A stretch of DNA of 39,343 nt, taken from an uncultured Flavobacteriales bacterium. Lineage in GTDB: Bacteria > Bacteroidota > Bacteroidia > Flavobacteriales_D > Crocinitomicaceae. Both the position numbers and the translations under genes were made by a program. Location: NCBI GenBank assembly GCA_913056215.1, contig CAJXMN010000015.1:1-39343 (forward strand), written 5' to 3'. The notes beneath the pieces are model-generated. The model did not search any database. It worked only from the letters and a program-made list of their open reading frames with translations, and was not told the DNA's origin. The first letter of the stretch is position 1. Every line of letters starts with the position of its first letter. Below are positions 1 through 39,343 of the stretch, piece by piece.

Positions 1-388
1 TGTAGATTTAAAGTCCTCCAATAAATTCGACTTATGTCTATTGACTTCAAATAATTTCTACTATTGTAGATGACCAGCGGTAAAATCTCAATCATCTGGT
101 CTATTGACTTCAAATAATTTCTACTATTGTAGATATCTTATCAACCACCGTAAGCGCCAAAGTGTCTATTGACTTCAAATAATTTCTACTATTGTAGATG
201 CTGCTGCTGCGGCAACGGCTGTTTAGTCTATTGACTTCAAATAATTTCTACTATTGTAGATGTTGTCGTTCACTATCCTACGGCATCAGTCTATTGACTT
301 CAAATAATTTCTACTATTGTAGATCCCCGTGAACGGGTCGAATGTGTCCCAAGTCTATTGACTTCAAATAATTTCTACTATTGTAGAT
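1..388 (+). CRISPR. Type V-A (Cas12a) CRISPR array, 3' part
   Basis: Six complete, identical 36-base repeats lie at 36-71, 99-134, 164-199, 226-261, 289-324 and 353-388, and the last 7 bases of a seventh lie at 1-7. The repeat begins GTCTATTGACTTC and ends AATTTCTACTATTGTAGAT. Its 3' end forms the UCUAC-UAUU-GUAGA hairpin known as the 5' handle of Cas12a crRNAs, so transcription runs left to right and leader and cas genes should lie off the left edge. The spacers (8-35, 72-98, 135-163, 200-225, 262-288, 325-352) are 26-29 bases. The rightmost repeat shows no terminal decay. None of the spacers was seen to match elsewhere in the window by eye. The type call rests on the repeat alone because no cas gene is in view. 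Confidence 0.96.
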
Positions 389-446
389 GCGAGACACCTC
401 ACACGGAAAAAATTGTCCAAGATTTTGCGTTTAAAACAAAACCCCC

Positions 447-575
447 ATGAGCAGAAACCATTACATCATCCCCAAACAGCAATACGATCTAAACGAATTC
501 TTTGCGTTAGTCACAAAAATTGAAGGGATTCAATATACCGATCGAGGAAACGACATTTACTATTTCTGGACGTAA
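447..575 (+). CDS. Small hypothetical ORF, 42 aa, directly after the CRISPR array
   Basis: An ATG-started frame of 42 codons begins 58 bases after the last repeat, starting MSRNHYIIPKQQYDL and ending DIYYFWT before TAA. The composition (charged, aromatic, soluble) looks protein-like rather than random, but I recognise no family. The frame stays open for about 26 more codons after the stop, so it could be the N-terminal stub of a longer gene cut by a nonsense change. No good promoter is visible before it. It may be a small protein associated with the array or simply debris at the array boundary. Confidence 0.35.
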   Translation: MSRNHYIIPKQQYDLNEFFALVTKIEGIQYTDRGNDIYYFWT

Positions 576-684
576 GGAAAATCGATGACTGTCCAGAATG
601 TATTGTTAATTAGTATATTTATGGGTGAATTTAGGTGCACCATTAGTATACCGTGACTTGCCATAAAAAATAAACCGTAAAAAT

Positions 685-1710
685 ATGCTTCTCGATAAGT
701 TCGAATTTATTCCTCCTGAGAATTACTCTGGATTTGAACCCAAGGATGGGGAGGTAAAAGTAATTCGTAAAAAGTATTTTCAATATGTTGATCTGGGAAC
801 GATCATTGGCGATGCTCCAAAATGTATGTTAGCATTATACGATTATGAGAAAAAAGGTAAAGTAAAAAAAGCCAATCCCAACACCTGGAGAAAATATATC
901 GCAAAGTCAGCGAAAAAATGGTACCCAGTAGAATCAATCACAGAACAATTAATAAATGAGCTCGGAAGAACATTAGGTTTCACGATGGCCAACTCTTGTT
1001 TGCGACGCATCAATAATCAGATTTGGTTTCTAAGCGAGTACTTCCTCAATGAAAAAGAAACGCTCTATCATGGGGCAGACCTTTACGCACGTTATTTCAA
1101 TAATGATAAGCAGTTCGTTGATAATATACAAGATGATAATAAGATTGATGATCAGGATTTCTTTACGGTCCAGTTAGTCGAAGAAGTATTTAAGCAAAAC
1201 TTCGGTGAAGATGCTGATGATTTATTTAGCGATTACATAAAGATGTTGATTTTCGATGGTATTATAGGTAATAACGATAGACACGCATATAACTGGGGTA
1301 TTATAACAAGCATTCATACCAATCAGCGAAAGTATTTTTCTCCAATTTACGATTCAGCTAGAGGGCTATGCTGGAACTTTTCTGAGCTACGAGTAAAGGA
1401 GATGCTAACTAATCATGAGAATAATCCGAATTATAAGAAATTTCAAAATTATGTGTTAAATTCGCGTCCTAAAATTGGTTGGGAGGATAAAAAAAGTCTG
1501 TCACATATTGAATTACTTAAGCTTATTTATCATTCTGAAACAGGAATAACAAAGAAAGATTTCGTATATTTAGTATCAGACGACAATTTAAATAGATGTA
1601 TTTACGTTATAAATAATAACTTTAAACGTCTATTAAGCGTAGAGAGAAGGAGATTAATAGTTGAATGTTTGAAGCTTAGGTTTAAGTTGATTAACGAATT
1701 ATTTGACTAA
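685..1710 (+). CDS. HipA-family serine/threonine kinase, stand-alone kinase part (HipT-like)
   Basis: This 341-residue protein carries the kinase core of the HipA toxin family without the usual N-terminal subdomain. Visible elements are a YIAK segment with the probable ATP-binding lysine (K75), acidic residues in a following helix (E84/E87), a catalytic loop GNNDRHAYNWG at 195-205 (D198, H200, N203) and a metal-binding IYDSARG (D223). In the known family such kinases phosphorylate translation-related targets, for example the aminoacyl-tRNA synthetase GltX or TrpS, and arrest growth. The substrate here is unknown. The downstream gene encodes the missing N-terminal subdomain, so the pair looks like a split HipA with kinase first. 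No HTH (HipB) gene is present between the array and the kinase. The gene is AT-rich compared with the housekeeping genes that follow, which fits acquisition by transfer. Confidence 0.8.
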   Translation: MLLDKFEFIPPENYSGFEPKDGEVKVIRKKYFQYVDLGTIIGDAPKCMLALYDYEKKGKVKKANPNTWRKYIAKSAKKWYPVESITEQLINELGRTLGFTMANSCLRRINNQIWFLSEYFLNEKETLYHGADLYARYFNNDKQFVDNIQDDNKIDDQDFFTVQLVEEVFKQNFGEDADDLFSDYIKMLIFDGIIGNNDRHAYNWGIITSIHTNQRKYFSPIYDSARGLCWNFSELRVKEMLTNHENNPNYKKFQNYVLNSRPKIGWEDKKSLSHIELLKLIYHSETGITKKDFVYLVSDDNLNRCIYVINNNFKRLLSVERRRLIVECLKLRFKLINELFD

Positions 1711-1721
1711 AGAAAGTGAGA

Positions 1722-2129
1722 ATGGTGAAAGCAATAAAAAATATTTTCAAAGGAAAGAGTTCGGAAGTGAATTATCGTCATGATGTCAAATCAATCGACA
1801 ATGATAATGTAGTTTTCGAATTGAAGTACAAAAAGCTGTTGATCGGTACCCTCGAGTACAAGCTCAAGGAGAAAGAATGGCGGTTTGAATATTCAGAAGA
1901 ATTTAAAAATCAAGACAACATTGCTCCGATCATATCCTTCCCAGACGTAAACAAAACGTACAATGGTAAGAAGCTATGGTCATTCTTCTCGAGTCGTATT
2001 CCTGATAATGTAAGTGAATCATCATCAAGCGAGGGTAAAGAACACACTTCAAATTCAAACCTTATTGATTTGTTAAAGTCATACGGTCAAAAAACAATTA
2101 CAAACCCATTTGACTTATTAGCATCGTAA
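1722..2129 (+). CDS. HipA N-terminal subdomain protein (HipS-like), 135 aa
   Basis: This small protein resembles the N-terminal subdomain that precedes the kinase in full-length HipA (Couple_hipA type): a beta segment FELKYKKLLIGTLEY, then EWRFEYSEEF, a proline-containing loop and a YNGKKLWSFFSSRIPD motif, ending near NPFDLLAS. In three-gene HipBST systems a separate HipS of this kind acts as antitoxin for HipT. By analogy this protein may restrain the upstream kinase, but gene order is reversed relative to hipB-hipS-hipT. I chose the ATG at 1722; a GTG at 1716 would add two residues. It starts 11 bases after the kinase stop, so the two are surely co-transcribed, and a terminator follows. The assignment is by motif recognition only. 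Confidence 0.7.
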   Translation: MVKAIKNIFKGKSSEVNYRHDVKSIDNDNVVFELKYKKLLIGTLEYKLKEKEWRFEYSEEFKNQDNIAPIISFPDVNKTYNGKKLWSFFSSRIPDNVSESSSSEGKEHTSNSNLIDLLKSYGQKTITNPFDLLAS

Positions 2130-2154
2130 AATCATTTAAAAAACAATAATTTGC

Positions 2155-2187
2155 AAAAGCCTTTCAGATTCATTTGAAAGGCTTTTT
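2155..2187 (+). terminator. Rho-independent terminator of the split-HipA operon
   Basis: AAAAGCCTTTCA at 2155-2166 pairs with TGAAAGGCTTTT at 2174-2185 around a 7-base loop, and the 3' side runs into T residues. It sits 26 bases after the HipS-like stop codon. Confidence 0.85.
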
Positions 2188-2581
2188 ATTTAGTTCAATA
2201 GCCAATTATAAAGAGGAACGTTAAAAACATTATTCGAGACTTTTTAACGATGCAGTTCAAAAGAATTATTCAATTTATATTACTTCGATGATAATGTCTG
2301 AATTTGCAAACGCTATACTGAGACGTAAATTCAATAAGTGGAAAAAAGACACTGGAAATCGTTTTGCTTTGACAGCCTTGAATTTTTGTTGCGTTTTTTT
2401 CAAAAACCGAGGTGTTATCCGAGCTCATAAACATCTGTAAATAATAACTAAGCGTGAATAAAAAATGAAAGGAAGTAGTATAAAACAGAATAGCTTTCGA
2501 TTTAATCGGACAATAGTGATTCATTAAATAAAAAAAAACCAACCCATTCCCAACGAACCAAAAATCAATGGAAAACGCCAT
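2188..2581. other. 394-base AT-rich stretch without a convincing gene
   Basis: Between the terminator and the transposase remnant I see no supported gene. A 50-codon plus-strand frame at 2288-2440 and a minus-strand frame covering most of the stretch exist, but neither resembles a known protein, and the minus frame starts inside the transposase remnant. The stretch may be decayed DNA of a former mobile element. Confidence 0.5.
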
Positions 2582-2587
2582 AATTTG

Positions 2588-2858
2588 ACGAACCATCAAT
2601 GCCAACCGTTCCAGCGCAAACCAAAATCTATTTTGTCATTTGTTGCCGGATATATCGGCGGTATTGCGGAAAATCGATGATTTTATTGATGAACGACAAA
2701 TCCCTGTGCAGCAATTTAATCGTAAAAATCCGTTGTGGCAGTTCAACTATTACGATCATGTTATCCGCAATGGACGTTCGTACGAGAATATTGTTGAATA
2801 CATACGTAAGAATCCCGAAAAATGGGATGATGATTTTGAAGGAGGTCTATTCACTTTG
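2588..2858 (+). pseudogene. Decayed RAYT / Y1 (IS200-like) transposase, C-terminal remnant
   Basis: Two adjacent reading frames together give the C-terminal half of a REP-associated tyrosine (Y1_Tnp) transposase. Up to about 2655 one frame reads RKPKSILSFVAGYIG, matching the family's SFVAGYKSAV segment. From about 2650 another frame reads ISAVLRKIDDFIDE and then LWQFNYYDHVIRN and ENIVEYIRKNPEKWDDD, the hallmark WQRNYYDHVIRN...YI..NP.KW ending. The join needs a frameshift near 2650-2656. The N-terminal part with the HUH motif and the catalytic tyrosine region is missing, so the gene is dead. It lies between the HipA-like module and a stray Cas12a-type repeat, marking this segment as a place of insertion and decay. 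Confidence 0.75.
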
Positions 2859-2861
2859 AAA

Positions 2862-2880
2862 AATTTCTACTACTTTAGAT
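2862..2880 (+). repeat. Solitary degenerate Cas12a repeat (handle part)
   Basis: AATTTCTACTACTTTAGAT matches the last 19 bases of the array repeat at 17 of 19 positions, in the same orientation. The two differences weaken the stem: the closing C-G pair is lost, leaving TCTA/TAGA. The upstream 17 bases of the repeat are not conserved. It sits 8 bases before the chosen ATG of the glycosyltransferase gene at 2888, and a TCACTTTG that resembles a -7 box (2851-2858) lies just before it. It could be a relict repeat, a CRISPR-derived regulatory RNA element, or chance promoter sequence. Confidence 0.5.
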
Positions 2881-2887
2881 GCCAGTG

Positions 2888-4012
2888 ATGAAGCTACATA
2901 TTGTTTCTTTTGATGTTCCCTGGCCGGCCAACTACGGTGGCGTGATAGATGTGTTGAATCGCATTCAGGCACTGCACGCCAGCGATGTGTCAATTATTTT
3001 ACATTGTTTCGATTACGGTCGGGGAGAAGTGGAGCTGCTCAAGAAATGGTGCGATGAGGTACATTATTACCCTCGCAAAAACAAGGTCGCTTCAATGGTT
3101 GGTAAAGACCCTATGATTGTGGCTTCCAGAACGTGCAAGCACTTGCTGAAAAACCTAAAAGCCCACGGGGCACCAATCTTGTTCGAGGGTCAGCACACGA
3201 CTGCCTATCTGGGACATCCGGAACTGAAAGATCAAATACAACTCGTTCGCGTTCATAATGTGGAGCACGATTATTATGCCCAACTGGGTCGACAAGAAAA
3301 ATCAAGTTGGAAAAAGAAATACTTTAAAACGGAGGCCAAACGGTTAAAAAAACACGAAAAAAACCTGCAAAAAGCCGATCAATTATTGTGCATTACTCCA
3401 AAAGATACGGAGTACTATCAGTCCCAGTATGGAAATGCAACACATTTACCCGTGGCTATACGGTGTCAATTTCCCGAGTTGAAAGCGGAACGCATCGTCA
3501 ATTACCCGTTTGCCCTGTATCACGGTAATTTATGCGTGGCAGAAAATGATCGCGCAGCACATTGGTTGCTCAACAATATTTGTTCGAAAACAGATGTACG
3601 GTTTATCTTCGCCGGTAAACTACCTACAGCTGGCTTAAAACGGAAAATCGAAGGGTTTGAGAATGTGGAGCTGATCGCTAATCCAGATGATGAAACACTG
3701 CATCAATACATGACGCAGACGAATGTTCATTTGCTCTATACACAACAGTCTACGGGTATTAAGTTGAAATTAATGCATGCCCTTTGTTCGGGAAAACCGG
3801 TTTTATGTAATGAAAAAATGGTCGTGGGTACGGGATTAGAACCGTTTTGCGATGTGAAAGAAACACCTGAGGAAGCCATTCGTGAAGTGCATGAATACCT
3901 TCAACAGCAATTGCCGCCCAATGAGGCTATTCAAGATGAATTAAAACGCGATTTTGGCTTTCACGCACACGCTCATCAAATTATGAATGCCCTACAAAAG
4001 CTCCACCAATAA
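2888..4012 (+). CDS. Glycosyltransferase, GT4-like (GT-B fold)
   Basis: The product (374 aa from the ATG at 2888; an ATG at 2879 would add three residues but begins right at the repeat-like element) starts MKLHIVSFDVPWPANYGG, typical of the N-terminal Rossmann domain of GT-B glycosyltransferases with an acceptor-side glycine loop. The C-terminal half has ALYHGNLCVAEN, FIFAGKLP, and the donor-site region STGIKLKLMHALCSGKPVLCNE, like GT4 enzymes. It should transfer a sugar from a nucleotide sugar during cell-surface polysaccharide or glycolipid synthesis; donor and acceptor cannot be read from sequence. The next gene is a second glycosyltransferase, separated by 36 bases that contain their own promoter box. 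Confidence 0.8.
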   Translation: MKLHIVSFDVPWPANYGGVIDVLNRIQALHASDVSIILHCFDYGRGEVELLKKWCDEVHYYPRKNKVASMVGKDPMIVASRTCKHLLKNLKAHGAPILFEGQHTTAYLGHPELKDQIQLVRVHNVEHDYYAQLGRQEKSSWKKKYFKTEAKRLKKHEKNLQKADQLLCITPKDTEYYQSQYGNATHLPVAIRCQFPELKAERIVNYPFALYHGNLCVAENDRAAHWLLNNICSKTDVRFIFAGKLPTAGLKRKIEGFENVELIANPDDETLHQYMTQTNVHLLYTQQSTGIKLKLMHALCSGKPVLCNEKMVVGTGLEPFCDVKETPEEAIREVHEYLQQQLPPNEAIQDELKRDFGFHAHAHQIMNALQKLHQ

Positions 4013-4035
4013 TCAGGAAACCAGGAAGTCTTTTT

Positions 4036-4043
4036 TATCTTTG
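4036..4043 (+). promoter_or_regulatory. Bacteroidetes -7 box TATCTTTG
   Basis: This is an exact match to TAnnTTTG, and it ends 5 bases before the ATG at 4049. If used, the transcript would start at or next to the start codon. No clear -33 TTG was fixed. Confidence 0.5.
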
Positions 4044-4048
4044 AATTT

Positions 4049-5176
4049 ATGAAAGCTCCACGCATTATAGTTTCTGTGACGAATGACTTGTACACCGATC
4101 AGCGCGTTCATAAAGTCTGTACATTTTTGCACGAGAAGGGTTTTCGTGTTTTGCTCGTGGGGCGGCGGTTAAAGAACAGCAAAAGCCTGTATGAACGCCC
4201 GTACTCTACGTATCGCATGCGACTTGTATTTACAAAAGGACCGCTATTTTATGCTGCTTTTAATCTCCGTTTGTTTTTGTTTTTACTTGTTCGCCGGTCT
4301 CAAGTTTTGTTGAGCAACGATTTGGATACACTGTTGGCGAATTATATGGCATATTCCCTAAAACGGAAAACAAAAAAACTCGTCTACGATTCACATGAGT
4401 TATTTACTGAGGTGCCGGAATTGACCCAGCGTCCTTATGTTCGGAGTTGTTGGCTGGCAATAGAAAAATGGATTTTCCCCAAACTCAAGGATGTGTACAC
4501 GGTGAACGAATCCATTGCAAGTATTTATAGAGAGCGGTATGCCGTTCCCGTCGGTGTGGTGCGTAACGTGGCTCAATCATGGAGGCCAAGATCCTCGGTT
4601 TCGCGCAGTGCCCTGGGGCTTCCCGATGATAAAAAGCTTATTATCCTTCAAGGGGCGGGAATTAATGTCGACCGCGGCGCTGAAGAAGCCGTTGAAGCTA
4701 TGCGATATGTGGAAAATGCAGTCTTGTATATTGTGGGTAGCGGAGACATTATCCCCCAACTCAAAAAACGTGTAAAGGAAGACAAAATGGAGCGGAGTGT
4801 TCGGTTTATCGATCGGGTTCCGTACGACCAAATGATGAACTATACGTATTGTGCTGATGTTGGCCTTACGCTTGATAAAGACTCCAATCCTAATTACCGG
4901 TACTCATTGCCTAACAAAGTTTTTGACTACATTCAGGCTGGTACGCCGGTTATCACTTCACCCATTATAGAAATCGTAAAGATTGTTGAGCAATATGAGG
5001 TGGGAAGTGTGATCGCTGCCCACGAACCAAAAGCTATTGCAGATTCCATTAATGCGCTGATTCAGGATTCAGATCGGTTGCGGCAGTGCAAAGAAAACTG
5101 TGTTAAGGCGCGCAAAATTGAGTGTTGGGAGAATGAAAAAGAAAAATTACGCACTTATTTTCCGCCTGCAGTTTAA
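4049..5176 (+). CDS. Glycosyltransferase, GT4 family
   Basis: This 375-residue protein opens with RIIVSVTNDLYTDQRVHKV, a common start of Bacteroidetes GT4 enzymes, followed by a hydrophobic FNLRLFLFLLVRR segment, VYDSHELFTEVPEL, and a C-terminal nucleotide-sugar half with ILQGAGINVDRGAEEAVEAM, YIVGSGD and NKVFDYIQAGTPVI. In the family the E/D of the last region contacts the donor sugar. It likely works with the preceding glycosyltransferase on surface glycans, probably at the inner face of the cytoplasmic membrane. Length is typical for GT4. The specificity is not determined. Confidence 0.85.
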   Translation: MKAPRIIVSVTNDLYTDQRVHKVCTFLHEKGFRVLLVGRRLKNSKSLYERPYSTYRMRLVFTKGPLFYAAFNLRLFLFLLVRRSQVLLSNDLDTLLANYMAYSLKRKTKKLVYDSHELFTEVPELTQRPYVRSCWLAIEKWIFPKLKDVYTVNESIASIYRERYAVPVGVVRNVAQSWRPRSSVSRSALGLPDDKKLIILQGAGINVDRGAEEAVEAMRYVENAVLYIVGSGDIIPQLKKRVKEDKMERSVRFIDRVPYDQMMNYTYCADVGLTLDKDSNPNYRYSLPNKVFDYIQAGTPVITSPIIEIVKIVEQYEVGSVIAAHEPKAIADSINALIQDSDRLRQCKENCVKARKIECWENEKEKLRTYFPPAV

Positions 5177-5248
5177 ACTTTTAAAAAGTTAGTATGTTTT
5201 TACCTTGATAATCTGTTCAATCATGTTCAACGGTTGAATACGATGTAT

Positions 5249-5256
5249 TACATTTG
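5249..5256 (+). promoter_or_regulatory. -7 box TACATTTG before ispG
   Basis: This exact TAnnTTTG match ends 19 bases before the ispG ATG, giving a short leader. No convincing -33 element was identified. Confidence 0.5.
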
Positions 5257-5275
5257 TTAGTGAAAGAGCACAACC

Positions 5276-7192
5276 ATGAAATATTGCAATGATCCTTACA
5301 ATCGGTCGCGACTAAAAACCCGGGAAGTTCCTGTGGGCAACATCGGTATTGGCGGAAAAAACCCCGTACGAATACAATCGATGACCACTGCAGATACCAT
5401 GGACACTGAAAAGTCCGTGGAAGAGTCCAAACGCATGATCGATGTGGGGTGTGAGCTCGTACGCCTTACGGCTCCTTCAAAAAAAGCTGCAGAAAATTTA
5501 CAGGCGATCAAAGCTAACCTGTTGAAACAAGGGTACACCGCACCATTGGTAGCCGACATTCATTTTACGCCGAATGCCGCTGAGATTGCTGCTGGATATG
5601 TAGAAAAAGTTCGGGTGAATCCTGGAAATTACGCAGATAAAAAAAAGTTTGAAGAAATTGAATATACGGACGCTTCCTATCGGGCTGAGCTGGAGCGGAT
5701 CGAAGAGAAATTTACACCACTTGTAAAATTGTGTAAGACCAATGGCACTGCCATACGTATTGGAACAAATCACGGTTCTCTTTCCGATCGGATTTTAAGC
5801 CGTTACGGCGATACTCCTGAAGGTATGGTGGAATCGGCGATGGAATTCCTCCACATCTGCCGTAAGCACGATTATCACGACATTGTCATTTCGATGAAGG
5901 CGAGCAATACGCTGGTCATGGTGCAGGCTTACCGCTTTTTAGTAGCGCGCATGCTCGAAGAAGGCATGAATTACCCGCTTCACCTCGGCGTAACGGAGGC
6001 TGGAGACGGAGAGGATGGTCGCATCAAATCAGCGGTCGGGATAGGTACATTATTGGAAGACGGTCTGGGCGATACGATAAGGGTTTCCCTTACGGAGGTA
6101 CCAGAAGCTGAAATTCCCGTTGCTCAGAAACTGGCGGCGCAATATGTGGATCAGGAGCAAGCTATTGCGTTACCTGAACACCTGGATACGCCGTACAATC
6201 CTTTCGAGCATGAACGTCGCGATACCGTGACCATTAATAATGTTGGAGGGAAAAATGCCCCCGTTGTTGTTGCCGATATCAGCCAAAATGAAACGATTAC
6301 TCCGGGGCAATTTTTTGGATTTGGTTACAATTATTCCAAAAAACTGGATAAGTGGAGCACTCAAGACCTGGCGGCAGACTATGTTTTTGTCGGAGATCAT
6401 ACGGTTGACTTTGAAGTTCCAGGGATGTTAGGCGTTGTCATGAATCACGAAAATTGGGAACAAAACAGTAAAGATCGCGCGCAATTTTACCCGATGTACG
6501 ACGCCATTCCTGCGCAAGGGTTTGGTCATCCGAAATTGAACTTTTTGCGCTGGAACCCCACGAATCTCGATGTACAGGAATTACATTTTTTGCGAGACGT
6601 CGTGCTCGTGGTGGAAACCAATGCGAGTAATTACGTTCAGGTGATGCGCCACTTTTATCGCACATTAGTATTGAAAAATATTGATTTACCAATTATTCTT
6701 AAATATACCACAAAAACAGATGACACTGAATCTTTCCAGCTGTGGCAATCGACCAAGTTGGGAGCATTACTCATCGATGGTTTAGGCGATGGGCTCTGGT
6801 TATCCAATCAAACGAGAATAGCTCCGACGATGATCAATAGTACGGCATTTGGGATTTTACAGGCCACCCGCACACGCATTTCTAAAACCGAATATATTTC
6901 ATGTCCTTCTTGTGGACGAACACTGTTTGATTTACAAGAAACGACGGCAAAAATCCGTCAACATACGGCGCATCTGAAAGGTGTTAAGATTGGAATTATG
7001 GGATGTATTGTCAATGGACCGGGAGAAATGGCCGATGCTGATTATGGTTATGTCGGAACGCGCCCGGGGAAAATTCATCTCTACAAAGAAAAGACAGTAG
7101 TCAAGAAAAATGTGCCCGAATCGGAGGCGGTGGGCGCCTTAATTGAACTGATCAAAGAAAATGGCGACTGGGTAGAACGTTCAGTAGATTAA
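5276..7192 (+). CDS. ispG: 4-hydroxy-3-methylbut-2-enyl diphosphate synthase, long form
   Basis: IspG (GcpE) converts methylerythritol cyclodiphosphate to HMBPP in the MEP isoprenoid pathway using a [4Fe-4S] cluster. The N-terminal TIM barrel is clear (GGKNPVRIQSMTTADT, LVRLTAPS, PLVADIHFTP, VRVNPGNYAD, LGVTEAG). The C-terminal domain has the cluster ligands in SCPSCGRT (C543, C546) and GIMGCIVNGPGE (C577, E584). At 638 residues it is much longer than the roughly 370-residue E. coli enzyme, because about 250 residues lie between barrel and cluster domain. This three-domain form is known from Bacteroidetes, Chlamydiae and plants. The gene stands alone behind its own promoter box, and all key residues are present. 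Confidence 0.97.
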   Translation: MKYCNDPYNRSRLKTREVPVGNIGIGGKNPVRIQSMTTADTMDTEKSVEESKRMIDVGCELVRLTAPSKKAAENLQAIKANLLKQGYTAPLVADIHFTPNAAEIAAGYVEKVRVNPGNYADKKKFEEIEYTDASYRAELERIEEKFTPLVKLCKTNGTAIRIGTNHGSLSDRILSRYGDTPEGMVESAMEFLHICRKHDYHDIVISMKASNTLVMVQAYRFLVARMLEEGMNYPLHLGVTEAGDGEDGRIKSAVGIGTLLEDGLGDTIRVSLTEVPEAEIPVAQKLAAQYVDQEQAIALPEHLDTPYNPFEHERRDTVTINNVGGKNAPVVVADISQNETITPGQFFGFGYNYSKKLDKWSTQDLAADYVFVGDHTVDFEVPGMLGVVMNHENWEQNSKDRAQFYPMYDAIPAQGFGHPKLNFLRWNPTNLDVQELHFLRDVVLVVETNASNYVQVMRHFYRTLVLKNIDLPIILKYTTKTDDTESFQLWQSTKLGALLIDGLGDGLWLSNQTRIAPTMINSTAFGILQATRTRISKTEYISCPSCGRTLFDLQETTAKIRQHTAHLKGVKIGIMGCIVNGPGEMADADYGYVGTRPGKIHLYKEKTVVKKNVPESEAVGALIELIKENGDWVERSVD

Positions 7193-7275
7193 ACATGGCC
7201 CCTCGATGAACGTCGAAATTGGTTGAAGTAATTGAATCTTTCATGAGCAAAGGCGTAAAAGTGCTCGTAAATATT

Positions 7276-7283
7276 TATTTTTG
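7276..7283 (+). promoter_or_regulatory. -7 box TATTTTTG before the crotonase-mscS pair
   Basis: This exact TAnnTTTG match lies 23 bases before the ATG at 7307. Confidence 0.5.
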
Positions 7284-7306
7284 ATAGCAAATCAAAACAA
7301 AATTCA

Positions 7307-8086
7307 ATGAGTAATACAGACGCAGTTAATCAAGGAGATGTTAACTATTCAATTAGTGAAAAAGGAATTGCCACTGTTGTTTTTCATCACCCGCTAAGCA
7401 ATTCCCTTCCGGGAAGAGTACTGAAAAAGTTGGCGGATACCATTACGGAATTAGGCGCTAATGACAACGCCAGGGTCATCGTATTAAAATCGGAAGGTGA
7501 TCGCGCATTTTGTGCTGGTGCAAGCTTTGATGAACTCATTTCAATTAAAGATTTTAATACGGGTAAAAAATTCTTTATGGGCTTTGCCAATGTGATCAAC
7601 GCATGTCGTAAATGTCCTAAATTAATCATTGGTCGGGTGCAGGGAAAAACTGTTGGCGGCGGTGTAGGATTGGCTAGTGCTGTTGATTACTGTTATGCTA
7701 CGAAATACGCAGGAATCAAATTGTCTGAGTTAGCCATAGGTATTGGGCCATTTGTTGTTGGACCAGCTGTAGAGCGCAAGGTAGGGACTTCAGCGATGAG
7801 TCAGTTAGCCATCAATGCCACGGAATGGCGTTCGGCTGATTGGGCTGTGAAAAACGGACTGTATGCTGAGATTTTTGAAGATGCGGATAAAATGGATGAG
7901 GCTGTCAATGCGCTTGCCAATAATTTAGCCGATTCCAATCCCGAGGCGATGAAGCTCTTGAAAGAAGTATTCTGGGAAGGAACCGATAATTGGGATCAGT
8001 TGTTGTCCGATCGCGCAGCGCTCAGCGGTGAACTTGTTTTGTCTGACTTTACGGTGAACGCGATTAATGCATTCAAGAAGAAGTAA
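7307..8086 (+). CDS. Enoyl-CoA hydratase/isomerase (crotonase) family protein
   Basis: This 259-residue crotonase-fold protein has the oxyanion-hole segments FCAGASFDEL and GKTVGGGVGLASA, followed by LSELAIGIGPFVVGPAVERKVG, a variant seen in a Bacteroidetes subgroup rather than the usual LPE..LG..PG. The family binds acyl-CoA esters and catalyses hydration, isomerisation or related reactions. The exact substrate (for instance a branched-chain or methylglutaconyl-type acyl-CoA) cannot be settled. Its stop codon directly touches the GTG start of the MscS gene, so the two are co-transcribed although functionally unrelated. A second crotonase at 20548-21324 carries the classic motifs. Confidence 0.85.
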   Translation: MSNTDAVNQGDVNYSISEKGIATVVFHHPLSNSLPGRVLKKLADTITELGANDNARVIVLKSEGDRAFCAGASFDELISIKDFNTGKKFFMGFANVINACRKCPKLIIGRVQGKTVGGGVGLASAVDYCYATKYAGIKLSELAIGIGPFVVGPAVERKVGTSAMSQLAINATEWRSADWAVKNGLYAEIFEDADKMDEAVNALANNLADSNPEAMKLLKEVFWEGTDNWDQLLSDRAALSGELVLSDFTVNAINAFKKK

Positions 8087-8944
8087 GTGTTCGATCAAAT
8101 TGATTTCCCATATCTGAAGGAGCAGTTTTTTGATTTTATCAAGGCTGTAGGCCCCACGGCGATAAAAGCTATTCTCGCTTTAGTCGTCGGGGTGTTGATT
8201 ATACGGCTTTTAAAGCGTTTTTTGAAGCGATTTTTGCGCAAAGCAAATATTGAACTCTCGCTGCGTACTTTTATTGAGAGCCTGTCCATCTTTGTGCTTT
8301 ATGGTTTGCTCTTTGCCATTATTGGCATCATTTTAGGCATTCAGGCGACCTCGTTTATTGCCATTTTTGGTGCTGCGGGGATCGCTGTTGGTCTCGCATT
8401 ACAGGGGAGCCTGGCGAATTTCGCCGGCGGTGTGCTCATATTGGCTTTTAAGCCCTTTCGCGTAGGCGATTTGGTAGAGGTAAACGGAAAACTGGGAGAA
8501 GTTCATAAAATTGACATTCTTTACACACGCATTCAAACTTTTGATGGTCGCATTATTACGATGCCCAACGGGAACGTGGCGAATAGCGATGTCGATAATC
8601 GCTCCATGAATGATATACGGCGGATAGATTTATTCCTCAAGTTTGATTTTAAAGAGGACCTTGACCGCATACGTGAGGTGCTGTATGCTTCGCAGACGAA
8701 ACATGAAAAGGTGCTAAAAGAGCCCGAGCCCGATGTACGGCTGGATCACATTGGTGATTACGAAATGGTTGTCACTGTGAGAAGTTGGATCCAGTCAGAT
8801 GATTACTGGCCGATGTACTGGATTCAATTAGAAGCGGCGAAAAAAGGTCTCGATGAAGCGGGTATCGCACTTACGATCCCTAAAAGAGGTGTCTACCAAT
8901 TGGGAGAAGATATACCTAAAGCGGAAGAAAATAATTCAACGTAA
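8087..8944 (+). CDS. Small-conductance mechanosensitive channel, MscS family
   Basis: This 285-residue inner-membrane channel releases solutes on hypo-osmotic shock. Three hydrophobic segments lie in roughly residues 15-110. The third is the pore helix with the small-residue pattern IFGAAGIAVGLALQGSLANFAGG. The beta domain follows with FRVGDLVEVNGKLGEV and the signature IITMPNGNVANSDVDN, then the C-terminal alpha/beta domain. It begins with GTG at 8087, immediately after the stop of the crotonase gene; no in-frame ATG occurs before the first membrane segment. Length matches E. coli MscS (286 aa). Confidence 0.93.
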   Translation: MFDQIDFPYLKEQFFDFIKAVGPTAIKAILALVVGVLIIRLLKRFLKRFLRKANIELSLRTFIESLSIFVLYGLLFAIIGIILGIQATSFIAIFGAAGIAVGLALQGSLANFAGGVLILAFKPFRVGDLVEVNGKLGEVHKIDILYTRIQTFDGRIITMPNGNVANSDVDNRSMNDIRRIDLFLKFDFKEDLDRIREVLYASQTKHEKVLKEPEPDVRLDHIGDYEMVVTVRSWIQSDDYWPMYWIQLEAAKKGLDEAGIALTIPKRGVYQLGEDIPKAEENNST

Positions 8945-9069
8945 GAGGATGGTTGATCTGGAAAAAAAAGCGTGGAAAGGCTAGTTAAGCATTCTAATAA
9001 TCTAAAAATACAAAACGAAAAGGCGGATTTAAATTTCATTAGAATTGTGAGTTCTGTGAAGCGGCGCAT

Positions 9070-9077
9070 TATATTTG
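9070..9077 (+). promoter_or_regulatory. Promoter (TTG / TATATTTG) for the small membrane protein
   Basis: TATATTTG matches the -7 consensus exactly, with TTG at 9045-9047 and a 22-base spacing, within the range reported for flavobacterial promoters. It predicts a leader of about 70 bases before the ATG at 9154. Confidence 0.5.
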
Positions 9078-9153
9078 AACGAAGGAGTGCAACCAAGATC
9101 ATATATCAAGCGCTAGATCTTTTTGTTACTTTTTCGAGCGATGCGAAAAAGTA

Positions 9154-9297
9154 ATGAAGGTCAGTTCTATTCAATTGGGCTGGAAAATCGTGCTCATTAC
9201 GGGATTGATTATAGGTTCCGGACTTTGGTTTTACTGCCTTTTTCGACTTTTTCAACTGTTGAAAAATCCATTTGGCTCGAAACGTAAGAAAAAATAA
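9154..9297 (+). CDS. Small single-pass membrane protein, 47 aa
   Basis: A 47-codon ORF starts MKVSSIQLGWKIVLIT and continues through one strongly hydrophobic segment (about residues 12-29, GLIIGSGLWFYCLF) to a basic tail ending SKRKKK. The pattern, a short lead, one membrane helix and a positively charged cytoplasmic end, is what a real small membrane protein looks like, and a good promoter precedes it. I know no named family for it. It sits between the MscS gene and a convergent hypothetical gene. Confidence 0.6.
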   Translation: MKVSSIQLGWKIVLITGLIIGSGLWFYCLFRLFQLLKNPFGSKRKKK

Positions 9298-9336
9298 AAA
9301 TCCACATCCTGCAGGTGAAGGACTCATCATTAGTGT

Positions 9337-9750
9337 TCACTCGCCAAAATGATCATTTTGTTCTTCTTCAAAATAGCGCAGAACCTCCGGGACTTTGATT
9401 GAATCAGGATTTTCTTGTTTTTCGGCATTAAAATACTCAATAATTGCTTCTTTGATCAGGTGTTGTTGCTGACGATCATCCAACGGCGGAAGCTCTTTTA
9501 CAAATTCAAAGTGCGGCCAGTTGTCCTCGTCACGGCCTACTGTTTTGTAAAAGCCATAAGGCTCAAGTACCGTACAGACAGCAACGTGCATGAGTTCTGT
9601 TTTTTGTCGTTTGGAAAATTTCTGGTAACCTTTCCCTAATTCCTGAACACCAATCAAGAATAAGACAGCCTGCGCATCCATTCCTCCACCAAATCGTTCT
9701 TCGAGTTCGGAGAGGACCTCCTTAAACTTTATTTCTATTGCATAATCCAC
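9337..9750 (-). CDS. Conserved hypothetical protein, 137 aa
   Basis: This is an acidic soluble protein with no signal peptide. It begins with GTG at 9750 (MDYAIEIKFKEVLSEL) and shows a helical N-terminus, FGGGMDAQAVLFLIGVQELG, then LMHVAVCTVLEPYGFY and a DNWPHFEFVKELPPLD segment. It looks like a uniform conserved family member but I cannot name a function. The -7 box on this strand ends only 5 bases from the GTG. The next downstream methionine (residue 24) would remove the first helix, so GTG is preferred. It is divergent from the GT9 gene across 54 bases. Confidence 0.7.
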   Translation of the reverse strand: MDYAIEIKFKEVLSELEERFGGGMDAQAVLFLIGVQELGKGYQKFSKRQKTELMHVAVCTVLEPYGFYKTVGRDEDNWPHFEFVKELPPLDDRQQQHLIKEAIIEYFNAEKQENPDSIKVPEVLRYFEEEQNDHFGE

Positions 9751-9754
9751 GGCA

Positions 9755-9762
9755 CAAAGTTA
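9755..9762 (-). promoter_or_regulatory. -7 box TAACTTTG for the 9337-9750 gene
   Basis: On the minus strand the sequence reads TAACTTTG, an exact consensus match, 4 bases upstream of the GTG start at 9750. It implies a transcript with almost no leader. Confidence 0.5.
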
Positions 9763-9792
9763 AGCAATGCTATCGACAATCAAATCTTTCAT

Positions 9793-9800
9793 TACATTTG
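9793..9800 (+). promoter_or_regulatory. -7 box TACATTTG for the GT9 gene
   Basis: This exact TAnnTTTG match lies 4 bases before the ATG at 9805, again implying a leaderless or nearly leaderless transcript. Confidence 0.5.
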
Positions 9801-9804
9801 TTCT

Positions 9805-10806
9805 ATGACAAAGGTTTTGGTCATTCGGCTGAGTTCAATCGGAGACATCGTGCTGACTTCTCCGATCATTCGTTGTTTAAAAGAGCAATTGAATGATGTA
9901 GTGATTCATACGCTAACCAAACCTCAATATGTTTCTTTGTATGCACGCAATCCGATGGTGGATGAAGCGCATGCCTGGGGTGAAGATCAGAGCGATGTTT
10001 TATCGACATTAAAAGCAGCATCTTTTGATTATGTCATTGACTTGCACCGCAATATTCGGACGCAGAAAATAAAAACGGCGCTCCGCCAAAAGCATTATAC
10101 TTTTCCCAAATTAAATGTACAGAAATGGTTGTATGTAAATTTTAAGTACAAACGTATGCCTGATGTTCATATTGTTGACCGTTACTTTGAAGCGGTGGCT
10201 GCGCTAGGGGTTAAAAATGACCTCAAAGGGCTGGATTTTTTTATAGATACAGCGGATGAAGTTGAGGCACTGCGAATAACAAATGGTGCCGACTATATTT
10301 GCCTCGCTATTGGGGCGCAATTTGCTACGAAAAAACTTCCGATTTCGAAGTGGGTGGAAATTGTAGAAGGTCTGGATCGTCCGGTCGTGATTATTGGGGG
10401 AAGAGAAGATATCAAAGATGGAGAAGCCCTCTGTCGAGCATTACCTGAAAAATCGATTTATAATACTTGCGGAGAATTAAGTATCGAAGGTTCTGCATCT
10501 GTCGTTCAACAATCACGCTTACTCGTTACCCATGATACTGGAATGATGCATATAGCTGCAGCATTACAGAAGCCTATCGTGAGCATCTGGGGCAACACTG
10601 TACCTGAATTTGGAATGTATCCTTACCGTCCCACGAATCCAGGGTCCTATACGATCCACGAAGTGAAAAACCTATCGTGCCGTCCCTGCTCTAAAATTGG
10701 ATATAGCAAATGTCCTAAAAAACATTTTAAGTGCATGGTGCAGCAGGATGTAAATGGTATTTTAAAGGCAATAAAATCGTTTGATGCCCAAGATCATAAA
10801 GAATAG
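9805..10806 (+). CDS. Glycosyltransferase family 9 (heptosyltransferase-like)
   Basis: This 333-residue GT9 protein starts VLVIRLSSIGDIVLTSPII, the family's N-terminal signature, with DYVIDLHRNIRT and, in the donor half, LAIGAQFATKKLP, PVVIIGGREDI and LLVTHDTGMMHIAAALQKPIVSIWGNT. In Proteobacteria such enzymes add heptose to the LPS inner core. In Bacteroidota the equivalent acts in lipopolysaccharide core synthesis with a donor that cannot be read here. A cysteine-rich patch NLSCRPCSKIGYSKCPKKHFKC near residues 289-310 is common in the Bacteroidetes members and could bind metal. It is convergent with the hydrolase gene. Confidence 0.9.
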   Translation: MTKVLVIRLSSIGDIVLTSPIIRCLKEQLNDVVIHTLTKPQYVSLYARNPMVDEAHAWGEDQSDVLSTLKAASFDYVIDLHRNIRTQKIKTALRQKHYTFPKLNVQKWLYVNFKYKRMPDVHIVDRYFEAVAALGVKNDLKGLDFFIDTADEVEALRITNGADYICLAIGAQFATKKLPISKWVEIVEGLDRPVVIIGGREDIKDGEALCRALPEKSIYNTCGELSIEGSASVVQQSRLLVTHDTGMMHIAAALQKPIVSIWGNTVPEFGMYPYRPTNPGSYTIHEVKNLSCRPCSKIGYSKCPKKHFKCMVQQDVNGILKAIKSFDAQDHKE

Positions 10807-10831
10807 AGAAGTTAGCAATAGAACATGACCA

Positions 10832-11557
10832 TTAGTCGTTCAGTATATTGTTGATAATGCGATTGATAACCGCTGGTTGTGTTAGCGTCATCATGTGTGA
10901 ACCCGTTGACACTACATAGTCCGTCTTCACGTTCTTGATCGGAATAGTGTGATCGTTGTCACCATGAATGTGAATAATGTTTTCTGCATTATTTTGTTGC
11001 CGTTCCCATTCTAAGATGATGCGCACGGTCTCTTTAAAATAATTCGGGTGTTTTGACTTTAGCATATCAACAAAAATTTTCTTTTCCTTTCTGCGATCGG
11101 GCTCAATGATTGGTTGAAGTAAGATTGCTCCAGCCTTAATCACGCGTTTCGGGATAATGTGATAGGGTTGTATGTAACGCTGAATTAAATAGCGCTTCGG
11201 CAATTCTTTCCTCGTTTTAGCGCTGGAAATCAGGATGACCTTTTCAGGATGAAGATGATGGGCAATTTCTGTACTGATCATACCTCCGAGTGATACACCG
11301 ATGAGGATAAACTGTGTTGTCGTGTCAATAGCTTTACTGATGCGCATGGAAAAATGCTTCATGCTTTCGTCTGATCGGGGAGCATCATATTCCAGGCAGA
11401 TCAGGTTGTACTGCGCAGTATCAATACGCAATTTTGAAAAGATACGACAATCCGAACCTTGTCCAGGGAGCAGATAAACCGTTTGTTTCTCCTGCACCTG
11501 GGCCAGCGAACAAAAGGACATGAGCAAAGCGACGGCAAATATGCTCAGTTTTATCAT
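10832..11557 (-). CDS. Secreted alpha/beta hydrolase
   Basis: This 241-residue protein has a signal peptide (MIKLSIFAVALLMSFCSLAQ) and an alpha/beta-hydrolase core: YLLPGQGSDCRIF as the oxyanion loop, GVSLGG nucleophile elbow (S89), HGDNDHTIP carrying the likely acid (D201 or D203) and GSHMMTL with the catalytic histidine (H222). It probably acts in the periplasm as an esterase or similar; the substrate is unknown. It begins 27 bases after the hemL stop on the same strand and is likely co-transcribed with it. The catalytic triad looks intact. Confidence 0.85.
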   Translation of the reverse strand: MIKLSIFAVALLMSFCSLAQVQEKQTVYLLPGQGSDCRIFSKLRIDTAQYNLICLEYDAPRSDESMKHFSMRISKAIDTTTQFILIGVSLGGMISTEIAHHLHPEKVILISSAKTRKELPKRYLIQRYIQPYHIIPKRVIKAGAILLQPIIEPDRRKEKKIFVDMLKSKHPNYFKETVRIILEWERQQNNAENIIHIHGDNDHTIPIKNVKTDYVVSTGSHMMTLTQPAVINRIINNILND

Positions 11558-11584
11558 GATGCAAATCGTTCAGGATGGGTTGAC

Positions 11585-12874
11585 TTACCCAAAAATTTCA
11601 TCGAGTGCATCGCAAAAAAGCTCGGATGCCTGCTCGAGTACTTCTTCGGAATGAACGAGTGAAACAAATCCAACTTCATAGCCACTGGGCCCTACATAAA
11701 CGCCACGCTCCAAGAGTGCCTTGTGCAGTTTTTTGAAGGGTGTCATGTCAGCACCTATCTCGTTGGCGCTTCGGATGGCAGCCTTATCTGAAAAAGCAAG
11801 CCAAAAAATAGAGCCAACAGTAAAGATTTCAAAATCATATCCTTTTTGGTCTGCATAAGCATTGATGTGCTTGACCATTGTCTGCGTGCGTTTTTCCTGG
11901 TCCTCGTAAAACCCTTTCTGGGAACAAACCGTGAGTTGCGCTATTCCAGCTGACATCGCCACGGGATTACCGCTTAATGTGCCAGCCTGGTAGACCGGTC
12001 CGTCTGGAGATATGCTCTTCATAATGTGATTTTTTGCGCCGTAGGCTCCGACGGGTAATCCTCCTCCTATAATCTTTCCATAAGCCACAATATCCGGTGC
12101 AATATCATAATATTCTGCTGCACCTGAAAAGGCTACTCGGAATCCAGAAATCACTTCGTCGAAGAACAGCATTACACCGTGTTCAGTACAAAGTTCTCTC
12201 AATTTCAGTAAAAACGATTTTTCCTGGAGCAATAAACCATTATTGGCTGGAATAGGTTCGATGATGGCACAAGCCAATTCATCTTTATATTGCTCAAAAC
12301 ACGTTTCCAGTGCTTTTTCATCATTGAGGGGAATGACGATCGTATCTGCGGCTACATTTTCGGGTACTCCAGCGCTGGAACTCTCACCAAATGTCGCCAA
12401 TCCAGAACCTGCTTTAACCAACAAGGAGTCTACATGTCCGTGGTAACAGCCTTCAAATTTGATGATTTTATTTTTTCCCGTATAACCTCTTGCCAGACGA
12501 ATTCCCGACATGACGGCTTCTGTACCAGAGCTTACAAATCGAATTTTGTCAATAAACGGGTTCCTTGAAAGAATGATATCAGCGAGTTCATTTTCCAACC
12601 GGGTTGGTGTGCCAAAACTCGTTCCGTTTTGGAGATTTTCAGTAATGTTATCGTACACTTCGGGATGATTATGTCCCAAAATTAAGGGACCAAAGCTACA
12701 GCAAAAATCGATGTACTTGTTGTCGTCTTCATCCCAAATATATGGACCCTGTCCCTTTTTTATGAAAAGTGGAGCTCCTTCAACAGCTTTGAATGCACGT
12801 ACAGGGGAATTCACACCTCCAGGGAAATAATTTAAGGCTTCTTGATAGAGTTTTTCGGACTGTTTGCGTTCCAT
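11585..12874 (-). CDS. hemL: Glutamate-1-semialdehyde 2,1-aminomutase
   Basis: HemL makes 5-aminolevulinate from glutamate-1-semialdehyde in the C5 route to haem, using PLP. Family signatures are continuous: NYFPGGVNSPVRAFKAVEG, SFGPLILGHNHP, FVSSGTEAVMSGIRLARG, FEGCYHGHVDS, FFDEVISGFRV (D239) and the PLP lysine in AYGKIIGGGLPVGAYG (K267). I start at the ATG at 12874 (429 aa), which fits the usual length. The longer frame from 12898 would begin inside a -7 promoter box. The gene appears to be first in an operon with the downstream hydrolase. Confidence 0.97.
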   Translation of the reverse strand: MERKQSEKLYQEALNYFPGGVNSPVRAFKAVEGAPLFIKKGQGPYIWDEDDNKYIDFCCSFGPLILGHNHPEVYDNITENLQNGTSFGTPTRLENELADIILSRNPFIDKIRFVSSGTEAVMSGIRLARGYTGKNKIIKFEGCYHGHVDSLLVKAGSGLATFGESSSAGVPENVAADTIVIPLNDEKALETCFEQYKDELACAIIEPIPANNGLLLQEKSFLLKLRELCTEHGVMLFFDEVISGFRVAFSGAAEYYDIAPDIVAYGKIIGGGLPVGAYGAKNHIMKSISPDGPVYQAGTLSGNPVAMSAGIAQLTVCSQKGFYEDQEKRTQTMVKHINAYADQKGYDFEIFTVGSIFWLAFSDKAAIRSANEIGADMTPFKKLHKALLERGVYVGPSGYEVGFVSLVHSEEVLEQASELFCDALDEIFG

Positions 12875-12895
12875 GGACACCTTTTTTTGTTTGTA

Positions 12896-12903
12896 CAAAA
12901 ATA
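12896..12903 (-). promoter_or_regulatory. -7 box TATTTTTG for hemL
   Basis: On the minus strand this is an exact TAnnTTTG, 21 bases before the ATG at 12874. It decides against the longer hemL start at 12898. Confidence 0.55.
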
Positions 12904-12950
12904 AGGATTCCTTTTGTTTTACGAGGGCGTGAGATTTTAAAAGTTAGTGC

Positions 12951-14753
12951 CTATTTCCCCTTACCGCGTTTTACGTGAACGTATCCATGCATCAAATAAG
13001 GGTTTTCTTCATCGTCTTCACGATAGATGTATTTGTCACCCATAGGTGTAACGGTATAGAAATACACACCCTCAGTCACAGGTTTTCCGTTCCTGTGGGT
13101 ACCGTCCCAGTTATCCTGATAGTCGTTACTCTCGAAGATAAGGTTGCCCCAACGATTGTAAATTTGAACCTTGATGCGGTCGTAATCGCCATTGTTTCGA
13201 ATGACAAAAAGATCGTTGACGTTATCATTGTTGGGCGTAATAATATTTGGAACTACAACTCTACATTGTTCATATATCTCTATTGCACCTCCATCAATTT
13301 CAAATCCGCATTGATCATACACTTTGAGGTAATGCATATTCAGATTATCATTTAGCGTGGTAGCATCAATGAAAGCCGTGTCGTTATTCGGATAGGTTGT
13401 AACATCTGACGTCCATTCATAATAATAGGGTCCTACACCACCACTGAAAGAATCGGGAGTTAACGGATATACAGTACCTTTCTCTGCGCACAAGTTGATA
13501 CTATCTTCGACAGTGAGCTGCATTTCGATATAATCGATAATGGTGAAATTGGTTGATACGGTGTCCAGTTCACCGGTGCAAATGTTTTCATAAGTCAGGA
13601 ATACGGTGCCATCGAGATCTCCTTCTTCTTCTGGTTGAAAGATGGTGTTCACATTGATTGTGTCATTTTCGACACCTTCAGGGATAATAATGGTATCCGG
13701 CATGTTTTCATAATTAAATCCCATTTCAGCATCACCGCTGGAACCAGAGTACAATTCTAAATCTCCTACTGTATCATTTCGCTCGATCAAAAATTCAATA
13801 CCTCCACATCCTTCTGTAATCTCTCCTCCTCCGAGAACACTGATTTCAAAAGGAACTTCAACATCGCATTCCACAATAGTGTATCCAAAAGTACGAGAAT
13901 GCGTACTAATTAAACTTCCATCGCGCCATTCTTCGACACAAACGCGCGCAACGAAATTACCAATCATATCGGGGGTTACCGTAAAATCTCCGGTGACGCC
14001 ATCGATGTTTGTAGGGGATCCGTTACCAAACGGTTCGTTGGCATTAAACCCCGTTTCCCATGGAATGGAGTTGTAGGGCGGAGCTTCTTCTGGGTTCGGG
14101 TTCAAACCACCTCCATTGTTGACGTATTCTAAAGGGTTGCATAAAGAAAAGGCCAGACTATCGCCGTCTTCTTCGATCATATTTGAGGGAATAGTAAGTT
14201 CGTTATCGAGACAAAATACAATTTGAGGATAATCTTCAAAACGCGGCGAATTGTTTGGTACTGCTACGGTGTTTGTGCCAGGGATGGTTGTTGTGAGGGT
14301 CATACCCAAGCTGGCTGGATTTAAGAAATTGACATAGGAACCTGCCCAGTTTCCCACTTGATAACTGATGGTGTAGTCGTTGGCTGTTAGGGGCAACTTG
14401 ATGGTGGTCGCATAAATAGTGCTTTCGATGCAAACATCATCTGGGGGGTCTACACAGGGATCATCGTAGACTAATGGTAGTTCTGAGGCTGCCGTAAATG
14501 GAATGACTTGTGTCGTATCATCCCCATTGGGATAGAATATCGTGTAATGGAAAGGTGCCTGACCATTTTCGCCAGGAAAATCAATACCGTCGCAATCTCT
14601 AAACAGCTCAAAGTAAATGCGGTACTCCATGTTGCCATTTCCATCCATTCCTACGGTGTCATAATAAATCTCCCCACCTACAAGGTGTGAAGCACTGACT
14701 GAAAAGGAAAGGATGATGAATGCTGCAAGAGCATATAGTTTATTGTTGAGCAT
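12951..14753 (-). CDS. Large secreted protein with gliding-motility-associated C-terminal domain (T9SS substrate)
   Basis: This 600-residue protein has a signal peptide (residues 1-21) followed by ASHLVGGEIYYDTVG, a start shared by many Bacteroidetes gliding-motility-type surface proteins. The middle is beta-rich and Asp/Glu-rich. The last 100 residues are a CHU_C / type B sorting domain, with VVPNIITPNNDNVNDLF, IYNRWGNLIFES and GVYFYTVTP. Such proteins cross the outer membrane through the type IX secretion system and are held at or released from the surface. A basic tail VHVKRGKGK ends it. Its role may be adhesion or motility; no enzyme domain is visible. Confidence 0.92.
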   Translation of the reverse strand: MLNNKLYALAAFIILSFSVSASHLVGGEIYYDTVGMDGNGNMEYRIYFELFRDCDGIDFPGENGQAPFHYTIFYPNGDDTTQVIPFTAASELPLVYDDPCVDPPDDVCIESTIYATTIKLPLTANDYTISYQVGNWAGSYVNFLNPASLGMTLTTTIPGTNTVAVPNNSPRFEDYPQIVFCLDNELTIPSNMIEEDGDSLAFSLCNPLEYVNNGGGLNPNPEEAPPYNSIPWETGFNANEPFGNGSPTNIDGVTGDFTVTPDMIGNFVARVCVEEWRDGSLISTHSRTFGYTIVECDVEVPFEISVLGGGEITEGCGGIEFLIERNDTVGDLELYSGSSGDAEMGFNYENMPDTIIIPEGVENDTINVNTIFQPEEEGDLDGTVFLTYENICTGELDTVSTNFTIIDYIEMQLTVEDSINLCAEKGTVYPLTPDSFSGGVGPYYYEWTSDVTTYPNNDTAFIDATTLNDNLNMHYLKVYDQCGFEIDGGAIEIYEQCRVVVPNIITPNNDNVNDLFVIRNNGDYDRIKVQIYNRWGNLIFESNDYQDNWDGTHRNGKPVTEGVYFYTVTPMGDKYIYREDDEENPYLMHGYVHVKRGKGK

Positions 14754-14878
14754 AGTATATTTGATTAGTTCAATGAATAGACGCTAACAACTTTAGAAAA
14801 GTTGCATGAGATAAAAGGATTCAGATGCATGAAAAAGACGTTTTATTTGTAACTTCGCTCTTCTCAAAAACTAGATGC

Positions 14879-16159
14879 ATGCATTACGAAAATTCATTGG
14901 CTTTTGCACGAAAAAAAGATCAAGACGATCCGTTGTCAAAATATAGACAGGACTTTTTCTTCCCTGATTTTCATGATGAAGAGGTCGTTTATTTTACAGG
15001 CAATTCGCTGGGGCTCCAACCCAAAGCTACGAAGGATTATATCCAGCAAGAGTTGGATGATTGGGCAAAATGGGGGGTTGAAGGTCATTTTGAAGCGAAG
15101 AACCCATGGTTTTCGTATCACGAATTGCTCACTCCCAAAATTGCGAAGATTGTTGGCGCCAATGAAAAAGAGGTGGTAGTGACGCATTCACTGACGACGA
15201 ACCTCCACTTATTGATGGTTTCGTTTTATCGACCAACCGAAAGGCGCTATAAAATACTATGTGAAGGTAAAGCATTTCCTTCGGACCAATATGCATTGGA
15301 ATCTCAAGTGAAGTTTCACGGGCTAGAACCAGCGGATGCAATTGTCGAAGTCTTCCCCAGAGATGGAGAGCACACGCTGCGCGAGGAAGATATTATTGCC
15401 AAAATCAATGAGGTTGGGGATGAACTAGCCCTGGTGATGATTGGTGGTGTCAATTACTACACAGGTCAGTTTTTCGACATCAAAAGCGTTACTGAAGCCG
15501 GACACGAAGTGGGTGCTGTTGTCGGATGGGACCTGGCACACGCCGCTGGAAATGTTGAATTGCACTTGCATGATTGGCACGTTGATTTTGCAGCGTGGTG
15601 CTCTTATAAATACTTAAATTCGAGTCCAGGCGGGGTTTCTGGAATGTTCGTACACGAAAAACATTCAAAAAACAAGGAACTACCTCGTTTCGCTGGTTGG
15701 TGGGGGCACAACAAAGACGAGCGTTTCCAAATGAAGCCTGGTTTTGATCCCATTGAAGGTGCTGAGGGCTGGCAGTTGAGTAATGCTCCGGTGTTGGGAA
15801 TGGCTGCACACAATGCGTCACTCGACATTTTTCAACGAGCAGGTATGGCTGCGATATCTGAAAAACGAAACGACCTGACGGCGTATTTAGAGTTTATTAT
15901 CAATAAAATTTCTGATGAATCTGATCTTGTCGATTTTGAGGTGATTACCCCACACGATCCCAAAAAGCGTGGTGCTCAACTTTCTATTCTAGCGCACGGA
16001 CAAGGGAAAGCACTTTTTGATGCACTATCAAAAGAGGGGGTCGTTGCCGATTGGCGCGAACCAAACGTTATCCGGGTTGCTCCTGCTCCGTTGTACAATT
16101 CTTTCGAGGATGTGTATCGTTTTGGTGAAGCGCTGAGGACATCGATCTCAGAATCCTGA
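14879..16159 (+). CDS. kynU: Kynureninase
   Basis: KynU is a PLP enzyme that cleaves kynurenine to anthranilate and alanine (or 3-hydroxykynurenine to 3-hydroxyanthranilate). Recognisable segments are [40 protein letters not shown], and the PLP-lysine loop [14 protein letters not shown], with FAGWWGHN and [10 protein letters not shown] further on. I chose the ATG at 14879 (426 aa), which begins [17 protein letters not shown]. The open frame reaches back to 14825, but a -7-like TTTATTTG at 14842-14849 lies inside that extension. No other kynurenine-pathway gene is in the window. Confidence 0.93.
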
Positions 16160-16511
16160 TAAATGGACACCGTAAGTTTTACAACTGAATCTAAATCTCA
16201 TTAGAATTAAAAGCTATTTGATAAACATATAATTTCTATAGGTTTAACCATACACTGTGCCGAACATTCGGTAATGGGCGCAACTCGAGTCGCTCGTGGA
16301 AATTAAAAAAAACTTCATAAATAGTTAAGGATCCCAGAATATAATATAAAGGAAAGTTCCCATCGAGGTAAAAATAATGGAAATGGAGAACCGCAATGAA
16401 CGCGGAGTAGACGCAATGTTCGCGAGGTGGCTTTTCGTAGCGTGCTTGGCGAATTCGTGGCGCACTTGACGATTAAGAGCTAATATGTAAAGTATCTGAT
16501 ACGCATTTCAC
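16160..16511. other. Gap with a GC-rich island and small inverted repeats
   Basis: The first 200 bases are AT-rich apart from a palindrome CCGAACATTCGG at 16260-16271. From about 16385 to 16490 the DNA turns distinctly GC-rich and contains a loosely repeated 20-base unit (CGCAATGAACGCG, then CGCAATGTTCGCG 20 bases on). A 30-codon frame, 16377-16469, covers the island but resembles nothing known. No gene is called here. Confidence 0.5.
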
Positions 16512-16661
16512 CCTATTAGTGGGCTGTACTGGATTACGCCCTCCATTTCATTCCGGTTGTGAGCTCGACTAGCGTCTCGGTTCGAGATTCTTATCCAGTT
16601 TCGCCCACAAAAAAAGTCCGTCTCTCAACGAACTTTTCCTATTAGTGGGCTGTACTGGATT
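16512..16661. repeat. Duplicated tRNA-Val 3' end and inverted repeat
   Basis: A perfect 24-base direct repeat occurs at 16512-16535 and 16638-16661. The right copy contains the last 15 bases of the tRNA-Val gene plus 9 bases beyond it. Between them, 16519-16537 and 16590-16608 form an imperfect inverted repeat (GTGGGC..ACTGGAT on opposite strands, with three mismatches between the two blocks). The left copy lacks the rest of a tRNA, so this is a partial duplication, an old integration scar, or a small palindromic element. Confidence 0.6.
16609..16637 (-). terminator. Terminator downstream of tRNA-Val
   Basis: Read on the minus strand, AAAAGTTCGT and ACGGACTTTT form a 10-pair stem (one G-T) with loop TGAGAG and end in seven T residues. 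It begins 10 bases after the tRNA 3' end. Confidence 0.75.
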
Positions 16662-16720
16662 CGAACCAACGACCTCTGCTCTGTCAAAGCAGCGCTCTAA
16701 ACCAACTGAGCTAACAGCCC
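16647..16720 (-). tRNA. tRNA-Val (anticodon GAC)
   Basis: The minus strand folds into a standard 74-base tRNA: acceptor GGGCTGT/ACAGCCC, D arm with AGTTGG, anticodon stem CTGCT/AGCAG around loop TTGACAG giving anticodon GAC, and T arm with TTCGAAT. CCA is not encoded. A terminator follows. Confidence 0.95.
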
Positions 16721-16856
16721 GCAGCACCATAGATTGGAATCGCAATAATAAGGATAAGGATTGAATTGCAGATGGTTTAAAGCGATATTTTTATTGATTG
16801 ACCTTGCTTTGTTCAATGAGAGGCGTAAAAGTAGATGTGTACTCGAGCCTTGATGA

Positions 16857-17384
16857 TCACTCCTCTTTTTCGTAAGTCTTCAGAAAATCTTCATAAGACT
16901 GTTCTTTGTAAATTTTTTTACCAATGAAGACAAGAATAGGTTTTAAATCTTTCGCTGATCGATAACCCGGTAGGGGTTGAATCATTTGTGCGTTCTCGTC
17001 CAAAAAAACGACGGTGGGATAACTCATTTTTTCTTGTAGCAGCGATGCTGCAAGTTTGTTGTATCCGCGGCGTCCGTTATCGACAAACTTAAATTGTTTT
17101 CCACCAAATGCTATAGGCTCCTTTTGTTCTGCATCGAATTTTACAGGAACAAAGTATTTGTTCATAATTTTCACGACTTCGGGATCAGAAAATGTAGTTG
17201 CATCCATGCGTTTGCACCAACCGCACCAGTCGGTGTAGACATCGATAAAAACTTGCTTTTGGTTAGATTCATCATTTAAAACGGCGTCTAATGTGTCGAT
17301 GGGAGCCCACTTGATCGATGCTTCCTGAGCATTTAAGGTGTTGTAGACCAATGAGAAACTTATAAAAATTAAAAACTTATACAT
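16857..17384 (-). CDS. Secreted thioredoxin-like protein
   Basis: From the ATG at 17384 the protein has 175 residues with a signal peptide (MYKFLIFISFSLVYNTLNAQ). The longer frame from 17414 would spoil the signal. The thioredoxin fold shows VFIDVYTDWCGWCKRMD with the redox pair C54/C57, followed by FVPVKFDAE and a cis-proline-type MSYPTVVFLDE. It resembles the thioredoxin_7/DUF255 group and should work in the periplasm, reducing or forming disulfides or delivering electrons. It stands alone; a TAACTTCG resembling a -7 box (17390-17397) lies just upstream. Confidence 0.88.
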   Translation of the reverse strand: MYKFLIFISFSLVYNTLNAQEASIKWAPIDTLDAVLNDESNQKQVFIDVYTDWCGWCKRMDATTFSDPEVVKIMNKYFVPVKFDAEQKEPIAFGGKQFKFVDNGRRGYNKLAASLLQEKMSYPTVVFLDENAQMIQPLPGYRSAKDLKPILVFIGKKIYKEQSYEDFLKTYEKEE

Positions 17385-17583
17385 AATCACGAAGTTACAA
17401 GAAAATATTGCCAAACGAAAATATTGCGCATGTGCTGCTAGGCTCAGGCAATAATTATTTGTAGATGATTATTGCCAGAAAGTGCGATCATTCGCCATAA
17501 GATACTGTTTTTGCAAGTTGCAACTTCTGCTTTTAATTTTCCTGATTCATTAAATTCCATGGTATCGAATACACTTAAAATAT

Positions 17584-17591
17584 TATTTTTG
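17584..17591 (+). promoter_or_regulatory. -7 box TATTTTTG for polA
   Basis: This exact TAnnTTTG match lies 21 bases before the ATG at 17613 and inside the longer open frame, so it supports 17613 as the polA start. Confidence 0.5.
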
Positions 17592-17612
17592 ACAGGTATT
17601 CAAACACGATAT

Positions 17613-20408
17613 ATGTTAACTCCAGATAAAGACAAGAAACTTTTTTTACTCGATGCATTTGCTTTGATCTACAGAGCTTATTTTGCTTTTTCTAAAAATC
17701 CGAGAGTCAATTCCAAAGGAGAAAATACTTCGGCAGCTTTTGGTTTCACAACCGCACTCCTGGATATTCTCAACAAAGAAAAGCCGTCCCACATTGCCGT
17801 AGTTTTCGACGCACCGGGTGGTGCAACGAATCGTCAAGCAGATTTTGCTGATTACAAAGCTCACCGCGAAGAAATGCCCGAAGATATCCGAAATATGATT
17901 AACCCGATTAAAGCTATCGTCGAGGCATTCAATATTCCGCTTTTACTCAAAGAGGGTTTCGAAGCTGACGATGTGATTGGAACACTTGCAAAAGTAGCAG
18001 AAAGAGAAGGGTTTACAACCTATATGATGACGCCCGATAAAGACTTTGCTCAACTCGTTTCGGGACAAACGTTTATGTATAAACCCGGTCGAGGAGGAAA
18101 GCCTGCTGAAATCTGGGACGTAGATAAGGTCAAAGAGAAGTTTGAGGTGGAAGAACCGGAGCAAGTTATTGATATACTCGGTCTATGGGGAGATAGTGCT
18201 GATAATATTCCTGGTATCCCCGGAATAGGTGAGAAGACGTCCAAAAAGCTCGTCAAAAAATATGGTTCGATGGAAGGGCTTTTTGAACACACCGATGACC
18301 TGAAAGGAAAGCAAAAAGAAAATGTGATCAACTTTGAAGAACAAGGTCGTATGTCTAAAATGCTCGCTACAATCATTACGGATGTCGATGTTCCATTCGA
18401 CCCCGAAGACCTTACATATTCTGATCCGGATGAAGACAAGGTGAAAGAAATATTCACGCAATTGGAATTTAAAGCACTGGCGAAAAAGGTGCTGGGAGAA
18501 GAAATAGTCATTACATCGAACCCATCAAGTTCTGAGGGGCAATTGGATCTTTTCGGTACTTCTTCGGAACGGGAACCTGTCGATGAGGAAGCGATTAAAA
18601 CCCTCGAAGATGTCGAAGTAGATTATCAATTTGTAGCATCAGCAGAAGAGCGCAAGCAACTCATTGAGGATTTAATGCAACAGGAATCGGTGTGTTTCGA
18701 TACGGAAACATCAAGTTTAGAAGCCCGCAATGCAGATTTGATTGGTATCGCCTTTTCTTGTGAGAAAAATAAGGCTTTTTACGTACCTTTTCCCAAGGAT
18801 TTTGAAGCGACAAAAAAGCAGCTGGCTGAATTTGACGACTTTTTTACATCCGATAAGATTGAAAAAGTAGCGCACAACCTCAAGTACGATGAGCAAGTGA
18901 TCAATCGCTATGGTTTTAAAATCGAAGGTCCGGTTTTCGATACAATGATTGCGCATTACCTCCTTTCTCCCGACGGAAAGCACGGGATGGATGTTCTTGC
19001 TGAATATTACTTGAAATATCAGCCCGTTCCTATAGAAAAACTCATCGGGAAAAAAGGAAAAAATCAAAAATCGATGCGCGACATTGATCAAAAAGAGATC
19101 GTCGATTACGCGTGCGAAGATGCTGACATCACCTGGCAATTAAAAACACTTTTTGAGCCGGAAATACAGAAAGACCACCTCAAAAAGTTATTCTATAACA
19201 TGGAAATGCCTTTGGTGCATGTTTTAAAGTCGATGGAACAAGCGGGCATTAACCTGGATATTGATAGCTTAAAAAAGTTTTCCGAAGAACTGGGGGAGTC
19301 ATTGGATGCGATCGAAAAGAAGGTGACGAAACTGGCAGGAGAAAAGTTTAACCTTGATTCACCAAAACAACTTGGCGTAATCCTCTTCGAAAAACTTGAA
19401 ATCTCAAAAAAAGCCAAAAAGACGAAATCAGGTCAATATTCTACGTCGGAAGACACACTGCAAAAACATGTAAATGATCACAAAATCGTTCCGTTAATTC
19501 TGGACTATCGATCTTTGCGTAAACTGAAGAACACGTATGTCGATCCTTTACCAGAATTGGTGGATCAGAATGATGGTAGATTGCACACGCATTACATGCA
19601 AACGGTAGCAGCTACAGGGAGACTGAGCTCTACTAATCCCAACCTTCAAAATATTCCTATTCGAACTGAAAAAGGACGAGAAATTCGGAAGGCTTTTGTT
19701 CCAAAAAATGATGATTACGAATTGATGGCAGCGGACTACTCTCAAATTGAATTGAGAATCATCGCTGCACTAAGTGGAGATAAAAATATGATCGACGCCT
19801 TCCAGAATGGTCATGATATTCACGCAGCTACTGCGGCAAAAGTTTATGATGTAGCTATGGACGAAGTGACAAGAGACCAACGAAGCAACGCAAAAGCAGT
19901 CAATTTTGGAATTATATATGGACAATCAGCATTCGGTCTCTCTCAAAATCTTGGTATATCCAGAAAAGAAGCGAAAACTATCATCGATAGCTATTTTGAG
20001 CAATATCCAACGATCAGGCAATACATGGAAAATGCCAAAGAGGAGGCTAAGGAAAAAGGATATGTGGAAACGATTGAGCAGCGCAGGAGATATTTGCCAG
20101 ATATCAATTCCAAAAATGCTATCGTTCGTGGTTATGCTGAACGCAATGCGATCAACGCGCCCATTCAGGGAAGTGCGGCAGATATCATTAAAATCGCTAT
20201 GATTGATGTATACAATCAAATGAAAGCAGAAAATCTGACTTCACGCATGTTGCTGCAGGTACACGATGAATTGGTGTTCGATGTCTTGAAGTCCGAGAAA
20301 GAAAAAGTAGCTGAAATCGTTAAAGATTGTATGGAGAATGCGGTAAAGCTGGATGTTCCGCTCGACGTAGAGATGGAATTTGCTGACAACTGGCTCGATG
20401 CACACTAA
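17613..20408 (+). CDS. polA: DNA polymerase I
   Basis: The 931-residue protein from ATG 17613 (MLTPDKDKKLFLLDAF) holds three domains. The 5'-3' exonuclease occupies about residues 10-270, with GFEADDVIGTLA and the helix-hairpin GIPGIGEKTSKKLV. The 3'-5' exonuclease is complete (CFDTETSS, HNLKYDE, YACEDADITW), so proofreading is expected. The polymerase domain has motif A DYSQIELRIIA, motif B RSNAKAVNFGIIYG and motif C VHDELVF. It repairs and processes Okazaki fragments. The open frame extends 47 codons upstream, but the domain begins right after M48 and a promoter box lies within that extension. Confidence 0.97.
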   Translation: MLTPDKDKKLFLLDAFALIYRAYFAFSKNPRVNSKGENTSAAFGFTTALLDILNKEKPSHIAVVFDAPGGATNRQADFADYKAHREEMPEDIRNMINPIKAIVEAFNIPLLLKEGFEADDVIGTLAKVAEREGFTTYMMTPDKDFAQLVSGQTFMYKPGRGGKPAEIWDVDKVKEKFEVEEPEQVIDILGLWGDSADNIPGIPGIGEKTSKKLVKKYGSMEGLFEHTDDLKGKQKENVINFEEQGRMSKMLATIITDVDVPFDPEDLTYSDPDEDKVKEIFTQLEFKALAKKVLGEEIVITSNPSSSEGQLDLFGTSSEREPVDEEAIKTLEDVEVDYQFVASAEERKQLIEDLMQQESVCFDTETSSLEARNADLIGIAFSCEKNKAFYVPFPKDFEATKKQLAEFDDFFTSDKIEKVAHNLKYDEQVINRYGFKIEGPVFDTMIAHYLLSPDGKHGMDVLAEYYLKYQPVPIEKLIGKKGKNQKSMRDIDQKEIVDYACEDADITWQLKTLFEPEIQKDHLKKLFYNMEMPLVHVLKSMEQAGINLDIDSLKKFSEELGESLDAIEKKVTKLAGEKFNLDSPKQLGVILFEKLEISKKAKKTKSGQYSTSEDTLQKHVNDHKIVPLILDYRSLRKLKNTYVDPLPELVDQNDGRLHTHYMQTVAATGRLSSTNPNLQNIPIRTEKGREIRKAFVPKNDDYELMAADYSQIELRIIAALSGDKNMIDAFQNGHDIHAATAAKVYDVAMDEVTRDQRSNAKAVNFGIIYGQSAFGLSQNLGISRKEAKTIIDSYFEQYPTIRQYMENAKEEAKEKGYVETIEQRRRYLPDINSKNAIVRGYAERNAINAPIQGSAADIIKIAMIDVYNQMKAENLTSRMLLQVHDELVFDVLKSEKEKVAEIVKDCMENAVKLDVPLDVEMEFADNWLDAH

Positions 20409-20476
20409 TTAGCTGCTCTTTGTTCTCAGGTTTATCAAGTGATGACAATTAAATAAGCGCGTTTATTGCTTAAAAA

Positions 20477-20520
20477 AATCGCACAGCTACATGCTTTGCA
20501 ACTGTGCGATTGTCGCTTTT
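20477..20520. terminator. Bidirectional terminator between polA and the enoyl-CoA hydratase gene
   Basis: AATCGCACAG at 20477-20486 pairs with CTGTGCGATT at 20502-20511 over a 15-base loop. A-run 20472-20478 gives a T-run on the minus strand, and a T-run follows at 20517 on the plus strand. It serves two converging genes. Confidence 0.8.
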
Positions 20521-20547
20521 TATAATCTTAAATGTACTTTCAAATCA

Positions 20548-21324
20548 TTATTTAAAGTCGGGTTTGCGCTTCTCCAAAAATGCCGAAGTTCCTTCTTTAA
20601 ATTCTTCCGTACCGAAACAATTACCGAATTCTGTTATTTCAACATTGTAACCGTTCAGTCCGTCGACGAAGTTCGCATTAACCGCCTTAATAGCGGATTT
20701 GATCGCCGAACCTGAATTCGCACAGATTTTACTGGCAATTTTTCTTGCGAGGTTCATCAATTCATCCTGCGCAACAACATGATTGACGAGTCCCCACTGC
20801 TGCGCCTCTTCAGCACCTATCATGCCAGCAGTCGTAATCAGTTCCATGGCTTTTCCCCGACCGACCAGTTGTGTGAGACGTTGTGTACCGCCATAGCCTG
20901 GAATGACACCCAAAGAAACTTCTGGAAGTCCGAGTTTGGCATTGTCTGAAGCTACGCGCATGTGTGAAGCCATAGCTAATTCCAAGCCGCCTCCCAAGGC
21001 AAATCCATTGACCGCGGCAATAACAGGAGTCGGTAAATTGTGTACGAAATTAAACAGTATTTCTTGTCCATTCGCCGCCAACTCTTGTCCTTGTTCAACA
21101 TTGTAACCGGAGAACTCCTTGATGTCTGCACCGGCAACAAATGCCTTTTCTCCTGTACCAGTTAAAATTATAGCACGCGTCGACGCATCTTTATTGGCTG
21201 CGTCCATAGCTTCGTGCAATTCTTTAATTGTGGCTTTGTTTAAAGCGTTGAGCTGTTTGGGTCGATTAATCGTAATGATATGAATGCGCTCCTCTTGAGC
21301 TGTAGTAATGTTTTCGTATGCCAT
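20548..21324 (-). CDS. Enoyl-CoA hydratase (crotonase family)
   Basis: This is a 258-residue classic crotonase. INRPKQLNALNKATI, KAFVAGADIKEFSG and NGFALGGGLELAMA form the CoA and oxyanion sites, and LGLPEVSLGVIPGYGGTQRL carries a catalytic glutamate region, the other glutamate lying in GGGLELA. It hydrates trans-2-enoyl-CoA in beta-oxidation or the reverse route. It is encoded alone and converges on polA. Unlike the crotonase at 7307-8086 it has both canonical active-site motifs, so a true hydratase activity is likely. The chain length it prefers is not readable. Confidence 0.93.
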   Translation of the reverse strand: MAYENITTAQEERIHIITINRPKQLNALNKATIKELHEAMDAANKDASTRAIILTGTGEKAFVAGADIKEFSGYNVEQGQELAANGQEILFNFVHNLPTPVIAAVNGFALGGGLELAMASHMRVASDNAKLGLPEVSLGVIPGYGGTQRLTQLVGRGKAMELITTAGMIGAEEAQQWGLVNHVVAQDELMNLARKIASKICANSGSAIKSAIKAVNANFVDGLNGYNVEITEFGNCFGTEEFKEGTSAFLEKRKPDFK

Positions 21325-21546
21325 ATTTTCTAATATTTTCAGGCTAATATAGCGAATCGCAGGAGATTCTCAAAAGTGGGGCGTGCGATGGTTTTAATAA
21401 ATGAGTTTGAATTAGAAAAGATAGCTATCGTTGAATAAAAATTGCTGTTTTTTGATTCAATTTGGCGTTACTTGAGTGATTTTATTTGTTGAGCAGGTAA
21501 ATTGTAGATGCAATTCCATATTTTTAAGGATCAAAATCAATTGAAT

Positions 21547-22227
21547 ATGAAGAAAGTACTCAGTATTTTTATAGTGGTAGGTGTTTTTATTGCTTGTTCA
21601 ACCGAAGAACAACGATCGGATGAAGATCTTCAAGGCAATACGCATCCAGTTAAAAATGATGCTGATGCATCCGAAAAAGATTCATTGAAGAATATAAAGG
21701 CTATTGATTCGAAAGAAGCGATGATCAAAACTGCGTTGCAGGCGGTTCCTGAGAAGCGCAGAGAAAATTGTACGGTCAAGGGATACGATGAGAGTGGTGC
21801 TCTAGTGGTGCTCCAGCAAGGTAATAATCCGTGGATTTGTTTGGCTGATCATCCGCAAAAAGACGGATTTAGCGCAGCTTGTTATCACAAAAGTTTGGAA
21901 CCATTCATGGCAAGAGGAAGAGCCTTAAAAAAAGCCGGCAAAGATGGTCGCGAGATCTTCAATATCCGTAAAAAAGAAATCAAGTCTGGAAAACTCGAAA
22001 TGTGTAAACCTGGTGCGGCGTTACATGTTTACTATGGACCAAAAGCCGTTTACGAACCGAAAACGGGAGAAGTTTTAGATGCTCAGCATCGTTTTGTCGT
22101 TTATATGCCTTTTGCAACTGCCGCATCTACAGGCCTTCCGGAGTCTCCCCAAAAGCCAAATCATCCTTGGATCATGGATCCTGGAACGCATAAAGCACAT
22201 ATTATGATTACTCCTAAAGCCGAGTAA
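21547..22227 (+). CDS. Hypothetical lipoprotein, 226 aa
   Basis: From ATG 21547 the protein begins MKKVLSIFIVVGVFIACSTEE, a lipoprotein signal with the lipobox cysteine at residue 17. The upstream in-frame start at 21508 would hide this signal. The mature part is hydrophilic, then has RENCTVKGYDESGALVVLQQGNNPWICLAD, CYHKSLEPFMARGRAL and VVYMPFATAASTGL, near the end PWIMDPGTHKAHIMI. It looks like a conserved periplasmic or outer-membrane lipoprotein with several cysteines and histidines that might bind metal, but I recognise no named family. Confidence 0.75.
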   Translation: MKKVLSIFIVVGVFIACSTEEQRSDEDLQGNTHPVKNDADASEKDSLKNIKAIDSKEAMIKTALQAVPEKRRENCTVKGYDESGALVVLQQGNNPWICLADHPQKDGFSAACYHKSLEPFMARGRALKKAGKDGREIFNIRKKEIKSGKLEMCKPGAALHVYYGPKAVYEPKTGEVLDAQHRFVVYMPFATAASTGLPESPQKPNHPWIMDPGTHKAHIMITPKAE

Positions 22228-22339
22228 TGGCGAGATCTCAACCGATGACGAATTCTAGTACTTCACTGATCGTGCATCGATATTGACTTATTGCTTTAGC
22301 CACTTTCGCATGATCTAAATTACCTCTAAATGGCTTTGT

Positions 22340-23209
22340 ATGATAAAAACACATCAACTAAAACTGTTCCTTTTACTTTTATTATTGGGGGGTGGTATTT
22401 CGTGTCATGCCCAGCAATTTCCGTTCTTTGGTTTTTACAGGAATATTCCCGCCTTTTATAATCCTGCAACGGCTGGTTTGGATTATTCGTTTAAGTCGAA
22501 CTTACTTTATCGCTCTCAATGGACAGGTTTGGAAGGTGCTCCGATCAGTTATCTGGGACAGGTTAATGCCCGATTAGATCGGTTGCGTTCGGGGGTAGGT
22601 CTAAATGTGGTTCACGATGAAATTGGTTATACTCAATCTACGGAGATCACTGGAAACTACAATTACCAATTATCAATGAATGATAACCAACAGAAAATCG
22701 CTTTTGGGTTCGCTCCTAAATTTTATTTTTCTGAGAGACCTACAATGAACGTGGATAGTTCCGGGACTGGTACTCCAACGGGATGGGAGAGAACGTCGAA
22801 CTTTACCATGAATGCAGGAGCTGTTTTTAAAGGCCAAAAGTTATTGCTCGGTGCTAGTGTCATGAATATACTTCCAGCGAAAGCGGCATTTAAGATCCCA
22901 ATCATTTATGCGCCTCATACGTCTGTTATGGCAAGTTATGATATACGACTTACCGAACAAACAACACTGGTTCCAGCTGTTCATCTACTGACTGACTTCA
23001 ATGTGATGAGTGTTTATCTCAATGCGCGAGTTCAGCACCAGAAGTTATGGTGGCAGTTGGGCTATCACAATCGAACCATTATTGCCGCTGCTGGCTATCG
23101 CTTTCTGGAAAGGATAAATGTCGGCTATATGATTGAATATGACGTTGAAGCTCCTATTTTCCCCCATATTTGGTCACATGAGGTTTTTTTGGCTTATGAG
23201 TTGAAATAA
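22340..23209 (+). CDS. PorP/SprF family type IX secretion membrane protein
   Basis: This 289-residue outer-membrane protein has a signal peptide (HQLKLFLLLLLLGGGISCHAQ) and the family opening PFFGFYRNIPAFYNPATAGLD, followed by NLLYRSQWTGLEGAP and repeated amphipathic beta strands ending LAYELK. In Flavobacterium, SprF (PorP-like) proteins are needed to deliver their partner T9SS adhesin to the surface and are usually encoded next to it. Here it converges on a 1078-residue T9SS substrate with SprB-type repeats, separated by a shared terminator. That protein is its natural candidate partner, though the genes are not co-transcribed. Confidence 0.93.
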   Translation: MIKTHQLKLFLLLLLLGGGISCHAQQFPFFGFYRNIPAFYNPATAGLDYSFKSNLLYRSQWTGLEGAPISYLGQVNARLDRLRSGVGLNVVHDEIGYTQSTEITGNYNYQLSMNDNQQKIAFGFAPKFYFSERPTMNVDSSGTGTPTGWERTSNFTMNAGAVFKGQKLLLGASVMNILPAKAAFKIPIIYAPHTSVMASYDIRLTEQTTLVPAVHLLTDFNVMSVYLNARVQHQKLWWQLGYHNRTIIAAAGYRFLERINVGYMIEYDVEAPIFPHIWSHEVFLAYELK

Positions 23210-23243
23210 AAACGGCCACCTCAAGGGAGGTAGCCGTTTGTTT
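23210..23243. terminator. Bidirectional terminator between PorP/SprF-like and T9SS-substrate genes
   Basis: AAACGGC-C-ACCTC at 23210-23222 pairs with GAGGT-A-GCCGTTT at 23227-23239 with a 4-base loop. It lies directly after the plus-strand stop and 19 bases from the minus-strand stop. Confidence 0.85.
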
Positions 23244-23261
23244 CCAATGGTAAAAAACAGA

Positions 23262-26200
23262 TTACTGAATCATCAACTTTTTCACTTGAAAACCAGCATT
23301 TGTTGTTAGTTGGATAGTATACACTCCGTGCGCTAATTGGGATAATTGGAGCGTTGTTTTTCCATTAGAAACAACAGTTGTGTATACCGTTTTCCCATTT
23401 GTATTCACAATATTTACAGACCCATTTTCTGAGGACTGTATTGTAAAGTTACCATTTGAAGGATTAGGATAAACGTTAAATTTAGCGAGTGTATTTTCAT
23501 TAATACCGACAAAAGAATCCACGATGACTTCAAATGTAAATACACAGCCATTATCATCTGTAATAGTCACGTTGTAAGTTCCTCCTTCCAGATTTGTGGG
23601 ATCTTCGTCTGTCGATGTAAAGCCATTAGGTCCTGTCCAGTTATAAGTATACGGTGCTGTTCCTCCAGTTACAGATAGATCAATCGAACCATCATTACCA
23701 TTCAACTCTGCAGTTGTTGCAGATGTAGCTGCTAGTGCATCAGGTTCCGTAACAGTTGCTGTTGCCGTTGTAGTGCAACCATTGTCATCTGTAACCGTTA
23801 CATTGTACGTTCCAGGGCCTACTGCTGAAAGATCCTCAGTTGTAGAGTTAGCAGCATCATCCCATTGGTAAGTATAAGCAGTTGTACCTCCTGTTACTGA
23901 TAGATCAACTGATCCGTCAGTATCTCCATTACAAGATACACCTGTAGCTTGAACTGTAGCAACGAGTGCATCTGGCTCTGTAACGGTTGCTGTTGCAGTT
24001 GTAGTACAACCATTGGCATCTGTAACCGTCACGTTGTAAGTACCTGCTCCTACTGCTGAAAGATCCTCAGTTGTAGAGTTAGTGGCATCATCCCATTGGT
24101 AAGTATAAGAAGTTGTTCCTCCAGTCACTGATAGATCAATTGACCCATCAGTATCTCCATTACAGGACACATCTGTTGCAGAAGCCGAAGCAGTTAAATC
24201 GGTTGGTTCAGTTACCGTTCCTGAGGTTGTTGCAGTACAACCGTTATCATCCGTCACCACAATACTATAAGATCCGGCACCAACGCCCGTTAAATTTTGT
24301 GTTGTTGTGTTGGAAGCATCATCCCAGAGGTATGAAGAAGATGTAGCTGTACCATTCAGTGTAACATCTACATTCAGTTCACCGTCTGTATCTCCGAAAC
24401 AGTCTAATGATGTCACAGAAGTAGATGTGTTTATAGCTACTGCGGGATTTTCGTTTACGATGACTTCAATCGTGTCGAGTAAGGATCTACACCCATTAGG
24501 GTTCTCAGACCCAACATAATATTCGTATGTTCCTGGGCCTGCTGTGGGTGAGAATGGTGATCCCGTACCTATTTGGTTACTACCATCAGCATTCGAGAAC
24601 CATTGAACCGTTCCTGTATTTGATACTGTTGCCTCAATAGATATTTGATCACCATCACAAACTTCGTCTCCTATTGATGAAGTGATATCTGATAAAGCTG
24701 GTGTAGAAATTGGCGTTAAGAAATTCAATGAAACTGAGGATTTTCTATCTCTAGCTCCACAGAATACGTCCGGGGAACCATCACCATTATAATCTCCGAT
24801 AGACACACTGTTATCAGCTGGGCCCAATTTGTAATCACAGGATGTTTGTTGAGTTACTGTACAACCATTACTTAAAAACAATCCAGCGCTAGCTCCTCCC
24901 CAATAACGTGTGATTACATCTAGAAAGCCATCTCCATTCATATCTGCATAACGCGTCGGCGCATAAGAAAAGTAATCAACACCGCTTCCAATCGATACAA
25001 TAACTTCAGCATTGGTCAAAAATGTTCCTGTTGTATCGTTATAAAATACGCGAACCCCCCAATTGTTGTACCCGTCACTTGATACAAGATCTAAATGACC
25101 GTCCTGGTTCCAATCCAGTAATCGAACGTAGCTATTGTATCCACCTACTGTTTGTCCCTGAGGATATGTTGTATTATTACTGTTATTATGAATTACCGCT
25201 GCGCCAGTTCCTATACTGAATGCAATGTCTGTATTACCATCGTTATCAATATCTCCAATATCAATACTGCTTATTGCACCATATGAACTATTCAGCCCTT
25301 CTAAGAAAATAAAAGATGGATTCCCAGCTGTACCGTTATTGATCCAAATTTCATTAAGATCCGTTGCATTTGTACCTGCGTTACCAATTATAATATCCGC
25401 GAGATTATCTCCGTTTACATCACCAATATGTGTAACATTAATAGCACCTGTTCCGTTCATTGTCACTGGAGTTTGTTCTGTAAAATTACCAGCACCATCA
25501 TTCACGTATACTTTGAAAGTAAGGCCTCCGCTATTTACAATATCAATATCACCATCGTTATCAATATCACCAACAGAAAAGACTCCACCAATCGTGTTTG
25601 CGATTGGAGAAGGAGTTTCAAAATGACCAAAACCATCATTAAAATAAATGTCTTGTGCACCTCCCTCTGTAGTCGCAAGTAAATCATCGAACCCATCTCC
25701 ATCAAAATCACCAGCTTCTAATGCATTCATGCGGTCAGCCTGAGCTGAAGAACCAAGTGCTGCCTGAATACTCATATAATCTGTTCGATTACTTGTTACG
25801 AAGTTTGAAGTTGCTCCCGTCAAAGCAAAGTTTTGCAATGTGCCAAGATTACCATTACCTGAGTTGTCAAATAATAAGGTATTCGATCCATTGGCTCCAC
25901 TATCTATTCCATCATTAAAGTGATACATTGCTACTAACCCTTGAGCATTGGGCTCCACTTCACAGCTCATTCCGTTAGTAATCTCAGTAGCAGTTCTCGC
26001 ATCACTCCAAATTCTCACATTATCCATCTGCGCTTGTACAGCTCTTCCTAACGATTGCAGGTTATTGCCAATCGCTACGTTAAAACTGCTGTTGTCTATT
26101 GGGTCGTTAGCAGCAACAGAGCTTTCCTCAACTCCATCAATATAAATTTTGGCTGTCGTTCCATCGTAAGTCGCTGCAACGTGATGCCAGGTGTTGTCAT

Positions 26201-26498
26201 CAATTGCAGAAGTAGAGGCAAAATCGGGGAAGGCGCTACTTCCGGCAAACTTCACCGTTCCATTGGTTTCAGTATGCACCCGCCAGCTGTCGTCGCCTTT
26301 AGTCACAAGCCCCTCAAGAAGCCCGAAGCCATTCGATTTAACCCAAAACTCAACGGTCATAGACGTGGTAAAGTCAAAGTTACCCTCATTGGCTAGAACG
26401 ACATGGTCGTCTGTACCGTCAAAATCTAATGCGGTCTGCGCATAGGTGATATTCATTAACCCTACTGCAGCACAAAAAGTAATAATTAGTCTTTTCAT
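23262..26498 (-). CDS. T9SS-secreted multidomain surface protein (LamG, FG-GAP, SprB repeats, Por sorting domain)
   Basis: This 1078-residue exported protein has a signal peptide (residues 1-20), then a laminin-G/concanavalin-like domain (about 22-200, ALDFDGTDDHVVLANEG ... WHHVAATYDG), FG-GAP/VCBS calcium-binding repeats (about 245-600, many DIDNDGDIDIV and GDVNGDNLADI-type motifs), an Ig-like segment (about 610-690), SprB-type repeats (about 690-1000) and a C-terminal T9SS sorting domain (about 1005-1078, FNVYPNPSNGNFTI ... GVYTIQL ... KKLMIQ). It should leave the cell through type IX secretion and act as an adhesin or glycan-binding surface protein. The repeats are near identical, a sign of recent expansion. 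A PorP/SprF-like gene converges on it. Confidence 0.93.
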   Translation of the reverse strand: MKRLIITFCAAVGLMNITYAQTALDFDGTDDHVVLANEGNFDFTTSMTVEFWVKSNGFGLLEGLVTKGDDSWRVHTETNGTVKFAGSSAFPDFASTSAIDDNTWHHVAATYDGTTAKIYIDGVEESSVAANDPIDNSSFNVAIGNNLQSLGRAVQAQMDNVRIWSDARTATEITNGMSCEVEPNAQGLVAMYHFNDGIDSGANGSNTLLFDNSGNGNLGTLQNFALTGATSNFVTSNRTDYMSIQAALGSSAQADRMNALEAGDFDGDGFDDLLATTEGGAQDIYFNDGFGHFETPSPIANTIGGVFSVGDIDNDGDIDIVNSGGLTFKVYVNDGAGNFTEQTPVTMNGTGAINVTHIGDVNGDNLADIIIGNAGTNATDLNEIWINNGTAGNPSFIFLEGLNSSYGAISSIDIGDIDNDGNTDIAFSIGTGAAVIHNNSNNTTYPQGQTVGGYNSYVRLLDWNQDGHLDLVSSDGYNNWGVRVFYNDTTGTFLTNAEVIVSIGSGVDYFSYAPTRYADMNGDGFLDVITRYWGGASAGLFLSNGCTVTQQTSCDYKLGPADNSVSIGDYNGDGSPDVFCGARDRKSSVSLNFLTPISTPALSDITSSIGDEVCDGDQISIEATVSNTGTVQWFSNADGSNQIGTGSPFSPTAGPGTYEYYVGSENPNGCRSLLDTIEVIVNENPAVAINTSTSVTSLDCFGDTDGELNVDVTLNGTATSSSYLWDDASNTTTQNLTGVGAGSYSIVVTDDNGCTATTSGTVTEPTDLTASASATDVSCNGDTDGSIDLSVTGGTTSYTYQWDDATNSTTEDLSAVGAGTYNVTVTDANGCTTTATATVTEPDALVATVQATGVSCNGDTDGSVDLSVTGGTTAYTYQWDDAANSTTEDLSAVGPGTYNVTVTDDNGCTTTATATVTEPDALAATSATTAELNGNDGSIDLSVTGGTAPYTYNWTGPNGFTSTDEDPTNLEGGTYNVTITDDNGCVFTFEVIVDSFVGINENTLAKFNVYPNPSNGNFTIQSSENGSVNIVNTNGKTVYTTVVSNGKTTLQLSQLAHGVYTIQLTTNAGFQVKKLMIQ
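23743..24435 (-). repeat. Three 231-base tandem units encoding SprB repeats
   Basis: The phrase encoding TATVTEP recurs at exactly 231-base steps (starting near 23743, 23974 and 24205). Adjacent 77-residue units share stretches such as SCNGDTDGS, DLSVTGGTT, TTEDLSAVG and GTYNVTVTD. The two units nearest the C-terminus are almost identical; the third is diverged, and a fourth, shorter-matching unit lies at about 23512-23742. Confidence 0.85.
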
Positions 26499-26632
26499 AA
26501 GAAATTTATTGTTTAAACATTTCAGTACAAAACAATAAAATGAAAAAGCTTCTTTATTATTTTTAAGGCGGCATAGTGATAAGATGCAATTTCTTGTTGA
26601 CGAAATGCAAAGTCGCTTGACGAATGGGTTGA

Positions 26633-27319
26633 TTATTTTGAAAATAACCGTTCTTGCAAGGCCTTCTTATAATTTCGGGAAATGGGTAGAGCTTCACCAG
26701 TTGTGAGGTAAACAGAGGCATTGGCTTCTTTTATATAGGATGGGTTTACAAAGCATTTTCGATGGATCTGGATGAGGTTTATTTCCAATTCTTCCAATAC
26801 TTTTGTCATGCTTTTACGCTCTACGTAACGTTTTTTAGTCGTGTGAATTTCCGTGTAATTACCTTCAACTTGAAGATATACGATTGAATTTTCAGGTAGG
26901 CGCACGTCGTGAGTACCATCTCGGAAAATGTAGAATTCTTCACTAGCTATTTTCTCGAGTGCGAGTTGCAAATTCACGAAGAGGTCCTGTCGGGAAACAG
27001 GTTTGACTAAATAGCTTAACGGCTTGGATTTTACCGCTTTTGACAGGGTGCTTTCATCGCTATGAGCAGTAAGAAAGATGAATGGAATTTTCAGTTTTTC
27101 AAAGACTCGGGATAGATCAATGCCACTATCATTTTTGCCCAGACGGATGTCAATAAACGCGAGGTCAGGATGGTTATTATCAATCATTTCCAGAGCTTCA
27201 GAAGAGCTGCCAACGACTTCTACATTTATTGTTTCAAATAAGTCCAGCATCATGCTCTTGGTGTTTTCCGCAATGACCAATTCATCCTCAACAATCAAAA
27301 TAGTTTTATAAGTGCTCAT
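26633..27319 (-). CDS. LytTR-family response regulator
   Basis: This 228-residue two-domain regulator has a receiver domain (residues 1-120) with the acidic pair E11/D12, phospho-acceptor D57 in AFIDIRLG, the switch threonine in FLTAHSDES and K107 in LVKPVSRQDL. It is followed by a LytTR DNA-binding domain (about 130-226, SIVYLQVEGNYTEIHTTKKRYVERKSM ... RKCFVNPSYI). It overlaps the end of the sensor kinase gene by 14 bases, so the pair is translationally coupled. Targets are unknown; LytTR regulators in Bacteroidetes often control surface or metabolic genes. Confidence 0.95.
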   Translation of the reverse strand: MSTYKTILIVEDELVIAENTKSMMLDLFETINVEVVGSSSEALEMIDNNHPDLAFIDIRLGKNDSGIDLSRVFEKLKIPFIFLTAHSDESTLSKAVKSKPLSYLVKPVSRQDLFVNLQLALEKIASEEFYIFRDGTHDVRLPENSIVYLQVEGNYTEIHTTKKRYVERKSMTKVLEELEINLIQIHRKCFVNPSYIKEANASVYLTTGEALPISRNYKKALQERLFSK

Positions 27320-29195
27320 CTTTTTTTAACTCAATACTTAGTATAAATTGTTCACTTTCTTTTCGCCATTCAAGTCGAGATTTTAATTGCTTCGCCAGCA
27401 ATTTGATCAAATACACACCCAGACTTTTAGTATTGCTATTCACTTTGGTGACATCAAAGCCAGGACCGTGATCAATTACCCGACAATAAATATTGTTTGA
27501 ATCTGATTTCAGTTCAATATGTAATTTTTTATTTTTACTCACATGTGCGTATTTACAGCTGTTTGTGATCGCCTCGTTAATGATCAAACAAAGTGTTACA
27601 GCCTGAGCTATTTCGACCTCTATCTCGACAAAATCAGTGACCAAAATATCATCGGGATCCTTTCCCATCGCTGCGACAACATTCTTGCTCAGTTCTTCGA
27701 GCGCCTCTTTTAAATTCACTTTTGCATCATTGCGCTTATCGTATAAATTTTTATGAATAGTAGCGATCGAATCTATTCGCAAAACACTATCCTTTAGTTC
27801 TTTTTTGACCTTTTCATTTTCAGATCGATGAGCCTGCATATTGAGCAAACCAGACAACACCGCTAAGTTGTTTTTTACACGGTGACTGATTTCTTGAACG
27901 AGGGCTTCATTTGATTCAAGGGCTTGTGTGAGCTGCAGGTTCTTTGATTCTTTTTCTTCGTTTTCTTGCTTTAACTTCATTTTTAAGCGGCGTTGTTTAT
28001 GTGCATAGATAAAGATGATCATTAGACTGAGGCCAATTAATGAAACGGTGATCCACAAAAAGAAACGTTCTCGATTGATCGCTTTCTTTTCTAATTGTTC
28101 ATTTCTTAGAGAAATTTCCTGTTCGCGAATAGTTTGTTCGTTTTGTTTTTGAGAAAACAACACTTCAACCATTCTCGTATTCACTTCATAATCCTGATCT
28201 TTTTTTGAAATAACTGCTCTCAAACGCTTTCGTTCATAATACTTCATTGAGTCCGGACGATTTAACTGTCCTTGTAAATTCCGGAGATCCTCCAGTAAAT
28301 TGACCTCTAGTTGGTACCATTTTTTTTCCTCAATCAATTCAAGCGCTTTGTGCGTGACCGCCAAGCTTTTCTCTAGCTCTCCAATTGTCCCATAAACAAC
28401 AGAGATGTGATGCATTGCATTGACTGCGTAGCGAATCATTCCTACAGAGCGCCACAAAGAGTCTGCGCGGTGAAAGTGAGGTAGTGATTTTTTATGTTTT
28501 CTTTGGACGCGATAGACATACCCGATTTCATTTTCTGCCGTAGCAATAAGGTCTGCATGGTTTATTGACTCAGCCAAAGCTAAAGACTGCTTGGAATAAT
28601 AAAGTGAGGAATCAAGTTGACCTGTTTCAGAAAAAACTGCTGCGATACGATTCAGGCAACGCGCTTGGTGATAAGTATGTTGTGCTGTTTGATGCAGGAC
28701 CTCTTTTAACGTTTGCATGGCTTTGTCATATTCTTGAATTTTTCGGTACATCTCTCCCAAAGAAATCTTTGCTTCCAGATATTGTTCTTCGTTCTGTGAT
28801 GAATCAGTAATGGTGTTGGCATCCAATAAAAAAGAAAGTGCCTTTCCATTTCTGTCCACTGCTGATAACGAAGATGATAAATCCAAAAATATTTCTGCGC
28901 GCAATGTCGGTTGATTCATCGCTTTGATCCAACGTGCTGCTTTTTCCAGCTCATAATAGGCTTGTGGATAATTTGATTGCCAATAAACCGCTTTTCCATG
29001 TGACCAATGCTTTAGGGCTTTTCCCAAACGTGAAGTCGTATCGATGGATTGAGCAAAAAGGAGAAGACTATCCGGATGGGTATACTTTACACGCTCCTCC
29101 AGAGCTTTGAACGATTCAAAAGATGGCTGGGCCTTTGCATGGGTTTGAATACTCAGTACTAGCAAAAATAATATGGAACAGAGCTGCCTACACAT
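27306..29195 (-). CDS. TPR-containing sensor histidine kinase (HisKA_2 type)
   Basis: This 629-residue kinase has a signal peptide (1-23), a periplasmic region of TPR-type helical repeats (about 60-330, with paired motifs such as YNRIAAVF and ALSFLLDA), a coiled coil (about 350-376), one membrane helix (378-397), a second coiled coil (400-433), and a HisKA_2 dimerisation helix EISHRVKNNLAVLSGLLNMQ with H438. The HATPase domain follows, with LIINEAITNSCKYA (N540, N545) and DHGPGFD (575-581). It should phosphorylate the LytTR regulator encoded by the overlapping gene. The ligand is unknown. Confidence 0.93.
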   Translation of the reverse strand: MCRQLCSILFLLVLSIQTHAKAQPSFESFKALEERVKYTHPDSLLLFAQSIDTTSRLGKALKHWSHGKAVYWQSNYPQAYYELEKAARWIKAMNQPTLRAEIFLDLSSSLSAVDRNGKALSFLLDANTITDSSQNEEQYLEAKISLGEMYRKIQEYDKAMQTLKEVLHQTAQHTYHQARCLNRIAAVFSETGQLDSSLYYSKQSLALAESINHADLIATAENEIGYVYRVQRKHKKSLPHFHRADSLWRSVGMIRYAVNAMHHISVVYGTIGELEKSLAVTHKALELIEEKKWYQLEVNLLEDLRNLQGQLNRPDSMKYYERKRLRAVISKKDQDYEVNTRMVEVLFSQKQNEQTIREQEISLRNEQLEKKAINRERFFLWITVSLIGLSLMIIFIYAHKQRRLKMKLKQENEEKESKNLQLTQALESNEALVQEISHRVKNNLAVLSGLLNMQAHRSENEKVKKELKDSVLRIDSIATIHKNLYDKRNDAKVNLKEALEELSKNVVAAMGKDPDDILVTDFVEIEVEIAQAVTLCLIINEAITNSCKYAHVSKNKKLHIELKSDSNNIYCRVIDHGPGFDVTKVNSNTKSLGVYLIKLLAKQLKSRLEWRKESEQFILSIELKKDEHL

Positions 29196-29217
29196 CTTGG
29201 AGGTTTCGGATCTGTCA

Positions 29218-29225
29218 CGAAAGTA
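29218..29225 (-). promoter_or_regulatory. -7-like box TACTTTCG for the kinase-regulator operon
   Basis: On the minus strand TACTTTCG differs from TAnnTTTG by one base and ends 22 bases before the ATG at 29195. Confidence 0.35.
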
Positions 29226-29249
29226 ATAAAAAAGGTCGAGTTCAGTCTT

Positions 29250-29621
29250 TTAATTGGTTTTGCGTCCTGCATACGCCGTAGAAGAAATACTTCCCGAACC
29301 ACCATAGTGCAAATTAATATAGACACTATCTGGTTCAAATCTGAAATTCATGTAATTAAAACCAGCACTGAAAGAAATAGTTTTTCCATATTCGACGTTG
29401 TTCTCATGTATTCGAGCCCCCAATACGTCGATAGTATCTTCTTCTGATGTAATTGTAATCGCTTTTTGAAAAACGGAATCAGCGCTTTCTCCACTATTGT
29501 CCCAATAGCTTTTCTGTACTTGACAGTCGTAGGTCCCTGCAAAAGGATGTTCCACTTTATCTTTTAGACAACTCGTTAAGGACAAGAAGACTATGCATAC
29601 CATAAGAAGACACTTTTCCAT
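29250..29621 (-). CDS. Hypothetical lipoprotein, 123 aa
   Basis: The signal MEKCLLMVCIVFLSLTSC ends in a lipobox with the cysteine at 18, followed by an aspartate- and serine-rich mature chain with aromatic beta strands (HPFAGTYDCQVQKSYWDNSGE ... FNYMNFRFEPDSVYINLHYGG). The overall pattern suggests a small beta-sandwich or lipocalin-like lipoprotein, as is common in Bacteroidetes, but I recognise no specific family. It lies upstream of, and on the same strand as, the kinase gene, with 54 bases between; whether they share a transcript is uncertain. Confidence 0.65.
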   Translation of the reverse strand: MEKCLLMVCIVFLSLTSCLKDKVEHPFAGTYDCQVQKSYWDNSGESADSVFQKAITITSEEDTIDVLGARIHENNVEYGKTISFSAGFNYMNFRFEPDSVYINLHYGGSGSISSTAYAGRKTN

Positions 29622-29996
29622 ATACTCTCAAATTCTTTTTGGGTAACGTGGGAAAGGCTATTAGGGTTGGGGTTCGTTTCAAAAAATGACTGAAATGATA
29701 TGTTTTTGGATAAAGTCACGTCTCTATAATCAAGACGAAAAGTATTTTGAACTAATTGCAAGACCTAAGTCATACCTTTTACTGATAGCTTGAATGGGAA
29801 CTTTGAATTTTCGTATGTCTTCTTACTTCCATTCCAGTTCAGGAGAAAGCTCTTTTGTGTTCGGAATAAACAGGGCTTTGAGGTAGGCAAGAGAAGAGCG
29901 CAAACGGTACTAATAATACATTAAATAACTGGTTTTTCATGATTGAGATTCTCTTGAGGTTAAGAAAAAAACGGCCCCTAAAAAAGGAGTGATTAA
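29622..29996. other. 375-base gap with one candidate lipoprotein stub
   Basis: Apart from the short minus-strand frame 29839-29940 described separately I see no gene, RNA or terminator here. An A-rich tract ending in GGCCCC near 29970 precedes the end of the 500-residue lipoprotein gene. Confidence 0.4.
29839..29940 (-). CDS. Short lipoprotein-like ORF, 33 aa, possibly a broken gene
   Basis: A minus-strand ATG at 29940 gives MKNQLFNVLLVPFALFSCLPQS and then a short tail to TGA. The hydrophobic core followed by LFSC is a good lipoprotein signal with C18. The tail is only 15 residues. In another frame the same DNA continues KALFIPNTKELSPELEWK to TAA, which looks more like genuine protein, so a frameshift in a small lipoprotein gene is plausible. 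Function unknown. Confidence 0.35.
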   Translation of the reverse strand: MKNQLFNVLLVPFALFSCLPQSPVYSEHKRAFS

Positions 29997-31499
29997 TTAC
30001 TGTGACTCAAATAGAATTGGAATTCTGCATCGTACATTAACGGGTTTTCCCTTGCTTTCTCCAGGAATCCATTTGGGCATTGATTTCACTAGCCTTTTAG
30101 CTTCTTCATCAATTTCCTTTGAGATCCCTCGCATTATAGAAACCCCTCCAATAGAACCATCTTTGAGTACTTTGAATTCCACATATACCTTTCCTTTTGT
30201 ATTTGTTTCGGTTGCTGTTTGTGGGTATTTCAGGTTTTCACTGATCCATTTTTTCATTACCTCAGTCCCTCCTGGAAAGCTAGCTTCTTTATCCGGGAAT
30301 TCAACTATATGAGACGCTTCTTTTTTGTCGTTGTTTCCACTAATATCAATCATTGGTGGAGGTGTTTCTTGTGAATCATTTCTTCTAGTTGCATTTTCAT
30401 TAGTAGAGTGGACATGCCCATTATCTTCGTTTACAGAATTGGCCTGTGCATCTTCTCTCATTTTTTTTCGTAGAGCCATTAATCTTATTGCGCTGCTTTT
30501 GAGTAATGCTTTTGATATCATTCCACTGAACTTATTAGGATCTTCATACTTTTCATTGTATGGGATGAACTCAATGGTATCTAGAAGTTTCCCTTCTGAA
30601 TCAAATACCTGCCATGGAGAAATAAATTTTTTATCTTTGATTTTACCTGAAAGCTTTAATGACCCGTCTCTTTCGAAGGTTTTGACATTTCCAGTACCAT
30701 TCGCAATATCTAGAATTGTTTTTTTTCTGCCCATGGAATAATAACTTTCTCTGAAAAGAGTATATTCATCGTGCTTTGAGTAATCCATATCGTAAACTTG
30801 AGCCCCTTTAGAGTTAAACTTTTGGTGTTTTATAATGCTACCTGAATCGTAATTCCTTATTTCAGATAAATCTTCTTTATAATTGTACGACCAGCATTCA
30901 CCTGTGAAATTTCTATCAATGGTATTACACCTCACGCGTTGTTCAAATTCGGAGTGAACATTTAATTCCTTTGACAATTCTTTTAGTTCTAAAATATTAA
31001 AATCAGCTTTTGCTCCAGCTGTATTTGCTGTTATATATTTTCCCTCCACCTCAAGATTTTCTATAACAAAAGGTGCGTAATCTTCTATCCAAAATGAAAG
31101 TGAGGAGTTTGATTTAATGACCTTTACTTGTATGGAATCATATTCTTCTACTTGTTTAATGTATCTTCGTTCAGAAATTTTTGATCCTTTCAAATCACTA
31201 GAAACGTAGCCAACCATTCCATTTTCGAGAATATAAAATAAATAGCCAGCATCTTTATTATGAGTAGCTTCTTCCTGATCAGCGCAAAATAATATTCCTG
31301 CCCACGAACCTCCCCCACTGCGATAAGAGTCCTGTAGCGTTATGTTTGCAGTTAATTCAAAATCCCCAACTTCATTTTTCAACATCCTTTCTGAAACAAT
31401 TCTGTCCTCCATTGAATCAACTGTAAAATTGTTTTCTAGAAGCTTACTTGATGTACATGAAAAACAAAGGAGTAAGAAAACTGGAAAGTATTTTATCAT
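29997..31499 (-). CDS. Lipoprotein with C-terminal TonB domain, 500 aa
   Basis: The N-terminus MIKYFPVFLLLCFSC carries a lipobox (C15) instead of a transmembrane anchor. The long middle includes a beta-rich domain like a jelly-roll (about 30-190, DSYRSGGGSWAGILFCAD), MORN-like segments (about 220-330, with YDSGSIIKHQKFNSKGAQVYDMDYS and FERDGSLKLSGKIKDKKFI) and a charged linker. The last 90 residues are a TonB C-terminal domain, starting near FPGGTEVMKKWI, with LKYPQ and GKVYVEFKVLKDGSI, ending RIPILFES. A TonB domain on a lipoprotein is unusual for energy transduction and may be a repurposed binding module. The domain boundaries are by eye. Confidence 0.8.
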   Translation of the reverse strand: MIKYFPVFLLLCFSCTSSKLLENNFTVDSMEDRIVSERMLKNEVGDFELTANITLQDSYRSGGGSWAGILFCADQEEATHNKDAGYLFYILENGMVGYVSSDLKGSKISERRYIKQVEEYDSIQVKVIKSNSSLSFWIEDYAPFVIENLEVEGKYITANTAGAKADFNILELKELSKELNVHSEFEQRVRCNTIDRNFTGECWSYNYKEDLSEIRNYDSGSIIKHQKFNSKGAQVYDMDYSKHDEYTLFRESYYSMGRKKTILDIANGTGNVKTFERDGSLKLSGKIKDKKFISPWQVFDSEGKLLDTIEFIPYNEKYEDPNKFSGMISKALLKSSAIRLMALRKKMREDAQANSVNEDNGHVHSTNENATRRNDSQETPPPMIDISGNNDKKEASHIVEFPDKEASFPGGTEVMKKWISENLKYPQTATETNTKGKVYVEFKVLKDGSIGGVSIMRGISKEIDEEAKRLVKSMPKWIPGESKGKPVNVRCRIPILFESQ

Positions 31500-32338
31500 G
31501 ATCTAAAAGTTAATAAGTCTGATTCGTAGCACTTACAAGAAAGTGCATCAATGTATTTCCGCCAAGTTAGTAAAAGTCGAAGAAAAATTTAGGTGGTGTA
31601 GCTAAGTTTTTTTCTGTACTACATTGTTAAGTTATGATTTGAACAACTTTCGTGATGGAAGAGGATCATCACTTGATCGCCATATCTGTCGCCTTTTAAG
31701 TTTGTTTTAAAGAACTTTTGTTGTTTGGGTTAGTTGAATTAAACCAAGGTATCTAACTATTTTTCTGTAGATTAAACTACAGGTTCTGAAAGTTTTTTCT
31801 TCTCTAAACTGATAACGATTATGATAAATCGTTAACAAACTTTGATTTTAGAATTTTTACTCGTTTCGGATGGCAAGCTTTTATAAATGGATAAGCGCTT
31901 TTTTAAGTGTCATATTTTTTTATTGAGTTAGTGGCTGATTTCGAGGAGCATTACACACTAATGAATTATTATTTCAAAAGAAGTAACCTATCTGTTAAGT
32001 TTATTTATTGACTCATTGGGGCCAGGGTCTAGCTAAACCACGTTTTAATGCGGTTTAGGTTTGTTAATGGTAGTTTATTTCTTGTATATTAAATTAGATA
32101 AATCATCATTTTTGAAATTCAAGTTTTTACTTACTTTGGTTGATTTAAATTTATTGATTGCATTAATCAACATTCTGTGTTTACCCCAAATAAAGTGAAT
32201 CCAAAGGACCGTGAATAGCTATTCAGATTGTTTTAAGTGGATCAGTGCAGAATCTCACGAAATACAATCAAACCCACCCTTGCAATTCCACAATTATTGC
32301 GATATTTATAACCAATTTTTGTATAAATTCAGACTGAT
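31500..32338. other. 839-base AT-rich noncoding stretch with inverted repeats
   Basis: No open frame of useful length is present on either strand. Small inverted repeats are seen at 31765-31782 (CTGTAG/CTACAG), 31814-31833 (AACGATT/AATCGTT), 32033-32058 (CTAAACC/GGTTTAG) and 32154-32170 (TTGATT/AATCAA). The last lies upstream of the carboxylase gene and could be an operator. A weak -7 match AATTTTTG at 32314-32321 is the best promoter candidate. The rest shows nothing recognisable. Confidence 0.5.
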
Positions 32339-33895
32339 ATGGGTAACGAGATGGAAGAAAAGAACGAGAAATTGTTAGCGAAACGCGCTGAAGCCAAGCT
32401 AGGTGGTGGTGAAAAACGCATCGAAGCACAACATAAAAAAGGCAAGTTAACTGCTCGGGAACGTATCGAATTGCTCGTAGATGAGGATTCATTCCAGGAG
32501 CTGGGAATGTTCGTGGAACATCGTTCGAAAGATTTCGGTCTGGACAAACAAAAAATTGCTGGTGATGGTGTTGTTACTGGGTATGGTACAATTCACGGTC
32601 GACCGATTTATGTATTTTCACAAGATTTTACAGTTTTAGGAGGTTCGCTTTCTGAGACACATGCAGAGAAGATCTGTAAGATTATGGACCTCGCGTTGAC
32701 GAGCCAAACACCGTTGATTGGTCTAAATGATTCGGGAGGAGCTCGTATTCAGGAAGGAGTGGTTTCTTTGGCTGGTTATGCTGATATTTTCTATCACAAT
32801 ACCCGTGCTTCGGGTGTCATTCCTCAATTGAGTGTCGTTATGGGGCCTTGTGCCGGTGGAGCCGTTTATTCTCCAGCTCTAACAGATTTCATCTTTATGG
32901 TAGAGGATACTTCTTATATGTTTGTTACTGGGCCAAACGTGGTGAAAACCGTGACTCACGAGGAAGTGACCTCAGAAGATCTTGGAGGTGCAAAGGCGCA
33001 CGCAGAGAAATCTGGAGTCAATCATTTTACCAGTGCGAATGACGTAACGGTACTGAAGGATGTGCGCGATTTGATGTCGTATTTACCCCAGAACCACAAT
33101 TCAACTGCGCCGCATACGGAAGCATTTGACTTCGACGAAAAGAAATTAGATACAATTGCTGGTATTTTACCCGATAACTCAAACATGCCTTACGATATCC
33201 GTGAGGCAATCGATTGTGTGATCGATGATAATTCCTTCAGAGAGGTGCACAAAGACTTTGCAACAAACATCGTAGTAGGATTTGCACGTGTGGAAGGAAG
33301 AACAATTGGAGTTGTAGCAAACCAACCAATGTCGCTAGCGGGAGTACTGGATATCGATTCATCAAGAAAAGGAGCGCGTTTTGTACGCTTCTGTGACGCT
33401 TTTAATATTCCACTATTAACATTCGAAGATGTGCCAGGATTCTTGCCAGGAACGGATCAGGAGTGGAATGGAATTATTGCACATGGAGCGAAGTTGCTTT
33501 ATGCATTTAGCGAAGCAACTGTTCCACGTATTACGATCATTACGCGTAAAGCCTACGGCGGAGCCTTTGATGTGATGAACTCAAAAAATATCGGCGCTGA
33601 CTTGAACTTTGCATGGCCTTCTGCTGAGATAGCCGTAATGGGAGCAAAAGGAGCTGCGGAAATCATCTTCAAAAGAGAAATTGCAGCAGCAGGAGATCCG
33701 GAAGCAAAACTTAAAGAGAAGGAGGAAGAATATGGAGACATGTTTGCGAATCCTTACCGAGCGGCAGAACGCGGTATTATCGATGATGTGATCAAGCCAG
33801 CGGAAACGCGTGCTAAAGTTGTTGCTGCTTTCAAAATGCTGGAGAACAAGAAAGAAGAGTTGCCGCCGAAGAAGCACGGGAATATTCCGATGTAG
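32339..33895 (+). CDS. Acyl-CoA carboxylase, carboxyltransferase (beta) subunit
   Basis: This 518-residue carboxyltransferase of the PccB/MmdA family moves CO2 from biotin to an acyl-CoA, usually propionyl-CoA. The N-terminal half has [45 protein letters not shown] and [12 protein letters not shown] with the oxyanion [13 protein letters not shown]. The C-terminal half has [30 protein letters not shown] and the second oxyanion segment [10 protein letters not shown]. All conserved elements are present and the length is normal. The biotin carboxylase and biotin-carrier subunits are not adjacent, so they must be encoded elsewhere. M5 (32351) is an alternative start. Confidence 0.95.
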
Positions 33896-33901
33896 GGTGG
33901 G

Positions 33902-34316
33902 GAGTATTGAGCAAGAGTATTGAGCAGGAATAGTGTTTATTGATGTAGTCAAGATGCGTATAATCTTATCACAGTTTTCGATGACGATCTTTCTCTTTCC
34001 ATCGTGGCTAATGATATATTTAGATTCAATAAATAGCTGAAGCCAATATAAAGTCTCGTTTGCCTCTTTCGAGAGGTGTTTTTTTTGTGATAAAAGCTCT
34101 TCGACTAAAAGCATAATTCGCTTCAGAAATAGTTGCTACAATGGATGTCGCACTGCGTAGTAATTGTTTCGATATAACAAACGCTTTTCTTGCAACTAAA
34201 GATTTATGGAGCTCAATTATTTCTAATGAAAAATTAAATGATTGTTACAAACAATGGGTTTTGATCCATAATTTACTTTTTTCTTTAAAACTACTCACTA
34301 CTCTTGCTCTCTACTC
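33902..34316. mobile_element. 415-base element with inverted ends carrying a broken four-helix-bundle gene
   Basis: The left end 33902-33926 and the reverse complement of 34292-34316 match at 21 of 25 positions. Both contain the core GAGCAAGAGTA and have an internal repeat structure (GAGTATTGAGCA appears twice at the left). Between them lies only the decayed four-helix-bundle gene on the minus strand. The element sits 6 bases after the carboxylase stop codon, and no target-site duplication was obvious. Confidence 0.5.
33932..34269 (-). pseudogene. Four-helix-bundle (S23/IVS-type) protein gene, frameshifted
   Basis: Three minus-strand frames add up to one protein of the four-helix-bundle family (23S rRNA intervening-sequence type): MDQNPLFVT, then SFNFSLEIIELHKSLVARK, then VISKQLLRSATSI and SEANYAFSRRAFI, then KEANETLYWLQLFIESKYI ... 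ENCDKIIRILTTSI. The first break lies near 34237. The second falls in a run of eight A residues (34079-34086), where seven would restore the frame. The family is found in rRNA insertion elements and is related to the accessory protein of diversity-generating retroelements; its role as a free gene is unclear. The open frame 33581-34114 on this strand is only the last piece plus antisense carboxylase sequence. Confidence 0.75.
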
Positions 34317-34404
34317 ACTATATCACTCGTCACTAATCGCAGGTTAAACAAAAATGCGTATATTCATATTTCTCAACAATTGACAAACAAAGGAAATAGG
34401 ATAT

Positions 34405-35544
34405 ATGACAGAATTACAATCAAAACTTCCCCATGTAGGCACCACGGTTTTTACGGTGATGTCGAAAATGGCGCAGGAACACAAAGCAATTAATTTATCA
34501 CAAGGTTTTCCCAATTTTAATGTGGCTGAACAGTTACTAGACAACTATCATAAGGTTATTGATGGCAATTATCATCAATATAAACCCATGCCTGGGGATG
34601 GTCGCTTGCTGAATGAGGTAGCTCAAAAGGTGGAGACACACTATGGAAGAAGCATTCATCCGGAAAACGAGTTGTTAATCACGGCTGGAGCAACACAGGC
34701 CATCTTTACAGCGATTCAGGCGATTATTCACAAAGGCGATGAGGCAATTGTTTTAGATCCATCTTATGATTGTTATGCACCCAGTGTTGAATTAGCTGGC
34801 GGAGAACCGATCCACGTGAATCTGAATGCTAATTTCACCGTAGATTGGGACAAGGTGGAGGATCAGATTTCGAAGAACACGAAGTTGTTGGTGATCAATA
34901 ACCCCCATAATCCTGGCGGTCGCGTTTTATCAATGCAAGATATTGAGGCGTTAGAACAAATTATGAAACGGCATCCACATGTTTTTTTACTGTCGGATGA
35001 AGTGTACGAATTCATTCATTTTGAAGAACCACACATCTCAATCAATACACGGGAGGCGCTTTACGAACGTTCGATCATAGTATCGTCCTTTGGCAAAACC
35101 TTTCACGTAACAGGTTGGAAAATAGGTTACGTAGTGGCGCCTGAAGCGATCATGAAAGAGATCAAAAAAGTACATCAATATGTAGTCTTTTGTGTCAACA
35201 GTACGGCACAGGAAACATTGGCGAGCTACTTACCACAAGTTGACCTTGGAGATCTCAGCACATTCTACCAACAGAAACGCGACTTTTTTCGTGAACGCAT
35301 GAAAGACAGCCGATTTGAGTTGTTGCCATGCGAAGGATCTTACTTCCAGGTTGCAAGGTATAATGCGATTAGTGATTTGGGAGATGTGGATTTTGCCAAG
35401 GAAATGACACAAAAACACGGTGTGGCAGTAATTCCTATTTCAGGATTCAACAAAGATAAGCACGACGATCATTTGATCCGTTTTTGTTTTGCAAAAGATG
35501 AAGACACCATAATTAAAGCAACAGAATTATTATGCAAGATTTAA
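34405..35544 (+). CDS. PLP-dependent aminotransferase, methionine-aminotransferase (YbdL/KYAT) type
   Basis: This 379-residue fold-type I aminotransferase begins MTELQSKLPHVGTTVFTVMSK and shows AINLSQGFPNFN, YKPMPGDGRLLNEVAQ, LITAGATQAIF, NNPHNPGGRVL, LLSDEVYEFIHFE and the PLP lysine in SSFGKTFHVTGWKIGYV, ending IRFCFAKDEDTI. The sequence matches the YbdL/kynurenine-glutamine transaminase group, which uses glutamine or methionine as amino donor. Its gene overlaps the nitrilase gene by 13 bases. This pairing with an omega-amidase is the glutamine transaminase and omega-amidase arrangement used to regenerate methionine from its keto acid. KynU in the window makes a kynurenine-related role an alternative. 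Confidence 0.92.
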   Translation: MTELQSKLPHVGTTVFTVMSKMAQEHKAINLSQGFPNFNVAEQLLDNYHKVIDGNYHQYKPMPGDGRLLNEVAQKVETHYGRSIHPENELLITAGATQAIFTAIQAIIHKGDEAIVLDPSYDCYAPSVELAGGEPIHVNLNANFTVDWDKVEDQISKNTKLLVINNPHNPGGRVLSMQDIEALEQIMKRHPHVFLLSDEVYEFIHFEEPHISINTREALYERSIIVSSFGKTFHVTGWKIGYVVAPEAIMKEIKKVHQYVVFCVNSTAQETLASYLPQVDLGDLSTFYQQKRDFFRERMKDSRFELLPCEGSYFQVARYNAISDLGDVDFAKEMTQKHGVAVIPISGFNKDKHDDHLIRFCFAKDEDTIIKATELLCKI

Positions 35545-36308
35545 AAGTCACATTAATTCAAGCCAAACAGGAATGGGAGGACAAAGAATTGAACCTCATG
35601 CATTTTACGAAAATGCTTAATGAGATAGAGCATCCAACAGACCTGATTATTCTACCGGAAATGTTTCAAACGGCATTTACTATGAATGCTAAAGAGATGG
35701 CGGAGACCATGGATGGTTCGAGTCTGAACTGGTTAAAACAAAAGTCACGTGAGAAAGAAGCGGCGATTATGGCTTCACTGATCATTGAAGAAGAAGGGAA
35801 TTATTACAACCGGATGGTTTTTGTGACTCCTGATCTCCGGGTACAACATTATGATAAACGAAAGCTTTTCACGCTCGCTAAGGAAGATGAACATTACTCT
35901 TCTGGTGAGGAAAACACCATAGTAGATTACAAAGGTTGGAAGCTTTTGTTACAAGTTTGTTACGACCTACGTTTTCCAGAAGTAGCTCGAAACAGAGTGG
36001 TGGATACAAGGTTTGATTACGACGCGATCGTATATGTAGCAAATTGGCCAGAAAAGCGTTCCTTGCATTGGAAGGTCCTATTACAAGCGAGAGCCGTGGA
36101 AAATCAATGTTATGTGATTGGTGTGAACAGAGTAGGAGAAGATGCCAATCAATTGAATTATTCAGGTGATTCTTGTATTATCTCTCCATTGGGCGAAATT
36201 GAACAATATCACGCACACGAGGAGATCATCATGAGTGATATGCTGGAAGTGGACATTTTGCAGGAGACGAGGAGTAAATTGCCGTTTTTGAGAGATCGGG
36301 AGGTGTGA
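35532..36308 (+). CDS. Nitrilase-superfamily amidohydrolase (omega-amidase, YafV-like)
   Basis: This 258-residue enzyme has the nitrilase triad: E43 in LPEMFQTAF, K109 in HYDKRKLFTLA and C143 in LLQVCYDLRFPEVAR. In the family, YafV/NIT2-type omega-amidases hydrolyse 2-oxoglutaramate or 2-oxosuccinamate, the by-products of glutamine or asparagine transamination, pulling the coupled aminotransferase forward. It overlaps the upstream aminotransferase gene by 13 bases, so the two are co-translated. No signal peptide, so it is cytoplasmic. Further members such as biotinidase-like or carbon-nitrogen hydrolases fit less well. Confidence 0.9.
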   Translation: MQDLKVTLIQAKQEWEDKELNLMHFTKMLNEIEHPTDLIILPEMFQTAFTMNAKEMAETMDGSSLNWLKQKSREKEAAIMASLIIEEEGNYYNRMVFVTPDLRVQHYDKRKLFTLAKEDEHYSSGEENTIVDYKGWKLLLQVCYDLRFPEVARNRVVDTRFDYDAIVYVANWPEKRSLHWKVLLQARAVENQCYVIGVNRVGEDANQLNYSGDSCIISPLGEIEQYHAHEEIIMSDMLEVDILQETRSKLPFLRDREV

Positions 36309-36443
36309 AGTCGATGGATCGGGTAGACTTGATACACCACTTTATTCATTTCATGGCATTCGAATACCTTACCATTTACTAATTTCAAAAAATGAAACTA
36401 CATTTAGCTCATAATAAAACACTTTTCAAGCAGTTATAACGGC

Positions 36444-37994
36444 ATGAAACTCTATTCGAACAAACAAAAATGGAAGGTCGCACTATTATTTGTAGCGCTC
36501 GTACTTGTTGGGGTGTCGTTGTTTGTCTCGAATACGATTGTATCGAAGGTAGCGCAACGGGAGCGCGACCGGGTCACACAATGGGCTGATGCGATTAAAA
36601 AGCGAGCTGAATTGGTGCGATTAACCAATAATTCATTTAGTGAATTGCGCGAGAAGGAGTTGAATGAAATGGAGTTGTGGATCGACGCCACAAAAGAGAT
36701 CTCTCGCAAAACACCGCTTGACAGGCAGCAATCCTTTGATTTGCCGCTAAAAATCATTAATCGTAACGACGATATTCCGGTAGTTGTATTGGATCAAAAC
36801 GATCAAGTTTCTACTTATATTAATTTGAACTTCGAGGCGAAAGACCTGGAAAAAGCTTTCCCTCAAGCAGATAGTACAAAACTTCAAGGTTATTTTGAAG
36901 ACTCATTGGTAAAGTTGGCATATAGTTGGGAAAAAGCAAATCCTTCGTTTACGATAGAAATCTATGACGGATTGTTTATGACTTATTTTTATAATGATTC
37001 TCGTGATATCGTTCGCTTAGAGCACGAACGAGATTCATTGCTTGAAGCTTTTAATCAGGAACTCATACGTAACACCAACCTTGTTCCCGTTGTACTTACC
37101 GATAGTTCAAAATCAAAAGTCATTGCTACAAATTTTTCTGATGATGAAATTGCCAATTTTTCCCAGACATTGGGTGATTTAAAGGCTCAAAATGATCCAA
37201 TCCGCATCCGTTTTTCTCAGGATCGGACCCATTATGTCTTTTATGCCAATAGTGATGAACTCGTGCAATTACAGTACTTTCCTTACATTCAGTTCCTGAT
37301 CATTGGATTGTTTATTTTTATTGGATATATGATTTTTAGTACATTCAGAAAGGCCGAACAAAATCAAGTGTGGGCAGGGATGGCTAAGGAAACAGCACAT
37401 CAACTTGGAACGCCAATTTCTTCATTGATGGCATGGGTGCAAATGTTGGAAGGAATGGATATTGATAAAGACATCACAAAAGAAATGAATAAAGATGTGC
37501 ATCGCCTTTCTCAAGTGACTGATCGTTTTTCAAAAATTGGAGCAGGAACGCAATTGAAAGAGGCCGATATTGTACAAACAACCAGTGAATTTTTAAGTTA
37601 TTTACGAACCCGTTTGCCTCAAAAGGTGCAATTAATATTTGATAGTTCAGATAAAAACCTGGTCATAGCTCACAACCCTCCTTTGTTTGAATGGGTCATT
37701 GAAAATATATGTAAAAATGCCATTGATGCTATGGAGGGAGCGGGTGAGTTAAAAGTAACAATTCACAAAGAAAATGGGTCCGTTCATATCGACATCACGG
37801 ATACAGGAAAGGGTATGACAGGCACTCAACAACGGAGTGTTTTTCAACCGGGATATACCACGAAAAAACGCGGTTGGGGCTTAGGGTTATCACTGGCCAA
37901 ACGCATTATCCATGATTATCACAAGGGTCGATTAAAAGTGCTTCGCTCAGAAGCAGGTAAGGGGACAACTTTCCGTATAACATTATTTATCTAG
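36444..37994 (+). CDS. Membrane sensor histidine kinase
   Basis: This 516-residue kinase has membrane helices at about 12-30 and 280-300 enclosing a 250-residue periplasmic sensor domain. The histidine lies in AGMAKETAHQLGTPISSLMAW (H319). The ATP-binding domain has NICKNAIDAMEG (N421), DTGKGM (D453) and KKRGWGLGLSLAKRI. The QLGTP box replaces the usual H-E-x-x-x-P pattern but keeps the proline. No response regulator gene follows; the next plus-strand region is a terminator, so the partner must be encoded elsewhere (the OmpR-type regulator at the right end is one candidate, but is unlinked by operon). Confidence 0.93.
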   Translation: MKLYSNKQKWKVALLFVALVLVGVSLFVSNTIVSKVAQRERDRVTQWADAIKKRAELVRLTNNSFSELREKELNEMELWIDATKEISRKTPLDRQQSFDLPLKIINRNDDIPVVVLDQNDQVSTYINLNFEAKDLEKAFPQADSTKLQGYFEDSLVKLAYSWEKANPSFTIEIYDGLFMTYFYNDSRDIVRLEHERDSLLEAFNQELIRNTNLVPVVLTDSSKSKVIATNFSDDEIANFSQTLGDLKAQNDPIRIRFSQDRTHYVFYANSDELVQLQYFPYIQFLIIGLFIFIGYMIFSTFRKAEQNQVWAGMAKETAHQLGTPISSLMAWVQMLEGMDIDKDITKEMNKDVHRLSQVTDRFSKIGAGTQLKEADIVQTTSEFLSYLRTRLPQKVQLIFDSSDKNLVIAHNPPLFEWVIENICKNAIDAMEGAGELKVTIHKENGSVHIDITDTGKGMTGTQQRSVFQPGYTTKKRGWGLGLSLAKRIIHDYHKGRLKVLRSEAGKGTTFRITLFI

Positions 37995-38003
37995 TGTTAA
38001 TTC

Positions 38004-38040
38004 AAAAAAAGCACCACGCCCGAGGGCAGGGTGCTACTTT
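38004..38040. terminator. Bidirectional terminator between the kinase and TonB genes
   Basis: AGCACC (38010-38015) pairs with GGTGCT (38030-38035), with a second small stem GCCC/GGGC inside. An A-run at 38004-38010 gives a U-run on the minus strand, so it mainly ends the tonB-like transcript; a shorter T-run at 38038 serves the plus strand. Confidence 0.8.
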
Positions 38041-38063
38041 AATACCTGGATATTTGTTGATAG

Positions 38064-38768
38064 TTATTTCAACTTGAAATGGATGACAGTGTTTTTATAA
38101 GATCGAATAAATTCTCCGTTTTCATCGACACCCGGATTCCAATTTGGCGATGCTTTTATGACACGGATTGCTTCTTTTTGAAGGCTTTTGGATACTTCTT
38201 TATTCAGCACCTCAATAGCTGTTAAACCTCCGTCGCGTTCTACAATAAAAGTGAGCCAAACGTCGCCTTCTTCTTGAAAATCTATAGATTCCTCTGGATA
38301 AATGAGGTGTGTTTTTAAGTATTCTTTCCAGTTACCCGCAAATGTAGCCTCTTTTTTAGGATACTTTACAGCTTTGTTCAATCCTGGTTTTTCTCCAATA
38401 TCAACGTCAAATTTACCATTGAGAAGATCGTTTAATTCGCCTAAATCAATTTGATGTTGTTCATCGTTATTGGTGTTTTTTGTTTTTTTGATGGGTTGAT
38501 TGAGGTTTTTTTGTGCTTTTGGTTCTACTTTTTTTGTCTGAGCCACTTTTTTCGTTTTGGGCAAATCTTTAGGGCGGTCAATTTTGACTTCTATTTTTTC
38601 CACGGGCACTTCAGCGGTTCGCACTGCTTTTTTGTCTGTTTTAACAGCAATAGGAGTGCGCCATGTAAATGCCATAGTTGCGCATGCGCTTACTATCATA
38701 AGGCCCAATTGAAAATAAACCGGTTTTCTCTTGTCGGCATCGAGGTTTGGATTTTTTTTTGCATTCAT
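38064..38768 (-). CDS. Energy transducer TonB-like protein
   Basis: This 234-residue protein has an N-terminal cytoplasmic tail, one membrane helix (about residues 20-35, FQLGLMIVSACATMAF), a lysine- and glutamine-rich periplasmic linker (about 50-105, with VEKIEVKIDRPKDLPKTKK, of the usual TonB type), and a C-terminal TonB domain (about 145-234, YLKTHLIYPEES, GDVWLTFIVERDGGL). It couples the proton motive force, through ExbB/ExbD encoded elsewhere, to outer-membrane TonB-dependent transporters. The FxGN/EYL lead-in is the form typical of Bacteroidetes. Confidence 0.88.
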   Translation of the reverse strand: MNAKKNPNLDADKRKPVYFQLGLMIVSACATMAFTWRTPIAVKTDKKAVRTAEVPVEKIEVKIDRPKDLPKTKKVAQTKKVEPKAQKNLNQPIKKTKNTNNDEQHQIDLGELNDLLNGKFDVDIGEKPGLNKAVKYPKKEATFAGNWKEYLKTHLIYPEESIDFQEEGDVWLTFIVERDGGLTAIEVLNKEVSKSLQKEAIRVIKASPNWNPGVDENGEFIRSYKNTVIHFKLK

Positions 38769-38841
38769 AAAAAAGCGTTTTTGAGTTCACATGAATGAAT
38801 TCAAAACTCGTGCCAATCTTTAGTGGTCAATAAAAATGGGC

Positions 38842-39343
38842 CTATCCAGCGGTTGAGTGATCGATAAGTTTAAACCCTCTTCCGTGAACATTCATGATTT
38901 CGATGGAATCATCCGCTTTAAGTATTTTTCGCAATTTAGCAATGTAGACGTCCATACTGCGTCCGTTAAAATAATTGTCATCCCCCCAAATTGAGCGCAA
39001 TGCCGCTTGACGATCGAGGACGTCATTTTTGTTTTTTGCGAGTAACTTTAGTAAATGATTTTCTTTAGTTGTTAGTTTGTTTTCGTCATCTCCGATCTTG
39101 AGGATACGCGTTTCAGGGTCAAAAGAAAACTTTCCTATGGTGAATGTCCGATCTACTGAAGTGTTGCTATCCGCAGTGCGTTTTAAAATCGCTTCAATGC
39201 GCGCAACAAGTTCCTCCATACTGAAGGGTTTGGTCAAATAGTCGTCCGCACCGAGGGAAAAACCCTGAAGTTTATCCTCTTTCATAGTTTTTGCTGTAAG
39301 GAACAAAATCGGTACTTTTTGATCGATACCACGTATTTCTTTT
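38842..39343 (-). CDS. OmpR/PhoB-family response regulator, 3' part
   Basis: The gene runs off the right end of the window. The visible 166 residues begin in the receiver domain with VPILFLTAKT (the switch threonine), GFSLGADDYLTKPFSMEEL with the conserved lysine, then a linker and a winged-helix DNA-binding domain (LTTKENHLLKLLAKNKNDVLDRQAALRSIWG ... RSMDVYIAKLRKILK ... NVHGRGFKL). The phospho-acceptor aspartate lies beyond the edge. It is a DNA-binding transcriptional regulator that needs a kinase partner. The upstream gene is out of view. Confidence 0.93.
   Translation of the reverse strand, partial: KEIRGIDQKVPILFLTAKTMKEDKLQGFSLGADDYLTKPFSMEELVARIEAILKRTADSNTSVDRTFTIGKFSFDPETRILKIGDDENKLTTKENHLLKLLAKNKNDVLDRQAALRSIWGDDNYFNGRSMDVYIAKLRKILKADDSIEIMNVHGRGFKLIDHSTAG

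Follow-up and report, generated by a model that had tools for sequence, protein, structure and literature searches.

The 23S rRNA-intervening-sequence proteins (IVPs, PF05635) are a family whose function, as far as we are aware, has yet to be established; a related four-helix bundle is Avd, the accessory variability determinant found with diversity-generating retroelements. Among short repeats, REP/REPIN sequences are intergenic and tied to RAYT transposases, with solo copies outnumbering the gene, and the STRR of cyanobacteria are heptameric simple sequence repeats. In the 23S rRNA intervening sequences (IVS) of Coxiella and Leptospira, as given in the passages of PMC4990558 that concern them, a single small ORF of the PF05635 family lies between inverted ends; the Coxiella element is 428 nt long and carries a 28-bp stem, cut by RNase III, around its S23p ORF, and mobility of IVS is put forward there as a hypothesis only. 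Seven-base repeats with particular words form intergenic arrays, exemplified by GGGAATC in Xanthomonas and Nostoc (PMC4692102) and TAACTGA in Beggiatoaceae (PMC4679880). In the relevant passages, the papers on heptamer repeats, these two among them, invoke slippage, which both cite as acting at the length of the polymerase footprint, or speculate on regulation and transposon excision, and according to PMC4692102 such repeats are not generally associated with mobile elements; the term "four helix" is absent from both, and S23, 23S rRNA and intervening are absent from PMC4679880. IVP is listed among the domains shown in a figure legend of PMC10910872. Our literature search brought up nothing that connects IVP genes with heptamer repeats, most subscription journals and preprints lying outside its coverage.

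The stretch analysed here (the window) comprises 39,343 nt from an uncultured member of the Crocinitomicaceae (own genome, G000; other genomes, contigs and loci carry the handles G, C and L). An acyl-CoA carboxyltransferase/decarboxylase-like gene of 518 aa (32339 to 33895, plus strand; best NCBIfam model TIGR01117, below its cut-off) is followed, 6 nt 3' of its stop codon, by the first of two arms, 33902 to 33927 and 34291 to 34316, which are inverted repeats of 26 nt with 85% complementarity; an aminotransferase gene downstream (34405 to 35544, plus strand; NF006569, above its cut-off) defines the junction in relatives. The preliminary description had given 25-base ends with 21 matches, of which the inverted pairing stands and the length needed correction; the position right behind a stop codon and the short repeats inside the ends were borne out. 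Read in the sense of the IVP gene, the 3' arm (33902 to 33927, plus strand) consists of two copies of GAGTATTGAGCA(A/G), the inverted partner of 34291 to 34316, and the 5' arm (34291 to 34345, minus strand; predicted to pair) joins that inverted-repeat stretch to a degenerate array of AGTGACG, AGTGATA and AGTGAGT, as read by eye. Exact copies of GAGTATTGAGCA number two in the window, at 33902 and 33915, and with up to two mismatches there are 8 places vs. 2.95 expected. Between the arms, at 33932 to 34269 on the minus strand, a gene matching PF05635 in a profile search (39 bits) has one internal TAA, and its alignment with an intact relative runs through two frames, 34244 to 34077 and 34069 to 33932. 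The first piece scores 39.9 bits vs. a curated cut-off of 33.8 and the second, in the other frame, 15.6 bits, while the intact relative L129 reaches 100 bits and matches 2rld by phmmer (E 1.9e-27). A broken gene of the rRNA intervening-sequence family, as first described, is thereby confirmed.

As judged by local alignment, the 250-nt flanks of this gene show inverted pairing at z = 6.6 vs. dinucleotide shuffles; a looser cut, z > 4 inverted, is passed by 2/71 distant regions and 2/85 control genes. As judged by shared 8-mers, with flanks taken around the partial HMM match, they are unremarkable (6 shared). In a predicted RNA fold the arms pair around the pseudogene, and the one Rfam match in the window is a tRNA elsewhere in it. 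The repeat unit of the window arms is 13 nt (7+6), and three in-register ARTK heptads are absent from them in the strict heptad test, whereas tandem seven-base units are seen in the group as a whole. The inverted arms around the broken IVP gene are real, and the window copy is a decayed, atypical member of a class of IVP-plus-arms units, a claim that rests on the arms, the gene and the relatives and not on the heptad test. On balance, we favour the view that a small mobile unit is present in the window in decayed form, namely an IVP gene between short, mostly seven-base, repeat arms. A mobile unit of IVP gene and repeat arms is well supported across the loci described below, and the idea of a small mobile unit put forward in the preliminary description is partly supported.

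Paired arms were sought with a word-free test, in which the 250-nt flanks of each gene were locally aligned and scored as z vs. dinucleotide shuffles, with a cut of z > 4; controls were 71 stretches at a distance of 600-850 nt and 85 genes bordered on either side by intergenic DNA. The scan took the best 80 of 586 confirmed relatives, these being best matches to one IVP clade; five were dropped for a short flank, leaving 75, and two more fell out of the arm test for flanks with N, leaving 73. The genus set covered 36 of 39 IVP places (L002 excluded at a contig end, two others left out), the family set 40 of 42 loci (29 best-scoring and 13 hand-chosen, hence not random), and a plasmid/phage set 15 of 27 plasmid records and 1 of 2 phage records, in which one site of one species is present twice (L309 and L310); for L300 and L313 the ends of the ORF were placed by hand. 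Arms were paired at 46 of the 73 loci of this best-match scan, 28/36 in the genus and 26/40 in the family, vs. 2/71 distant regions and 6/85 control genes, so that the alignment of flanks suggested at the outset, here run with 250 nt, gave values far above controls in all three sets. Among the plasmid/phage loci, 14/16 were positive, Spirochaetota included, with a Chloroflexota plasmid locus (L311) just below the cut at z 3.8 and the phage locus negative. Loci lacking paired arms amounted to 27/73, 8/36 and 14/40 in scan, genus and family, and the intact IVP of the own genome (L001) has none (inverted z -0.7, direct 0.9). At the same cut, scan arms were inverted at 44/73 loci and direct at 9, and genus arms direct at 25/36 and inverted at 17/36. 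By phylum, as labelled in record titles and with the two loci dropped from the arm test counted as negative, positive scan loci were 27/51 in Bacteroidota, 5/7 in Bacillota, 3/3 in Cyanobacteriota, 2/3 in Ignavibacteriota, 2/2 each in Planctomycetota and Verrucomicrobiota, 1/1 each in Acidobacteriota, Gammaproteobacteria and Patescibacteria, and 2/2 among phylum-unlabelled records; one Desulfuromonadia and one Neomarinimicrobiota locus were negative. IVP-plus-arms units are thus found in ten phyla, still by record titles and with four of the phyla represented by one locus each.

The arms are for the most part degenerate arrays with a seven-base period. Mean self-match at lags 7, 14 and 21 was 0.368, 0.358 and 0.349 in 150 arms and 0.262, 0.263 and 0.292 in 146 distant stretches; among the genus loci, lag 8 (0.367) nearly equals lag 7 (0.377), indicating that seven is not the sole unit length. 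When 3,456 equally degenerate tetramers are compared, the top rank in the 5' arm goes to ARTK (54/75 loci) and that in the 3' arm to its exact complement, MAYT (51/75); distant controls have 0 or 1 of 70 per orientation. One or both are present at 63/75 loci. Runs of opposite polarity occur in either arm at 19/75 loci, partly because AATT is identical on both strands; with AATT omitted, the sense form prevails in the 5' arms of 50/63 informative loci (p 3e-6) and the complement in the 3' arms of 43/63 (p 0.005), compared with 27/51 in distant upstream regions. The remaining three bases of the heptamer vary by locus and match between the two arms of a locus, as evidenced by an arm-word cosine of 0.64 within vs. 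0.11 between loci (45 loci, permutation p 0.0002). By eye, arrays stand on both sides of many IVP genes, with a different word at most loci (30 genus IVP flanks), and the word follows IVP similarity weakly (Mantel rho 0.18, p 0.001; 61 loci, including close pairs such as L178/L182). Other cores, namely AATC, AAAGT and GAGGTCG, were found in the mainly cyanobacterial plasmid set, with seven-base units where read, and the arms of L247 carry AACTGAT, a rotation of TAACTGA. In 30 control stretches of 20 kb, ten of them from one genome (G006), ARTK arrays numbered 12 at period 7 (6 of these in one stretch, with one place counted on both strands) vs. 0 at 8, 2 at 6, 2 at 9, 0 at 5 and 0 at 10.

Gene and word recur together at unrelated sites. 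The IVPs of L134 and L117/L119 are 78% identical and share the word AATTACG, with no homologous flanking ORFs within about 1.5 kb; that of L141 is 81-82% identical to those of L127 and L128, again at unrelated sites; and the plasmid-borne L308 and L306, from different genera and with unlike neighbours, are 78% identical in DNA over 378 nt and have the same word. Similar IVPs with different words also exist (L126/L130, 68%; L118/L134, 64%). Sites without the IVP were compared as well, with lengths taken from BLAST ends and accurate to a few bases. On two plasmids of the same Nostoc strain (C052), 422 nt with the IVP (L306, inverted arms of about 36-38 nt) stand on one and 188 nt of other sequence (L314) on the other, between flanks 89.8 and 99.7% identical. 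At L307 (Nostoc pNPM1, 1424-1891), 466 nt replace 328 nt within a gene for a DNA cytosine methyltransferase, which has no interruption at L317 and L318, so insertion is not limited to intergenic DNA. L301 has 586 nt between cas2 and cas1 where L316 has 61 nt. About 188, 328 and 61 nt of host sequence are replaced at these three sites, with no clear target duplication; the missing target sequence could be later loss. At the L141 site, G006 lacks about 500 nt with the IVP and keeps the array, 57 nt of which align on either side of the IVP in G001; this is not a fixed short duplication. The use of G006 as a clean empty site for L132 was rejected, the site being rearranged with the array kept behind the gene; L141 has no match in the G006 stretches compared for L132.

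The units resemble 23S IVS in having a single small PF05635 ORF within inverted ends that pair (in the predicted fold of the window, and by inverted alignment at 44/73 scan loci) and in size, the three lengths between conserved flanks, 422, 466 and 586 nt, being similar to the Coxiella figure quoted above. Unlike 23S IVS, they lie outside 23S rRNA (no ribosomal RNA match in 20 loci tested), behind or between protein genes and in one case inside one (L307), and their ends are locus-specific repeat arrays. As a group, though not in the 13-nt unit of the window arms, they are like the heptameric simple sequence repeats in forming intergenic seven-base arrays with particular words, and like REP/REPIN in being short intergenic repeats tied to one gene family, with solo copies exceeding gene copies; unlike REPs, which are defined palindromes, the arrays have variable words, and the number of Y1 transposases explains little of their load. 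No conserved terminal inverted repeats are common to the copies, as they would be for a DDE transposon or MITE; the words differ between most loci, and none of the three compared sites has a clear target site duplication. A transposon with fixed ends was rejected, as arm words differ between loci.

In the own genome, where a profile search places IVP matches only on C168, C91 and C15, a BLAST search with a 481-nt stretch of the window picked up the arm words elsewhere as short matches. Four such sites, with gene names read by eye, are beside a clpX-like gene (C25) and behind a hemD-like gene (C88), a thioredoxin-like gene (C94) and a tRNA (C110), and GTATTGAGCANGAG with one mismatch occurs 18 times vs. 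3 for the reversed control. The paired pattern of GAGTAKTGAGYA and GAGTA had no place beyond the window, and a 24-nt pattern with 3 mismatches had 2 places; the window junction had no blastn match among plasmids, and GAGTA-type words were absent around 30 family-level IVP genes. The ends are consequently not private to an IVP unit, since their words also stand unlinked as intergenic arrays, nor are they shared by homologous genes, since the words differ between most loci; homologues lacking these ends, and ends found unlinked, were the two observations that the preliminary description had named as refuting it, and literally both were made. Of its defined element with own ends, the paired arms, the joint occurrence of gene and word at unrelated sites and the sites without IVP remain, and the fixed ends do not. 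In much of the genus the arms are, besides, direct and not only inverted, so that the unit is defined by locus-specific, mostly seven-base repeat arms in place of fixed ends.

The carboxyltransferase and aminotransferase genes are adjacent in 7 of 9 same-genus relatives searched, and the IVP is absent from all 7 junctions. At the end of the carboxylase gene, where the preliminary description had suggested looking for empty sites, the closest relative (G009) has arrays: its junction of 247 nt has AGTGACA, AGTGAGT and AGTGATG type words at both ends (by eye). The junctions of G003 and G005, 127 and 126 nt, have a hairpin and no array visible by eye. In another genus, in G014 (L045), the same carboxyltransferase gene is followed by an intact IVP that belongs to a distant subfamily and has the opposite orientation, at 2231-2575 on the reverse complement of the locus, with 33/110 residues identical to L129. 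Words of the GAGTATTGAG type, the same as at the window site, flank this IVP on both sides, which fits arrays staying while IVPs come and go; L045 is either a recurrent site or an old shared array.

At the level of genomes, array load (overlapping matches on both strands to four in-register ARTK heptads, the IVPs' own arms included) rises with IVP number across 150 family genomes (Spearman 0.64, within-genus permutation p 0.0002). Median matches were 3 (IQR 1-6) in 21 IVP-free genomes, 8, 16, 27 and 68 with 1, 2, 3 and 4-5 IVPs, and 191 in 21 genomes with 6 or more; most of the IVP-free genomes are nearly without arrays, and three have 14, 20 and 43 matches. In genus g35, nine IVP-free genomes had 0-6 matches vs. 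1-101 in nine with IVPs (rho 0.86), and some genera show no such correlation (rho -0.19 in the own genus, 0.01 in g9 and 0.10 in g14). IVP number also follows genome size (0.42); the partial correlation of array load with IVP number is 0.57 on size and 0.37 on size and control, the reversed control pattern itself correlating with IVP number at 0.54 and catching part of the same arrays. Y1 transposase count gave rho 0.30 with array load, falling to 0.14 given IVP number, while IVP number given Y1 retained 0.60; array matches numbered 7 to 550 in the 19 genomes where Y1 matches are lacking and IVPs number at least 3. The correlation of array load with IVP number carries no direction.

We considered how else these features may have arisen. 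Chance, with AT-rich intergenic DNA yielding such repeats anywhere, is hardly credible: the window flanks taken alone are modest by 8-mer sharing, but the rarity of paired arms in distant regions and control genes, the excess of ARTK arrays at period 7 over periods 5, 6, 8, 9 and 10, and the 14/16 positives in a separate plasmid/phage set all argue against it. We also find it very unlikely that the unit is a miniature transposon of the classical kind which a transposase, e.g. Y1 (RAYT-like) as for REP sequences, mobilises in trans. Its small size, its paired ends, the absence of a transposase gene of its own and the weak correlation of array load with Y1 count would be in keeping with such an element, yet the effect of Y1, the transposase family counted, drops once IVP number is allowed for, arrays abound in genomes with several IVPs and zero Y1 matches, there is no fixed end sequence, and the compared sites show missing target sequence with no clear target duplication. 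Somewhat more room, though still on the doubtful side, must be left for heptamer arrays coming first, by polymerase slippage or other means, and serving as tolerant landing places, the IVP neither making nor moving them. At least 36 array sites (by eye, among the matches listed in G002, G003 and G006) lie more than 1 kb from any listed IVP, G009 has arrays without IVP at the junction of the window, G014 has the same word with a distant IVP at the same site, the host's own sequence at the L307 junction carries CAATTCG, and slippage is the explanation cited in the passages of PMC4692102 and PMC4679880 mentioned above. Left unexplained by arrays of this origin are the near absence of arrays from most of the 21 IVP-free genomes, the same word in both arms with mostly fixed polarity relative to the IVP, and the gene and word found together at unrelated sites.

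An element acting at the RNA level is a possibility that we rate as short of probable; here the arms would pair in the transcript and a double-strand cutter like RNase III would free the IVP message, mobility of the DNA being incidental. The inverted arms at 44/73 loci of the best-match scan, the predicted pairing around the pseudogene in the window and the RNase III-cut stem of Coxiella, as that passage of PMC4990558 presents it, are in line with this, but genus arms are more often direct (25/36, vs. 17/36 inverted), and direct arms form no stem, which counts against an RNA-level element, as does the lack of a ribosomal RNA match in all 20 loci tested. In the reading we favour, a mobile unit of IVP gene and repeat arms, the unit would move as a whole by a route able to remove target sequence; target loss together with the lack of a clear target duplication suggests that this is probably not a classical cut-and-paste transposase, and no enzyme for movement came to light in this analysis. 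We infer a biochemical role for the IVP within the unit: the protein may recognise the repeats of the arms, either in DNA or in the form of an RNA stem, and may take part in placing or copying them, host enzymes would do the cutting and joining, and solo arrays would be by-products or remains. By analogy with 23S IVS, a direct role of the IVP in RNA is possible. At this locus, we surmise that the array behind the carboxyltransferase gene received an IVP, by entry or by exchange, which subsequently decayed.

Linking IVP genes to heptamer repeats appears to tie an orphan protein family to a long-known repeat class, joining two puzzles, a common small protein family with solved structures and the bacterial excess of seven-base repeats. 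We tentatively entertain the bolder proposition that IVPs drive heptamer arrays, each recognising its own word (a core, e.g. ARTK, plus a variable trinucleotide), placing or copying arrays in trans and occasionally carrying its own gene between two arms; were this so, a single mobile family for which no transposase is known would have left the unexplained seven-base excess as its footprint. Should the link be causal, it would amount to a widespread class of minimal mobile units in ten phyla whose movement mechanism is directly testable, and it would suggest that IVP genes in CRISPR, restriction and DISARM-like operons are units dropped between genes and not defence parts. As annotated, plasmid IVP genes by or inside defence operons are those of L301, L304, L312, L300 and L308-L311, with positions between cas2 and cas1, upstream of cas1, between hsdS and hsdR, and between a helicase gene (DrmD in one record) and a modification gene.

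Other small features were noted at these loci. At L038 (G002) the carboxyltransferase-aminotransferase junction contains two small genes, toxin-antitoxin-like by eye, and this junction seems to accept inserts often. Hairpin repeats of the GGGCGTATTGCAATACGCCC type stand behind genes in several genomes of the genus (the L039 and L040 junctions; L174 near 9735 and 12789) and are probably terminator-like interspersed repeats. The reversed control pattern has 51 matches in G000 vs. 7 for ARTK heptads, so that the own genome may be rich in another seven-base array. Among the arrays on C168 (upstream flank of L001) and at C88:2973-3154 there is a stretch like CTGAG-ACGAG-GCTGAGG-TCTCGAAGCCC, perhaps a second repeat family that nests with the arrays.
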